A stretch of 64,000 nucleotides of DNA from Burkholderia sp. D-99 (lineage in GTDB: Bacteria; Pseudomonadota; Gammaproteobacteria; Burkholderiales; Burkholderiaceae), in assembly GCF_011605345.1 (NCBI RefSeq), contig NZ_JAAOXM010000012.1:124001-188000 (forward strand). The letters are read 5' to 3'. Under the pieces are notes generated by a model. That model was not told the origin of the DNA, ran no database searches, and was given only the letters and a program-made list of their open reading frames with translations. Positions 1 to 64,000 of the stretch are shown here, piece by piece. Numbering within the stretch: the stretch's first letter is position 1; the number at the start of each line of letters is the position of its first letter. Made by a program: the position numbers and the translations under genes.

Positions 1-404
1 CGATCGGCATTCTTTACAAGCTGAATGCGTCGATCTCCGGCGCGGAAGTCGGCTGCCAGGGCGAAGTGGGTGTCGCGTGCTCGATGGCGGCCGGCGCGCT
101 CGCGGCCGTGCTCGGCGGCACGCCGCACCAGGTCGAGAACGCGGCCGAAATCGGGATGGAACACAACCTCGGCCTCACCTGCGACCCGGTCGGCGGGATG
201 GTGCAGATCCCGTGCATCGAGCGCAACGCGATGGCATCGGTGAAGGCCGTCAACGCGGCGCGCATGGCGCTGCGCGGCGACGGCTCGCACTACGTGTCGC
301 TCGACTCCGTGATCAAGACGATGCGCGAGACGGGTGCCGACATGAAGACGAAGTACAAGGAAACGTCGCGCGGCGGGCTCGCGGTGAATATCGTCGAGTG
401 TTGA
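1..404 (+). CDS. sdaA: L-serine dehydratase, C-terminal part (gene cut by window edge)
   Basis: C-terminal 133 residues of an iron-sulfur L-serine ammonia-lyase, which converts L-serine to pyruvate and ammonia in the cytoplasm. The frame is open from base 3 to a TGA at 402-404; the start lies outside the window. Seen: segments [37 protein letters not shown] and [11 protein letters not shown]. The cysteines at fragment positions 18, 60 and 71 have spacings of 42 and 11, as expected for the three [4Fe-4S] ligands of this family. The extreme C-terminus (LAVNIVEC) is the usual family ending. Confident as to family; sdaA is the general symbol and a paralogue name is possible. Confidence 0.95.
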
Positions 405-434
405 GGTAATGATGGCGGGCGGGCGTACGCAGCT

Positions 435-671
435 TCAAAGAGGCTCGCGCTCGCCCTGCCCGTGTTCGTCGAGTCTTTCCACCGTCATCCCTGCGTCGAA
501 TTGCGCGAATTTTGCCAGCACGCCGGATAACGGTCGTCTTGCCGGTCGAATACGAAGCTCGTCGCCGACACGCTCGATTTCGAGTGCGATATCGTCGCAT
601 TCATAGGCCAGTTCGTCGGGAATCGACACGGCCCAGGAATCGCCGATTCTGAATGGATGAATGGTATGCAT
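435..671 (-). CDS. AbrB/MazE (VapB-like) antitoxin-like protein, orphan
   Basis: 78 residues beginning MHTIHPFRIGDSWAVSIPDE. The N-terminal half has the swapped-hairpin AbrB pattern (short basic start, G-x-S-W-A-V-S-I-P, then ELRIRPARRP), which in this superfamily binds operator DNA. The C-terminal half (VLAKFAQFDAGMTVERLDEH) is the sort of tail that wraps a toxin. Toxin genes normally follow within a few bases on the same strand, but here the next 30 bases run into the end of the serine dehydratase gene and no PIN or MazF frame is present. An in-frame upstream start at 740 exists; I chose 671 because the family fold starts there. No strong ribosome-binding site is visible. Family call moderate; role as an orphan regulator is inference. 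Confidence 0.6.
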   Translation of the reverse strand: MHTIHPFRIGDSWAVSIPDELAYECDDIALEIERVGDELRIRPARRPLSGVLAKFAQFDAGMTVERLDEHGQGEREPL

Positions 672-810
672 GCGTATCGGACCCGAAATGTTCGATCCAT
701 GTTCCCTGCCGCCCGCCCACCCCGTTCCGACACTTTTCACCGGCCGGCGTACCGGCGCCCCGCCGACAGGCGTAAGCTGTACGTCCCGCTACCCAGGGAG
801 ACGGCAGCCC

Positions 811-2514
811 ATGTCGCATTCCAAGGATCTCGAGCAGCCCGCCACCACCGGCGCGCGACTGCTCGTCGATGCGTTGCTCGCCAATCACGTCGAACGCGTG
901 TTCTGCGTGCCGGGCGAGAGCTTCCTCGCCGTACTCGATGCGCTCGCGGACGACACCGCGCGTATCCAGACGGTCGTCTGCCGCCACGAGGCGGCCGCCG
1001 CGAACATGGCCGAGGCGGTCGGCAAGCTGACCGGCCACCCCGGCATCGCGTTCGTCACGCGCGGGCCCGGCGCGACCCATGCGTCGATCGGCGTGCACAC
1101 CGCGTTCCAGGATTCGACGCCGATGATCCTGTTCGTCGGCCAGTGCGCGCGTGAGCACCTCGACCGCGAAGCCTTCCAGGAAATCGACTACCGGCGGATG
1201 TTCGGCCAGATGGCGAAATGGGTCGCGCAGATCGACGACCCGCGCCGCATTCCCGAATACCTGAGCCATGCATTCCACGTCGCGACGTCCGGCCGGCCCG
1301 GCCCGGTTGTGCTCGCGCTGCCGGAGGACGTGCTGTCCGAAGCATGTGCGCCGCAGCCCGTCGTGCCGGCCGCGAAGCGCGTCGCGGCCGCGCCGTCGGC
1401 CGCGCAGATCGACGAGCTGCGCGAGCGGCTCGCGCGCGCGGAACGGCCGTTCGCGATCGTCGGCGGCAGCGGCTGGACGCCCGAAGCGTGCGCGAACCTG
1501 CGCACCTTCGTCGAGCGCTGGCAGTTGCCGGTGGCTTGTGCGTTCCGCTACCAGGACACGATCGACAACGCGCACCCGAACTACGCGGGCGACGTCGGGC
1601 TCGGGATCAACCCCGCGCTCGCGAAGCGCATCCGCGACGCCGACCTGCTGCTCGTGATCGGGCCGCGCCTCGGCGAAGCGACGACCGGCGGCTACACGCT
1701 GCTCGACATCCCGAAGACACGCCAGACGCTGGTCCACGTGCACCAGGGCGCGGACGAGCTCGGCCGCGTGTATGCGGCCGACCTGCCGATCGTGTCCGGG
1801 ATGCCCGAGATCGCCGCGCCGCTCGCCGCGCTCGAGCCGCCCGAGCACCCCGTGTGGGCCGGCACCGCCGCCGATGCCCATCGCGCGTATCGCGAATGGC
1901 ATGCGCCGCTGCCGATGCCCGGCGACGTCCAGCTCGGCGACGTGATGGTGCAGTTGCGCGAGCGCCTGCCGCACGACGCGATCCTCACCAACGGCGCCGG
2001 CAACTATGCGATCTGGCTGCATCGCCACTTCGCGTACCGGCACTTCCGCTCGCAGCTCGCACCGACCAGCGGCGCGATGGGCTACGGGTTGCCGGCCGCG
2101 CTCGCCGCGAAGTCGCTGTACCCGTCGCGGGCCGTCGTCGCGCTCGCAGGCGACGGCTGCTTCATGATGGCCGGCAACGAGCTCGCGACCGCGATGCAGT
2201 ACGGGCTGAACATCGTCGCGATCGTCGTCAACAACGGGCATTTCGGCACGATCCGCATGCATCAGGAGCGCAACTACCCGGGCCGCGTGCACGGCACGGG
2301 GCTCACGAATCCCGATTTCGCCGCGTATGCGCGCGCGTTCGGCGCGCATGGCGAGATCGTCGAGCGCACCGCCGATTTCGCGCCCGCGCTCGAACGCGCA
2401 CTGACCTGCGGGCTGCCCGCGCTGATCGAGATCCGCATTCCGCAGGACGCCAGCACGCCGGCCGCAACCCTCGAACAGATCCGCGAACAGGGCCGCCGCG
2501 CACGCGGCGGATGA
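811..2514 (+). CDS. Thiamine diphosphate-dependent enzyme, acetolactate synthase-like
   Basis: 567-residue ThDP enzyme with the three-domain layout of the acetolactate synthase/benzoylformate decarboxylase superfamily. The N-terminal PYR domain has the activating glutamate in CRHEAAAANMAEA (E60) and FVTRGPGATHASIG. The middle domain has IVGGSGW. The C-terminal PP domain has the cofactor motif GDGCFMM at 447-453 and ends in VVNNGHFG. Start chosen at 811 because AGGGAG sits 10 bases upstream. The stop overlaps the next start (ATGA), so the two genes are co-transcribed and probably translationally coupled. Sequence alone does not give the substrate. No small regulatory subunit of acetolactate synthase lies nearby, which argues against the branched-chain biosynthetic isozyme. 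Confidence 0.85.
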   Translation: MSHSKDLEQPATTGARLLVDALLANHVERVFCVPGESFLAVLDALADDTARIQTVVCRHEAAAANMAEAVGKLTGHPGIAFVTRGPGATHASIGVHTAFQDSTPMILFVGQCAREHLDREAFQEIDYRRMFGQMAKWVAQIDDPRRIPEYLSHAFHVATSGRPGPVVLALPEDVLSEACAPQPVVPAAKRVAAAPSAAQIDELRERLARAERPFAIVGGSGWTPEACANLRTFVERWQLPVACAFRYQDTIDNAHPNYAGDVGLGINPALAKRIRDADLLLVIGPRLGEATTGGYTLLDIPKTRQTLVHVHQGADELGRVYAADLPIVSGMPEIAAPLAALEPPEHPVWAGTAADAHRAYREWHAPLPMPGDVQLGDVMVQLRERLPHDAILTNGAGNYAIWLHRHFAYRHFRSQLAPTSGAMGYGLPAALAAKSLYPSRAVVALAGDGCFMMAGNELATAMQYGLNIVAIVVNNGHFGTIRMHQERNYPGRVHGTGLTNPDFAAYARAFGAHGEIVERTADFAPALERALTCGLPALIEIRIPQDASTPAATLEQIREQGRRARGG

Positions 2515-3608
2515 CGGTGGACACGCATGCCGCGCCGCCCGCCGTCGCGCTGTCGCACGACGACGCGCTCGCGCTCCCCGGCACGTTGCTCGCACCGGAC
2601 GGCACGCTCGTCGCGCCTTACGACCTCGAGCACGGCGGCGCGCGTGTCGCCGGCCACGTGCCGGCCGCGCCCGCGCGCGGCCTGCTGCACGCCGCGCACC
2701 GGCCGTTCCGGCTCGACTATGGCGGCGCACGGCAGGTGCACGTGATCAACGGGATGGGCGTCACGCTCGGCGATTCGGTGATCGGGCTCACCGCCCTCGC
2801 CGCGCTGCGCGCCGCGCACCCGGGCCTGCGCTTCACGCTGTACCGGCCGGCCCGCGCGCCGCGCTACGTCGACACGCTGTATGCGCTCGCGGCCGACATC
2901 GTCGCGCCGTCGCGCGCGCTGCCCTACCCCGCCGACGCGCTGCCGGTGGACGCGCCGTGCATCGACGTCGGCAATCACCTGTACTGGCCCGCGTTCGCGC
3001 GGCTGCCGATGATCGATTTCTTCCTGGATGCGCTCGGCGTGGAACCCGCATCGGTGCCGGCATCGGCCAAGCGCAACCGCTGGCTCGCGCGGCTGCCGTT
3101 GCCGGCGTTGCCTGCGCAATGGCAGCGTCCGTATGTGCTGTTCTGCCCGAATGCGAGCACCGCATTGCGCAGCGTGCCGCCTGCGCTCCGGGCAACGTTC
3201 GTCGAACAGCTCGCCCTGCGCTACGGATTGCCGGTGGCCGGGTTCGGGCCCGTCGCGCATCCCGCGTATGTCGACGTGAGCGCCGATGCGGCCGGCGATA
3301 CGGCCCGGTTCATCGCATGGGTCAAGGGCGCCAGCCTGCTGTTCGCGCCCGACACCGCCGCGCTGCATCTCGCCGACGGTTTCGACGTGCCGACGCTCGG
3401 GTGCTTCACGACGATCGGGCCGGCGCTGCGCGTACGCGACTATCCGCATTGCGTGCCGGTTGCGCTCGACGTGCCGGCCGAATTGCGCGGGCTGCATCGC
3501 AGCGAGCGACCGGCCGATCTCACGGCGGTCGAAGCCGCTTACCGGGCAATCGACTGGAACGCGCTGGCCTGGCCCGCGCCGCGCAAGGCCGCGGCGACCG
3601 CCGCATAG
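2511..3608 (+). CDS. Glycosyltransferase family 9 (heptosyltransferase-like) protein
   Basis: 365 residues. The centre resembles ADP-heptose:LPS heptosyltransferases: a first Rossmann segment VHVINGMGVTLGDSVIGLTA at about residues 77-96, then LRAAHPGLRFTLYRPARAP, and near the C-terminus LFAPDTAALHLADGFDVPTL, the acceptor/donor loop with a D-T-x-x-x-H-L pattern. An N-terminal extension of about 70 residues is unusual. It starts on the stop codon of the upstream ThDP enzyme gene (4-base overlap). In known families GT9 enzymes add heptoses to the lipopolysaccharide core on the cytoplasmic face of the inner membrane. Pairing with a ThDP enzyme is not a standard LPS arrangement, so the acceptor is unknown. 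Confidence 0.75.
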   Translation: MTVDTHAAPPAVALSHDDALALPGTLLAPDGTLVAPYDLEHGGARVAGHVPAAPARGLLHAAHRPFRLDYGGARQVHVINGMGVTLGDSVIGLTALAALRAAHPGLRFTLYRPARAPRYVDTLYALAADIVAPSRALPYPADALPVDAPCIDVGNHLYWPAFARLPMIDFFLDALGVEPASVPASAKRNRWLARLPLPALPAQWQRPYVLFCPNASTALRSVPPALRATFVEQLALRYGLPVAGFGPVAHPAYVDVSADAAGDTARFIAWVKGASLLFAPDTAALHLADGFDVPTLGCFTTIGPALRVRDYPHCVPVALDVPAELRGLHRSERPADLTAVEAAYRAIDWNALAWPAPRKAAATAA

Positions 3609-3665
3609 GAAAACCGGACGCGAGCGCCTACCGCGTGGCCGAAGGCGCAGTAGCGTGCCCGTGCC

Positions 3666-3725
<60 letters not shown>

Positions 3726-3750
3726 CTCGCTCCAACTGCTGCTCCGGCGC

Positions 3751-4785
3751 TCACCCCACCGCCACCATCACCGCGCGCTCGCGCAGCGTCTCCGAAGGCC
3801 GCTTGCCGAACAGCCGCCGGTAATCAGTCGCGAACTGGCTGAGATGCCAGAAGCCCCACGCCTCCGCCACGTCCTGCACCGACCCGGCCGCGCGACCGCA
3901 CAGGTCGCGCCGCGCGCCGTTCAGCCGCAGCGTGCGCAGGTAGGTGGCGGGCGCCATGCCGAGCACGTCCTGGAAGCAGTATTGCAGCGTGCGCCGGCTC
4001 ACGTGCAACTGCTCGCACAGCTCGGGCACGCCGACCGGGCGCGTGCGGTGCGCGAGCACGTAGTCGCGTGCCTGTTCGACGATCCAGCGGCGCATCGACG
4101 GCGCCCGGCCGGCATCGTCGTCGGCCGGTTGCGCGCACACATCGAACAGCGCGGCCAGCACCTCGGCCTGCAGGTCGTCGCGCTGTGCGTCGGCCAGCGG
4201 GCCGGTCATCGCCACCGCCCCGTCGAGCCGGCGGCCGAGCAGTGCACACAGGTGCCCGAGCCGCGCATCGCCGACCTGCATCACGCGCTGCGTGAACAGC
4301 CGCTCGTCGAGCGCACGGCGTTCGACCTCCTCTGCATAGCGGCGCAGCACGTCGCCGCGCACGACGACACCGTAGATCGAGAACTGCGCGGGCGTCACCA
4401 GTTCGAATTCGACGTTGCCGGGCCGGAACGCGAGCGCGCCGGGTCCGATGCGCCACGCATCGACACGCGCGGTGCCGTCGCTCACGACCGGGATGCCGAA
4501 CCAGTACGCATCGCCGCGCACCTCGCACGCCTGGCGCAGCAGGTGGCTCGTCGATTCCCGGAACAGCTTCATCGTGTCGAGCGGCAGCTCGGTCAGCGTG
4601 CCGACGAAGCGGCCGGCCGCGAGCTGGTCGTAGGTCTGCCGCCAGCCGATCAGGTTGCGCGCCTGCTCGTCGGCGTCATGCGCGACGCTCACGACCGCCT
4701 GCCCGGCCAGCGCATCGTCACCCTGCGCGTTGCGCCGCGTGTCCTCGGCCGTCGGTTCTTCGCTACACGCCACGTGTTGGTCCAT
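3751..4785 (-). CDS. AraC-family transcriptional regulator, EutR-like
   Basis: 344 residues. The N-terminal sensor part contains the pattern of EutR-type regulators (WRQTYDQLAAGRFVGTLTEL near residues 48-67, then HLLRQACEVRGDAYWFGIPV). The C-terminal AraC domain has two helix-turn-helix units: VPELCEQLHVSRRTLQYCFQ and VQDVAEAWGFWHLSQFATDY, then FGKRPSETLRER. Start set at 4785 because GGAGGA precedes it; an upstream in-frame start lacks this. It sits downstream of the acetaldehyde dehydrogenase exaC and about 6 kb from eutBC on the same strand, so control of ethanolamine use is a reasonable inference. EutR of enterobacteria responds to ethanolamine and cobalamin; the ligand here is not proven. 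Confidence 0.8.
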   Translation of the reverse strand: MDQHVACSEEPTAEDTRRNAQGDDALAGQAVVSVAHDADEQARNLIGWRQTYDQLAAGRFVGTLTELPLDTMKLFRESTSHLLRQACEVRGDAYWFGIPVVSDGTARVDAWRIGPGALAFRPGNVEFELVTPAQFSIYGVVVRGDVLRRYAEEVERRALDERLFTQRVMQVGDARLGHLCALLGRRLDGAVAMTGPLADAQRDDLQAEVLAALFDVCAQPADDDAGRAPSMRRWIVEQARDYVLAHRTRPVGVPELCEQLHVSRRTLQYCFQDVLGMAPATYLRTLRLNGARRDLCGRAAGSVQDVAEAWGFWHLSQFATDYRRLFGKRPSETLRERAVMVAVG

Positions 4786-4989
4786 CGTGTCCTCCCTCAC
4801 CTGCCCGGAACCACGCGTGTCACGCAAGTCCCGTGCCGAACCGCATGGCCCGGCGAACAACCCGTCATTCCACGCTATCCGGCCGGCGCGCGCGATACGG
4901 GCGCACCCGAAGGCGGCGTGCCGCGCACGCCGCCGGTGCGATCCGCGCGGCGACCGCGCATATCAACCGCCGCCGGCCACCGAATACCG

Positions 4990-5532
4990 CTACCAGGCCG
5001 GCTTCAGCCGTACGACCCGCGTGCCGCAATTGCCATACGCCTGAGCGACCGCCAGCTCGACGATCGCGCTTCCTGCCGGCCACGGTGCCGCGTCCGCTTC
5101 GGGCAAATCGGCACGCAGCGTGGCGCGGCCGTTGATCCGGTAGCAGATGCCGCGCACGAAGTCGACGAACAGCAACCCGACACCGCTGCCGTCGCACATC
5201 GCCGCGTCGATCCGGCCGCCGTCGCCGAGAGCGGGCAACGCGAACCGCAGCGTCTTCGTGTCGGTCACGCGGACGACCGGCAGCAGATCGCCGTTCGCAT
5301 CACGCATGCTCGGCACGATGTCGCAGGTCACGGATGTGCGCGAGCCGCATGCGGTGCCGACGAACATGAACGGCTGCGATTCGACGAACTGCCGCACGCC
5401 GATGCTCACGCGTGTCGTGACGACGTCGCTCATCCGCTCGGCTTCGTCGGCGACGCCGAAGCGGTGCTGCGCGTCGAGTTCGCCCGCGTGGAACACGGGG
5501 TGACGCGGAAAGGATCGGGGCGGTTCTGCCAT
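4990..5532 (-). CDS. PPOX-type flavin-binding protein (pyridoxamine oxidase-like)
   Basis: About 180 residues with the split-barrel fold of the pyridoxamine 5'-phosphate oxidase family: VRQFVESQPFMFVGTACGS (first strand pair), LLPVVRVTDTKTLRFALPA, and GVGLLFVDFVRGICYRINGR, the C-terminal strand contributing to the FMN site. Three starts are possible (GTG 5559, ATG 5553, ATG 5532) and none has a clear ribosome-binding site; 5532 (MAEPPRSF) begins nearest the family fold. A second PPOX gene lies on the other side of exaC at 7718. The shared block LLFVDFVR suggests that the two are related. Substrate unknown. Confidence 0.7.
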   Translation of the reverse strand: MAEPPRSFPRHPVFHAGELDAQHRFGVADEAERMSDVVTTRVSIGVRQFVESQPFMFVGTACGSRTSVTCDIVPSMRDANGDLLPVVRVTDTKTLRFALPALGDGGRIDAAMCDGSGVGLLFVDFVRGICYRINGRATLRADLPEADAAPWPAGSAIVELAVAQAYGNCGTRVVRLKPAW

Positions 5533-5870
5533 GCTGGTTTTCGTTGCACGCATCGGCACACCGTGCCGCCGCGAGCGCGCGACTGCCGGTATCGTTTCCG
5601 GCGCCGACCGCGACGATGCACGGCTGACGCCGGGGGACGGATGTCGAAGTCGAAAATGGCGAAGTGCCGGGTGACCGGATGGGCCGATGGACGGCGCATC
5701 GCACCTGCATGCGCACCGCTCGACGGACGGGCAAACGTCACCCGGCCATCAAACGTTGAACGCAACCCGCGCGCGACGCACACCACCATCGAACCCCGGC
5801 TGTCGTACCGGCCGGCGCTGCTCCGCCGACCGGCCGCTCCCGGCGCTTTGCCACTGCGTTGACGACCCGG
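5533..5870. other. Intergenic, no gene seen
   Basis: About 340 bases between exaC and the PPOX gene, both on the minus strand. No recognisable protein, RNA fold or terminator with a T-run was seen. It may hold the promoter of the PPOX gene. Confidence 0.5.
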
Positions 5871-7397
5871 TCAGAAGAACCCGAGCGCCTCGGCCTGGTA
5901 GCTGACCAGCAGGCACTTCGTCTGCTGATAGTTCGACAGCGCCATCTTGTGCGTCTCGCGGCCGATCCCCGACTGCTTATAGCCGCCGAACGCCGCGTGC
6001 GCGGGATACAGGTGGTAGCAGTTGGTCCACACGCGACCAGCCTCGACCTCGCGGCCCATCCGGTACGCACGCGTGCCGTTGCGCGTCCACACCCCCGCGC
6101 CGAGCCCGTAGAACGTGTCGTTCGCGAGTTCGATCGCGTCCGCCTCGTCCTTGAACGTCATCACCGACGCGACCGGCCCGAAGATCTCTTCCTGGAACAC
6201 GCGCATCTTGTTGTTGCCGAGCAGCATCGTCGGCTTCACGTAGTAGCCCGTGCCGAGCTCGGCCGCCGGTGCCGTGCGCTCGCCGCCCGTCAGGCATTGC
6301 GCGCCTTCGCCGCGGCCGATGTCGATGTACGACAGGATCTTGTCGAGCTGCTGCTGCGACGCCTGCGCGCCGATCATCGTCTGCAGGTCGAGCGGATGGC
6401 CGGCCTTGATGCGCTCGACGCGCGCGACGGCCTTCTCGATGAATTTCTCGTAGATCGATTCCTGGATCAGGATGCGCGACGGGCACGTGCACACTTCGCC
6501 CTGGTTCAGCGCGAACATCGCGAGCCCTTCGAGTGCCTTGTCGAGGAACGCATCGTCCTGGTCGAGCACGTCGGCGAAGAAGATGTTCGGGCTCTTGCCG
6601 CCCAGTTCGACCGTCGACGGGATCAGGCTGTCGGCCGCCGCACGCAGGATGTGCTTGCCGACCGGCGTCGAGCCGGTGAACGCGATCTTCGCGATCCGCT
6701 TGCTGGTCGCGAGCGCCTCGCCCGCTTCCTTGCCGAAGCCGTTCACGATGTTGATCGTGCCGGCCGGGAACAGGTCGCCGATCAGCTCCATCAGCACGAG
6801 CACCGACGCGGGCGTCTGCTCGGCCGGCTTCATCACGACGCAGCAGCCGGCCGCGAGCGCCGGCGCGAGCTTCCATGCGGCCATCAGCAGCGGGAAGTTC
6901 CACGGGATGATCTGGCCGACGACGCCGAGTGGCTCGTGGAAGTGGTACGCGACGGTGTTGTCGTCGATCTCGGAGATGCCGCCTTCCTGCGCGCGGATGC
7001 AGCCCGCGAAATAGCGGAAGTGGTCGACCGCGAGCGGCAGGTCGGCTGCCATCGTCTCGCGCAGCGGCTTGCCATTGTCGATGGTTTCGGCCACGGCCAG
7101 CAGCTTCAGGTTCTTTTCCATCCGGTCGGCGGCGGCGAGCAGCAGGTTCGCGCGCTCGGCCACGGACGTCTTGCCCCACTTGCGGCGCGCGGCATGCGCG
7201 GCGTCGAGCGCCAGCTCGATATCGTCGGCGCCCGAGCGCGGCACGCGACAGAACGGCTGGCCGTTGATCGGCGATACGTTCTCGAAGTACTCACCCTTCA
7301 CCGGCGGAACCCACTTGCCGCCGATGTAGTTGTCGTATTGCTGACGGTACGGGTATTCGACGTCGAGGCCCAGTTGCTTCAGGTCAAACGGGTTCAT
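5871..7397 (-). CDS. exaC: NAD-dependent acetaldehyde dehydrogenase (ExaC/AldB type)
   Basis: 508-residue aldehyde dehydrogenase that oxidises acetaldehyde to acetate. Landmarks: IIPWNFPL with the oxyanion-hole Asn167, MKPAEQTP cofactor segment, FTGSTPVG (NAD loop, 240-247), ELGGKSPN with general base Glu264, and the nucleophile Cys303 in [11 protein letters not shown]. The C-terminal [11 protein letters not shown] is typical. Overall it reads as the ExaC/AcoD/AldB branch. The start at 7397 has AGGAGA 8-13 bases upstream. It is transcribed from a consensus sigma-54 promoter at 7464-7478. Acetaldehyde is the product of ethanolamine ammonia-lyase, whose genes are 4 kb away, so the two likely form one route from ethanolamine to acetate. 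Confidence 0.92.
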
Positions 7398-7463
7398 GCA
7401 TGTCTCCTGTTCATCGTGCTTGTGTGAGTACAGCGCCGGTTGGAATGCGCTGCCCCCGTTTAC

Positions 7464-7478
7464 GCAACATGCGTGCCA
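7464..7478 (-). promoter_or_regulatory. Sigma-54 promoter of exaC
   Basis: Reading the minus strand: TGGCAC (7478-7473), 5 bases, TTGC (7467-7464). This is an exact match to the -24/-12 consensus TGGCAC-N5-TTGC. Predicted start about 7452, leaving a leader of about 55 bases before the exaC ATG. Sigma-54 control implies an enhancer-binding activator; none is encoded in the immediate neighbourhood. Acetaldehyde dehydrogenase genes of related bacteria are known to use sigma-54. Confidence 0.8.
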
Positions 7479-7654
7479 AAGAGGACGGAAACACGGCGAC
7501 CACGGCCGGCCCGCGTGCGTACCGTGCCGTGTTCACTCGCGCAGCATGACGGGTGTGCCGATTCTGAACAGCGCGATTGCGCAGCAGCCGGGCCGGTGTT
7601 CGACATTTCCACAGTGCGCACGCGCGCCGGTGCGCGGATGCCGGCCGCGACACG

Positions 7655-7669
7655 TGGCATGTCGCTTGC
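7655..7669 (+). promoter_or_regulatory. Sigma-54-like promoter facing the second PPOX gene
   Basis: TGGCAT-N5-TTGC on the plus strand, one base off the consensus and with correct GG/GC spacing. Its predicted start is about 38 bases before the ATG at 7718. Together with the site at 7464-7478 it makes the 320-base gap 7398-7717 a divergent sigma-54 control region. Confidence 0.55.
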
Positions 7670-7717
7670 GTGCGCATCGCGCATTCCCACGCAACGGCGC
7701 GTGCGCCGACCGACACC

Positions 7718-8146
7718 ATGAGCGACCGCGGCCCCCTGACCGACGACGCCATCGCGTTCATCCGCGAGCAGGCGTTCCTGATCGTCGCGACCGCCGACGA
7801 AGGTGGCAACAGCGACTGCTCGTACCGCGGCCGCCAGCCACGCGCCGACGGCTCGTTCGAACCGCTCGTCGACATGCCCGACCGCCGCACACTCGTGCTG
7901 CCCGACTTCGCGGGCAACAACCTGTTCAACACGATCGGCAACCTGCTCGTGAATCCGGCCGTCGCGCTGCTGTTCGTCGATTTCGTGCGCCAGACGACCT
8001 GGCTCGTGCAGGGCCGCGCGACGATCGACCAGGATGCGGAAGGCCATGCTCACCTGTGGCCGGACGCGCGGCGCTATGTGGTGGTTGAAGTGGAACAGGC
8101 ACAGGCACGCGCGGATGCGGCGCTGCCGCCGCTGGTGCTGGCTTGA
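7718..8146 (+). CDS. PPOX-type flavin-binding protein, divergent from exaC
   Basis: 142 residues, a compact pyridoxamine 5'-phosphate oxidase-fold protein: FIREQAFLIVATADEGGNSD (FMN-binding first strands), RTLVLPDFAGNNLFNTIGNL and VNPAVALLFVDFVRQTTWLV. Such small proteins bind FMN or F420 and act as oxidoreductases of unknown substrate. Transcribed away from exaC, preceded by a sigma-54-like site. The stop codon TGA (8144-8146) lies inside the first copy of a 9-base tandem repeat, so copy-number change would not alter the protein. Confidence 0.8.
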   Translation: MSDRGPLTDDAIAFIREQAFLIVATADEGGNSDCSYRGRQPRADGSFEPLVDMPDRRTLVLPDFAGNNLFNTIGNLLVNPAVALLFVDFVRQTTWLVQGRATIDQDAEGHAHLWPDARRYVVVEVEQAQARADAALPPLVLA

Positions 8147-8240
8147 TGTGCTTGATGTGCTTGATGTGCTTGATGTGCTTGATGTGCTTGATGTGCTTGA
8201 TGCGCGTGATGTGCGTGATGCGCGTGATGCGCGTGATGCG
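8142..8240. repeat. 9-base tandem repeat, 11 copies
   Basis: Eleven contiguous nonamers: six CTTGATGTG, one CTTGATGCG, one CGTGATGTG and three CGTGATGCG. The first copy contains the stop codon of the PPOX gene. The array ends about 100 bases before the stop of the convergent MFS gene. The gradient from CTTGATGTG to CGTGATGCG shows ordered divergence along the array. Confidence 0.95.
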
Positions 8241-8338
8241 CGTGGAGTATCGTCGGCGCGCGGATACGGCAATGACGAATTGAGGCGGCGCCCCGGCGGC
8301 CGCGACCGAAGCGCCCGTGCACTGCGGCGACGCGACGC

Positions 8339-9955
8339 TCAACGCCCGTGCGCCTCCGTACAAGCCGCGTCGATCCGGCTGCGCACCGGCACGTCGGCAT
8401 GTGCGTGCCCGTCGGTTTCGTCGCCCCCTTCGGCAGCCGCTCGCCGCCCGCCGAGGAACACGAACACCACCACCGCACACAGCACGGTGACGACCGCCAG
8501 CCCGATCAGCAACCGGTCGAACGCATGCGTGTAACTCGCTAGCAGCGCCGCGTGCCCGACACCCGGCAGCGCGGCCGCCGCGCCCGCGAGATCACCGGTC
8601 GCGAGCCGCGCGGCCGCACGCAGCGTCGCGTCGGGCGTGCCGGCGGCGCCGGCCGCCTGTCGCAGCCCCGTCTGCGCGAGCGCGGCCAATATGGCGCCGA
8701 CGATCGCGAGCGCGATCCCCTCTCCGGCCACGCGCGTCGTGCTGAAGATTCCCGTCGCCATCCCCGCGCGCTCCTTCGGCACGACGCTCACCGACAGCCC
8801 GTCCATCAGCCCCCACGGCATGCCTGCCCCGACGCCGATCGCCAGCATCGGCGCGATCGCCGCGGGCCCCGCGCCGCCGCGCAGCGCGACGCCCAGCCAC
8901 ACGAGCCCGGCCGCCGCGATCAGGAGCCCGAGCCCGGAGATCACGCCGGCCGACAACCAGCGCGTGAGCGTCGCCGCGACGAGCGGCACGACCAGCATCG
9001 GCGCGGAAATCGCGAGCATCAGCCAGCCGGCGTCGATCTCGCTGAAGCCGTCGATGCCGATGAAGCGCAGCGGCAGCACGACGAGCAGCACGATGTAGCA
9101 GCAGCAGGTCGACACCGGCAGCACCTGCACGCCGACGAAGCGCGCAATCCGGAACAGCGACAGGTCGAGCATCGGCCGCGCAACCCGCGTCTCGATCGCC
9201 ACGAACGCGCAGGCGCCGAGCACCGCGCCGGCCAGCAGCGCGATCACGAGCGCGTCCGACCAGCCGCGCGCGGGCGCCTCGATCACGCCGAACGTGAACA
9301 GCGTCAGCGCGGCGGTAAATGCCGCCGTGCCGGGCCAGTCGAGCCCCGTCGCATGCGGGTCGCGCGACTCGTGCATGCGCGGCAGCCCGAAGCCGAGCGA
9401 CAGGCCGCCGGCCACCGCGCTCGTCACGAAGATCGCGCGCCAGCCGGCATGCCCGATCAGCGCGCCGGCCAGCACGGGCCCGAACGCGAGCCCGATGCCG
9501 AAGGTCGTGCCGAGCAGACTGAATGCACGTGTGCGCGCCGCGCCGTCGAACTCCTGCGCGAGCGCGGCCGTGCCGCCCGCGAGCGCCGCGGCCGCCGCGA
9601 GACCCTGCGCGGCGCGCAGCAGGTCGACCGCGAGCATCGACGGCGCGAACGCGAGCGCGACCGACATCAGCGTGAAGCCGCCGACGCCGATCGCGAACAC
9701 GCGCTTGCGGCCGAACTGGTCGGCCAGCGCGCCCGCCGCCATCAGGAAGCTGCCGAACGCGAGCATGAACGCGTTGGTGATCCAGTTCATCGCGACCGTA
9801 CCGCCGTGCAGGTCGCGGCCGATCGCGGGCGTCGCGACCGCGCCGCCCGAAAACGACAGCGGCAGCGCGACGGCGGCCATGCAGACGGCGGCCAGCACCC
9901 ATGCGCGCCGGCGTGCCGACTGGGCCGAAACGGCTGAAACAGGCTGATCCATCAT
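8339..9955 (-). CDS. MFS multidrug exporter, DHA2 (14-TM) family
   Basis: 538 residues with many hydrophobic segments, consistent with the 14-TM drug:H+ antiporter-2 group. Seen: first helix WVLAAVCMAAVALPLSFSGG, motif A-like GALADQFGRKRVFAIG in the loop after TM2, and motif C-like GLAFGPVLAGALIGHAGWRA in TM5. The C-terminal hydrophilic tail is His/Asp/Arg-rich. GAGGAG precedes the tandem ATGs at 9955/9952. Divergent from a LysR gene (gap about 150 bases), the usual arrangement for a LysR-controlled exporter. The substrate cannot be read from the sequence. Confidence 0.85.
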   Translation of the reverse strand: MMDQPVSAVSAQSARRRAWVLAAVCMAAVALPLSFSGGAVATPAIGRDLHGGTVAMNWITNAFMLAFGSFLMAAGALADQFGRKRVFAIGVGGFTLMSVALAFAPSMLAVDLLRAAQGLAAAAALAGGTAALAQEFDGAARTRAFSLLGTTFGIGLAFGPVLAGALIGHAGWRAIFVTSAVAGGLSLGFGLPRMHESRDPHATGLDWPGTAAFTAALTLFTFGVIEAPARGWSDALVIALLAGAVLGACAFVAIETRVARPMLDLSLFRIARFVGVQVLPVSTCCCYIVLLVVLPLRFIGIDGFSEIDAGWLMLAISAPMLVVPLVAATLTRWLSAGVISGLGLLIAAAGLVWLGVALRGGAGPAAIAPMLAIGVGAGMPWGLMDGLSVSVVPKERAGMATGIFSTTRVAGEGIALAIVGAILAALAQTGLRQAAGAAGTPDATLRAAARLATGDLAGAAAALPGVGHAALLASYTHAFDRLLIGLAVVTVLCAVVVFVFLGGRRAAAEGGDETDGHAHADVPVRSRIDAACTEAHGR

Positions 9956-10107
9956 CGCTCCTCGAAACGCCGGCGCGGATGCGCCGTCAGAGCGACAGAA
10001 GATAAATCCGATTCAATTCGCGAAAAACCACGCGAAGCTCCACATATAACGGACTAAAATTCCGCAATTCACGTCACTGCGTGCATCGTCGCGCGCACTT
10101 CGATTCG

Positions 10108-10992
10108 ATGGAAAACCTGACCGGCATCGTCGCCTTCGTCCGCACCGCCGAAGCGCTGAGCTTCGTCGCGGCCGGCCGCGCGCTCGGCATCTCGGCGTCG
10201 GCGGTCGGCAAGACGATCGCGAAGCTCGAACAGTCGCTCGGCGTGCGGCTTTTCAACCGCACGACGCGCCGCGTCACGCTCACCGAGGAGGGGCGGCACT
10301 TCCACGAACGCTGCCAGCGGATCCTCGAGGATTTCCGCGACGCGGAAGCGACCGTCACGGCCTCCGCGCAGCGCCCGCGCGGCAAGCTGCGCGTGAGCCT
10401 GCCGGTGATCGGCTATCGGTTCCTGCTGCCGGTGCTGCCCGAATTCCGGCAGCGCTACCCGGACGTCGAGCTCGATCTCGATTTCAACGACCGGATGGTG
10501 GATGTCGTCGAAGGCGGGTTCGACGCGGTGATCCGCAGCGGGCCGCTGTCCGATTCGAGCCTGATGTCGCGGCGGCTCGGCCCGTTCGCGTTCGTGCTGT
10601 GCGCGACGCCCGCGTATCTCGCGCAGGCCGGCACGCCGCGCACGCCGCGCGACCTCGAAGCGCACGACTGCGTGCGCTACTGCTTCCCGACCACCGGCAA
10701 GCTGCAGGACTGGGCGCTCGCGGCCGACGACGGCACGCCGCTGAAGCTGCGCACCGCGATGACCTGCAACAACATGGAAGCGCTGCGCGGCACCGTGCTC
10801 GCGGGGCTCGGCATCGGCTACATGCCCGACTTCCTCGCGCGCGACGCGCTCGAACACGGCGCACTCGTCACCGTGCTCGACGACTACCGGATCGCACCGG
10901 GGCAGTTCTCGATCGTGTGGCCGTCGAGCCGGCAGCTGTCACCGAAGCTGCGCGTGTTCGTCGATTTTCTGTGCGAGCGGCTGTTCAGGTAG
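10108..10992 (+). CDS. LysR-family transcriptional regulator
   Basis: 294 residues. The N-terminal winged helix-turn-helix is typical: MENLTGIVAFVRTAEALSFV, ALGISASAVGKTIAKLEQSL, VRLFNRTTRRVTLTEEG. The remainder is a type 2 periplasmic-binding-like sensor (LPVIGYRFLLPVLPEFRQRY, GIGYMPDFLARDAL). It resembles the CrgA/AaeR-like branch with a short linker. I chose the ATG at 10108 rather than a GTG nine codons upstream, because LysR proteins begin with this Met-x-x-L pattern. Transcribed divergently from the MFS exporter, which is its likely target. Confidence 0.88.
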   Translation: MENLTGIVAFVRTAEALSFVAAGRALGISASAVGKTIAKLEQSLGVRLFNRTTRRVTLTEEGRHFHERCQRILEDFRDAEATVTASAQRPRGKLRVSLPVIGYRFLLPVLPEFRQRYPDVELDLDFNDRMVDVVEGGFDAVIRSGPLSDSSLMSRRLGPFAFVLCATPAYLAQAGTPRTPRDLEAHDCVRYCFPTTGKLQDWALAADDGTPLKLRTAMTCNNMEALRGTVLAGLGIGYMPDFLARDALEHGALVTVLDDYRIAPGQFSIVWPSSRQLSPKLRVFVDFLCERLFR

Positions 10993-11081
10993 CCGGGTAA
11001 CGGGCGCCTCGACGGCCGCCCCTCGTGCCGCCCGAACGGCACGCAACCCGCCACGCGGCAGCGGCCCGCGTGCGACCCTTT

Positions 11082-11873
11082 TCAGTCCGCCCCGATCCGC
11101 TCCGCTTCCGCCTGCGGCAACAACGCATCGCTGTCGTCCTTCAGCCCGACGCCCGTCAGCTGGAGCCTGCGCGCATGCGTCATCAGGTAATGCAGCTTGT
11201 GCGCAGCCCCCGCGTACGGCAGCCCTTCGGGCCGCACGTTCGAGATGCAGTTGCGCAGCGCGTCGTGGCAACCGACCTTCGGCGCCCACGTCAGGTACAC
11301 GCCGAGGCTGTCCGGCGAGCTGAGCCCCGGCCGCTCGCCGATCAGCATCGCGATGACCTTCGCGCGCAGCAATTCTCCGATCTCGTCGCCGAGCGCGACG
11401 CGCGCCTGCGTCGCGACCACCACCGGGCCGATCCGCCAGCCGTCCGCGTCGAGCCGCGGCCGCACGGCCTGCAGCAGCGGCAGTGCCTGCTTCGCGGCCG
11501 CGAACGCCGAGAGCCCGTCGCCGACCACGAACACGACATCGGGCGCCTCGTCGAGCGCCGCGCCGTGGCCGGCGAGCAGCGCACGCCCGTCGTCGGACAG
11601 CTTGCGGCCGAGGTCGGGCCGGCGCAGGTAATGCTGGCGATCGGGCGCAGCACTCTGCACGCCGAGCGTCGCGAAGCCGGCCGCTTCCAGCTCGCGACGC
11701 AACACGTCCGAATCGAGCGGCTGGTGCACCGCGTCGCGCGCCTGCGCGTGCGACAGGTTGAAGGCCAACAGCGGCGCGGTCGGCAGGCTGTTGCCCGCGC
11801 GGCCGAGCGCGATCCGCGCGTTCGTGAACGACTTCAGCTGGCCCCACGGATTCTTTTCGACGGCGTCGCTCAT
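11082..11873 (-). CDS. eutC: Ethanolamine ammonia-lyase light chain
   Basis: 263 residues, the small subunit of adenosylcobalamin-dependent ethanolamine ammonia-lyase, which with EutB splits ethanolamine into acetaldehyde and ammonia. Family segments: NPWGQLKSFTNARIALGRAG at the N-terminus, FNLSHAQARDAVHQPLD, DVVFVVGDGLSAFAAAKQA, LIGERPGLSSPDSLGVYLT (cobalamin-side loop) and NCISNVRPEGLPYAGAAHKL. Overlaps the eutB stop by 4 bases (ATGA), so translation is coupled. Length and ending are normal. Confidence 0.95.
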   Translation of the reverse strand: MSDAVEKNPWGQLKSFTNARIALGRAGNSLPTAPLLAFNLSHAQARDAVHQPLDSDVLRRELEAAGFATLGVQSAAPDRQHYLRRPDLGRKLSDDGRALLAGHGAALDEAPDVVFVVGDGLSAFAAAKQALPLLQAVRPRLDADGWRIGPVVVATQARVALGDEIGELLRAKVIAMLIGERPGLSSPDSLGVYLTWAPKVGCHDALRNCISNVRPEGLPYAGAAHKLHYLMTHARRLQLTGVGLKDDSDALLPQAEAERIGAD

Positions 11874-13267
11874 GCCGAAATCCCCATCCAGTCGTTCGCG
11901 CCGGCCAGAAGCGGCACGCGCGACGTCGCCGCGCGCAATGCACCGTGCGCGTCGGCGATCTCCATCGTCTCCAGCCACTCCTCGAATTCCGGCGCGCGGC
12001 GCAGGCCGAGCACCTCGCGCACGTAGAGCTGGTCGTGGAACGACGTGCTCTGGTAGTTCAGCATCACGTCGTCCGCGCCCGGAATCCCCATGATGAAGTT
12101 GATGCCGGCCGCGCCCAGCAGCGTCAGCAGCGTGTCCATGTCGTCCTGGTCGGCTTCCGCGTGGTTCGTGTAGCAGATGTCGCAGCCCATCGGCACGCCG
12201 AGCAGCTTTCCGCAGAAGTGATCCTCGAGCCCCGCGCGGATGATCTGCTTGCCGTCGTACAGGTATTCGGGCCCGATGAAGCCGACCACCGTGTTCACGA
12301 GGAACGGCTCGAACTTGCGCGCCACCGCATACGCGCGCACTTCGCAGGTCTGCTGGTCGACGCCGAAGTGCGCGTTCGCCGACAATGCGCTGCCCTGGCC
12401 CGTCTCGAAGTACATGAGATTGTTGCCGACGGTGCCGCGCTTGAGCGATAACGCGGCCTCGCGCGCCTCGCCGAGCAGCGCGAGCGAGATGCCGAAGCTC
12501 GCATTCGCCTTCTCGGTGCCCGCGATCGACTGGAACACGAGATCGACCGGCGCGCCCTTCTCGACCGCCGCGATCGTATTGGTCACGTGTGTGAGCACGC
12601 ACGACTGCGTCGGCACGCCGTAGCGTTCGCGGAACCCGTCGATCATCGCGAGCAGCTTCACGATCGCCGCGAGGCTGTCGGTGGCCGGGTTGATGCCGAT
12701 CATCGCGTCGCCGCAGCCGTACATCAGCCCGTCGAGCATCGATGCGGCGATCCCTTTCACGTCGTCGGTCGGGTGGTTCGGCTGCAGCCGCACCGACATC
12801 CGGCCGGCGAGCCCGACCGTGTTGCGGAACCGGGTGACGACGCGGCGCTTTCTCGCCGCCGCGATCAGGTCCTGGTTGCGCATCAGTTTCGACACGGCCG
12901 CGACCATCTCGGGCGTGAGGCCCGGCGCGATGCGTTCGAGCGCCGCGCCGTCGGCCGCGGGCGACAGCAGCCAGTTGCGGAAATCGCCAACGGTGAGATG
13001 CGAAATTTCCGCGAACGCGGCAGCGTCGTGATCGTCGACGATGAGGCGCGTGACCTCGTCGTCTTCGTACGGAATCACCGCTTCGTTCAGGAATGCCTTC
13101 AGCGGCACGCCCGCGAGCGCGATCTTCGCGGCGACGCGCTCCTCCTCGCTCGCCGCTGCGACACCGGCGAGCTGGTCGCCGGAACGCAGCGGGCTCGCCT
13201 TGGCGAGCAGCGTCTTCAGGTCCGCGAAGCGGTACGTGCGCGGTCCGATCGTCTCCGTGTAGGACAT
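11870..13267 (-). CDS. eutB: Ethanolamine ammonia-lyase heavy chain
   Basis: 465 residues, the catalytic TIM-barrel subunit of ethanolamine ammonia-lyase. Seen: MSYTETIGPRTYRFADLKTL, RFRNTVGLAGRMSVRLQPNH (substrate-side barrel), INPATDSLAAIVKLL, FETGQGSALSANAHFGVDQQ, CYTNHAEADQDDMDTLLTLL and FIMGIPGADDVMLNYQSTSF, all hallmarks of the family. It lies between the permease and eutC on one strand. No shell proteins or other carboxysome-like eut genes are present, so this is the simple, compartment-free eut system. Confidence 0.96.
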   Translation of the reverse strand: MSYTETIGPRTYRFADLKTLLAKASPLRSGDQLAGVAAASEEERVAAKIALAGVPLKAFLNEAVIPYEDDEVTRLIVDDHDAAAFAEISHLTVGDFRNWLLSPAADGAALERIAPGLTPEMVAAVSKLMRNQDLIAAARKRRVVTRFRNTVGLAGRMSVRLQPNHPTDDVKGIAASMLDGLMYGCGDAMIGINPATDSLAAIVKLLAMIDGFRERYGVPTQSCVLTHVTNTIAAVEKGAPVDLVFQSIAGTEKANASFGISLALLGEAREAALSLKRGTVGNNLMYFETGQGSALSANAHFGVDQQTCEVRAYAVARKFEPFLVNTVVGFIGPEYLYDGKQIIRAGLEDHFCGKLLGVPMGCDICYTNHAEADQDDMDTLLTLLGAAGINFIMGIPGADDVMLNYQSTSFHDQLYVREVLGLRRAPEFEEWLETMEIADAHGALRAATSRVPLLAGANDWMGISA

Positions 13268-13294
13268 CGTGCGAGTCTCCTTGCCAAAAGCCGA

Positions 13295-13322
13295 CGGCGC
13301 GCCCGTTCGACGGGGCGCGCCG
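13295..13322. other. GC-rich intergenic hairpin between eat and eutB
   Basis: Perfect 10-bp stem: arm CGGCGCGCCC at 13295-13304, loop of 8, arm GGGCGCGCCG at 13313-13322. There is no T-run on either strand. In the eat-eutB-eutC transcript it could act as a processing or stability element that sets different levels for permease and enzyme; this is inference. Confidence 0.5.
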
Positions 13323-13357
13323 GATGCCGTCAGGAACGGCCGTTCACCTTCACCTGC

Positions 13358-14770
13358 TCACTCCTCCAGCAGCACGTCGCCCGGCGCACTCTCACGTTGC
13401 GAACGCGTCGCGAGGAAGTACGCGTAGCCGACCGCGAGAAAGCCCAGGAACACCAGTGCGACCAGCCCGTTGAAGTACACCATCGTACCGAGGCAGACGA
13501 GCGCCGCCAGGATCGCGAAGGCCGGGAAGATCGGGTACAGCGGCGCGCGGAACGGCCGCGCCATGTTCGGCTGCGAGCGGCGCAGCTTGAACAGCGACGC
13601 CATGCTCACGATATACATCACGATCGCACCGAATACCGACATCGTCACGATATTCGCGGTGAGCGTCTGCCCGCCGAACTGGATCAGCTCGTCGCTGTAG
13701 ATCGCAGCGATGCCGACCACGCCGCCCGCGAGGATCGCGCGGTGCGGGGTCTTGAAGCGCGGATGCACCTTGCCGAGCCATTCCGGCAGGTAACCTTCGC
13801 GGGCCAGCGCGAAGATCTGGCGCGAATAGCCGAGGATGATCCCGTGGAACGACGCGACGAGGCCGAACAGCCCGAGCCACACGAGCATGTGCATCCAGCC
13901 GCTGTTCGCGCCGACGATGTACTTCATCGCCTGCGGCAGCGGATCGTTGATGTTCGCGAGCTTGGTCCAGTCGCCCGCGCCGCCGGCGAACACCATCACG
14001 CCGATCGCGAGCGCAACGAGGGTCAGGATCCCGGCCACGTACGCGATCGGGATCGAGCGCTTCGGGTTCTTCGCTTCCTCGGCGGCCATCGCGACGCCTT
14101 CGATCGCGAGGAAGAACCAGATCGCAAACGGGATCGCCGCGAACATCCCGTGGAATGCGCCGACGCTGAAATGATCGGCGCCCGACCAGCCGCCTTTCAT
14201 GAAGTTGCTCCACGCGAAGCCCGGCGACACGACGCCCATGAACACCAGCAGCTCGAAGATCGCCAGCAGCGTGACGACCAGCTCGAAGGTCGCGGCGATC
14301 TGCACGCCGACGATGTTCAGCGCCATGAACACGAGATACGCGCCCATTGCCGCGTGCTTGGGCTCGAGGCCCGGGAACTGCACGTGCAGGTACGCGCCGA
14401 TCGCGAGCGCGATCGCGGGCGGCGCGAACACGAACTCGACGAGCGTAGCCGCGCCGGCGATATAGCCGCCCGTCGGGCCGAATGCGCGGCGCGCATACGC
14501 GAACGGGCCGCCCGCATGCGGGATCGACGTCGTCAGCTCGGTGAAACTGAAGATGAAGGTCGTGTACATCGCCGCGACGAACAGCGCGGTGACGACGAAG
14601 CCCAGCGTACCGGCGCTCGCCCAGCCGTAACTCCAGCCGAAGTATTCGCCGGAGATAACGAGGCCGACTGCGATGCCCCACAGTTGCCAGGTCCCGAGCG
14701 TCTGCTGCAGCGCGGGCTGGCCGGACGACTTGGCGCCGGCAACGGGCCGGCCATTCGACTCTGCTTTCAT
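13358..14770 (-). CDS. eat: Ethanolamine permease (APC superfamily)
   Basis: 470 residues with about 12 hydrophobic helices of the amino acid-polyamine-organocation superfamily. TM1 region: WQLWGIAVGLVISGEYFGWS, where the G-x-G-like break is the usual substrate site; later SIPHAGGPFAYARRAFGP, FLAIEGVAMAAEEAKNPKRS and GIILGYSRQIFALAREGYLP, as in ethanolamine permeases. First gene of the unit eat-eutB-eutC, separated from eutB by 90 bases. Context strongly supports ethanolamine as substrate. Confidence 0.9.
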   Translation of the reverse strand: MKAESNGRPVAGAKSSGQPALQQTLGTWQLWGIAVGLVISGEYFGWSYGWASAGTLGFVVTALFVAAMYTTFIFSFTELTTSIPHAGGPFAYARRAFGPTGGYIAGAATLVEFVFAPPAIALAIGAYLHVQFPGLEPKHAAMGAYLVFMALNIVGVQIAATFELVVTLLAIFELLVFMGVVSPGFAWSNFMKGGWSGADHFSVGAFHGMFAAIPFAIWFFLAIEGVAMAAEEAKNPKRSIPIAYVAGILTLVALAIGVMVFAGGAGDWTKLANINDPLPQAMKYIVGANSGWMHMLVWLGLFGLVASFHGIILGYSRQIFALAREGYLPEWLGKVHPRFKTPHRAILAGGVVGIAAIYSDELIQFGGQTLTANIVTMSVFGAIVMYIVSMASLFKLRRSQPNMARPFRAPLYPIFPAFAILAALVCLGTMVYFNGLVALVFLGFLAVGYAYFLATRSQRESAPGDVLLEE

Positions 14771-15105
14771 CGGACTCTCTCCTCAAAGGCGCCGGGCCTG
14801 GCGGCCTGCGCGACTGAGAATCGATGCTAGAGAGTCATTAAACGACGTGTTATCGAAATTCGGCAAAGATCGCGGGTTACGTTTCGCTTGCGGAAACGCC
14901 GGCCGCGCCGGGTGACGAAGCCACCCGGCGATGAGCCGGATACGCCGCTGCGGCCTGTGCCGGATCGGGCGCGGCGGTCGCACGCATGCGGCGACGCCAG
15001 AACGCGCGCTGCCGCGTGCCGTTCGCGCGCCACGCGATACAACGATGGAAGGTGCAATACCGTCCGGCCAGGCGACGCGACCGGACGGGATGTGCGCGCG
15101 TGGCG
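14771..15105. other. Intergenic upstream of eat
   Basis: About 335 bases between the eat start and the stop of the channel-like gene upstream, both on the minus strand. The part nearest eat is AT-richer and is the likely promoter of eat-eutBC. I found neither a sigma-54 consensus nor a convincing sigma-70 pair, and no gene. Confidence 0.4.
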
Positions 15106-16569
15106 TTACTGCCCGCCGCCGCGCTGGTTGAACCAGCGGTCGAGCAGCTTGCCGGCTGCTTCGCGGCCGCCGAGGCCGAACGACAGCGCCACCGCCACCG
15201 CGATCGCACCGAGCACCAGGCCGAACGCAAGCTGCACGATCTCGTTCGCGATGCCCATCGCGCGCAGCCCCATCGCGAACACGAGGCCGAGGATCGCGAA
15301 TTGCGCGATGCGCGCGAACAGCACGCTGTGCTCGCGGTCGGCCTGCTCGATCACGCGGCGCGCGAGGCCCGCGAGCCACACGCCGATCACGAGGATCACG
15401 CCGCCCATCAGCACGTGGCCGCCGAATTCGATGAACAGCGTGACGACGTCGCGCACCTGCGAGAAGCCGAGCCGGTTCGCGGCTTCGACCGACGCGAACA
15501 GCATCGCGAAGAACACGATCAGCCGGCCCACCAGCACCGACGGCTGCAGGATGCCCGAGAACACGCGATCGACGCCGAGCACGGCCGGCAGCCCGTCGAC
15601 GCCCGCGGCTTCCAGCAGCTTCTGCGCAAGCGATGCGACGAAGCGCGCGAAGTAGAACGTGACGAGCACGATCACGATCGCCGCGACGATGTCCGGCACC
15701 GCGCCGAGGAACTGGTTCAGCATGTTGGTGGCCGGCACCGAGATCGCGTCGATCTTCAGCGCGTCGAGCGCGGAGATCAGCGTCGGCACGAACACGAACA
15801 CGTAGACGATCGTACCGATCAGGCTCGACACGCGCACGGGCGTCGGGCTGTCGAGACGCTGCGTGAGGCGGTCGGCACCGGCGGCGACGAGCAGGTTCGT
15901 CACGAGGCCGCGCAGCACGCGCGCGACGATCCAGCCGACGATGCCGATCACCGCGGCCGCGAACAGGTTCGGCACGATCGCGAGCAGCTTGTCGACCATC
16001 CCCTGCACCGGCGACAGCAGCCCCGACAGCGCGAACGACGCGAGGATCGCCGGCAGGAACATCAGGATCACGAGCCAGAACAGCACGTCGCCGAGATAGC
16101 CGCTCATCGGCTGCATGCCAGCGCCTTCGGACAATTTGTCGTCGATCTTGCTCGCCTTCAGCGCGCGGTTCGCGAGGCTGCGCAGCAACGACGCGATCAG
16201 CCACGCGATCAGCGTCAGCGCCGCGCCGCCGATCAGGTTCGGCAGGTAGTTGACGATGTGCGTGACGAGCAGCGAGAACGGGTTGGAGACCGCATACAGG
16301 TTGAGCACGTTGAAGATGCCCACCGCGGTGACGAGCAGCACGAGCCAGAACAGGCCGCCCGCGATGATGCGCTCGACGCACGCGCCCTGGCCGGTGCTGT
16401 CGGTGATCCGCTGATCGACCTTCAGCGCGCCGAGCAGGCGCATCGCGCCGGCCCGCACCACGACGGCGATCAGCCAGCCGATCACCAGGATGCCGATCGC
16501 GCCGGCGATCTTTGGCAGATACCCCCCTAGCGTGGCCTGCAGCGACGTGATGAAGCTGGAAGCATCCAT
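15106..16569 (-). CDS. Large mechanosensitive channel-like membrane protein (CmpX-like)
   Basis: 487 residues made of several repeats of a conserved membrane-helix motif (P-x-L-x-G-A-x-x-I-L-x-I-G-W-x-I-A): YLPKIAGAIGILVIGWLIAV, YLPNLIGGAALTLIAWLIAS, IVPNLFAAAVIGIVGWIVAR, AVPDIVAAIVIVLVTFYFAR. The C-terminal helix ends LALSFGLGGREAAGKLLDRW-like (FGLGGREAAG), as in CmpX-type relatives of small-conductance mechanosensitive channels. The start at 16569 (MDASSF) has GGGAGAAG in front; an upstream ATG at 16608 has none. Probably an inner-membrane protein that responds to membrane tension; function not proven by sequence. Confidence 0.75.
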   Translation of the reverse strand: MDASSFITSLQATLGGYLPKIAGAIGILVIGWLIAVVVRAGAMRLLGALKVDQRITDSTGQGACVERIIAGGLFWLVLLVTAVGIFNVLNLYAVSNPFSLLVTHIVNYLPNLIGGAALTLIAWLIASLLRSLANRALKASKIDDKLSEGAGMQPMSGYLGDVLFWLVILMFLPAILASFALSGLLSPVQGMVDKLLAIVPNLFAAAVIGIVGWIVARVLRGLVTNLLVAAGADRLTQRLDSPTPVRVSSLIGTIVYVFVFVPTLISALDALKIDAISVPATNMLNQFLGAVPDIVAAIVIVLVTFYFARFVASLAQKLLEAAGVDGLPAVLGVDRVFSGILQPSVLVGRLIVFFAMLFASVEAANRLGFSQVRDVVTLFIEFGGHVLMGGVILVIGVWLAGLARRVIEQADREHSVLFARIAQFAILGLVFAMGLRAMGIANEIVQLAFGLVLGAIAVAVALSFGLGGREAAGKLLDRWFNQRGGGQ

Positions 16570-16846
16570 TTCTTCTTCTCCCGAAAACGTGGTGTTGCGA
16601 TTGAACATCGACGAACTACCTGCGTACTTCGAAAAGCGTGCTGCCCCGACGGAGCAACTTACCCGAGAAAAATGACGCGATCACCCGATTTCACCGTCTT
16701 TAACTTTAGTCGTAGATCGCAGGGGGGCAAGACCCCATTTCGTCACAATAAAAAAGGGCCTGATTTGTCGGCCTCCTACGCATTTCCGCAAGATTGACCC
16801 ATTCGGGCCGTGCTACCGTGGCGTCGGTTCCAGCGCGGACACGCCG

Positions 16847-17725
16847 ATGACCGTCGAAACGAAACCCGACCAGCCTGCCTGGATCCGCTACGCGGCCAGC
16901 GTGGCGCGCGTTCACGAAACCATTCGCACGCATCTCGACGGCCCGCTCGACCTGAACCGGCTCGCCGAAGTCGCGTGCCTGTCGCCGTGTCAACGGCAGC
17001 GCGTCTATCGCGCGGTACGGCGAGTCGATCGTGCTGACGGTGCGGCGGATGCGGATCGTGCGCGCGTCCGCGGATCTCGTGTGCACGGCGCGGCCGATCG
17101 ACGAAATTGCGCGGCGCGCGGGCTACGGTTCGACGCACGCGTTCGCGCGGGCGTTTCGCGACGCGTACGGCGTGCCGCCCCCGCGCAGCACCGGCGCACG
17201 GGCAGCCACCGGCCCATCTATCCGCTACAGCGAGGAGGAGAAGACATGTTCAAGCATGAAGTCGAGATCCGGCGGTTGCCCGAGTTGCACGGCTATGCGG
17301 TGGCATACACCGGTTCGTACCTGAAGGTGAGCGAAGCGTTCATGCGGATCGGCGCGTGGGTCGGGCAGCACGGACTGATCGGCCCGGGCGCGAAGATGAT
17401 CGGGATCTTCTACGACGATCCGGACACGACACCCGAAGCGCAGTTGCGTGCGAAGGCCTGCTTCATGCCGGCCGACGGCACGCCGGACGTCGAGCCCGTG
17501 CCGCCGGTGGAGCGCGCGACGGTGACGGGCGGCGAATACGCGGTGCTGTTGCATACGGGGCCGTATGCGGACCTGAAGACGGCCTACCAGTGGCTCTACG
17601 GCGACTGGCTGCGTCATTCGGGCCGCGAAGCCGCCGACGCGCCGCCGTTCGAGCTGTACCTCAATACGCCGATGGATGCGGCGCCGGCCGACCTGCGCAC
17701 CGAGATCTACCTGCCGCTGCGCTGA
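16847..17725 (+). pseudogene. AraC-GyrI-like regulator with two compensating frameshifts
   Basis: The open frame gives 292 residues. It begins as an AraC domain (WIRYAASVARVHETIRTHLD, LNRLAEVACLS) and ends as a GyrI-like ligand-binding domain (HEVEIRRLPELHGYAVAYTG, MIGIFYDDPDTTPEAQL, FELYLNTPMDA). Between about 17017 and 17180 the AraC sequence continues in a different frame (YGESIVLTVRRMRIV, EIARRAGYGSTHAFARAFRD, AYGVPP), so roughly 55 residues of the second helix-turn-helix are read as nonsense and the correct frame then returns. The usual YHWH-type motif is also CQRQ here. An ATG at 17246 behind GAGGAGGAG could give the 159-residue GyrI domain alone. Either a decayed regulator that still makes a ligand-binding protein, or a sequence error. 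Confidence 0.7.
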
Positions 17726-17831
17726 TCGAAGAGCCGGTGCGCTGATCGAAAGGCCGGTGCGCCGGCACCGGCCGTGAAACGAACCGCGCCGGCCGGCGCT
17801 CATGCGCCGCCGGTACGAATGGTCGACATGC

Positions 17832-18194
17832 TTACGCGGCCTGCGTCCCGCACCCGGGACAGAACCGGGCGTCGTCCGCCAGTGCCGAGTGGCAGCGGCT
17901 GCAGGACTTGCCGCGTTGCGCGGCACCGCACTGCGCGCAAAAGCGCGCATCCGTCGCGTTGAGTGCGCCGCAGCCCGCACAGGCGAGCTGGCTCAGCGGC
18001 ACATTGCCGCCCTGGCCGCCTCGACTGTCGGCCGGCGCCTGCCAACCCCAGCCGTGGCGATCGCGGCCGCGCGCATCGTGGCTGCCATGCCCGTCCTGGC
18101 GCTGCCCGCCGTGATGCCCGCCACCGTGGCCGCTGTTGCCGCCGTTGCCGTGCCCACCGCCGTGGCCGCCCAGGATTCGTTTCAGAAAGCTCAT
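17832..18194 (-). CDS. Small double zinc-ribbon protein with Gly/His-rich linker
   Basis: 120 residues. Residues 1-8 are a short basic start (MSFLKRIL). Residues 9-65 are Gly/His/Asp-rich (GGHGGGHGNGG, GHGGGHHGGQ). The C-terminus carries two zinc ribbons: C72-x2-C75 with C86-x2-C89, and C98-x2-C101 with C112-x2-C115. Start at 18194 chosen for the GAGGAG in front. It begins 10 bases after the stop of the P1B ATPase gene and is surely co-transcribed with it. A metal-buffering or chaperone role beside the exporter is inference from composition and context; I recognise no named family beyond zinc ribbon. Confidence 0.8.
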   Translation of the reverse strand: MSFLKRILGGHGGGHGNGGNSGHGGGHHGGQRQDGHGSHDARGRDRHGWGWQAPADSRGGQGGNVPLSQLACAGCGALNATDARFCAQCGAAQRGKSCSRCHSALADDARFCPGCGTQAA

Positions 18195-18204
18195 CGCGTG
18201 CTCC

Positions 18205-21033
18205 TCAACGCTTGGCCTGCGCGCCACCGAACGCCCCCGAGGACGACAGCAGCCGCAAACCGTTGGCCACGACGATCAGGCTTGCGCCCGCGTCGGCGAA
18301 GACTGCCATCCACATCGTGCCGAGCCCCGCGACCGTGAGGCCGAGGAACACGATCTTCACGCCGAGCGCGAAGCCGATGTTCTGCACCAGTACGCGATGC
18401 GTCGCACGCGACAGCCGCACGAACGCGGGAATCTTCCGCAGGTCGTCGTCCATCAGCGCGACGTCGGCCGTCTCGATCGCCGTGTCGGTGCCCATCGCCC
18501 CCATCGCGAAACCGATGTCGGCGCGCGCGAGCGCCGGCGCATCGTTGATCCCGTCGCCGACCATCCCGACCGCACCCGCGCCGCCGGCGGACAGTTCCTC
18601 GACCGCCGCGAGCTTGTCTTCCGGCAACTGGTTGCCGCGCGCGTCGTCGATGCCGGCCTGCTTCGCAATCGCCTGCGCGGTATGCGGGTTGTCGCCCGTC
18701 AGCATCGCGGTGCGGATGCCGAGCGCGTGCAGATCGGCGATCGCTTCACGGCTCGTGTCCTTGATCGTGTCGGCCACCGCGAAGATGCCGAGCACGCGCG
18801 CTTCGTCGACCAGCACCACGACGCTCTTGCCCTGCCGCTCGAGCGCATCGAGCTTCGCTTCGAGGGCCGTCGAGCAGCGCTCGAGCTCCTCGACGAGCCG
18901 GTGGTTGCCGAGCCAGTAGCGCGTGCCGTCGATCGTGCCGCGCACGCCACGCCCGACGATCGCTTCGAACTCCTGCACATCGGCAAATGCCGTCGTGCCG
19001 GCGTCACGGGCCGCGGCAGCAATCGCCTGCGACACCGGGTGATCGGAGCGCGCCGCGAGGCTCGCACCGAGGTACCGCACACGCACCGTATCGGCATCGG
19101 TCGCATGCAGGTCGAAGTCGGTCTGCACCGGCTTGCCATGCGTGATCGTGCCGGTCTTGTCGAGCGCGAGCCAGGCGAGCTTGCGCCCTTCTTCCAGGTA
19201 GACGCCGCCCTTCACGAGAATCCCGCGTCGCGCCGCGGCCGCGAGCCCCGACACGATCGTCACCGGCGTCGAGATCACCAGTGCGCACGGGCACGCGATC
19301 ACGAGCAGCACCAGCGCGCGGTAGATCCAGTCGTGCCACGCGCCGCCCATCACGATCGGCGGCACCACCGCCACCAGCAGCGCGACCGCGAACACGATCG
19401 GCGTATAGACGCGCGCGAACTGGTCGACGAAGCGCTGCGTCGGCGCCTTCGCGCCCTGTGCTTCCTCGACCGCGTGGATGATCCGCGCGAGCGTCGAGTT
19501 CGCCGCGACGGCCGTCACGCGGTATTCGAACGAACCCGATTCGTTGATCGTGCCCGCGTACACGGCGTCGCCGGTCGTCTTCTCGACGGGCAGGCTCTCG
19601 CCGGTGATCGGCGCCTGGTTCACCGTCGAGCGGCCCGCGACGACTTCACCGTCCAGCCCGATCCGCTCGCCCGGCTTCACGCGCACGACCGCGCCGAGTG
19701 CCACTTGCGCGGCCTCGATCGTGCGCCACGAACCGTCGGCCTGCTGCACGGTCGCCGTGTCCGGCGCGAGCTGCATCAGGCCCTGGATCGCATTGCGCGC
19801 GCGGTCGAGCGACTTCGCCTCGATCAGCTCGGCAATCGTGAACAGCACCATCACCATCGCGGCTTCGGGCCACTGGCCGATCGCCATCGCACCCGTCACC
19901 GCGATGCTCATCAACGCGTTGATGTTCAGGTTGCCGTTGCGGATCGCGATCCAGCCCTTCTTGTACGTGGTGAGTCCGCACGCGAGCACCGCCGCGAGCG
20001 CGAGCGCCGCCGCGAGCCACACGGGCAGCCCGGCCCAGGTCGCGCCCTCGGACGCGATCGCGGCGACGCCGGCCAGCGCCAGCGGCCACCACGGCTTCGC
20101 GGGCGCGTCGACGACGCGCGACGCCGGCGCGCCGGCCGCGGCTGCCTCGGGCGTCATCCCGAGCGTGCGAATCGCGCTTTCGATCGCCGGTTGAGCACCC
20201 GGCACGTGGTCGACGGTCAGCATCCGCTGCATCAGGTTGAATTCGAGCGCCGACACCTCGTTCATCCCGCCGAGCTTCTTGCGGATCAGCGTTTCCTCGG
20301 TCGGGCAGTCCATCTGCATGATCCGGAACGCGGAGCGCACGTGGCCCGACGCGGTCGCCTGCGCGACCGGCAGCGGCGCGAGCGTCAGCGCGGCAGGCGC
20401 GCAGCAGTCGCCGGCCGCGTGATCGTGGTCGTGGTCGTGGTCGTGGTCGTGACCGGCATGGTCGAGCGCTGCGTGATCATGCGAGCACGCCGCACCGTGC
20501 ACATGCGTGTCGTCGTGCGCATGGTCGTGATCGTGGCCAGCTTCGCCATGCTTGGCATGCCCGTGCGAGCACGCCGCACCGTGCACATGCGTATCGCCGC
20601 GTGCATGGTCGTGATCGTGGCCAGCTTCGCCATGCTTGGCATGCCCGTGCGAGCACGCCGCACCGTGCACATGCGTGTCGTCGTGTGCATGGTCGTGATC
20701 GTGGCCAGCTTCGCCATGCTTGGCGTGCCCGTGCGAGCACGACGCACCGTGCGCATGCGTATCACCGCATGCATGGTCGTGATCGTGGCCAGCTTCGCCA
20801 TGCTTGGCATGCCCGTGCGAGCACGACGCACCATGCACATGCGTATCGCCGCGTGCGTGATCGTGATCGTGGTCATGGCGGTGCGAGTCGGCCTCGCCGT
20901 GCGCGTGCTCGCCGGCCGCCGGCGCCGCATCGGCAACGGTCGCCAGCTGCGTGTCGCGCGGATCGGCGCAGCACGTATCGGCGCCGCCGGCATGGCGGTG
21001 TCGTGGGTCGTGGGTACGCTTGGCGTCGGTCAT
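18205..21033 (-). CDS. cadA: P1B-type heavy-metal ATPase (Zn/Cd/Pb exporter) with His-rich repeat
   Basis: 942 residues, about 200 longer than ZntA/CadA. The extra length is an N-terminal region (about residues 1-220) of His/Cys-rich repeats (HDHDHA[22 protein letters not shown], 28 residues each). Then come a metal-binding domain with MDCPTEE (ZntA type), the TM6 motif CPCALVIS (Zn2+/Cd2+/Pb2+ subgroup), [10 protein letters not shown] with the phosphorylated Asp, and [16 protein letters not shown]. The start at 21033 has AAGGAGG in front. It pumps divalent soft metals out of the cytoplasm. Divergent MerR gene, classical MerR-type promoter at 21064-21094, and zinc-ribbon gene downstream. The choice between the cadA and zntA symbols is arbitrary. 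Confidence 0.93.
20481..20880. repeat. 84-bp in-frame tandem repeat within the metal ATPase gene
   Basis: Four near-identical 84-bp units start at 20521, 20605, 20689 and 20773, with partial units at both ends. Each encodes 28 residues rich in His with one Cys ([12 protein letters not shown] followed by HDHDHA and GDTHVHGA). Since 84 is a multiple of 3, unit gain or loss keeps the frame and changes the number of metal-binding modules. Confidence 0.93.
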
Positions 21034-21063
21034 GACAACCTCCTTTGTGGCTTGACGGTGTAG

Positions 21064-21094
21064 AGTTAACACCCTGAAGCCACTACAAGGTCAA
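21064..21094 (-). promoter_or_regulatory. MerR-type promoter/operator of the metal ATPase
   Basis: Minus strand: -35 TTGACC (21094-21089), 19-bp spacer, -10 TTAACT (21069-21064). The over-long spacer carries an imperfect dyad (ACCCTGAAGC / ACTACAAGGT region), exactly the layout that MerR-family activators untwist. It lies between the divergent ATPase and regulator genes. Confidence 0.85.
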
Positions 21095-21114
21095 CCCTTA
21101 CACGGGAGAAAGGC

Positions 21115-21546
21115 ATGAAGATCGGCGAACTGGCCAAAGCGGCCCGCTGCACACCCGAGACGATCCGTTTCTACGAGAAAGAGGGTCTGATGCCGGATGC
21201 AGAGCGCACCGACTCGAACTACCGCAACTACACCGACGTGCATGTCGAACGGCTGCGCTTCATCCGCAACTGCCGCGCGCTCGACATGGCGCATGACGAA
21301 ATCCGCGCGCTGCTGCAGCTCACCGACACACCGGCCGATCCCTGCGATTCGATCAATTCGCTACTCGACGAACACATCGGGCACGTCGATGCGCGCCTCG
21401 CGGAACTCACGCATCTGCGCGACCAGCTCACCGAATTGCGCCGCCAGTGCGTCGGCGAGCATTCGGTCGAGGATTGCGGCATCGTGCATGGTCTCGCGAC
21501 GATGGAAACCGTCGCGCCGGCTGCGAAGCGCTCGCACCTCGGCTGA
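21115..21546 (+). CDS. cadR: MerR-family Cd/Pb/Zn-responsive regulator
   Basis: 143 residues. The N-terminal winged helix is MKIGELAKAARCTPETIRFY-EKEGLMP, followed by the dimerisation helix. Metal-site candidates are Cys77 (in TPADPCDS), Cys112 (RRQCVG) and Cys121 (VEDCGI), the pattern of the CadR/PbrR group. It activates the ATPase promoter on metal binding. The ATG at 21115 is preceded by GGGAGAAAGG. CadR is the closest named family; PbrR is an alternative. Confidence 0.9.
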   Translation: MKIGELAKAARCTPETIRFYEKEGLMPDAERTDSNYRNYTDVHVERLRFIRNCRALDMAHDEIRALLQLTDTPADPCDSINSLLDEHIGHVDARLAELTHLRDQLTELRRQCVGEHSVEDCGIVHGLATMETVAPAAKRSHLG

Positions 21547-21576
21547 AACCCTTGTGAAATAAGATAGTCTCGGCGA

Positions 21577-21614
21577 GAATAGTTATATTCTTACTAGACA
21601 CTTAATAACTATTC
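21577..21614. promoter_or_regulatory. Inverted repeat upstream of padR-like gene (operator candidate)
   Basis: Perfect 10-bp inverted repeat: GAATAGTTAT (21577-21586) and ATAACTATTC (21605-21614), separated by 18 AT-rich bases that could hold the promoter. It ends at the base before the ATG of the PadR gene, fitting autorepression. The right arm occupies the ribosome-binding position and there is no Shine-Dalgarno sequence, so translation from a leaderless or short-leader mRNA is possible. Confidence 0.65.
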
Positions 21615-22187
21615 ATGTCCACGAGCCGCCCATCCCCGCTCGCGCTGGCCGTCCTCGCGACGCTCACCGAAACGCCGATGCATCCATACGGGATGCTGCA
21701 GCAACTGAAGGCCCGCGGGTACGACGAAGTCGTCAACGTACGGCAGCGCACGAGCCTCTACCAGACGATCGACCGGCTGCTGCGCGACGGGCTGATCGCC
21801 GTGCACGACACCGAACGCGACGGCGCTTTTCCGGAGCGCACGCTGTATGCGCTGACCGAGGCCGGGCACACGGCCGGGCAGGCGTGGCTGCATGCGCTGC
21901 TCGCGGAGCCCGCGCGTGAATTCCCGGCGTTCGGCGCGGGCCTCGCGTTCCTGCCGCTGCTCGACGCCGAAAATGCCCGCCATCAACTCGAACTGCGGAT
22001 TGCGCGGCTCGACGCCGAACGCGAACGGCTGGAAGCGCTGCGCGCCACCGCGCAGGCCGACCAGGTGCCGCGCCTGTTCCTGCTGCAGAACGAACATGCG
22101 CTGGTGCTGCTCAATGCGGAGCTCGATTGGGCGCGTAGCGTCGTCGAACACCTGAAGATCGGCGCGCTGCGCTGGGTGGACGGCTGA
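21615..22187 (+). CDS. PadR-family transcriptional regulator
   Basis: 190 residues. The PadR winged helix is at the N-terminus: LALAVLATLTETPMHPYGML, TSLYQTIDRLLRDGLI, YALTEAGHTAGQAWLHALL. It is followed by a helical/coiled C-terminal half (HQLELRIARLDAERERLEAL) used for dimerisation in the Vir-type PadR group. Preceded by an inverted repeat that is probably its own operator. No obvious target gene is adjacent on the same strand; the convergent FAD oxidase gene is not an evident target. Confidence 0.88.
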   Translation: MSTSRPSPLALAVLATLTETPMHPYGMLQQLKARGYDEVVNVRQRTSLYQTIDRLLRDGLIAVHDTERDGAFPERTLYALTEAGHTAGQAWLHALLAEPAREFPAFGAGLAFLPLLDAENARHQLELRIARLDAERERLEALRATAQADQVPRLFLLQNEHALVLLNAELDWARSVVEHLKIGALRWVDG

Positions 22188-22198
22188 CGTATCACGCA

Positions 22199-22229
22199 GG
22201 GCGATTCCCGTCCGTCACGGGAATCGCCC
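22199..22229. terminator. Hairpin between convergent padR-like and FAD oxidase genes
   Basis: Perfect 13-bp stem: GGGCGATTCCCGT (22199-22211), loop CCGTC, ACGGGAATCGCCC (22217-22229). It sits in the 45-base gap between two convergent genes. No T-run follows on either strand, so termination is likely but may not be purely intrinsic. Confidence 0.6.
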
Positions 22230-22232
22230 CCG

Positions 22233-23663
22233 TCAAAGTACCTTGCCGGGATTGAGGATGCCGTGCGGGTCCAGCGCGGCCTTCAGGCGTCGCATCAGCC
22301 CGATTTCCGCATCGCTGCGCGTGTGCGCGAGATAAGGGCGCTTGAGCGCGCCGATCCCGTGCTCGGCCGACACCGAGCCGCCCATGTCGCGCACGACCGC
22401 GTACACGCAGTGATCGAGCGCATCGAGGTCCGCGTCGGTCATCCCGGCCAGCGATACGCCGATATGCACGTTGCCGTCGCCGACATGGCCGAAGAACAGG
22501 CACGTGACCTCCGGCCAGCGCGCCCGTAGTGCCGCCTCGCAGCGTTCGGCGAACGCGCCGAGTTCGCCCGTCGGCAAACTCACGTCGAAATTCACGAGAT
22601 GCGGCAGCGCATCGATCGCGAGGCCTTCGCGCAGCGTCCACAGGTCGCGCGCCTGCCGCTCCGACGTCGCGAGCACCGCATCGTCCACCAGCCCCGCATC
22701 GAACCCGGCCGCGAGGCCCGTTTCCAGCGCCTGGTGCGCATCACCGACCGGTGCACTCGTCGCGCATTCGATCAGCACCGCGAAGCCATCGTCGCCGACA
22801 AACGGCGCCGAGACACCCGGCGTATGACGCGCGACGTAATCGTAGAACGCCGGCCACATCGCTTCGAAACTGACGACCTCCGGCAACGTGCGCACGCGGT
22901 TCCACAACTCGACCACCGCGTCGTAATCGCGCACACGGCAAAGCGCGGTAGCCGGCGCGGCGAGCAGCGGATGCAGTCGCAACACCGCGCGCGTGACGAC
23001 GCCGAGCGTCCCCTCGCTGCCGATGAACAGCTGCTTCAGGTCGTAGCCCGCGTTGTTCTTCAGCATCCGGTTCATCGACGACACGACCGTGCCGTCCGCG
23101 AGCACGGCCTCGAGCCCGAGCACCTGCTCGCGCATCATTCCGTAGCGGATCGCGCGCGTGCCGCCCGCGTTGGTCGCGAGCATCCCGCCGATCTGGCATG
23201 AGCCGCGTGCGCCGAGATCGACACCGAACGTGAAGCCCGCCGCTTCCGCGGCTTCCTGCACCGTCTGCAGCGGCGTTCCCGCGCGCACGGTCATCGTGCC
23301 GGCCGCCGCGTCGATCGCCTCGATACCGGCAAAGCGCTCCATCGACAGCACAACCTCGCCGCCGAGCGCGACCGCGCCACGCGCGAGCCCGGTCAGCCCG
23401 CCCTGCGGCACGACCGGCTGCCCGAGTCGCGCACACAGTGCGAGCGTGCGAGACACGTCGTCAACGCTGCGCGGGCGTACCAGCGCGCGCGGCCGCACGC
23501 CGGCCGGCTCGTTGTACGCGGTGAAGTAGCGCGGATCGATGTCGGCAGAACGCGTGACGAGCGCGTCGCCCAGTTCGGCGACGAGCACGGCGTCGCGCGC
23601 CTCGCCCGACAGCCGCACGTCGCGCGGTTCACCACCCGCGCCAACCGTATCCCGGTTCTGCAT
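22233..23663 (-). CDS. FAD-linked 2-hydroxyacid oxidase/dehydrogenase (GlcD/D-2-hydroxyglutarate dehydrogenase family)
   Basis: 476 residues with a PCMH-type FAD domain: PRALVRPRSVDDVSRTLALC, VVPQGGLTGLARGAVAL, and GARGSCQIGGMLATNAGGTR (FAD pyrophosphate loop), then YDLKQLFIGSEGTLGVVT. The C-terminal oxidase domain ends with FFGHVGDGNVHIGVSLAG (His ligands of the active-site metal in this family), SVSAEHGIGALKRPYL and LDPHGILNPGKVL. It oxidises a D-2-hydroxyacid. Last gene of a three-gene minus-strand unit with a binding protein (13 bases upstream) and an aminotransferase, suggesting processing of an imported amino or hydroxy acid; the substrate is not known. Confidence 0.88.
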   Translation of the reverse strand: MQNRDTVGAGGEPRDVRLSGEARDAVLVAELGDALVTRSADIDPRYFTAYNEPAGVRPRALVRPRSVDDVSRTLALCARLGQPVVPQGGLTGLARGAVALGGEVVLSMERFAGIEAIDAAAGTMTVRAGTPLQTVQEAAEAAGFTFGVDLGARGSCQIGGMLATNAGGTRAIRYGMMREQVLGLEAVLADGTVVSSMNRMLKNNAGYDLKQLFIGSEGTLGVVTRAVLRLHPLLAAPATALCRVRDYDAVVELWNRVRTLPEVVSFEAMWPAFYDYVARHTPGVSAPFVGDDGFAVLIECATSAPVGDAHQALETGLAAGFDAGLVDDAVLATSERQARDLWTLREGLAIDALPHLVNFDVSLPTGELGAFAERCEAALRARWPEVTCLFFGHVGDGNVHIGVSLAGMTDADLDALDHCVYAVVRDMGGSVSAEHGIGALKRPYLAHTRSDAEIGLMRRLKAALDPHGILNPGKVL

Positions 23664-23676
23664 CGCGCCGCCCCGC

Positions 23677-24465
23677 TTACTTGGTCGAGATGTCGATATC
23701 GCCGAAATACTTCAGGCCGAGCGACTTCACCGTGCCGTCCGTCTTCAGCTTGTCGATCGCCGCGTCGAGCTTCGCCTTCAGCGCGCTGTCGCCCTTGCGC
23801 AGCCCGAATGCGATACCGCTGCCGAGGATCTTGTCGTCGTGCACGGGCTGGCCGACGAACGAGAAACCCTTGCCGTCCGGACGCGACAGGAAGCCGCGCT
23901 GGCCGGACGGTGCGAGCACGAGCGTCGCATCGAGACGGCCCGACACGAGATCCGTGTACGCCTGGTTCTGGTCCTGGTACGCGACAATCGCGACGCCGGC
24001 CGGCTCCCAGTGCGCCTTCGCGAAGGTTTCCTGGATCGACGCCTGCAGCACGCCGACCCGCTTGCCCTTCAGCGATTCCGGCGTCGGCAGCAGGCCGCTG
24101 CCGGTGCGCGCGATCAGCTGGGTCGGCACGCGATAGATGATCGTCGTGAAGTCGATCGCCTGGCGCCGCTGCTCGGTCGCATTCATCGCCGAGTTGATCG
24201 CGTCGAACTTGCGGCCCTTCAGCGCGGGAATCAGGCCGTCGAACGACGTCTCGACCCATTTGCACGACAGCTTCGCCGTCTGGCAGACGGCATTGCCGAC
24301 GTCGATGTCGAAGCCCTGCAGGTCGCCGTTCGGCGCTTTCGATTCGAACGGCGGGTATTGCGCCTCGAGGCCGAAGCGCAGCGTCTGCGCATCGGCGAGC
24401 GCCGCGCCGGAGCCGATTGCGCACGCGAGTGCGAACGCGAGTTTCAGGGTGGCCGTGTGCTTCAT
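23677..24465 (-). CDS. Periplasmic amino-acid-type solute-binding protein (family 3)
   Basis: 262 residues with a signal peptide (MKHTATLKLAFALACAIGSG, cleavage after ALADA). The mature protein starts like ArgT/HisJ proteins: LRFGLEAQYPPFESKAPNG, GFDIDVGNAVCQT, DGLIPALKGRKFDAINSAMN (20 residues), then RRQAIDFTTIIYR. It would capture a polar amino acid or analogue in the periplasm. No permease or ATPase gene is adjacent, so it must use a transporter encoded elsewhere, or act as a sensor. Neighbours on the same strand are an aminotransferase upstream and an FAD oxidase downstream. Confidence 0.9.
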   Translation of the reverse strand: MKHTATLKLAFALACAIGSGAALADAQTLRFGLEAQYPPFESKAPNGDLQGFDIDVGNAVCQTAKLSCKWVETSFDGLIPALKGRKFDAINSAMNATEQRRQAIDFTTIIYRVPTQLIARTGSGLLPTPESLKGKRVGVLQASIQETFAKAHWEPAGVAIVAYQDQNQAYTDLVSGRLDATLVLAPSGQRGFLSRPDGKGFSFVGQPVHDDKILGSGIAFGLRKGDSALKAKLDAAIDKLKTDGTVKSLGLKYFGDIDISTK

Positions 24466-24526
24466 CGTGATCTCCTGTGACTGGTCGATGCGACGCGCCC
24501 GTCGCCGGGTGCCCGTCGCCGGTTTC

Positions 24527-25681
24527 TTACAGCGAACGCAGCCGCCGCGCGCCTTCGACCAGCGTCGCGTCGTCCTTCGAAAAGCTGAGCCGGATCACGC
24601 CGGCGTCGGTGCCGTCGGTATAGAACGCCGACAGCGGAATCGTCGCGACCCGCACGTCGCGAATCAGGCGCAGCACGAAATCGCTGTCGCTTTCGTCCGA
24701 GAAGTGCCGGAAGCGCGCGAGCATGAAGAACGAGCCTTCGCTCGGCAGCAGCTCGAAACTCGAATCGGCCAGCTCGCGCGCGAGCAGGTCGCGCTTGGCC
24801 TGGTAGAACGCCGACAGGCCGAGATAGCTGTCCGGCCGTGCGAGGATCTCCGCGAACGCGATCTGCATCGGCGTATCGGCCGAGAACACCATGAACTGGT
24901 GCACCTTGCGGATCTCGTCCATCAGTTCGGCCGGCGCGAGGCAATGGCCGACCCGCCAGCCCGTCACGTGGAACGACTTGCCGAACGACGACACGATCAC
25001 GCTGCGCTCGGCCAGCTCGCGGTGGCGCGCGACGCTCTGGTGCTGCGCGCCGTCGAACACGACGTGCTCGTAGACTTCGTCGGACAGCACGACGATGCCC
25101 GTGTCGCGCGTGAGCTGCGCAAGCCGCTCGAGATCGTCGGCCGAGAACACGGTCGCGGTCGGGTTGTGCGGCGTGTTGACGATGATCATCCGCGTGCGCG
25201 CCGTGATCGCGGCCGCCACTTCATCCCAGTTCACGCGGAAATGCTCGGGCGACAGCTTGATCGCGACCGGCGTCGCGCCCTGCAGCCGCACGATCGGCGC
25301 ATAGCTGTCGAACGACGGTTCGAAGTAGATCACCTCGTCGCCCGGGTGCACGAGCGCGCTGATCGCCGCGTACAGCCCTTCGCTCGCGCTCGCGATCACC
25401 GTGATCTCGGTGGCCGGGTCGTAGCGCGCGCCGTACAGCGCCTCGGTCTTTTCCGCGAGCCGCTCGCGCAGCGCCATCACGCCGGCCATCGGCGCGTACT
25501 GGTTGTGACCGTCGCGCATCGCGCGGGAAACGCCTTCGACGAGCGCCGGATCGGGCGCGAAATTCGGCGCGCCCTGCGACAGGTTCAACGCATCGTGCTG
25601 AGCGGCCAGCTGGCCGATCACGGTGAAGATCGTCGTCCCGACGTCGGGCAGCTTCGAACGGGGCGCGGTGGCGCTTCGCAT
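24527..25681 (-). CDS. PLP-dependent aminotransferase, class I/II (methionine aminotransferase YbdL-like)
   Basis: 384 residues of fold-type I: NLSQGAPNFAPDPALVEGV, ASASEGLYAAISALV (phosphate-binding part), IVNTPHNPTATVFSADDLER (Asn of the PLP site), VLSDEVYEHVVFDG (Asp binding the pyridine N), and VSSFGKSFHVTGWRVGHCLA with the Schiff-base Lys. The C-terminal Arg for the substrate carboxylate is in GVIRLSFSKDD. The start at 25681 has GGAGGA. The sequence reads closest to YbdL/KAT-type enzymes, which prefer methionine and aromatic residues. First gene of the unit with the binding protein and FAD oxidase. Confidence 0.88.
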   Translation of the reverse strand: MRSATAPRSKLPDVGTTIFTVIGQLAAQHDALNLSQGAPNFAPDPALVEGVSRAMRDGHNQYAPMAGVMALRERLAEKTEALYGARYDPATEITVIASASEGLYAAISALVHPGDEVIYFEPSFDSYAPIVRLQGATPVAIKLSPEHFRVNWDEVAAAITARTRMIIVNTPHNPTATVFSADDLERLAQLTRDTGIVVLSDEVYEHVVFDGAQHQSVARHRELAERSVIVSSFGKSFHVTGWRVGHCLAPAELMDEIRKVHQFMVFSADTPMQIAFAEILARPDSYLGLSAFYQAKRDLLARELADSSFELLPSEGSFFMLARFRHFSDESDSDFVLRLIRDVRVATIPLSAFYTDGTDAGVIRLSFSKDDATLVEGARRLRSL

Positions 25682-25890
25682 GACTCCTCCTTCTGATGTC
25701 CTTCGGGCGGCCCGCGCGACGCGCGCGGCCTGCCTCTGCCGCATGATTTAGCCCGAGCCAATATCGGCGGACAAACGAAAGTTCGTCATGGCGGCCATGC
25801 ATTTTTCTCATGGCCTATGGAAAGACGTACACAGTGGCAAGGCTCACCCGCCGGGCCGACATGCGAATCGGGCATTTCCCCTAGGGAATG

Positions 25891-26559
25891 CTACCGGCCG
25901 GCCGCCGCCAGATACGCAAGCAGCACGGCCCGCAGTTCGTCGCGCAGCGCGGCGATGTCGAACGCAGGCCCGAGCGTCAGCAACGCCTGCGAGAGACCGC
26001 CGTAGCAGATCGTATGCGCCATCCGCGCGAGCCCGTCGAGCCGCGCGGCCGGCGGCGGATCGGCCGCGTGCGCGAGCGCGTCGCGCCACAGCGCAACGTA
26101 CGCGTCGTAATGCCGGCGGTAGGCGTCGAGCGGCGACACCTGCCGCTCCAGCGCGAAGAGTGCGCCCCACAGCGCCGCGTCGGCGCCGATCGCATCGACC
26201 TGCAGGTCGACGAGCGCGGCGGCGAGTTCGGCCCGCGGCGCGCCGCGCAGCCGCGCCACAGCGTCGCGCAGCCGGTCGGCCAGCGCCAGCACGTGCCGAT
26301 GGATGCAGAGCGCCGCGAGGCTCTGCTTGTCGCCGAAATACTCGTAGAAGGTGCCGATGCTGACGCCCGCGACGGCCGCGATCTCGCGGATCGTCGCTTT
26401 TGCGTAGCCGCGTTCGAGCAAAAGCTGAACGAACGCCTGCTGCAGCGCGTCGGAACTCGCCTGGGCACGCGACTGGCGCGGCCGGCGACGCAATGCGGGC
26501 GCGGGTTGCGCCGCCGGCTGGCCGGGCGGCGCCGGAACCTGAACATGTCGCGGCGGCAT
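25891..26559 (-). CDS. TetR-family transcriptional regulator
   Basis: 222 residues. After a Pro/Arg-rich start comes a TetR helix-turn-helix: ALQQAFVQLLLERGYAKATI, REIAAVAGVSIGTFYEYFGD, KQSLAALCIHRHVLALADRL. The helical C-terminal ligand domain is unspecific. The ATG at 26559 is chosen because the region upstream of it is unlike the family. Divergent from the AidB-like dehydrogenase/acyl-CoA ligase pair (gap about 120 bases), which it probably represses. Confidence 0.85.
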   Translation of the reverse strand: MPPRHVQVPAPPGQPAAQPAPALRRRPRQSRAQASSDALQQAFVQLLLERGYAKATIREIAAVAGVSIGTFYEYFGDKQSLAALCIHRHVLALADRLRDAVARLRGAPRAELAAALVDLQVDAIGADAALWGALFALERQVSPLDAYRRHYDAYVALWRDALAHAADPPPAARLDGLARMAHTICYGGLSQALLTLGPAFDIAALRDELRAVLLAYLAAAGR

Positions 26560-26680
26560 ATTTGCTACTCTGGAAATCAGCAGGGAATGCGTTTTACCGG
26601 GGGCCGGAACCGGCGCCGAAGCGCCCTCCGCGCGGCATGACGCCGGCTGCCCGCGCAGCATGAGACCGGAGACAACCTCG

Positions 26681-28333
26681 ATGACCGAATCGACTCACGC
26701 CGTCACGAACCAGTTCGACGAACTGGTCGACTATAACCTCTTCGCGACGGACATCGCGCTGCGCGACGCGCTCGCCCGCGCAGGCGCCGACTGGGCCGTG
26801 TCGCAGCTCGACGCATACGGCGCGCGGCTCGGCAGTGCCGACACCGCACGACTTGCCGACGAAGCGAACCGCCACACGCCGGAACTGAACACGTTCGACC
26901 GGCGCGGCCGGCGCATCGACCGCGTCGACTTCCACCCGGCGTGGCACGCGCTGCTCGGTCAATACCGCCACGAAGGCTTCGTGTCGCTCGCGTTCCGCGA
27001 GTCGCGCCGCGGCCGCTGGGCCGCGACCGCGGCCGGCTTCTACCTGCACGGCCAGATCGAGGCCGGCACGCTGTGCCCGGCGACGATGACGCAGGCCGCG
27101 ATCCCCGTGCTGCAGAAGGAGCCCGCGCTGTGGGCGCTGCTGCGCGACAAGCTCTACAGCGACGACTACGATCCGCGCGACGTGCCGGTCGCCGACAAGC
27201 GCGCGATCTGGTTCGGCATGGGCATGACCGAGAAACAGGGCGGCTCCGACGTGCGCGCGAACACGACGCTCGCGACCGCCGTCGGCGCGGGCGGACGCGG
27301 CGGCGAATACCGGCTGCGCGGCCACAAGTGGTTTTTCTCCGCGCCGATGTGCGACGCACACCTCATCGTCGCGCACACCGAGGGCGGCAGCCCGTCGTGC
27401 TTCTACGTGCCGCGCTGGCGGCCGGACGGCACGAAGAACGCGGTCGAAATCCAGCGGCTGAAGGACAAGGTCGGCAACCGCAGCAACTCGAGCAGCGAGA
27501 TCGAGCTGAACGACGCGTGGGGCATCATGCTCGGCGACGAAGGCCGCGGCATTCCGACCATCATCGAGATGGCCACCTACACGCGGCTGAATTGCGTGGT
27601 CGGCAGTGCGGCGATGCTGCGCCAGGGCGTCGTGCAGGCGATCGCGTACACGCGCCAGCGCCATGCGTTCGGCCGCGCGCTCGCCGAGCAGCCGCTGATG
27701 CGCACCGTGCTCGCCGATCTCGCGCTCGAAAGCGAAGCCGCGCTCGTGCTTGCGATGCGTCTCGCCGACGCGTTCGAGCGCGACGACTCGCCGCGCGAAC
27801 GTGCGTGGAAGCGCATCGTCACGCCCGCCGCGAAATTCTGGGTGTGCAAGCGCGCGGTCGAGCTGACCGGCGAGGTGATGGAAGTGTTCGGTGGCAACGG
27901 CTACGTCGACGACGGCCCGATCGCGCGGCTGTTCCGCGAAGCGCCCGTCAACTCGATCTGGGAAGGCTCGGGCAACGTGATGTGCCTCGACGTGCTGCGT
28001 GCGGTATCGCGCGAGCCCGACGCGGCGGCCGCGCTGTTCACCGAGCTCGCCGATCTCGGCGCGGGCGAACCGCGCATCCGCGCGGCGCTCGACGCGCTGC
28101 GTGCGATGCTCGACGCGCCGGCCGACACGCTCGAGGCGTCGGGCCGCGTGTTCGCGCAGCGCCTCGCGGTCGTCGCGCAGGCTTGCCTGCTGCGCCGCGA
28201 TGCGCCGGCGGCCGTCGCCGACGCGTTCGTCGCGACGCGGCTCGCCGCGCCCGACTGGGGCCGCATCGCGGGCGGCTTCGACCCGCACGCGATCGACGTC
28301 GCCGCGCTGCTGCAGCGCGCGTACCCGGCCTGA
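26681..28333 (+). CDS. Acyl-CoA dehydrogenase family protein, AidB-like
   Basis: 550 residues. The acyl-CoA dehydrogenase fold has AidB-type landmarks: a long N-terminal extension (NQFDELVDYNLFATDIALRD), then GMGMTEKQGGSDVRANTT (flavin loop), KWFFSAPMCDAHLIVAHTEG, RLKDKVGNRSNSSSEIELND, and EVFGGNGYVDDGPIARLFRE followed by PVNSIWEGSGNVMCLDVLR. E. coli AidB (541 aa) binds DNA and FAD and is induced by alkylation; relatives elsewhere are often acyl-CoA dehydrogenases. The start at 26681 has GGAGA. Here it is paired with an acyl-CoA ligase gene and a divergent TetR gene, which fits fatty- or branched-acid catabolism better than DNA repair. Confidence 0.85.
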   Translation: MTESTHAVTNQFDELVDYNLFATDIALRDALARAGADWAVSQLDAYGARLGSADTARLADEANRHTPELNTFDRRGRRIDRVDFHPAWHALLGQYRHEGFVSLAFRESRRGRWAATAAGFYLHGQIEAGTLCPATMTQAAIPVLQKEPALWALLRDKLYSDDYDPRDVPVADKRAIWFGMGMTEKQGGSDVRANTTLATAVGAGGRGGEYRLRGHKWFFSAPMCDAHLIVAHTEGGSPSCFYVPRWRPDGTKNAVEIQRLKDKVGNRSNSSSEIELNDAWGIMLGDEGRGIPTIIEMATYTRLNCVVGSAAMLRQGVVQAIAYTRQRHAFGRALAEQPLMRTVLADLALESEAALVLAMRLADAFERDDSPRERAWKRIVTPAAKFWVCKRAVELTGEVMEVFGGNGYVDDGPIARLFREAPVNSIWEGSGNVMCLDVLRAVSREPDAAAALFTELADLGAGEPRIRAALDALRAMLDAPADTLEASGRVFAQRLAVVAQACLLRRDAPAAVADAFVATRLAAPDWGRIAGGFDPHAIDVAALLQRAYPA

Positions 28334-28391
28334 CGCCCGTTCGCCCGGCCCGGTAACCCATTTCGCCTTCGTTCGCCCGCCCGGAGCCCCG

Positions 28392-29900
28392 ATGAACCTC
28401 GTCGCCGCCCTCGACCGCGCCGCCCGTGCGACGCCCGACAAGCCGTTCCTCGTCAGCGAATCCGCGACGATCACCTATGCCGCCACGCGCGAGCGCTCGC
28501 ACCGCGCGGCAGCCGTGCTGAGCGCGCTCGGCATCGCGGCCGGCGACCGTGTCGCCGCGATGTGCTTCAACACGCCGGCCTTCGTCGACCTGATGTTCGG
28601 CGCGTGGCGGCTCGGCGCCACGTTCGTGCCGATCAACCACAAGCTGCAGGCACCGGAAGTCGACTACGTGCTCGAACACAGCCGCGGCAAGGCGCTGCTG
28701 TTCGACGTGGCGCTCGCGCCGGTGGTCGAGCACCTCGTGTATCCCGCGCGGCGGCTCGTGACCGAAGGCGAGCTCGACGGCGTGCCGTGCTTCGACACGC
28801 TGTGCGCAACGATGGACGGCCTCGCGGGCATCGATCCGGCCGACGGCGACATCGCGCAGATCCTCTATACGTCCGGCACGACCGGCCACCCGAAAGGCTG
28901 CGTGCACAGCCATCGCACCGTGACGCTCGCGGCGATGCAGGCGGCACTCGCGACCGGCATCGGCCGCAACGAGCGCACGCTGATGGCGATGCCGATCTGG
29001 CATTCGTCGCCGCTGAACAACTGGTTCGGCGGCACGCTGGTTGCGGGCGGCACCGTCGTGCTGCTGCGCGAATACCATCCGCTGCGGTTCCTGCAGGCCA
29101 TCGAACGCGAGCGCGTGACGCTGTATTTCGGCGCGCCGGTGTCGTACCTGCTGCCGCTCGACACGATCGACGGTTTCGCGGCGTTCGACCTGTCGAGCGT
29201 GCGCGCATGGCTGTACGGCGGCGGCCCGATCGGCACCGCGCAGGCCGAACGGCTCGCGCGCGCGTATCGCAGCGACGCGTTCTTCCACGTGTACGGCATG
29301 ACGGAAGCGGGCCCGGCCGGCACGACGCTGTATCCGGACGAGCAGATCGCGAAGGCCGGTTCGATCGGCCGCCACGGCGGCCCGGGCGTCGACCTGCGCG
29401 TCGTGCGGATGGACGGCATCGATGCGCAGCCGGGCGAAACCGGCGAGATCTGGCTGAAGACCGACAGCATGATGCTCGGCTATCTCGACGATGCGGCCGC
29501 GACACGCGCCGCGTTCGCGCCGGACGGCTGGTATCGCACCGGCGACATCGTGCGGATCGATCAGGATGGCTACCTGTTCATCGTCGACCGGCTGAAGGAC
29601 ATGATCGTGACGGGTGGCGAGAACGTCTATTCGAAGGAAGTGGAGGACGTGCTCGGCGCGCACCCGGACATCGCCGAGGCGGCCGTCGTCGGCGTTCCGC
29701 ATCCCGACTGGGGCGAGACGGTCGTGGCGCACGTCGTGATGCGCGCGGGCACCGTGCCCGACGCGGACGCACTGCGCGCGTTCTGCGGCGCCCGGCTCGC
29801 CGCGTACAAGATTCCGCGCGAATTCACGTTCGCGCAGGCGCTGCCACGTACGCCCACGGGCAAGCTGCAGAAGTTCCTGCTGCGCGTGCGTCGCGACTAG
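28392..29900 (+). CDS. Acyl-CoA synthetase (AMP-forming ligase)
   Basis: 502 residues of the ANL superfamily. Motifs: ILYTSGTTGHPKGCVHSHR (P-loop A3, about residue 157), FFHVYGMTEAGPAGTTLYP (A5), GYLDD, WYRTGDIVRIDQDGYLFIVD (A7/A8 hinge), RLKDMIVTGGENVYSKEVED, and the catalytic Lys near the end in PRTPTGKLQKFLLR. It activates a carboxylic acid to its CoA ester. It follows the AidB-like dehydrogenase gene by about 60 bases on the same strand and is followed by a strong terminator. The chain length or type of acid cannot be read. Confidence 0.88.
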   Translation: MNLVAALDRAARATPDKPFLVSESATITYAATRERSHRAAAVLSALGIAAGDRVAAMCFNTPAFVDLMFGAWRLGATFVPINHKLQAPEVDYVLEHSRGKALLFDVALAPVVEHLVYPARRLVTEGELDGVPCFDTLCATMDGLAGIDPADGDIAQILYTSGTTGHPKGCVHSHRTVTLAAMQAALATGIGRNERTLMAMPIWHSSPLNNWFGGTLVAGGTVVLLREYHPLRFLQAIERERVTLYFGAPVSYLLPLDTIDGFAAFDLSSVRAWLYGGGPIGTAQAERLARAYRSDAFFHVYGMTEAGPAGTTLYPDEQIAKAGSIGRHGGPGVDLRVVRMDGIDAQPGETGEIWLKTDSMMLGYLDDAAATRAAFAPDGWYRTGDIVRIDQDGYLFIVDRLKDMIVTGGENVYSKEVEDVLGAHPDIAEAAVVGVPHPDWGETVVAHVVMRAGTVPDADALRAFCGARLAAYKIPREFTFAQALPRTPTGKLQKFLLRVRRD

Positions 29901-29925
29901 CCGCTTGCCCGCCCACGGAAAAAGA

Positions 29926-29958
29926 AAAAGCCACCCGGCCCGACGGCCCGGTGGCTTT
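29926..29958. terminator. Bidirectional rho-independent terminator
   Basis: AAAAAGCCACCCGGCC, short loop, GGCCCGGTGGCTTTTT: an 11-bp stem with one mismatch, A-run on the left and T-run on the right. It serves the plus-strand acyl-CoA ligase gene and, on the minus strand, the LivJ-type gene that ends at 30019. Confidence 0.85.
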
Positions 29959-30018
29959 TTCGCATGACCGGCGGGGCAGCGACGTGCGCCGCCGCCCGTT
30001 CGTCACGTCACTGGCTGC

Positions 30019-31158
30019 TTACTTGCCGCCGATGCTCTTCAGCGGCTTCCACTCGCCCTTTTCGACCTTGTACATCGTGATGCCGCCGTTCTTCAGGTCG
30101 CCCTTCGCGTCATACGCGACGTGCGTCGACGTCACGCCGGCCATGTCGGACTTCGCGAGCACCGGCAGGTACTTCGCCGGATCGGTCGAATCGGCCTTCT
30201 TCATCGCGTTCAGCATCGCCATCGCGCCGTCGTACGCGTACGGCGAGTACGTCTGCACGTCTTCGCCGAAACGCTTCTTGTACTTGTCGGCGTAGGTCTT
30301 GCCGCCCGGCATTTCTTCCAGCGGGAGGCCGGCCAGCGAAGCGATCGTGCCGTCGGCCGCGTTGCCCGCGATCTTCAGGAACGTCGGCGTCTTCACCATT
30401 TCGCCGCTCATCAGCGGTGCGGCGATGCCGAGCGTCTTCATCTGCTTGACCATCGGCGCTGCCTGCGAATCCGCACCGCCGTAGTAGACGAGGTCCGGCT
30501 TCGTCGACTTGATCTTGGTCAGAATCGCCTTGAAGTCGACTGCCTTGTCGTTCGTGAATTCACGGTCGACGATCGTCGCGCCGCCGGCCTTCGCAGCCTT
30601 CTCGAACTGGTCGGCGAGACCCTGGCCGTAGGCCGTGCGGTCGTCGACGATCGCGATCTTCTTCATGCCGAGATCCTTCGACGCGAACGTGCCGGCCACC
30701 GAGCCCTGCTGCGTGTCGGACGTCATCATGCGGAAGGTCGTCTTGTAACCCTGCTGCGTGTATTCCGGCGCCGTCGCCATCGCGATTTCCGGAATGCCCG
30801 CGTTCGCGTAGATGCGCGAGGCGGGAATCGTCGTGCCCGAGTTGAAGTGGCCGAGCATGCCCTTGATGCCGTCGTCGACGAGCTTCTGCGCGACCGTCGT
30901 ACCCGTGCGCGGGTCAGCCTGGTCGTCCTGCGTGTTCAGCACGAACTTCACCGGCTTGCCGCCGATCTTCGGGTTCGTCGCGTTGAAGTCTTCCAGCGCG
31001 AGCACGATCCCGTTCTGCATATCCTTGCCGTAGTGCGCCTGCGCGCCCGTCATCGGCCCTGCGTAACCGATCTTCACGTCATCCGCATGGGCCGTCCCCG
31101 CCAGCGACATGACGGCGACAAACGTCGCGCCTGCCAGCTTTTTCATCGTGTGTTGCAT
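30019..31158 (-). CDS. livJ: Branched-chain amino acid ABC transporter binding protein (LivJ-like)
   Basis: 379 residues with a signal peptide (MKKLAGATFVAVMSLAGTAHA then DDVKIGYAGP). The mature part is a Leu/Ile/Val-binding type I fold: GPMTGAQAHYGKDMQNGIVL, DDQADPRTGTTVAQKLVDDG, GHFNSGTTIPASRIYANAGI, YSPYAYDGAMAMLNAMK. The start at 31158 (MQHTMKKL) has AAGGAGA in front. It captures branched-chain amino acids in the periplasm. No permease genes adjoin; a separate Liv-type operon is at 58-63 kb. The gene lies directly after putA, so co-expression with proline catabolism is possible. Confidence 0.9.
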   Translation of the reverse strand: MQHTMKKLAGATFVAVMSLAGTAHADDVKIGYAGPMTGAQAHYGKDMQNGIVLALEDFNATNPKIGGKPVKFVLNTQDDQADPRTGTTVAQKLVDDGIKGMLGHFNSGTTIPASRIYANAGIPEIAMATAPEYTQQGYKTTFRMMTSDTQQGSVAGTFASKDLGMKKIAIVDDRTAYGQGLADQFEKAAKAGGATIVDREFTNDKAVDFKAILTKIKSTKPDLVYYGGADSQAAPMVKQMKTLGIAAPLMSGEMVKTPTFLKIAGNAADGTIASLAGLPLEEMPGGKTYADKYKKRFGEDVQTYSPYAYDGAMAMLNAMKKADSTDPAKYLPVLAKSDMAGVTSTHVAYDAKGDLKNGGITMYKVEKGEWKPLKSIGGK

Positions 31159-31242
31159 AGCATCTCCTTGGTACCAGGGTAAATGGAGCGGCTTCGGGAT
31201 CGCCTTGCCGCTTCCTTTGTTTGATCCGAACGGCAAGGATGA

Positions 31243-34200
31243 TCAGCCGATCGTCATCAAATTCGCATTGCCGCCGGCCGCCGCCGTGTTCACGCTCACC
31301 GAGCGCTCCGTCAGCAGCCGTTCCAGCGCGTAATCTTCCGCATCGCCGTTTTCGAACGCGCCCACCGACACGCCCTGCACCGACACGATCGGGCCCGGCC
31401 GCTGCGCGACGTCCTTCACGAGCGTCTGCAGTTCGTCGCTGTCGCCTTCGAACAGCACCGCGTCGAACGGCACGTCGGCCTGCTTGCGCACGCTCGCATG
31501 CGCCTTCAGCGACGCCGGCAGCGCGGCGACCAGCGCCTCGCCGGCCGCGCCTGCGAACAGCGCACGGTTGCCGGTCGCCAGCACCGCCGCGAACTGCGCG
31601 CGCGCACCGCCCGGCGTGGCCGCGACACACAGCACCGTGCCGCGCGGGCCGAGTGTATACGTGTTTCGCTCACCCGTCGGCCCGGTCAGCACGGCGGTCG
31701 CGCCGGCCGGCACCTGTGCCAGATAGCCGTCGCAACGTGCGGCCAGTACCGGCTCGCGCTGCTCGATCAACCAGTCACGCAGCGTCGTGAGTGCTGCCGC
31801 CGGGTTGCCGCGCGCATCGCCTTCGACCGCGCCGTCCGCGATCAGCGACTGCGCGAGCGAGCGCGGCAGGCCCGACGGACGCGTCGCGAGCAGGCGCTGC
31901 AGGTACAGCGCGCCGCCGGCCTTCGGGCCCGTGCCCGACAGGCCTTCGCCGCCGAACGGCTGCACGCCGACCACCGCGCCGATCACGTTGCGGTTCACGT
32001 AGATGTTGCCGACGTGCGCATTCGAGATCACATGCGCGATCGTCTCGTCGATCCGCGTGTGGATGCCGAGCGTCAGCCCGTAACCGGTCGCGCGGATCTG
32101 CTCCAGCAGCTTGTCGAGCTGGCTGCGGCGGTAGCGCACCACGTGCAGCACCGGGCCGAACACTTCACGCTTCAGCTCGTCGATGGTGCCGATCTCGATC
32201 AGCGTCGGCGGCACGAACGTGCCGTGCGCGCAGGCTTCCGGCGACGGCAGCTGCGTGACCGCGTGGCCCTTGTCCTTCATCGCCGCGACGTGCGTGTCGA
32301 TCGTCTGCTTCGCTTCGCCGTCGATCACCGGGCCGACGTCCGTCGACAGCCGGTCGGGGTTGCCGAGCGCCAGCTCGTGCATCGCGCCCTTCAGCATCGT
32401 CAGCGTGCGGTCCGCGACATCGTCCTGCAGACACAGAACGCGTAGCGCCGAACACCGTTGACCGGCCGAGTCGAACGACGACTGCATCACGTCCGCGACG
32501 ACCTGCTCCGCGAGCGCCGACGAGTCGACGATCATCGCGTTCTGGCCGCCCGTTTCGGCGATCAGCGGAATCGGCTTGCCGTCCGGGTCGAGGCGCGCGG
32601 CGAGCGTCTTGTTGATCAGGCGCGCGACTTCGGTCGAACCGGTGAACATCACCGCACGCGTGCGCGGATCGGCGACCAGCGCCGCACCGACGGTCTCGCC
32701 GTCGCCCGGCAGCAGTTGCACCGCGCCGGCCGGCACGCCGGCCTCGCGCAGCAGGCGCACGGCCTGTGCTGCAATCAGCGGCGTCTGTTCGGCCGGCTTC
32801 GCGAGCACCGTGTTGCCGGCGGCGAGTGCCGCGGCCACCTGGCCCATGAAGATCGCGAGCGGGAAGTTCCACGGGCTGATGCAGACCACGGGGCCGAGCG
32901 GACGGTGCGTGTCGTTCGAGAATTCGTCGCGGATCTGCGCGGCGTAGTAGCGCAGGAAGTCGACCGCTTCGCGGATTTCGGCGATCGCGTTCGGCAGCGA
33001 CTTGCCGGCTTCGCGCACGATCAGGCCCATCAGCGTGTGCATCTGCGCTTCGAGCAGGTCGGCCGCACGCACCAGGCAGTCGGCGCGCGCATCGACCGGC
33101 GTCGCCTGCCAGATCGGCGCGGCGGCCACCGCATGCGCGAGCGCCGCGCTCACGTGTTCGGCCGTCGCTTCGCTGACCGTGCCGACCAGGTCGCGCTGAT
33201 CGGCCGGGTTGCGCACGTCGCGTGCCGGTGCGTCGACGAGCGTGTCGTCGTCGAGCATCGGCGCCGCGCGCCACGGGAAATGCGCGCTCGCGAGCAGCGC
33301 GGACGACAGCGATGCGAGACGGTGTTCGTTCGACAGGTCGAGGCCCATCGAGTTGGGACGCTCGTCGCCGTACAGGTTGCGCGGCAGCGGGATCTTCGCG
33401 TGCGGCGCGCCGAGCGGCACGACCTTCGACGCCTCGTCGACCGGATCGGCGACCAGTTCCTTCACCGGCACGGCTTTATCGGCGATGCGGTTCACGAACG
33501 ACGTGTTCGCGCCGTTTTCCAGCAGGCGGCGCACCAGGTACGCGAGCAGCGTCTCGTGCGTGCCGACCGGCGCGTAGACGCGGCACGGACGGTTCAGCTT
33601 GTCGCGGCCCGTGACTTCCTCGTACAGCGGCTCGCCCATCCCGTGCAGGCACTGGAATTCGTACTGGCCCGGGTAGTAGTTCTGGCCCGCGAGCTGATAG
33701 ATCGCGGCCAGCGTGTGCGCGTTGTGCGTCGCGAACTGCGGATAGACGGCATCCGGCGCCGCGAGCAGCTTCTTCGCGCACGCGAGATACGACACGTCCG
33801 TGTAGATCTTGCGCGTGTAGACCGGGTAGCCTTCGAGGCCGTCGACCTGCGCACGCTTGATTTCGCTATCCCAGTACGCGCCCTTCACGAGGCGGATCAT
33901 CAGGCGGTGACGGCTGCGGCGCGCGAGATCGATCAGGTAGTCGATCACGAACGGGCAGCGCTTCTGGTAGCCCTGCACCACGAAACCGATGCCGTTCCAG
34001 CCGGCGAGATCCGGGTCGAAGCACAGCGCCTCGAGCAGGTCGAGCGACAGTTCGAGGCGGTCGGCTTCTTCCGCGTCGATGTTCAGGCCGATGTCGTAGC
34101 GGCGTGCGAGCAGCGCGAGTGCGCGCACACGCGGCAGCAGCTCGCTCATCGTGCGGTCCTGCTGCGAGCGCGAGTAGCGCGCATGCAGCGCCGACAGCTT

Positions 34201-35175
34201 GATCGAGATGCCCGGGCCTTCGTAGATGCCGCGGCCGCCGGCCGCCTTGCCGATCGCGTGGATCGCCTGTTCGTACGACGCGTAGTAGCGCTGCGCGTCC
34301 TCTTCCGTCGTCGCCGCTTCACCGAGCATGTCGTACGAGTAGCGGAAGCCGCGCGCTTCGTACTTGCGGCTGTTCGCGAGCGCTTCGGAAATCGTCTCGC
34401 CGGTGACGAACTGCTCGCCCATCAGGCGCATCGCCATGTCGACGCCCTTGCGGATCAGCGGCTCGCCGCCGCGGCCGATCAGGCGCGTGAGCGCCGACGA
34501 CAGCCCCGCTTCGCTGTTGGTCGTCACGAGCTTGCCGGTGATCATCAGCCCCCAGGTCGCCGCGTTCACGAACAGCGACGGCGCGTGGCCGACGTGCGAA
34601 CGCCAGTCTCCCTTGCTGATCTTGTCGCGGATCAGCGCATCGCGCGTCGCGCGATCGGGAATGCGCAGCAGCGCTTCGGCGAGGCACATCAGCGCGACGC
34701 CTTCCTGGCTCGACAGCGAGAATTCGTGGATCAGCCCTTCGACGCCGCCACCCGAGCTCTTCTCGCGCAGCGCCTCGACGAGCTTCGTCGCGAGCGCCTG
34801 AACATCCGCCTGCAGGTTCGCGGGCAGGCGCGCCTGGCCGAGCAGGAACGGCACGCATTCCGGCTCGGGGCGGCGGTACGCAGCCGTGATCGCCGCGCGC
34901 AGCACCGATTGCGGCTGCACGTTCTGCGCGAACTCGAGGAACGGATGCGGCGAGTTGTCGTCGTCACCGTCCGCGACCTGACCGTCGGCGAGCTCCGTCA
35001 CGCCGCTGTTGCCCGACAGCTCGGGCGGCAGCTGGCCGTGCTCGATCCGCTCGAGATACGCGAAGATCGCCTGCTTGATCAGCCAGTGGGGAGTGCGCTC
35101 GAGACGCGCGGCTGCGTCCTTGAGGCGCGAGCGGAGAAGGTCGTCGACCTTGACGCCGAGAGTCGTGCTTGCCAT
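31243..35175 (-). CDS. putA: Trifunctional proline utilisation protein PutA
   Basis: 1310 residues. It oxidises proline to pyrroline-5-carboxylate and then glutamate, and represses its own gene. Domains in order: ribbon-helix-helix DNA-binding start (TTLGVKVDDLLRSRLKDAAA, about 1-47); FAD proline dehydrogenase barrel (about 250-570: LNIDAEEADRLELSLDLLE, RLVKGAYWDSEIKRAQ); P5C/glutamate-semialdehyde dehydrogenase (about 640-1120: ISPWNFPLAIFMGQVAAAL, FTGSTEVARLI, nucleophile in SSFDSAGQRCSALRVL); and a C-terminal conserved domain. The presence of the RHH domain and of GTTGCA operators upstream agrees with autoregulation. The start at 35175 gives the canonical RHH N-terminus. Confidence 0.97.
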   Translation of the reverse strand: MASTTLGVKVDDLLRSRLKDAAARLERTPHWLIKQAIFAYLERIEHGQLPPELSGNSGVTELADGQVADGDDDNSPHPFLEFAQNVQPQSVLRAAITAAYRRPEPECVPFLLGQARLPANLQADVQALATKLVEALREKSSGGGVEGLIHEFSLSSQEGVALMCLAEALLRIPDRATRDALIRDKISKGDWRSHVGHAPSLFVNAATWGLMITGKLVTTNSEAGLSSALTRLIGRGGEPLIRKGVDMAMRLMGEQFVTGETISEALANSRKYEARGFRYSYDMLGEAATTEEDAQRYYASYEQAIHAIGKAAGGRGIYEGPGISIKLSALHARYSRSQQDRTMSELLPRVRALALLARRYDIGLNIDAEEADRLELSLDLLEALCFDPDLAGWNGIGFVVQGYQKRCPFVIDYLIDLARRSRHRLMIRLVKGAYWDSEIKRAQVDGLEGYPVYTRKIYTDVSYLACAKKLLAAPDAVYPQFATHNAHTLAAIYQLAGQNYYPGQYEFQCLHGMGEPLYEEVTGRDKLNRPCRVYAPVGTHETLLAYLVRRLLENGANTSFVNRIADKAVPVKELVADPVDEASKVVPLGAPHAKIPLPRNLYGDERPNSMGLDLSNEHRLASLSSALLASAHFPWRAAPMLDDDTLVDAPARDVRNPADQRDLVGTVSEATAEHVSAALAHAVAAAPIWQATPVDARADCLVRAADLLEAQMHTLMGLIVREAGKSLPNAIAEIREAVDFLRYYAAQIRDEFSNDTHRPLGPVVCISPWNFPLAIFMGQVAAALAAGNTVLAKPAEQTPLIAAQAVRLLREAGVPAGAVQLLPGDGETVGAALVADPRTRAVMFTGSTEVARLINKTLAARLDPDGKPIPLIAETGGQNAMIVDSSALAEQVVADVMQSSFDSAGQRCSALRVLCLQDDVADRTLTMLKGAMHELALGNPDRLSTDVGPVIDGEAKQTIDTHVAAMKDKGHAVTQLPSPEACAHGTFVPPTLIEIGTIDELKREVFGPVLHVVRYRRSQLDKLLEQIRATGYGLTLGIHTRIDETIAHVISNAHVGNIYVNRNVIGAVVGVQPFGGEGLSGTGPKAGGALYLQRLLATRPSGLPRSLAQSLIADGAVEGDARGNPAAALTTLRDWLIEQREPVLAARCDGYLAQVPAGATAVLTGPTGERNTYTLGPRGTVLCVAATPGGARAQFAAVLATGNRALFAGAAGEALVAALPASLKAHASVRKQADVPFDAVLFEGDSDELQTLVKDVAQRPGPIVSVQGVSVGAFENGDAEDYALERLLTERSVSVNTAAAGGNANLMTIG

Positions 35176-35254
35176 GGTGGGTTCGTGCGCCGGTGCGAGC
35201 CCGGCAATGTGGTGTGAGAGGATGCGCGAAATCCTACGGCACGCAATAAAAAGG

Positions 35255-35325
35255 TGCAACCAAATTGCGAGATAGGTTGCACCCACAAGTTAGCCAATAT
35301 AATCAGCCACTTATGCGGTTGCAAC
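35255..35325 (-). promoter_or_regulatory. putA promoter with PutA operator sites
   Basis: Minus strand: -35 TTGCAA (35324-35319), 17-bp spacer, -10 TATATT (35301-35296). GTTGCA, the core known to be bound by the PutA ribbon-helix-helix domain, occurs at 35276-35281 and 35318-35323 on the plus strand and as TGCAAC at 35255-35260 and 35320-35325. A further GTTGCA is at 35426-35431. The sites overlap the -35 box and lie just downstream of the promoter, as expected for autorepression. Confidence 0.75.
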
Positions 35326-35552
35326 CTAGGAGTTGCCCGTGGTCGGAGGATCGGTGTTTTCCCTGAGCGGGCCGGTTTGACACGCGTGCGCAACCTTCGC
35401 CGCGCGCGGCGGCGGGGGAAAACGGGTTGCACTGGGTGTGACGGCGGATGTGGCACCCGGGCGCGACCGGGCGGCAAGAGACGCTTCGGGGTGCCCGCTG
35501 GCCCGGGCTTCAACGCAGCGGCACGCGGCACGACGGCCGCATGGCGCGGCGC

Positions 35553-37814
35553 TCAGATGTCCAGCGGATCGACCTCGACGCTCCACCGCAGCACGCCCTT
35601 CAGCGCGCGCAGCTCCGGCTGCCATGCGCGCAGCGCATGCTGCAGCGCCGCCCGCGACGCGCTTTCGAGCAGCAACTGCGCGCGATGGACGTTCGCGACC
35701 TTGACGATCGTCATCGGCACCGCGTCGTACACGGTCACGCGATCGGCACCCGGCAGCCCCGGCAACGCGGCCGCGGCTTGCAGCAGGAACCCGAGCGCCG
35801 CGTCGAGCGTGCGCCCTTCGGCGCGCAGCAGCGCCTGATAGACGAACGGCGGCAGGTGCGCGTCCCGGCGCTCGCCAAGCGTCGAATTCGCGAAGCCGAC
35901 GTAATCCTGCCGCCCGAGCGCGTGATACAGCGCGTGACGCGGGTAGCGCGTCTGCACCATCACCTCGCCCGGCAGCCCGGCACGCCCCGCGCGGCCGCTC
36001 ACCTGCATCAGCTGCGCGAACAGCCGCTCGCTCGCGCGGAAGTCGTGCGAGAACAGCGCCGTGTCGGCATTGAGCACGCCGACGAGCGACACGCGCTGGA
36101 AGTCGTGCCCTTTCGCGATCATCTGCGTACCGACGAGAATATCGACCTCGCCCGCATGCACATCGGAGAAGAGCGCCTGCGCACTGCCCTTGCGGCGTGT
36201 GCTGTCCGCGTCGATCCGCAGCACGCGCGCGCCCGGCACGGCCTCGGCGAGCGCCTCCTCGATGCGTTGCGTGCCGCGCCCGAGCGGCGCGATATCGACA
36301 TTCCCGCACTCGGGGCACGACCGCGGAATGCGCGCTTCCCAGCCGCAGTGATGGCAGCGCAGCGCATGCTCGGGCTTGTGCAGCACGACGTACGCGCTGC
36401 AGCGCGGGCAACCGGCGACCCAGCCGCACGCATCGCACGCGAGCTGCGGCGCGTAGCCGCGCCGGTTCAGGAACACGAGGCTCTGCTCGCCCCGCTCGAG
36501 CCGTGCCTTCAGCGCCGCGACGAGCGGCCCCGACAGCCCGCCCATCGACGCGCGGCCGCGCCGCCGCTCCTCTTCGAGATCGATCAGCCGCACGGTCGGC
36601 AGCGTCGCGTCGGCCACCGCGCGGCGCGACAGTGTGAGCCGCGTGTAGCGGCCCTGCTCCGCCTGCCACCAGGTTTCGAGCGACGGCGTCGCCGAGCCGA
36701 GCACGACCGTGAGGCCGAGCTGCTTCGCGCGCCACACGGCGAGATCGCGCGCCGAATAGCGCAGCCCTTCTTGCTGCTTGTACGCGGGCTCGTGCTCCTC
36801 GTCGACGACGATCAGCGCAAGCGTCGGCATCGATGCGAGCACCGCGAGGCGCGTGCCGAGCACGATCCGCGCACGGCCCGTATGCGCGGCGAGCCAGTTG
36901 CGCGCACGTTCGCCCTCGGCGAGCCCGCTGTGCAGCGTGACGATCGCGTCGTCGGCGAGCGCACCCGCGAAGCGCGCGCGAAACGCGGCCTCGAACTGCG
37001 GCGTCAGGTTGATTTCGGGGACGAGCACGAGCGCCTGCGCGTCCGGCCGGGCGTCGAGCAGCGATGCGAGCGCATGCAGGTAGACCTCGGTCTTGCCGCT
37101 GCCCGTCACGCCGTGCAGCAGGAACGGCGCAAAGCCCTGCGCGGCGCGGATCGCGTCGAGCGCCTCGGCCTGCTGGTCCGTGAGCGCCGGGGGCACAGTT
37201 CGTCCACCGGCTGCCAACAGGTTATCCACAGCTTTGGGCACAGGCGCATCGGCCCAGCCGATCTCCTCGACGTCGACCCAGCCGCGCACCGCCCAGTCGT
37301 CGAGCGTCGCGGCCGCCTTCGGGTGCAGCGCGCGCGCATCGGGCAGCGCCAGCGAGCCGGTGTCGACCAGCGCCTGCGCGAGCCGCCGCAGCGCGGCCCC
37401 GCGAGCGGGCAAGGCATCGGGCAGCGCCGCGCGGCCGGCCTCCGTCGGCCGGTAGCGCACCTCGGGCGCGAGCAGCCGCCCCCAGCGCCCCGCATCGCGC
37501 AGCGCCTGCGGCAGCGCCGGCAGCGCGACCTCGCCACGCCCGCGCTGGTAGTAGTCGGCGGCGAACGACACGAGCGCGAGCCAATCCGGCGACAACGGCG
37601 GCAGGTCGGTGCAGATCGCGTCGATCGCGCGCAGCCGGGACGGCGGCACATCGGTGTGAGTCGTCACTTCGCAGACGAGCCCGACGGCCTGCCGCTTGCC
37701 GAACGGCACCTGCACGAGCGTGCCGGGCACGGGTGTCGGCTGCGCGTCGCAGCGGTAGTCGAACAGGGTGGCGAGCGGATGGTCGAGCGCGACGCGCAGG
37801 TAGGTGCCGCTCAT
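35553..37814 (-). CDS. priA: Primosomal replication protein N' (PriA helicase)
   Basis: 753 residues, the 3'-5' DNA helicase that reloads the replisome at stalled forks. N-terminal fork-binding domain (MSGTYLRVALDHPLATLFDY, GTLVQVPFGKRQAVGLV), winged-helix region, Walker A GVTGSGKTEVYL, DEEH box in ALIVVDEEHEPAYKQQEGLR, and eight cysteines in four CxxC pairs for two zincs (CDACGWVAGCPRC ... CHHCGWE ... CPECG), then GTQMIAKGHDF. Upstream of it is hemE on the same strand. Length is normal. A perfect DnaA box lies inside the gene (37222-37230) and another upstream (37956-37964). Confidence 0.97.
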   Translation of the reverse strand: MSGTYLRVALDHPLATLFDYRCDAQPTPVPGTLVQVPFGKRQAVGLVCEVTTHTDVPPSRLRAIDAICTDLPPLSPDWLALVSFAADYYQRGRGEVALPALPQALRDAGRWGRLLAPEVRYRPTEAGRAALPDALPARGAALRRLAQALVDTGSLALPDARALHPKAAATLDDWAVRGWVDVEEIGWADAPVPKAVDNLLAAGGRTVPPALTDQQAEALDAIRAAQGFAPFLLHGVTGSGKTEVYLHALASLLDARPDAQALVLVPEINLTPQFEAAFRARFAGALADDAIVTLHSGLAEGERARNWLAAHTGRARIVLGTRLAVLASMPTLALIVVDEEHEPAYKQQEGLRYSARDLAVWRAKQLGLTVVLGSATPSLETWWQAEQGRYTRLTLSRRAVADATLPTVRLIDLEEERRRGRASMGGLSGPLVAALKARLERGEQSLVFLNRRGYAPQLACDACGWVAGCPRCSAYVVLHKPEHALRCHHCGWEARIPRSCPECGNVDIAPLGRGTQRIEEALAEAVPGARVLRIDADSTRRKGSAQALFSDVHAGEVDILVGTQMIAKGHDFQRVSLVGVLNADTALFSHDFRASERLFAQLMQVSGRAGRAGLPGEVMVQTRYPRHALYHALGRQDYVGFANSTLGERRDAHLPPFVYQALLRAEGRTLDAALGFLLQAAAALPGLPGADRVTVYDAVPMTIVKVANVHRAQLLLESASRAALQHALRAWQPELRALKGVLRWSVEVDPLDI
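37222..37230 (+). promoter_or_regulatory. Consensus DnaA box inside priA
   Basis: TTATCCACA, an exact match to the strong DnaA box, in the coding region of priA. One such word is expected by chance about every two windows of this size, so significance is limited. Confidence 0.4.
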
Positions 37815-38262
37815 CGCGGCGCTCCGCCGGGGGCATGCACTGCATGGACAGCCGGCATCCGCGTCCGCATCGGGGCGACGGACTTAAAGAAAAACTTCAG
37901 ATTCGGCGCTAAGTTTTGGATTCGCATTAGGAATCGCCGTATACCCTGCCCAGCCTGTGGATAACTTTGTTGAGAACTCGCCGCTCACGGGCCGCAACGC
38001 ACGCGGGGCCGCGCTTTCCGCTGATTTTGACCGCTTGTCGCGGCGCCCCGCGGAGCCTTATTCCATAAGGCTGCTATTCAAATTACCGAACCATAGCGAG
38101 ACAATTTGACCGATACAGGGCTCTACCGCGCTGCAACGTGGAAAATGTGTATAAGTCAAGTCTTGACAAGCACTGAATCGGCAACCGGTGCGGGGTTGCG
38201 CCCTGTTTAGTTTCAATAACGAAACACTGTCACCCCGCGGTGCAGCATGACAGCGCTTGCGT
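37815..38262. other. Intergenic between priA and hemE
   Basis: About 450 bases, relatively AT-rich for this genome. It holds the exact DnaA box at 37956-37964, a 13-bp palindrome GTCAAG-T-CTTGAC at 38155-38167, and a short hairpin GTTTC-AATAAC-GAAAC near 38210. No protein or RNA gene recognised. Probably the priA promoter and hemE 3' end. Confidence 0.5.
37956..37964 (-). promoter_or_regulatory. Consensus DnaA box upstream of priA
   Basis: TGTGGATAA on the plus strand (TTATCCACA on the minus), about 140 bases upstream of the priA start. It could couple priA expression to DnaA, or be a chance match. Confidence 0.4.
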
Positions 38263-39357
<1,095 letters not shown>

Positions 39358-39506
39358 GGTAGGAGCGACGATGCGAAGGCAAAGCGGCATTTTACCGGAC
39401 AGCCGCCGCCAGGCTGCACATCCCGACGCGATGGCGGCCATATGACGCGCGCGATGGCTCCGTTATGATCGGACGCTCATATCGAACGAAACGACGGAGG
39501 AGACCG

Positions 39507-40307
39507 ATGAAACCATTCGCCACGCTCGCCGCGGCCGCGTTGCTGTGCTGCGCCGCCGCGCACGCGCAGACCGCCGCGGGCGCAGCCTCGGCCACACCGG
39601 GCGCCGGCTCGCGGCTCGACGACGTGCTCGCGCGCGGCACGCTGCGCGTCTGCACGACGGGCGACTACAAGCCGTATTCGTATTACCGCGCGGACGGCCG
39701 CTTCGAGGGCATCGACATCGACATGGCCGAATCGCTCGCGAAATCGCTCGGCGTGAAGACCGACTACGTGAAGACGAGCTGGCCGAACCTGACCGGCGAC
39801 TTCGTCGCGAAATGCGACGTCGCGGTGGGCGGCGTCTCGACGACGCTCGAGCGCCAGAAGCGCGTGTTCTTCACGCAGCCGTACGTCGTGGACGGCAAGA
39901 CGCCGATCGTGCGCTGCGCGGACGCCGACAAATACCAGACCGTCGCGCAGATCGACCGGCCGGAAACGCGCGTGATCGTGAACCCGGGCGGCACCAACGA
40001 GCGATTCGCGAAGCAGTATTTCACGCACGCGAACCTGACCGTCTATCCGGACAACGTAACGATCTTCAAGCAGATCCTCGCGGGCAAGGCGGACGTGATG
40101 GTGACGGATGCGTCCGAGACGCTGCTGCAGCAAAAGCTGAATCCGGGCCTGTGCTCGGTGCATCCGGACAAGCCGTTCCAGTTCGGCGAGAAGGCATACA
40201 TGGTGCCGCGCGGCGACGTTGCGTTCCAGCAGTACGTCGATCAGTGGCTGCATCTCGCGCTGTCGACCGGCGAATACCAGGCGATTTCCGACAAATGGCT
40301 GAAGTAA
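39507..40307 (+). CDS. pheC: Cyclohexadienyl dehydratase (periplasmic)
   Basis: 266 residues with a signal peptide (MKPFATLAAAALLCCAAAHA). The mature protein has a type II periplasmic-binding fold, and it reads as PheC rather than a transporter protein: LRVCTTGDYKPYSYYRADG, TSWPNLTGDFVAKCDVAVGG, QPYVVDGKTPIVRC, VIVNPGGTNERFAKQYF, DNVTIFKQILAGKADVMVTD (20 residues) and LCSVHPDKPFQFGEKAYMVP match the order in Pseudomonas cyclohexadienyl dehydratase. It converts prephenate to phenylpyruvate and arogenate to phenylalanine in the periplasm. The start at 39507 has GGAGGAGA. No transport genes adjoin, which supports an enzyme. Confidence 0.88.
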   Translation: MKPFATLAAAALLCCAAAHAQTAAGAASATPGAGSRLDDVLARGTLRVCTTGDYKPYSYYRADGRFEGIDIDMAESLAKSLGVKTDYVKTSWPNLTGDFVAKCDVAVGGVSTTLERQKRVFFTQPYVVDGKTPIVRCADADKYQTVAQIDRPETRVIVNPGGTNERFAKQYFTHANLTVYPDNVTIFKQILAGKADVMVTDASETLLQQKLNPGLCSVHPDKPFQFGEKAYMVPRGDVAFQQYVDQWLHLALSTGEYQAISDKWLK

Positions 40308-40731
40308 GCGGGTTCGCACGCGGCTGCCCGCAGCGACTTTAGCGGGCACCGACCCCGCGGCCAGCGCCCGCGAAAGTGGCTGTGCGGCGGCGGCCGAATC
40401 GCCGCCGTTACACTTCGACGCAGCGTGTCGGCGCCGGCAAAATCGGCCCGAAGCCGGTGAACTGGCCGAACGGCCGACTTCCATGCATGCCAATCACGTT
40501 TCAAAATCTTTCTGACGAATGAATCGTCATGCGCGGTATCGGCCGAACCGCGCATTTTCTCGCGTGAAAATCGGCAATTCGTCGCGCCTGATACGCACGA
40601 AAAACGCATCGTGCGCATGCGCTGAAAACGCTGCGGAAAATATGGGTAAAAATGACCTTTTCCCGGCCCTCAAAAACAGCAAAAAATCCCGGAAAGCCTT
40701 ATCTGGCGGGCGTTACAACCTGAAACACTTT
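40308..40731. other. Intergenic between pheC and the structured RNA
   Basis: 424 bases. A hairpin TGCCCGC / GCGGGCA at 40325-40348, just after pheC, is a weak terminator. From about 40500 the sequence becomes strikingly A-rich (many AAAA runs), unlike its surroundings, which suits an UP-element-driven strong promoter for the RNA downstream; I could not assign clear -35 and -10 boxes. Confidence 0.5.
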
Positions 40732-40934
40732 GTTACCGCGAGGGGTCATTAATTCGCCCACAATGGCCTCAACGGTTTCAACACGGATGCGGTCTCGTGT
40801 GCCAAGTGTGAGCGGACGCGAAGCGCTGCGAGCCAGTCGGTCACGTACCGAAGCCCTTCCGAGGGGCATCCCTGTTGGAGTCGTTTCCGGCCCCCCGCCG
40901 GACTCGGTTTCATCTTTGGTCTCCTCGCGCTAAC
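40732..40934 (+). ncRNA. ssrS: Structured RNA, probably 6S RNA
   Basis: About 200 bases without a credible protein. The ends pair: GTTA-C-CGCGAGGGG (40732-40745) with CTCCTCGCG-C-TAAC (40921-40934), a 13-bp closing stem with one mismatch. Inside, GGATGC (40785-40790) pairs with GCATCC (40866-40871) and CTCG with CGAG just within it, forming the long apical arm. A small hairpin CCGGC-CCCCC-GCCGG (about 40888-40902) lies in the 3' strand of the resulting large central bubble. Closing stem, bubble with 3'-side hairpin, long apical arm and length are those of 6S RNA, which binds the sigma-70 RNA polymerase. A strong terminator follows at once. Identification is by fold and size, not by alignment. 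Confidence 0.65.
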
Positions 40935-40953
40935 CCCGTAGCGTGTGGTTTTT

Positions 40954-40979
40954 AGCGGGCTAATAAGCCCGCTTTTTTT
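40954..40979 (+). terminator. Rho-independent terminator of the 6S-like RNA
   Basis: AGCGGGCT (40954-40961), loop AATA, AGCCCGCT (40966-40973), then seven T. It lies 20 bases after the closing stem of the RNA and 60 bases from the end of the convergent ligase gene. Confidence 0.92.
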
Positions 40980-41039
40980 CGTCCATCGAAAGCGTAACGG
41001 CCCGCAGGCCGCCACGTTTTTTCCCGCCTTCCTGCCGCG

Positions 41040-42767
41040 CTACGCGGTCTTCTGCACGTCGAGCTTCAGCTCCTCGATCATCCGGTCGCGCATCACGAAC
41101 TTCTGCACCTTGCCCGTCACCGTCATCGGCAGCTCGTCGACGAAGCGGATATAGCGCGGGATCTTGTAGTGCGCGATCTGCCCGCTGCAGAACGCACGCA
41201 CGTCGTCCTCGGTCATCTGCTCGTCCGCGCGCAGCACGATCCACGCGCACAGCTCCTCGCCGTACTTCACATCGGGCACGCCGAATACCTGCGCACTCTG
41301 GATCTTCGGATGCCGAAACAGGAATTCCTCGATCTCGCGCGGATAGACGTTCTCGCCGCCGCGAATCACCATGTCCTTCAGCCGGCCGACGATGTTGCAG
41401 TAACCGTCCGCGTCGAGCGTCGCGAGGTCGCCCGTATGCATCCAGCCGTCCACCAGCACCTCGCGCGTCTTCGCGTCGTCGTCCCAGTAGCCGAGCATCA
41501 CCGAATAACCCTTCGTGCACAGCTCGCCCGTCGCGCCGACCGGCACAATATCGCCGCCCGGATCGACGACCTTCACTTCCAGGTGTGGCTGGATGCGGCC
41601 GACCGTCGTCGTGCGCTTCTCGAGCGGATCGTCGGTCGAGCTCTGGAACGACACCGGGCTCGTCTCCGTCATCCCGTACGCGATCGTGATCTCCGACAGG
41701 TGCATCTGCGACACGACGCGCTTCATCGTCTCGATCGGGCACGGTGAGCCAGCCATGATCCCGGTGCGCAGCGTCGACAGGTCAAATTGCGCGAACGCCG
41801 GATGATCGAGCTCCGCGATGAACATCGTCGGCACGCCGTGCAGCGCGGTGCAGCGCTCGTCCGCCACCGCCGCGAGCGTCGCGACCGGGTCGAACGCTTC
41901 GCCCGGGAACACCATCGCCGCGCCCTTCGACACGCACGCGAGCACCGCGAGCACCATCCCGAAGCAGTGATACAGCGGCACCGGGATGCACAGCGTGTCC
42001 TGCTCGGTGAAGCGCATCGCGGTCGCGATCGAGCGCCCGTTGTTGACGACGTTGCGATGCGTGAGCGTCGCGCCCTTCGGGCTGCCCGTCGTGCCGCTCG
42101 TGAACTGGATGTTGATGGGCTCATGGGCCGCGAGTGTCGCGCCGATCGCATCGAGCAACGCGGGATCGACGGCCTGGCGGCCGCGCGCCATCACGTCCGC
42201 GAAGCGGAACATACCGGCCGGCGCGACGTCGCCCATCGACACGACCGTGCGCAGGCTCGGCACGCGCGCCGCATGCAGGTCGCCCGGCGTCGCGGTCGCG
42301 AGCTCCGGTGCGATGGTCTGCAGCATCTCGACGTAGGCGGACGTCTTGAAGCGCTCGGCGGCGATCACGGCCTTGCAGCCGACCTTGTTCAGCGCGTATT
42401 CGAGCTCCGACAGCCGGTAGGCCGGATTGATGTTGACGAGCACCGCTCCGATCCGCGCGGTCGCGAACTGCGTGAGCAGCCATTCGCTGCGGTTCGGCGA
42501 CCAGATGCCGACGCGATCGCCCTTCACGATGCCGAGCGAGGCCAGCCCGGACGCCAGCACATCGACCTCGTTCGCGAACTCGCGCCAGGTCCAGCGCACC
42601 TGCTGCTCGCGGAACACGACGGCCGGACGATCGGGAAAGCGGCCGGCCGTGTCGAGCAGGAACCGGCCGATCGTCGCTTCGGAGAGCGGCACGTCGGTCG
42701 TGCCGCGCACGTACGACAAGCCGTTTTCGGGCGCGATCAGCGCGCCCACGCCAAGGTCTGCTGTCAT
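41040..42767 (-). CDS. Acyl-CoA synthetase (AMP-binding, medium/long-chain type)
   Basis: 575 residues of the ANL superfamily, independent of the ligase at 28.4 kb. Motifs: [20 protein letters not shown] (P-loop), [60 protein letters not shown], then [39 protein letters not shown], and the catalytic Lys in [17 protein letters not shown]-terminal block [20 protein letters not shown]. The start at 42767 has GGAGA. The overall pattern is of FadD-like enzymes acting on medium- or long-chain acids. Stands alone, convergent with the 6S-like RNA. Confidence 0.88.
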
Positions 42768-42973
42768 GAATGTCTCCGTCCGTTTTTGTCTGATCGGCCC
42801 GGCACGCGGCTCACGCGCGCCTGCTCCGCCGCCATCGCGGCGGACTGCCTCTCCGCGGATGATGCCGCGCTCCGCTGACGACACTCTGACATCGAATCGC
42901 GGCAGGCGGGTGAAATAGCACGACCGGACGGAATGATCCGACCCGCAAAAAAAGCAGACGAAAACGACAGGCG

Positions 42974-42998
42974 AAAAAAAAGCAGCCCGGAGGCTGCT
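42974..42998 (-). terminator. Rho-independent terminator of the ATP synthase operon
   Basis: Minus strand: AGCAGCC (42998-42992), loop TCCG, GGCTGCT (42987-42981), followed by a run of T. It starts 27 bases after the atpC stop. Confidence 0.9.
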
Positions 42999-43024
42999 TT
43001 CTTTCGCGGGATACGCGGCGCGGC

Positions 43025-43450
43025 TCAGTGCCGGCTGCGGATCTTCGCCAGACGCTGGATCGCTTCGAGCTGCGCCATCGCGGTCGCGAGCTCGGATTGC
43101 GCCTTCGCGAGGTCGAGATCCGACTTCGCGTTCTGCAGCGTTTCCTCGGCACGCTTGCGCGCTTCCTCGGCTTTCGCCGCGTCGAGGTCCTTGCCGCGGA
43201 TCGCGGTATCGGCGAGCACCGTCACGGCGCCCGGCTGCACTTCGAGAATGCCGCCCGCGACGAACACGAATTCGTCGTTGCCGCCCTCGACTTCGATGCG
43301 CACCGCACCCGGACGAATCCGCGTGATCAGCGGCGTGTGGCCCGGCAAAATACCCAGCTCACCCGTTTCGCCCGGCAGCGCGACGAATTTCGCCTCGCCC
43401 GAGAAGATCTGCTCTTCCGCGCTGACGACGTCTACTTTGATGGTTGCCAT
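43025..43450 (-). CDS. atpC: ATP synthase F1 subunit epsilon
   Basis: 141 residues, the inhibitory/rotor subunit. Ten-stranded N-terminal barrel ([40 protein letters not shown]) and a C-terminal helical hairpin ([20 protein letters not shown]). The start at 43450 (MATIKVDV) follows CAGGAGT; a longer frame upstream has no family support. Last gene of atpIBEFHAGDC, followed by the operon terminator. Confidence 0.96.
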
Positions 43451-43603
43451 ATCGACTCCTGTCAACGAGTGCGAACGCCTCGAGGCGCCCGCCCTCGTCC
43501 CATGCACGGCGGATTGAGCGTGTTGCGGTCGGCGCGACCGGCCAGGGTTATCAGTCCGACTGTTAATCCCGACTGGCACGCGCCGTGCGACTCACTCGAA
43601 TCC

Positions 43604-45064
<1,461 letters not shown>

Positions 45065-45940
45065 TTAAACAGCGGCTGCGCCGCCGACGATCTCCGACAG
45101 TTCTTTCGTAATCGCGGCCTGACGGCTCTTGTTGTACACGAGCTGCAGTTCGCTGATCACCGTCTTCGCGTTGTCGGACGCGGCCTTCATCGCGACCATG
45201 CGCGCCGATTGCTCGGACGCCATGTTTTCCGCGACGGCCTGGTACACCAGCGCCTCGACGTAACGCACGAGCAGTTCGTCGACGACTGCCTGCGCGTCCG
45301 GCTCGTAGATGTAATCCCACGACGTGGCCGGCGTACCGTCATCGGCTTCGAAGTGTTCCGACGACAGCGGCAGCAGCTGCTCGATCACGGCTTCCTGCTT
45401 CATCGTGTTGACGAAGCGCGTGTAAGCGATATAAACCGCCGACAGCTTGCCTTCCGAGTACAGATCGAGCTGCGTCTTCACGGCGCCGATCAGCTTGTCC
45501 AGATGCGGGGTGTCGCCGAGGTGCACGACCTGCGACATCACCTTCGCGCCGAAGCGGTTCAGGAAACCGAGGCCCTTGCTGCCGATCGCCGTGGCTTCGA
45601 CCTTCTGGCCCTTCTCTTCCAGTTCCTTGAACTTCTGAACCGTCGCACGCAGCACGTTGGTGTTCAAACCGCCGCACAGACCCTTGTCCGTCGTGACGAG
45701 GATGATGCCGGCCGTGTTCGTGCCTTCGTTCGCCACCATGAACGGGTGGCGGTACTCCGGGTTCGCGCGGCTCATGTGCGCGGCGATGGCACGGACCTTG
45801 TCCGCATACGGACGAGCGGCGCGCATGCGTTCCTGCGCGCGACGCATCTTCGATGCGGCCACCATCTCCATCGCCTTCGTGATCTTGCGCGTGTTCTGCA
45901 CGCTCTTGATCTTGCCGCGAATTTCCTTCATTCCAGCCAT
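45065..45940 (-). CDS. atpG: ATP synthase F1 subunit gamma
   Basis: 291 residues, the rotor shaft. N-terminal coiled-coil helix [36 protein letters not shown], middle domain with [15 protein letters not shown], and C-terminal helix [38 protein letters not shown]. All features are intact. Lies between atpA and atpD. Confidence 0.98.
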
Positions 45941-46009
45941 AGCTTGCTCCTTGACCGAAGCGGCGCGGGCGCATCAGCACCCGCGCGGCCTCAGTGTGTC
46001 ACTCGCGGA

Positions 46010-47551
46010 TCAATAGGCACCGGACTTCTTGAAGGATTCGATCGCCGAGCGCAGTGCGCCTTCGTCGTCCTTCGAGAGATCCTTGGTGTCTTCGATGCGC
46101 TTGATGAGGTCAGCGTGGCTGGTCTTCAGGTTTTCGCGCAGGCCCTTCTCGAACGACAGCACTTGCTTGACGTCGAGGTCGTCGAGGTAGCCATTGTTCG
46201 CGGCGTACAGCGACACGGCCAGTTCCCACACCTGCAGCGGCTGGTACTGCGGCTGCTTCAGCAGTTCCGTCACGCGGCGGCCGCGCTCGAGTTGCTTGCG
46301 GGTCGCTTCGTCGAGGTCCGATGCGAACTGTGCGAATGCAGCCAGTTCACGGTACTGCGCGAGGTCGGTACGGATACCGCCCGACAGCTTCTTCACGACC
46401 TTCGTCTGAGCGGCGCCACCGACTCGCGACACCGACACGCCGGCGTTGATTGCCGGGCGGATGCCTGCGTTGAACAGGTCGGTTTCCAGGAAGATCTGGC
46501 CGTCGGTAATCGAGATCACGTTCGTCGGAACGAACGCGGTCACGTCGCCAGCCTGCGTTTCGATGACCGGCAGTGCCGTCAGCGAACCGCTCTTGCCCTT
46601 CACTTCGCCGTTCGTGAACTTCTCGACGTACTCTTCCGACACGCGAGCCGCACGCTCGAGCAGACGCGAGTGCAGATAGAACACGTCGCCCGGGTACGCT
46701 TCACGGCCCGGCGGGCGGCGCAGCAGCAGCGAGATCTGACGGTATGCCCAGGCTTGCTTGGTCAAGTCGTCATAGATGATCAGCGCGTCTTGGCCACGAT
46801 CGCGGAAGTATTCGCCCATCGTGCAGCCGGCGTACGGTGCGAGGTACTGCATCGCTGCCGAATCCGAAGCCGAAGCGGCGACGACGATCGTGTATTCCAT
46901 CGCGCCCGTTTCTTCGAGCTTGCGAACCACGTTCATGATCGACGAAGCCTTCTGGCCGATCGCGACGTAGATACAGATCAGGTCCTTGCCCTTCTGGTTG
47001 ATGATCGCGTCGAGCGCCACTGCGGTCTTGCCGCACTGACGGTCGCCGATGATCAGCTCACGCTGGCCACGGCCGATCGGCACCATCGCGTCGATCGACT
47101 TGATGCCCGTCTGCACCGGCTGCGACACCGACTTACGCCAGATCACGCCCGGGGCGATCTTTTCGATCGCGTCGGTCAGCTTGGCGTTGACCGGGCCCTT
47201 GCCGTCGATCGGGTTGCCGAGCGCATCGACCACGCGGCCGACGAGTTCCGGACCAACCGGGACTTCGAGAATGCGGCCCGTCGTCTTGACGATGTCGCCT
47301 TCCGAGATGTGTTCGTATTCGCCGAGAATCACCGCGCCGACCGAGTCGCGCTCGAGGTTCAGCGCGAGGCCGAACGTGTTGCCCGGAAACTCGAGCATTT
47401 CGCCCTGCATCACGTCCGACAGGCCGTGGATACGCACGATACCGTCGGTCACGGAGATCACGGTGCCCTGGTTGCGAACGTCTGCGCTCGCTTCAAGGCC
47501 CTGGATCCGGCTCTTGATCAGCTCGCTGATCTCAGAGGGATTGAGTTGCAT
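46010..47551 (-). CDS. atpA: ATP synthase F1 subunit alpha
   Basis: 513 residues, the non-catalytic nucleotide-binding subunit. [20 protein letters not shown] at the N-terminus, Walker [35 protein letters not shown], Walker [18 protein letters not shown], arginine finger in [12 protein letters not shown]. Complete and of normal length; start preceded by an AGGAGCG motif. Confidence 0.98.
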
Positions 47552-47595
47552 TATTCGCTCCTGATAGTCAATTCTGTTGCGTGCCGGCGTGGCGC

Positions 47596-48135
47596 TCAGG
47601 CGGTCAAGGCAGCCTGCATCGATGCGAGGCGCGCGCGAACCGAGGTGTCGAGCACTTCGTCGCCGACCGTCACGCGCACGCCGCCGATCAGCGACGAATC
47701 GACTTCGACCGTCGGTTTCAGCTTGCGCTTGAACTTGCGTTCGAGGCCCGAGACGAGACTGTCGAGATCCGCGCCGTTCAGCGGGAACGCGCTTACGATC
47801 TCGGCGTCGGCGGCACCTTCACGTTCGTTCTTGAGCGCCTCGAACTGCACGGCGATTTCCGGCAGCAGCGCGATGCGATGATTGTCGACCAGCATCTGCA
47901 CGAAGTTCTTTGCTTCGGCGCCGGCCGCGAGCGGCGACTTCACCGCAGCAAGCAGCAACTCGGCTACTTGCGTGCGCGTCACCTTCGGGCTCGACGCGAC
48001 CGACAGTACTTCCGGCAGACGCGCAACCTGGGCCAGCTCTTGCACGAGCGTGGACCAGGCGGCGATGTCACCGCCCTCGGCCACGCGGAACAGCGCTTCT
48101 GCGTAAGGGCGGGCGATGGTTGCAAGTTCGGCCAT
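47596..48135 (-). CDS. atpH: ATP synthase F1 subunit delta
   Basis: 179 residues, the peripheral-stalk protein that joins F1 to the b dimer. N-terminal helical domain [40 protein letters not shown], and C-terminal [37 protein letters not shown]. Starts 2 bases after the atpF stop, so translation is probably coupled. Confidence 0.97.
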
Positions 48136-48137
48136 GA

Positions 48138-48608
48138 TCAGAGCTCGGCTTTCAGTTGATTCAGCAGTTGGGCGTGGGCCGTTTGATCGACTTCGCGCTT
48201 CAGGATCTGCTCGGCGCCCTTCACGGCCAGCGTAGCGACTTCGCCACGCAGCGCTTCGCGCGCCTTCACAATTTGCTGTTCTGCTTCCGCCTTCGCCTGG
48301 GCGACGATGCGGGCGGCTTCAGCCTGGGCGTTGGCCTTGATTTCCTCGGCGACCGCCTGGGCACGCTTTTCAGCGTCGGCGATGCGCTGCTGGCCGTCAT
48401 TGCGGGCCTGCGCGAGTTCCTGGTCCACGCGCTTGTGCGCTGCGTCGAGTTCCGCCTTGCCCTTTTCGGCGGCGGCGAGGCCGTCGGCGATCTTCTTCGA
48501 ACGTTCGTCGAGGGCGTTGATCAACGGCGGCCACACGAATTTCATCGTGAACCACGCGAGGACCAGGAACACGACCATTTGCGCAAACAGAGTTGCGTTG
48601 AGATTCAC
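48138..48608 (-). CDS. atpF: ATP synthase Fo subunit b
   Basis: 156 residues. One N-terminal membrane helix ([29 protein letters not shown]) followed by a long charged coiled coil ([20 protein letters not shown] and on). It dimerises as the stator arm. Gene order between atpE and atpH is the standard one. Confidence 0.97.
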
Positions 48609-48737
48609 GGTGTTTCCTTATCTGCTATTCCGGAAAAATGAAACGGTAAGGCGCTCATCGAGTTGCATTCGATCAGCGCCCCAAGTCTCCGTTCCGCCCT
48701 GCGCCGGCTTGCGCCGGACGCATATTTCCGAGGAACC

Positions 48738-50568
<1,831 letters not shown>

Positions 50569-51137
50569 CGCAATCTTCCGCAAAATCCTTGAACCCGACC
50601 CCAAACTTTCTGAAAGCTTTCAGGGGTGCCTAGCTAACAAATCCGGGCGATTGTAAGCGATAGTTGCAAGTGATTCAAGGCTTTAGACGCGACAAAAACC
50701 TGCGTAAAACGACGCCTCATCATGTGAAAAAACACGCGATTCGACGACGTACGATGACAGTTGTAAGGTCGCTTTTTGGCACCGGTATTTCTTGCCCGAA
50801 AAAATCCGGCGACGATGAAATGGCGGGGAAACGATGCCTGGTGCGGGCGCTGGCGGGACGGCACGCACGCCACCCGGAATCCACGCTGTGACGCGGCCCC
50901 GGGCCCACACCCGGAGCGACGCTCCGGACAGGTGAAACACGGCGGTCACCCAGCCGCATCGGATGCGTGAAATCCGGACCGACGCCGGCGCATCGAATCA
51001 TCCAATCAGTTGTCATGCCACCACAGGTAATTGACTGTGGATTGCGGCACTTATCAACAGCCCCGCAACCAGCGCGAATACTGTGCACCCTCCCCACCAC
51101 CCGAACGGCACGCCTGTGCCACGCGTACCCGCATGGC
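50569..51137. other. Leader and upstream region of the atp operon
   Basis: 570 bases between the permease stop and atpI. It holds the atp promoter (50650-50678) and, in the leader, a 14-bp perfect palindrome CTGAAAGCTTTCAG at 50610-50623. A DnaA-box-like word TTATCAACA is at 51051-51059. No gene recognised. Confidence 0.5.
50650..50678 (-). promoter_or_regulatory. Sigma-70 promoter of the atp operon
   Basis: Minus strand: -35 TTGAAT (50678-50673), 17-bp spacer, -10 TACAAT (50655-50650). Predicted start about 50643, giving a leader of about 75 bases before atpI. Confidence 0.65.
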
Positions 51138-52268
51138 TCAACCGTGAACGAGCAGCCACGCGCCGAGTGCCGCGCTTGCGAGTGCGAACGGGATTGAAAC
51201 CAGGTGGAACGGCAGCCACATGCGCGGCTCCTTCGCGAGACGCACCGCGATCAGGTTCGCAAGCGAGCCGATCGCGAAACCGAAACCGCCGACCGATACG
51301 CCGAACGCGAGCGCACGCCAGTCATGCGTGAACTCCGACAGCAGGATCGCGGCCGGCACGTTGCTGATTACCTGTGACAGCAGCGCGCCGGCCGCATAGA
51401 CGCGCAGCGGCGAATCGAGTTGCGCATTCGCAATCGTGTCGTGCACGACGGGCAGCGCAGCCGCCGTACGCAGCACGACGAACATCAGTACGAAGATCAG
51501 CAGCAACAGCCAGTCGATCTTCAGGACTGCGTCGCGTTTGACGGCGAGTAGCACGATCGCGACACCGACGAGACCGGGCAGCGGATGATGCGCATCGGCG
51601 AGCAGCACGAACGCAGCGAACAGCACCGCCGCGATCAGCGCGTGCATGCGTTGTACGGGCAACGCAGTGGCGTCGCCGGACAGGTCGAGCGGCTTCGCGC
51701 GAAACACGCATGCGGTCAGCACGAGCAGCAGCGCCATCAGCGCGATCGCGAGCGGCCCGAGCGTGACCACGAAGCGGCCGAACGATACGCCGCTCAATTG
51801 CCACAGGAAAAGATTCTGGGGATTGCCGAGCGGCGTCGCGACGGACCCCGCGTTGACGGCCAGCGCGACGACGATCACGAGCCGCCGGAACGGCAGTGGC
51901 GTCAGCGCACGCAGCGACACCATCAACGGCACGACGACGAACAGCGCGACGTCGTTGGTGAGCCACATCGACAGCAACGCGGCGAACCCGACGAGCAGCA
52001 TCGCGAGCCCGCGTTCGGAATGCACGTGATGCACGATGCGGTGCGCGAGCCACATCAGGCAACCGGACAACTCGAGCGCCTTGGTCAGCATCAGCAGGCC
52101 CGCGAGCGTCGCGACCGTCTGCCAGTCGACGCGATCGGCCAATACGGAAAATGGTTGCGGACGCACCCATTGCAGCACGATCAGGCCAAGCACAAGGACC
52201 GACAGCACCGGCTCCTGCGCAAACCATCCGAGCCACCGGCGCGGCGCCGGTGCGCCCGTCTCCTCCAT
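51138..52268 (-). CDS. ArsB/NhaD-like anion permease
   Basis: 376 residues with about ten hydrophobic helices. It resembles the ion transporter superfamily: MLTKALELSGCLMWLAHRIV, MWLTNDVALFVVVPLMVSL, VNAGSVATPLGNPQNLFLWQ (re-entrant loop with the G-N-P-Q-N motif), QVISNVPAAILLSEF (second inverted motif). These paired motifs are typical of ArsB, citrate and NhaD-type carriers. Starts 10 bases after the parB stop on the same strand, so it is the last gene of the mnmG-rsmG-parA-parB transcript. Substrate unknown. A GTG at 52274 is an alternative start. Confidence 0.78.
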   Translation of the reverse strand: MEETGAPAPRRWLGWFAQEPVLSVLVLGLIVLQWVRPQPFSVLADRVDWQTVATLAGLLMLTKALELSGCLMWLAHRIVHHVHSERGLAMLLVGFAALLSMWLTNDVALFVVVPLMVSLRALTPLPFRRLVIVVALAVNAGSVATPLGNPQNLFLWQLSGVSFGRFVVTLGPLAIALMALLLVLTACVFRAKPLDLSGDATALPVQRMHALIAAVLFAAFVLLADAHHPLPGLVGVAIVLLAVKRDAVLKIDWLLLLIFVLMFVVLRTAAALPVVHDTIANAQLDSPLRVYAAGALLSQVISNVPAAILLSEFTHDWRALAFGVSVGGFGFAIGSLANLIAVRLAKEPRMWLPFHLVSIPFALASAALGAWLLVHG

Positions 52269-52278
52269 CGGCACCGCG

Positions 52279-53172
52279 TTACTCTTCGGTCGCGACGTTG
52301 CCGCGCAGCCGCGCGAGAATGCCCTCGAGCGCGTCGAGGCTACCGAAGTCGACCGTGACCTGCCCTCGCCCGCGGCGGCCGAGCTTGATCTTCACCGTCG
52401 ACGCGAGCAGGTCGGACAACTCCTCCTCGAGACGGCGCGTATCGCGGCCGCCGTCGTCCTTCGCACGCGCCTTCACGGCCGGCACTTCCTTCGTCGTGTG
52501 CGCGACGAGCTTCTCGGTCTCACGAACCGACATTCGCTTGTTGACGACCTGGTGGGCGAGCGTGATCTGCGTGGCCGCATCGACGGCGAGCAGCGCGCGC
52601 GCGTGCCCCATGTCGAGATCGCCCGCCAGCAGCATCGTCTGCACCGGCGAAGCCAGGTTCAGCAGGCGCAGCAGGTTCGACACCGCGCTGCGCGAACGGC
52701 CGACCGATTCGGCTGCCTGTTCGTGCGTGAAATCGAACTCGTCGAGCAGGCGCTGGATACCGTGCGCTTCTTCAAGCGGGTTCAGATCCTCGCGCTGGAT
52801 GTTCTCGATCAGCGCCATCGCCGCGGCGGCCTGGTCGGACACATCCTTCACGAGCACCGGCACTTCATCGAGGCCCGCCAGGCGCGCCGCGCGGAAACGG
52901 CGCTCGCCTGCGATGATCTCGTATTTGTCTGATGAAATGGGCCGTACCAGGATCGGCTGCATCACGCCCTGTGCGCGAATGCTCGCCGCGAGCTCCTGCA
53001 GGCTGCCTTCGTCCATCCGCGTCCGCGGCTGGTACTTGCCGGCCTGCAGCTTGCCGAGCGCGAGCGTGTTCGGTGCCCCTTCGATCTTCACCGCTTCGGT
53101 GATATCGGCACTGCCGCCGAGCAGCGCTTCGAGGCCACGTCCCAAGCCCTTCTTCTTTGGTACCGCGTTCAT
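52279..53172 (-). CDS. parB: Chromosome partition protein ParB
   Basis: 297 residues. N-terminal GLGRGLEALLGG, Arg-rich CTP-binding ParB/Srx fold with GERRFRAARLAGLDEVPVLV (20 residues) and ALIENIQREDLNPLEEA, helix-turn-helix for parS (TQEQ-like FTHEQAAESVGRSRSAVSNL), and a C-terminal dimer domain rich in basic residues (KIKLGRRGRGQVTVDFGSLD). It loads on parS and spreads as a CTP clamp. The start at 53172 (MNAVPKKKGL) is the common one for chromosomal ParB; a second ATG at 53196 is possible. Exact parS sites are in this window at 55260 and 57988. Confidence 0.96.
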   Translation of the reverse strand: MNAVPKKKGLGRGLEALLGGSADITEAVKIEGAPNTLALGKLQAGKYQPRTRMDEGSLQELAASIRAQGVMQPILVRPISSDKYEIIAGERRFRAARLAGLDEVPVLVKDVSDQAAAAMALIENIQREDLNPLEEAHGIQRLLDEFDFTHEQAAESVGRSRSAVSNLLRLLNLASPVQTMLLAGDLDMGHARALLAVDAATQITLAHQVVNKRMSVRETEKLVAHTTKEVPAVKARAKDDGGRDTRRLEEELSDLLASTVKIKLGRRGRGQVTVDFGSLDALEGILARLRGNVATEE

Positions 53173-53203
53173 GTCTTTCTTCCTCGCTTCGCTCATGTCC
53201 GGA

Positions 53204-53983
53204 TCACGACACCTCGAACGCGCGAACGCGGTCGATCATCTCGGCACCGAACTGGAGATACGCTTGCGCACCGCGCGAGCTGCGGTCGAACACGACGCCC
53301 GGCAGCCCGTAACTCGGCGCTTCCGCCAGGCGCACGTTGCGCGGAATCACCGCGTCGAACACCTTGTCGCCGAAGTGCGCTTTCAGTTGATCGGAGACTT
53401 GCTGCTGCAGCGTGATGCGCGGATCGAACATCACGCGCAGCAAGCCGATGATCTTCAGGTCGCGGTTCATGTTCGCGTGAACCTGCTTGATCGTGTTGAC
53501 GAGGTCCGACAACCCCTCCAGAGCGAAGTACTCGCACTGCATCGGGATCACGACGCCATGCGCCGCGCACAGCCCGTTCAGCGTCAGCAGCGACAGCGTC
53601 GGCGGGCAATCGATCAGCACGAAATCGTAGTCGTCGGCCACGTGCTCGAGCGCGGCCTTCAGCCGGCGCTCGCGGTTGTCAATGCTGATCAGTTCGATCT
53701 CGGCACCGGACAGCTCGCGGTTCGCGGGCAGCACGTCGTAAGTGACGCCGTCCGGCCGAATGCGCGCATCGGTCACCGACACGCCGTCGACCAGCACCTC
53801 GTACACGGTCGCTTCGCAAGCAGACTTGTCGATCCCGCTGCCCATCGTCGCGTTACCCTGCGGGTCGAGATCGATCAGCAGGACTCGTTGCTCCTGCGCT
53901 GCAAGGCTTGCGGCGAGATTGACCGATGTCGTCGTCTTGCCGACGCCCCCCTTCTGGTTCGCAACGCAGAAGATCTTTGCCAT
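53204..53983 (-). CDS. parA: Chromosome partition ATPase ParA (Soj-type)
   Basis: 259 residues. Deviant Walker A KGGVGKTTTSVNLAASLA near the N-terminus, LLIDLDPQGNATMGSG (Walker A'), DYDFVLIDCPPTLSLLTLNG (20 residues, Walker B), and EAPSYGLPGVVFDRSSRGA near the C-terminus. Lacks the N-terminal helix-turn-helix of plasmid ParA, hence chromosomal type. ATG at 53983 chosen; the upstream TTG has no family support. Lies 32 bases before parB. Confidence 0.97.
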   Translation of the reverse strand: MAKIFCVANQKGGVGKTTTSVNLAASLAAQEQRVLLIDLDPQGNATMGSGIDKSACEATVYEVLVDGVSVTDARIRPDGVTYDVLPANRELSGAEIELISIDNRERRLKAALEHVADDYDFVLIDCPPTLSLLTLNGLCAAHGVVIPMQCEYFALEGLSDLVNTIKQVHANMNRDLKIIGLLRVMFDPRITLQQQVSDQLKAHFGDKVFDAVIPRNVRLAEAPSYGLPGVVFDRSSRGAQAYLQFGAEMIDRVRAFEVS

Positions 53984-54038
53984 CGTTGGTGTGTTCCCTT
54001 TACCTTCAAACAAAGGCGCGCTATCACGCGCCTGCCCT

Positions 54039-54725
54039 TCAATTCGCCTCGTCGACGGCCACTTCGATCAGATGCCGTTCGGCATCGAGCATTGGCACCG
54101 CCAGCCGTATCGTCTGCTTCACCCGGCTGCCTTCGGGCAACCGCGCAATCTCGTCCTCCGGATGAACGCCCTTCATTGCCCAGATCGATCCGCCCGGCGC
54201 GACCAGATGTCGAGCAAGTTTAACGAAGTCGGACAGATCCGCGAAAGCGCGGGATACGATCATGTCGAATTTTTCCGGCACTTCGACACCCGGCTGCAGC
54301 GATTCGACCCGCCCCGTGACCACCGACAGGTTCGTGAGCTTCAGCTCCGCGCGCATCTGCGTCTGGAATGCAGACTTCTTGTGCACGATATCGTTCAGCG
54401 TGATCTGCCAATCCGGCTCGACGATCGCCAGCACGATACCGGGTAACCCGCCGCCCGAGCCGACGTCGAGCACGCGGGCCGATGCACGGCCACGCAGATG
54501 CGAGACGATGGAAAGCGAATCGAGGATGTGCTGGATCAGCATCTGCTTCGGGTCGCGGATCGCAGTCAGGTTGTAGACCGCGTTCCACTTGCCGAGCAGC
54601 GCGACGTAGTCGAGCAGCTGGTTGCGTTGTGCATCCGTCAGCGTGAGGTCGAGCGCCGTCATGCCTTCGACGAGCATCTGTTCCAGTACGTCCCGATTAA
54701 CCGCCGGCGCGCGACGCGCCGTCAT
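54039..54725 (-). CDS. rsmG: 16S rRNA (guanine527-N7)-methyltransferase
   Basis: 228 residues, formerly GidB. SAM-binding [20 protein letters not shown] (20 residues), [20 protein letters not shown] (substrate side), [20 protein letters not shown] and GSIWAMKG. Starts in the stop codon of mnmG (ATGA overlap) and is followed by parA after 55 bases. Confidence 0.96.
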
Positions 54726-56692
54726 TGTTGCGTCGGGACGGCGCCGTCCCCCTGCTCCGTTGCCGCTTCGGCAGTACCATTCCGGCGACCCAGGCCGCGG
54801 CGCTTCAGGTGCACCATCAGCAGCGAGATCGCCGCCGGCGTGACACCCGAGATACGCGACGCCTGCCCGATCGTTTCCGGCCGGAACTCGTTGAGCTTCT
54901 GGCTCACCTCGAACGACAGGCCGCGGACTTCGCGGTAATCGATACCGTCGGGCAGACGCGTGTTCTCGTTCGCATCGTTGCGTTCGATCTCCGACGCCTG
55001 GCGCTCGATATAGCCCTGATACTTGATGCCGATCTCGACCTGCTCCTTGATCTGCTCGAGCAGCACCGGATCGTCGGCCAGCGGCTCCGCGGGGCCGCAT
55101 TCGCCGCCCTTCAGTCCGCACACGCCGTCGTAGCTGATACCCGGACGGCGCAGCAGCTCGGCGAGGCTGTATTCGTGGTCGATCGCCTTGCCGAGGAGCG
55201 CGGTCGCTTCTTCCGGCGGCAACGTCTTCGGCGTGACCCACGTCGACTTCAGGCGTTCGGTTTCACGTGAAACAGCGTCGCGTTTCCGGCTGAACGCATC
55301 CCAGCGCGCGTCGTCGACGAGCCCCAGTTCGCGGCCGATCTCGGTCAGGCGCATGTCGGCATTGTCTTCACGCAGGCTGAGGCGATACTCGGCGCGGCTC
55401 GTGAACATCCGGTACGGCTCGGCCACCCCACGCGTGACGAGATCGTCGACCAGCACGCCAAGGTAGGCCTGGTCACGGCGCGGGCACCATGCATCCTTTT
55501 CCTGCACGTAGCGGCCAGCATTGAGACCGGCCAGCAGCCCCTGAGCGGCCGCTTCTTCATAGCCGGTCGTCCCGTTGATCTGGCCCGCAAAAAACAGCCC
55601 GTTGATCGCCTTCGTTTCGAGCGACGCCTTCAGCGCGCGCGGGTCGAAGTAGTCGTACTCGATCGCATAGCCGGGGCGCAGGATATGCGCGTTCTCGAGG
55701 CCGAGCATCGAGTGCACGAGCTCGAGCTGGACGTCGAACGGCAGGCTCGTCGAGATCCCGTTCGGGTAGAACTCGTTGGTCGTCAGCCCTTCCGGCTCCA
55801 TGAAGATCTGGTGCGATTCCTTCGACGCGAACCGGTGAATCTTGTCCTCGATCGACGGGCAATAGCGCGGCCCGACGCCTTCGATCACGCCTGTATACAT
55901 AGGCGAACGGTCGAGGCCGCCGCGAATGATGTCGTGCGTGCGCTCGTTCGTGTGCGTGACCCAGCACGGCAGCTGCTGCGGATGCTGCTCCGCGCGACCG
56001 AGGAACGAGAAGACGGGGATAGGATCGAGATCGCCCGGCTGTTCGGCCAGCTTCGAGAAATCGATCGAACGGCCATCGATACGCGGCGGCGTACCGGTCT
56101 TCAGGCGGCCCTGCGGCAGCTTCAGCTCCTTCAGGCGCGACGACAGCGACACGGCCGCCGGATCGCCCGCACGGCCGCCCGTGTAGTTGTTCAGGCCGAC
56201 GTGGATCTTGCCGTCGAGGAACGTCCCGGCGGTCAGCACGACCGCACGAGCACGGAAGCGGATGCCGATCTGCGTGACGGCGCCCACCACGCGGTCGCCT
56301 TCGACCATCAGGTCGTCGACGGCCTGCTGGAACAGCCAGAGGTTCGGCTGATTCTCGAGCCGGTGGCGGATCGCAGCCTTGTACAGGATGCGATCGGCCT
56401 GCGCACGCGTCGCGCGCACGGCCGGGCCCTTCGACGAATTGAGGATCCGGAACTGAATACCGCTCTCGTCGGTCGCGGCCGCCATTGCGCCACCCAGCGC
56501 ATCTACTTCCTTGACCAGATGGCCCTTGCCAATGCCGCCGATCGACGGATTGCAGCTCATCTGCCCAAGTGTTTCGATGTTGTGGGTCAGCAGCAGTGTC
56601 TTTGCGCCCATGCGGGCGGACGCCAGCGCAGCTTCGGTGCCGGCATGACCGCCACCGACGACGATGACGTCAAATTCTGTGGGAAAAAGCAT
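54722..56692 (-). CDS. mnmG: tRNA uridine-34 5-carboxymethylaminomethyl modification enzyme, FAD subunit
   Basis: 656 residues, formerly GidA. FAD Rossmann [20 protein letters not shown] at the N-terminus, [21 protein letters not shown] (catalytic Cys region; 20-base excerpt rule kept by giving [20 protein letters not shown]), [33 protein letters not shown] (20 residues), and C-terminal [20 protein letters not shown]. With MnmE it modifies wobble uridines. The segment DAVSRETER is encoded over an exact parS site (55260-55273). First gene of the mnmG-rsmG-parAB unit. Confidence 0.97.
55260..55273. other. parS: parS centromere site inside mnmG
   Basis: GTTTCACGTGAAAC, an exact match to the chromosomal parS core, within the mnmG coding sequence (codons for V-S-R-E-T). 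ParB, encoded 2 kb away, is expected to load here. Confidence 0.9.
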
Positions 56693-56960
56693 GGTGGATT
56701 CCGTACGCAGGACTGCGCACGAACCTATCTGAGAAATGTATGGGCCGAATTATAGCGGGTTCGCTTTTCACCCGAAGGCCGTCCGAATGGTAGGGTCTGT
56801 GCATTTCGACGATTTTTCTGTGATCGGCCGATGAATCCATGGCGCAGAGCCTGCTCCAGCAATGCTTTCGGCCTGCCGGCAGCACATCGTTGCGCCTGTG
56901 CAAAGATTCGCTTGCCGGGAAGTTCCACGTGGAACAGATACCCATTCGATGCCTGGGCCC
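56693..56960. other. mnmG upstream region with parS-like palindrome
   Basis: Space between the mnmG start and the tandem array. It probably carries the mnmG promoter. AT-richer than its surroundings near 56740-56820. Holds the symmetric parS variant at 56922-56935. No gene recognised. Confidence 0.5.
56922..56935. other. parS variant site
   Basis: GTTCCACGTGGAAC, a perfect 14-bp palindrome differing from the parS core at two symmetric positions (T to C and A to G). It lies 26 bases before the first tandem unit. Confidence 0.65.
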
Positions 56961-57952
56961 CGCACGACAACACGAACGAGACATTCTGTGTAACCGCGCC
57001 CGCCCTCTTCCCCACAGATTTTCCGACGGTTCGCCCGACACTTATCCCCTGTGACCTGGCGCATCCTCGTTCTGTGGAGCAAGCGGCAGCCCTCCGTGAA
57101 CGATGCTTCGAGCCGTCATCCGTGCCGAGGGCGCCTCGAATAGCGTTATTACACAGAACTTCCGACTGTTTCTCTGGCACTTATCCCCCGGTCACTACAA
57201 TGCCCGTGCCCTGCACGACAACCCGAACGGAACATCCTGTGCGACCGCGCCCGCCCTCTTCCCCACAGATTTTCTGACGGTTCGCCCGACACTTATCCCC
57301 TGTGACCCGGCACATCCTCGGCCTGTGGAACAAGCGGCACCCCTCCGCGAACGATGCACCGAACAGCCATCCGCGCTGCGGGCGCCTCGACCAGCGCTAT
57401 TACACAGAACTTCCGACTGTTTCTCTGGCACTTACCCCCGGTCACCACAATGCCTGTGCCCCGCACGACAACCCGGACGGAACATCCTGTGCAACCGAGC
57501 CCGCCCTCTTCCCCACAGATTTTCCGACGGTTCGCCCGACACTTATCCCCTGTGACCTGGCGGATCCTCGTTCTGTGGAACAAGCGGCAGCCCTCCACGA
57601 ACGATGCGTCGGGCCGTCATCCGCGCCGAGGGCGCGTCGAACAGCGTTATTACACAGAACTTCCGACTGTTTCTCTGGCACTTATCCCCCGGTCACCACA
57701 ATGCCCGTGCCCCGCACGACAACCCGGACGGTACATCCTGTGCGACCGCGCCCGCCCTCTTCCCCACAGATTTTCTGACGGTTCGCCCGACACTTATCCT
57801 CTGTGACCCGGCACATCCTCGGCCTGCGGAACAAGCGGCAGCCCTCCGCGAACGATGCTTCGAACCGTCATCCGCGCTGTGAACGCCCCGCCCATCGCTA
57901 TTGCACAGAACTTCAGACTGTTTCCCTGGCACTTATCCCCTAGCCACTAGCC
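56961..57952. repeat. Four tandem ~250-bp units upstream of mnmG
   Basis: Units begin with CGCACGACAA (TGCACGACAA in unit 2) at 56961, 57212, 57462 and 57713, spacings 251, 250 and 251. Each unit carries in order TTCCCCACAGATTTT, ACACTTATCCCCTGTGAC, CTGTGGAACAAGCGG, a variable GC-rich middle, TTATTACACAGAACTTC, and GGCACTTATCCCC, with small changes. Unit length is not a multiple of 3 and open frames shift between units, so this is not coding. Units 1 and 3 share variants, as do 2 and 4, so the array is a duplicated dimer of about 501 bp. Many words are 7/9 matches to the DnaA box. Lies directly upstream of mnmG and 30 bases from an exact parS. Confidence 0.93.
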
Positions 57953-57981
57953 GTCGTGTATCGGCACCCCAAAAACAAAAA

Positions 57982-58007
57982 CGGCGTGTTTCACGTGAAA
58001 CACGCCG
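57982..58007. other. parS: parS site within a 26-bp palindrome that doubles as liv operon terminator
   Basis: The exact parS core GTTTCACGTGAAAC at 57988-58001 is extended on both sides by CGGCGT / ACGCCG to a perfect 26-bp palindrome. On the minus strand, 28 bases after the livF stop, it is followed at once by TTTTTGTTTTT (57981-57971). The same bases therefore form a rho-independent terminator hairpin for the liv operon and a ParB site. Confidence 0.88.
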
Positions 58008-58034
58008 CCCGTTTCCCGCCAACCGCGCCGTAGA

Positions 58035-58790
58035 TCAGGCCGTTTTCTTCGCCAGCCCGAGGTACGTTTCGATCACGCGCGGATTCTGCGCAAGTTCGGC
58101 CGCCGGCCCTTCCAGCGCAAACTCGCCTGTCTCCAGCACATAGCCGTAGTCGGAGATCTGCAGCGCAGCCCGTGCGTTCTGTTCGATCAGCAGCGTCGCC
58201 ACGCCCGTCCCGCGCAACGCGCTGATGATATGAAAGATCTCCTTCACGATCAGCGGCGCCAGCCCGAGGCTCGGCTCGTCGAGCATCAGCAGGTCAGGCT
58301 TGCCCATCAGCGCGCGGCCAACTGCAAGCATCTGCCGCTCGCCGCCGGATAGCGTGCCAGCCGCCTGCTTGCGGCGCTCCTTCAGTCGCGGAAACAGTGC
58401 AAACACATGATCGAGCTGGTCGAGGAAGTTCGCTTCACCGGCCTGCTTGCGTCGATACGCACCCAATACGAGGTTGTCTTCGACCGTCATCGTGCTGAAC
58501 AGCTCTCGCTTTTCCGGTACGAGGCACATCCCGCGCGCGACGCGCTGCTCGACCGGCAATGCACCGACGTCGTGGCCGCGGTACACGACCGCGCCCGACG
58601 CATGCCCGGTCACCGGAAGCGCGCCCATGATCGCGTTCAGCAGCGTCGATTTGCCGGCTCCATTCGGGCCGATCACGCTGACGATCTGCCCCGCACCAAC
58701 CTTGATCGCCGCGCCGTGCAGCGCCTCCACCTTCCCGTATCGGACCGCCAGCCCGCGTACCTCGAGAATCGGCATCGTCGTGTCCGTCAT
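58035..58790 (-). CDS. livF: Branched-chain amino acid-type ABC transporter ATPase LivF
   Basis: 251 residues. Walker [18 protein letters not shown], signature [19 protein letters not shown], Walker [15 protein letters not shown], and H-loop replaced by Gln-type ([20 protein letters not shown], usual for LivF). The ATG at 58790 overlaps the livMG stop by one base (TGATG) and has GGAG in front. Its transcript ends at the parS palindrome. Confidence 0.94.
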
Positions 58791-60574
58791 CACTCCACCC
58801 CGCCCAGATACGCTTCCAGCACCGCCGGATCCTGCTGCACGTCCTGCGGCAGCCCTTCCGCGATCCGTGTGCCGAACTCCATCACCACCAAACGATCGGT
58901 GAGATTCATCACAAAATCCATGTCGTGTTCCACGAGCAACACGCTCATGCCTTCCGCCTTCAGCCGCCTCAGCAGGTCGGCGAGTTGCTGCTTCTCCTGG
59001 TAACGCAGCCCGGCGGCCGGCTCATCGAGCAACAGCAGCGTCGGATCGCAGCACAGCGCCCGCGCGATTTCGAGAATCCGCTGCTGGCCCAACGCGAGAC
59101 TCCCCGCCTCGTCGTACATGTGCTTTTCGAGCCCGACGCGTCGGATCTGGCGTGCGGCCTCGGCCAGCAACTGCGCTTCCTCATGGGCATTGAGCCGCGC
59201 GACGCTGCGCCACACGCCCGTATGGCCGCGCAGGTGCGCACCGATCGCGACGTTCTCGAGCACCGTCATCGCCGGCAACAGCTTCACGTGCTGGAACGTC
59301 CGGCCGATGCCGCGGCGGACGATCTGGCGCGATGTGAGCCCGTCGATGCGCTCGCCACGGAACGTGATCGTGCCGCCCGTCGGCTTCAGCACACCCGTCA
59401 CGAGGTTGAACGTGGTCGACTTGCCGGCGCCGTTCGGGCCGATCAGCCCGATGATCTGCCCCGCCTTCACGTCGAAGCTGACGTCGTTGACGGCCACGAG
59501 CCCGCCGAACTGCTTGCGCGCGTTGTCGACGACGAGCAGCGGCTCGCCGGCCGTCGGCTTCGCGCGCTGCGGCAACGGATCGGCGTGCTCGGGCACATGC
59601 GCGCGCGGCCCGCGCGGGAACAGCCTCGCGAAGAACGGCCACACGCCCTGGCGTGCGTACTGCAGCAGCAGCACCATCAGCACGCCGAACACGATGATCT
59701 CGAAGTTGCCTTCCGAGCCGAGCAGCTTCGGCAGCAGCGTCTGCAGGTAGTCCTGCAGCACGGTCAGGATCGCCGCGCCGAGCACCGCCCCCCACACGTG
59801 CGCCACGCCGCCGACCACGGCCATGAACAGGAACTCGATCCCGTGATTCAGCCCGAACGGCGTCGGGTTCACCGCGCGCTGCAGGTGTGCGTACAGGAAG
59901 CCCGATACGGCCGCAAGCACGGCCGCATAGACGAAGATCACGACGCGCATCCACGCGGTGTTCACGCCCATCGCCTCGGCCATCACGCCGCCGCCGCGCA
60001 GCGCGCGGATCGCACGGCCCGGGCGGCTGTTCAGCAGGTTCTGCACCGACACGATCGCGGCCAGCACGACGGCCCAGATCAGGAAATACAGGCTGCGGCC
60101 GCTTTCGAGTTCGATACCGAACAGGTTCAGCGCCGGAATCCCGTTGATCCCGTCGTACTTGCCGAGCAGTTCGAGGTTGCCGAACAGGTAGAACAGCGCA
60201 AGGCCCCACGCGATCGTGCCGAGCGGCAGGAAGTGGCCGGACAGCCGCATCGTGACCGCGCCAAGCACGAGCGCGACGAGCGCCGTCAGCACGACGCCGA
60301 CGATCAGCGCGAGCCACGGCGACACGCCGTATCGCGTCGTCAGGAACGCGGTCGCATAGGCACCGATGCCGACGAACGCGGCCTGCCCGAAGCTCGTCAT
60401 CCCGCCGACGCCCGTCAGCAGCACGAGCCCGATCGCGACGATCGCGTAGAGGCCGATGTAGTTCAGCAGCGTGATCCAGTATTCAGGCACCTGCAGCGCG
60501 CCAGGCAGCACCGGCAGCGCGAACAGCACCACGAGAAACACCCAGAAGGTCTTGTTGCGTACCATCGTCTTCAT
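58790..60574 (-). CDS. livM: Fused ABC permease-ATPase LivM-LivG
   Basis: 594 residues, two proteins in one frame. Residues about 1-330 are LivM with eight or more membrane helices ([60 protein letters not shown]). A linker ([20 protein letters not shown]) leads to LivG at about 345-594 ([40 protein letters not shown] with an LALGQ signature, [31 protein letters not shown]). Fusion is a known variation of this transporter class. Four bases after the livH stop. Confidence 0.93.
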
Positions 60575-60578
60575 CGTG

Positions 60579-61634
60579 TCACTCCTCTTCCTCTTCCACG
60601 TGCGGCGTGGCGAAGCTCCGCCACAGCAGCACCGGAATGATCAGCGTGAACACGATCACCTCCTTGTATGCGCTCGCCCAGAACGACGAATACGATTCGA
60701 GCACGCCGACGAGCAGCGAGCCGGCGGCCGCAAGCGGATAGCTGACGAGCCCGCCGATGATCGCGCCGACGAAACCCTTCAGGCCGATCAGGAAGCCCGA
60801 GTCGTAGTAGATCGTCGTCAGCGGGCCGACGAGGATCCCGGACAGCACGCCGAGCCCTGCCGCGAACGTGAACGCGAGCCGCCCTGCCTCGGTCGTGCCG
60901 ATGCCGACGAGCCGCGCGCCAAGCCGGTTCACCGACGTCGCGCGCAGCGCCTTGCCGGCGATCGTGCGGCCGAAGTACACATAGAGCGCGCCGATCAGCA
61001 CGAGCGCCGTCACGACAACCAGGATGCTCTGCACCGACACGGTCATGCTGCCGATCGACAGCGACGCATCCGAGAACCCGTTGGTGCGCGAGCCTTCCGC
61101 GCCGAACATCACGAGCCCGAGGCCGACCATCGCGAAGTGGACGGCGACCGACACGATCAGCAGCAGCAGCGTCGTGCCTTCGGCGATCGGCTGGTACACG
61201 AGCCGGTAGATGAACGGCCCCATCGGCACGACGATCGCGAGCGTCAGTGCGATCTGCGCGAGCATCGGCAGCGGCTGCGTGGCAAAGCTGCGCGTGATCG
61301 CGAACACCGCGAGCGGCAGCAGGATGTAGCGGCTGCCAAGCGTTGCGAGCGTGCGGCCGAGCTGATGGCGGCGTTCGCGATGCCGGACCAGGCCGCCGAC
61401 TTCGAGCAGGAAGCACGCGATGCCCATCACGAACAGCAGCCAGCAGGTAGCGGGAAATTTCTGCGCCTGCAACGCGGCAAGCGTCAGCGCACCGTAGGCG
61501 ACGAATTCGCCCTGGGGAATGAAGATCACCCGCGTGACGGAAAACACCAGTACGAGCGCCAGCGACAACAATGCATAAATGGCGCCGGTCGTGATGCCGT
61601 CTTGCGCGAGGATCGCCGCAATCGAGAGATCCAT
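60579..61634 (-). CDS. livH: Branched-chain amino acid-type ABC transporter permease LivH
   Basis: 351 residues, multiple membrane helices. Start [20 protein letters not shown] as in LivH, with [36 protein letters not shown] (EAA-like cytoplasmic loop) and [20 protein letters not shown]. The C-terminus ends in a Glu-rich tail. The ATG at 61634 starts the family sequence; no clear ribosome-binding site. Confidence 0.92.
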
Positions 61635-61814
61635 ACGTTTCGTGTATCGAGAATGCTGCGGAGAAACGAAAGACGGGAACGGCCGGAGCGCATGGACAGC
61701 AAGATCGGAGCGCCACACGGCGTGCCTCGGTGGTTCCATGCGGCACGGGCGCGGCCCGTCAGGCCCGGCGCCCTGCCGACGGCGCGCACGGCGCTGTTCG
61801 CGCCGCCCCCGCCG

Positions 61815-61828
61815 GTTTCACGTGATGC
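61815..61828. other. Degenerate parS-like site after the liv binding-protein gene
   Basis: GTTTCACGTGATGC, 12 of 14 bases of the parS core with one half-site intact. It abuts the stop codon of the binding-protein gene. Confidence 0.45.
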
Positions 61829-62986
61829 TTACTCGGCCTGCAGCTTCCACTTGCCGTCGACGATCTGCACCATCACGCGCGCACGCGTGTCGAAGCCGTT
61901 GTGATCGGTCGGCGTCATGTTGATCACGCCATGCGACACGGGCAGATCCTTCACGTTTTCGAGCGACGCGCGCAGCGCTTCGCGGAACGCTTCGGTGCCC
62001 GGCTGGCCCTTCTTCAGCGCCTCGGGAATCGCACGCTGCAGCAGCAGCCCCGCATCCCACGCATGGCCGCCGAACGTCGCCAGCGAGCCCGCGCCGTAGG
62101 CCTTCTCGTACGCAGCCTTGTAGCCGAGCGCCGGCTTCTTCACCGGATTCGAATCGGGCAGCTGGTCGGTCACGAGCACCGGGCCGGCCGGCAGGATCTC
62201 GCCTTCGCAATCCTTGCCGCACACCCGCAGGAAGTCGTTGTTCGCGACGCCGTGCGTCTGGTACACCTTGCCCTTGTAGCCGCGCTCCTTCAGCGTCTTG
62301 GCCGGCAGCGCCGCCGGCGTGCCCGAGCCGGCGATCAGCACCGCATCGGGATTCGAGCCCATCAGCTTCAGCACCTGCCCCATCACCGACGCGTCGGTAC
62401 GATTGAAGCGCTCGTTCGACACGACCTTCAGGCCGTTCTTCGCGGCCGCCGCGTTGAACGTGTTGTACCAGCTGTCGCCGTACGCATCGGCGAAGCCGAT
62501 GAAGCCGACCGTCTTCACGCCGTGCTTCGCCATGTAGCCGGCGATCGCATCGGCCATCAACTGGTCGTTCTGCGGCACCTTGAACATCCATGCGCGCTTC
62601 GCATCCATCGGCGCGATGATCTGCGCGCTCGCCGCGAGCGAGATCGTCGGCGTCTTGCCCTGCGACACAGGGTCGAGCATCGCGAGCGAGTTCGGCGTGA
62701 CGGACGACCCGATGATCGCGTCGACGTGATCTTCATCGATCAGCTTGCGCACGTTCTGCACTGCGCGGCTCGTGTCGGATGCGTCGTCGAGCACAATGTA
62801 CTGCACGCTCTTGCCCGCGATTTCCTTCGGCAGCAGCGCGATCGTGTTCTTTTCCGGAATCCCGAGCGACGCGGCCGGCCCGGTGGCCGACAGCGTCACG
62901 CCGATCTTCACCTGCGCCGACGCCGTGGCCGCCGCGCACACGAGGCCCGCGGCGAGCACGGCCTCCATCCATCGATTCATCTTCAT
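61829..62986 (-). CDS. ABC transporter periplasmic binding protein (Liv/benzoate type)
   Basis: 385 residues with a signal peptide (MNRWMEAVLAAGLVCAAATA, cleavage after SAQ). The type I binding fold has VKIGVTLSATGPAASLGIPE, DDASDTSRAVQNVRKLIDED, IIGSSVTPNSLAMLDPVSQG, VGFIGFADAYGDSWYNTFNA (20) and GHAWDAGLLLQRAIPEALKK. It resembles the hydrophobic/aromatic acid branch (benzoate-like) as much as LivJ, so the substrate may be an aromatic or branched acid. First gene of the operon with livH, livMG and livF. GGAGA precedes the ATG at 62986; a second ATG is two codons in. Confidence 0.9.
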   Translation of the reverse strand: MKMNRWMEAVLAAGLVCAAATASAQVKIGVTLSATGPAASLGIPEKNTIALLPKEIAGKSVQYIVLDDASDTSRAVQNVRKLIDEDHVDAIIGSSVTPNSLAMLDPVSQGKTPTISLAASAQIIAPMDAKRAWMFKVPQNDQLMADAIAGYMAKHGVKTVGFIGFADAYGDSWYNTFNAAAAKNGLKVVSNERFNRTDASVMGQVLKLMGSNPDAVLIAGSGTPAALPAKTLKERGYKGKVYQTHGVANNDFLRVCGKDCEGEILPAGPVLVTDQLPDSNPVKKPALGYKAAYEKAYGAGSLATFGGHAWDAGLLLQRAIPEALKKGQPGTEAFREALRASLENVKDLPVSHGVINMTPTDHNGFDTRARVMVQIVDGKWKLQAE

Positions 62987-63828
62987 TTACGTTGTCTCCA
63001 AACGCTGCTCGAAAAAGCCACGGGTCGCTCGGGCGGCTCCCGGTCCCCAAAACAAGTTAATAATTTAACTATCTCGCCTTGCCACGCCTACGCTCGTTTT
63101 CCCGTGAAACACCGGTACCGCAATCGCGCCCCGGCGATAGCGCGCACCCACGCGCCGCAGCGCGTTCCGAAACGGTCGTTCGACCGCCACGATGCGCGGC
63201 AGCAATGTCGTCAGGATGAAGAGAACGGAGAAAGGTAGCGCTACGCGAGACGCGATCGATGCGGACGCAACGATCGCCGGAAGGTCGGGCCGAGCCTGCT
63301 TCGGCTCCGCACGCGGGCGGTGCGAGATCGGAAAAGCGGCCGCTCATGCGAATGCAAATGCGAACGACGCGTCGGATGCGAACGCAACGACCGGACAGAC
63401 CACCGTGCCGGCAAATTGCATCGGAACGCGCATACCGGCCACAGGACGGCTCGTGAAAGCCGGGGCATACCCAGGCCCCTCCGCCCCCGAACGAGCGGCG
63501 CCAGCCGCCCCTCGTACCCCGATCCTTTGTCCCGCGCTTCTCATCCAACCGTACTCCCTCTTCTGCATTGTGCTTGTAGGAGAACTGCCGACCGTTTCCC
63601 CGACCGCACGGTCGGCGAAAGCTGAGTGTAACGGACGCTTTTTGCGCACGCCAACCGGGTAAGCCCGGACGGCATGCGCACGGCTGCGCGCCGACGGCGA
63701 TCGACTGGCAGGAAGGGACGAAATCGGGGGGACGGGATGACGCGCGAGTGACGCGAGGCAGAATACGGGCGCGCGGAACGCGGCGCCGCTCGCCTGCACC
63801 ATCGATGGAAATTCGCGCACCAAATGAA
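62987..63828. other. Intergenic, no convincing gene
   Basis: About 840 bases. Long open frames exist, but their amino acid content (Arg/Cys-rich, no motif) looks like frame shadow in high-GC DNA. Holds a parS-like word at 63097-63110 and short irregular repeats of GCGAACGCAA-like words near 63340-63395. The promoter of the liv operon should lie at its left end. Confidence 0.5.
63097..63110. other. Degenerate parS-like site upstream of the liv operon
   Basis: TTTTCCCGTGAAAC, 12 of 14 bases of the parS core with the right half-site intact, about 110 bases upstream of the liv binding-protein start. Confidence 0.4.
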
Positions 63829-63861
63829 AAAGCGCTGTTGGATTCCGTCCAACAGCGCTTT
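63827..63861 (-). terminator. Rho-independent terminator, minus strand
   Basis: Perfect 14-bp stem (63829-63842 with 63848-63861), loop of five, then T-run on the minus strand. The transcript it ends begins at or beyond the right edge. Confidence 0.85.
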
Positions 63862-63935
63862 GGGGTCCGGGCACTTTGTGCCTCGATTGTCTCCTCGTTC
63901 TCCACCTGCAAATTCGTTTCGCGGTGCATCAGAAC
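63829..63935 (-). ncRNA. Candidate small RNA with strong terminator
   Basis: On the minus strand a promoter-like pair TTGTCG - 18 bp - TAATCT lies around 63945-63975. Downstream are a small hairpin GGCAC-AAA-GTGCC (about 63883-63871) and a perfect 14-bp terminator stem AAAGCGCTGTTGGA / TCCAACAGCGCTTT (63861-63829) followed by five T. The predicted transcript is about 110 bases with purine-rich single-stranded GGTGGAGAACGAGGAG in its 5' part. No protein family fits. It could instead be the 3' end of a gene that starts outside the window. Confidence 0.4.
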
Positions 63936-64000
63936 TGAGACGAAGATTAAATTACCTTTCACACTGCGACAACTTAGCATTTACCCCTATGGTGCATCGC

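Follow-up and report, generated by a model that had tools for sequence, protein, structure and literature searches.

The interval between mnmG and an exact parS site in Burkholderia sp. D-99 contains an array of four tandem 250/251-bp units (positions 56963-57964 of the window, the whole 64,000-nucleotide stretch analysed here). With belief and doubt about evenly balanced, we interpret the array as a conserved cis element of the origin/centromere domain of chromosome 1 that is dense in methylation sites, has been amplified four-fold in tandem and has a methylation-dependent role. The window is 124001-188000 of contig C4 (269.5 kb) in a genome of 8.7 Mb in 31 contigs, and the array lies at 181-182 kb of this contig.

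TRF described the array as 4.0 copies of 251 bp (56949-57940) with a score of 1557, the highest among the 16 TRF rows in the window, which bears out the preliminary description of four tandem units of about 250 bp upstream of mnmG. With CACGACAAC setting the phase, the unit starts are 56963, 57214, 57464 and 57715; the starts given before (56961, 57212, 57462 and 57713) thus pointed to real units, but with a phase two bases too far left. On the plus strand, unit 1 (56963-57213, 251 bp) has CACAG-N24-TTATCC modules at 57013 and 57152, unit 2 (57214-57463, 250 bp) has one exact module at 57264 plus a degenerate copy (TTACCC) at 57403, unit 3 (57464-57714, 251 bp) has modules at 57514 and 57653, and unit 4 (57715-57964, 250 bp) has modules at 57765 and 57904, i.e. 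seven exact composites and one degenerate. The pairwise identity of the units is 0.817-0.929 (82-93%), and the closest pairs are units 1 and 3 (0.929) and units 2 and 3 (0.905), so that the earlier wording “near-identical” was generous, although the repeats are real. Within 56963-57964, CCCCACAG occurs four times, ACTTATCCCC six times and CTGTGGAAC twice. Three short words had been said to recur in each unit, which agrees with the count of CCCCACAG but not with that of CTGTGGAAC, absent as such from units 1 and 4, which contain CTGTGGAGC and CTGCGGAAC.

The array is non-coding, as had been claimed: the unit length, being indivisible by three, breaks the frame, and none of the eight ORFs of at least 100 aa overlapping the array had a match in Pfam. 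The Rfam scan of the window from 54 to 60 kb gave no RNA family up to E 1, so there is no known structured RNA at the array. Besides, a distant-mode search of the plasmid collection gave no match, and the promoter scan gave a single weak plus-strand match inside the array (0.4 expected). Other tandem arrays were reported by TRF in the window at 20480-20872 (84 bp x 4.7), 8141-8238 (9 bp x 10.9) and 3666-3722 (6 bp x 9.5).

The neighbouring genes are mnmG (gidA; 54725-56692, minus strand; TIGR00136, 909 bits), whose product is 99% identical to MnmG of B. lata, B. cepacia and two Burkholderia sp. records and so marks the strain as a Burkholderia of cepacia-complex type, a parA-family ATPase gene (53204-54013, minus strand; best NCBIfam matches to ParA/RepA models, below curated cut-offs) and parB (52279-53196, minus strand; TIGR00180, 195.8 bits with a cut-off of 58.45). 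Three CTGTG sites (56797, 56818 and 56896, within 56797-56900) lie between mnmG and the array, and a smaller cluster of 5 CACAG sites (50886-51118) lies beyond parAB from the array, with 7 per 500 bp at a similar place in the same-genus genome G016. The scan for parS-type palindromes found the exact parS GTTTCACGTGAAAC at 57988-58001, where the preliminary description had placed one next to the array, the variant GTTCCACGTGGAAC at 56922-56935, just left of the array, and another exact GTTTCACGTGAAAC within mnmG (55260-55273). The array is therefore flanked by two parS-type sites (56922 and 57988) 1.07 kb apart, with the third 1.7 kb further; it adjoins such sites as in the parS clusters of primary chromosomes, but itself contains none at up to one mismatch, the GTTTCACGTGAAAC-type sites being only beside it. 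The site at 56922 differs from the canonical parS by T5C-A12G, and since ParB of B. cenocepacia chromosome 1 is reported still to bind parSc1 with this symmetrical change (PMC5450999), the array in this strain probably lies between two functional ParB sites.

This position raises the question whether the unit is an accessory of the centromere, that is, a platform (spreading barrier or loader) bound by the partition complex, with methylation being incidental. The flanking sites speak for it, and so does the degenerate parS contained in the amplified unit of Burkholderia sp. Bp8963 (G009). We nevertheless consider it quite improbable, because many relatives keep parS at the same place without the element, and the same CACAG packing occurs at oriC, where no parS-type site (up to one mismatch) lies within 25 kb on the contig.

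The parS at 57988 doubles as an intrinsic-terminator-like hairpin 3' of a livF-like gene (57979-58010, minus strand, 14 pairs), as it is the centre of a perfect 26-bp palindrome with a T-rich tail on the minus strand. This was the 1 such hairpin found by the terminator scan, against 1.1 expected from its shuffles. A palindrome of at least 20 bp plus at least 8 A in the 14-nt flank was found in 31 of 35 same-genus loci; of the 71 named loci that have an exact parS, 27 show this combination.

The short words noted before come down to two elements, CACAG and the strict composite CACAG-N24-TTATCC. The mnmG-parS interval of this genome contains 24 CACAG/CTGTG words, and the array is the densest CACAG kilobase of C4 (20 per 1-kb window, mean 1.04), followed by peaks of 14 at 208.0 kb, the skew-minimum locus, and of 13 at 256.7 kb; when the array, these two loci and the parB-side cluster are excluded, the maximum is 6 per 1-kb window. 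A motif density so far above background is one feature of an origin-proximal methylation-site cluster (GATC/SeqA-like logic), and the array has it. CACAG, on either strand, is the m6A motif of the type III methyltransferase BCAL3494 of B. cenocepacia and is enriched in all B. cenocepacia origins (PMC7364216), and it is likewise assigned to a type III methyltransferase in B. pseudomallei (PMC6813387) and B. ambifaria (PMC11925244). About 64 kb from the array, C4 244714-249758 encodes a type III pair, a Mod of 672 aa and a Res of 1008 aa. The type and place of this Mod and the published assignments suggest that it is the CACAG enzyme, and homology together with the published methylomes makes CACAG methylation in this strain probable. 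A close homologue of this Mod (69-100% identity) is present in all 37 same-genus genomes. For a family-wide sample of 150 genomes, it turned out that all 15 same-genus genomes contain it, while just two of the other 135 genomes reach E 1e-60, with 45-47% identity over about 250 residues.

To place the unit in its genus, we compared the mnmG-parS interval among 37 same-genus genomes, 35 of which were parsed (all but G021 and G033). Counting units upstream of mnmG across Burkholderia, as the preliminary description had proposed, gave the composite in 30 of the 35 genomes, with 0, 1 or 2 modules in relatives, 3 in B. lata and 8 here. Absence of the array from close relatives, which had been named as evidence against a maintenance element, is true of the four-copy array but untrue of the unit, which is single in most of the same-genus genomes parsed. 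The spacing of the composite is 24 in 60 of 62 instances, with one of 25 and one of 43, and no instance lies on the opposite strand. An amplification independent of this array exists in Bp8963 (G009), with 7.6 copies of a ~370-bp unit in a 3004-bp interval. The five parsed genomes lacking the composite are G028 and four with intervals of 117-118 bp and a Mod of 69-71% identity (G006, G014, G030 and G034); the methyltransferase is present without the element in all five, so the mnmG element is not essential. G028 (locus L026) has a 405-bp interval without CACAG or TTATCC and looks like a natural loss of the element. The idea that loss of the methyltransferase brings loss of the element is not supported, since G028 keeps an open Mod frame and a CACAG-packed oriC.

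A profile of the composite built on 42 modules matched its own genome at eight sites, all in the array (31.9-41.7 bits; next 11.7 bits), and the module as a dispersed repeat is therefore ruled out; in G025, one further match is located elsewhere (22.6 bits). Among 80 loci around mnmG, 73, mostly from other genera, have no composite in the upstream DNA examined, and their first 700 bp upstream of mnmG contain 0-3 CACAGs and no TTATCCCC. Seven Burkholderia loci (L046-L051 and L104) have a mnmG-parS interval of 340-3004 bp; they carry 1-7 composites, and their first 700 bp contain 4-11 CACAGs. An exact parS lies 106-187 bp from mnmG in 33 of the 34 loci L053-L086, which come from Paraburkholderia, Caballeronia, Trinickia and two records labelled “Burkholderia sp.”. 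The distribution of the composite and the cluster is thus limited to Burkholderia in the loci sampled.

The words themselves are enriched and retained. In the mnmG-parS intervals of 29 same-genus genomes, a set leaving out the amplified G000 and G009 plus four short intervals, CACAG, although not specified beforehand, is the top enriched 5-mer (159 seen vs 8.3 expected) and CTTATCC the leading 7-mer (44 vs 0.3), and CTGTGCA is among the most enriched 7-mers (34 vs 0.7). In alignments of pairs among 12 chosen genomes (mean identity 68%), which share ancestry and in which the aligner may favour conserved words, CACAG words were kept in 724 of 1012 comparisons (72%) and permuted CACAG words in 712 of 4015 (18%), a fourfold gap, and TTATCC was kept in 218 of 264, against 8504 of 44990 for all other 5-mers. 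The gap between 72% and 18% shows that CACAG words are under purifying selection. The 5' flank of CACAG is nearly free, several one-base extensions being common, and this fits selection for the methyltransferase target better than selection for a DnaA box. Orientation also follows a rule: in species without amplification, CACAGs outside composites are 134 in reverse (CTGTG) and 4 forward (CACAG), and composite CACAGs are oriented opposite to the non-composite ones.

These data leave little room for the repeats being a neutral satellite, i.e. functionless products of slippage. The lineage-specific copy number (0, 1, 2, 3 or about 8 modules) and the lost words of G028 would be expected of such products, but for the unit the retention of 72-83% vs 18-19%, the fixed spacing of the composite and the 134:4 orientation bias stand against them, and we regard this explanation as very improbable. 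The four-copy amplification itself, unlike the unit, could be neutral.

A chromosome-maintenance element had been proposed in the preliminary description, with a replication origin part and DnaA titration among the possible forms. The broad sense is supported, as the words are conserved far beyond their surroundings and CACAG packs the oriC-like locus, while the origin and canonical DnaA titration are not; for a ParB spreading boundary, the third form proposed, the data speak neither for nor against. The GC-skew check suggested there gave a cumulative minimum for C4, a partial chromosome, at ~205 kb and not at the array (181-182 kb), a distance of ~25 kb. Exact TTATCCACA boxes on C4 are at 205666, 208541 and 208722, the last two of which adjoin mnmC and form an oriC-like locus. 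The layout is similar in the closed relative G016 (400 kb of a 3.69-Mb contig, reaching 200 kb to the left and right of the contig start), where the skew minimum falls at the 90-kb step, a DnaA-box pair is at 82.2-82.4 kb and mnmG is at 109 kb. Besides, no DnaA box with up to one mismatch was found in the array. Because the skew minimum and the box locus are ~25 kb away, no such box occurs in the array and G016 is arranged similarly, the array as oriC is ruled out, and the same scan rules out canonical DnaA boxes in it; TTATCC could still be half a DnaA box. For B. cenocepacia J2315, PMC4948915 leaves the exact origin uncertain, reporting a DnaA-box cluster near nucleotide 1 and naming the skew minimum as a possibly better place.

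A second origin-like cluster with DnaA boxes and CACAGs is located at C4 256.7-257.1 kb, 48 kb from the mnmC-side oriC, and includes a 27-bp AT-rich block with 85% identity to a block at the 208-kb locus; a similar cluster is found in G016 at 34.4 kb.

CACAG packing is also seen at oriC in every Burkholderia locus counted. The comparison covered 49 genomes chosen by hand and not at random, with two genomes of one set of 20 uncounted; a Burkholderia locus at a contig end was excluded, as were four loci from other genera that lack DnaA boxes. In the 600 bp 3' of mnmC, all 34 Burkholderia loci counted have 6-12 CACAGs outside TTATCCACAG, and all 8 other-genus loci sharing DnaA boxes there have 0-3. 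One or two exact DnaA boxes are present in the locus adjoining mnmC in all 34 Burkholderia counted. CACAG density splits cleanly with the enzyme at oriC (34 vs 8), but this contrast with other genera may go back to one evolutionary change, which means that the co-occurrence of packing and enzyme is no proof, and five genomes have the enzyme without the mnmG cluster.

A geometry similar to that of the composite is found at real DnaA boxes, with N23 at oriC and N25 at C4 256.7 kb. Among the 138 matches listed for CACAG-N18..30-TTATCC in 13 of the 15 genus genomes (13 spacings allowed), 108 have N23-25, many of them being orthologous and seven being the array. This loose geometry gave 158 matches vs 53 controls in 15 Burkholderia genomes, 484 vs 530 in 85 other genomes of at least 4.8 Mb, and 343 vs 202 in 50 smaller genomes, so the excess is not confined to Burkholderia. 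Two further places show related arrangements. A tandem array at C4 265.3-266.0 kb has CACAG-N24 before TTATCCACA, ATATCCACA or TTGTCCACA, the pattern matching five units there and, more weakly, one sequence on C31, and window 37194-37227 has CACAG-N23-TTATCC at an exact TTATCCACA box, with similar sequences in many same-genus genomes among the matches listed.

The geometry at true boxes makes DnaA possible on the TTATCC side, though 40 of 49 mnmG modules have C directly after TTATCC, at box position 7, and just 8 have the A of DnaA boxes. Carried further, the composites could be weak DnaA sites, with TTATCC as one half box and CACAG as the other, which would titrate or regulate DnaA in the manner of datA and independently of methylation. 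The N23 to N25 arrangements at oriC, C4 256.7 kb and C4 265.3-266.0 kb and the preference for N23-25 among the matches listed, orthologous copies and the array included, agree with such a reservoir; the missing boxes at up to one mismatch, the C at position 7 and the nearly free flanks 5' of CACAG, which a DnaA box would constrain, do not, and we think it rather unlikely.

The cluster might instead act on the gene beside it. It lies directly upstream of mnmG, gidA (BCAL0024) is listed with a methylated promoter CACAG (PMC7364216, Table 1), and conservation within the genus is strong over the first ~118 bp upstream, which include a coding-strand TATAAT, so the CACAGs might set mnmG transcription through methylation or a repressor, with no direct role in replication. 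However, gidA expression had no significant change in the methyltransferase deletion mutants (1.477, P 0.143; 0.909, P 0.678; PMC7364216), the same packing occurs at oriC away from mnmG, and outgroups retain mnmG with a short upstream region; promoter control is in our judgement an unlikely explanation. In B. cenocepacia, the relative nucleoid area rose from 33.8% to 49.7% in the mutant of the CACAG enzyme, and a mutant of a second methyltransferase (GTWWAC) had a similar effect (48.7%), so the nucleoid effect is not CACAG-specific (PMC7364216). This rise with gidA unchanged fits chromosome handling better than an effect on mnmG, while the 48.7% of the GTWWAC mutant counts against specificity. 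From the lack of a growth difference in exponential phase, the authors of PMC7364216 suggest that the impact of methylation on replication is limited.

We therefore return to the amplified, methylation-dense cis element as the preferred reading, in which a dense cluster of CACAG, the type III m6A target, would be combined with the rigid composite CACAG-N24-TTATCC. A protein complex, possibly with DnaA on the TTATCC half, would bind the composite in a manner dependent on CACAG methylation, which would change at fork passage. The element would thereby report recent replication of the origin region and tune initiation, sequestration or segregation at the neighbouring parS/ParB complex, and amplification would provide more sites. 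The sequence evidence as a whole suggests that methylation helps to manage replication or segregation of the chromosome start region; the reader protein and its part in either process are postulated. A more specific version, which we put forward as a long shot, is that the array is an amplified mark of sister identity, read beside parS so as to set the timing or direction of segregation or to prevent re-initiation. Because CACAG is non-palindromic and each site carries its methyl group on a single strand, the two sister duplexes must differ immediately after replication: the sister with the old methylated strand would stay marked and the other would be bare. Given the one-way orientation (134:4, composites opposite), most marks would stay on one sister and few on the other, making sister centromeres chemically distinct at birth.

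Control by origin methylation is best known for palindromic Dam and CcrM sites. For instance, the E. coli oriC has a cluster of GATC sites, methylated by Dam and read by SeqA, and is thus an origin packed with the motif of a genome-wide adenine methyltransferase. The region here is likewise packed with an adenine methyltransferase motif, but CACAG is non-palindromic and methylated on one strand, the enzyme comes from a type III restriction-modification pair, and the element is not the origin itself. We know of no SeqA-like reader here. In E. coli, datA is the DnaA titration locus; the array resembles it in being non-coding, near the origin and made of repeated short sites, and differs in having no canonical DnaA boxes. 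The E. coli oriC system is also summarised in PMC7364216 and PMC5390034. The closest likeness is with the CACAG-rich origins of B. cenocepacia and their 7-mer CTGTGCA (PMC7364216, PMC4948915), which share the word, the methyltransferase type and the part of chromosome 1 with the array. The passages covered of that description do not treat the mnmG-parS element as a unit, nor its N24 composite, its orientation in one direction, its confinement to a single genus or its tandem amplification; part of the element may be shown in Fig. 8 of PMC7364216, a map of methylation around parABS. Full-text searches of the literature on Burkholderia origin, parS and CACAG found no description of the element or the array among the papers listed and the passages covered.

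In conclusion, the type III restriction-modification enzyme of every same-genus genome examined appears to be tied to the origin/centromere region through dozens of conserved single-strand sites per genome. Besides, the module is well defined and occurs naturally in 0, 1, 2, 3 and about 8 copies, and so offers a testable handle on how Burkholderia coordinates initiation and segregation among its multiple chromosomes.
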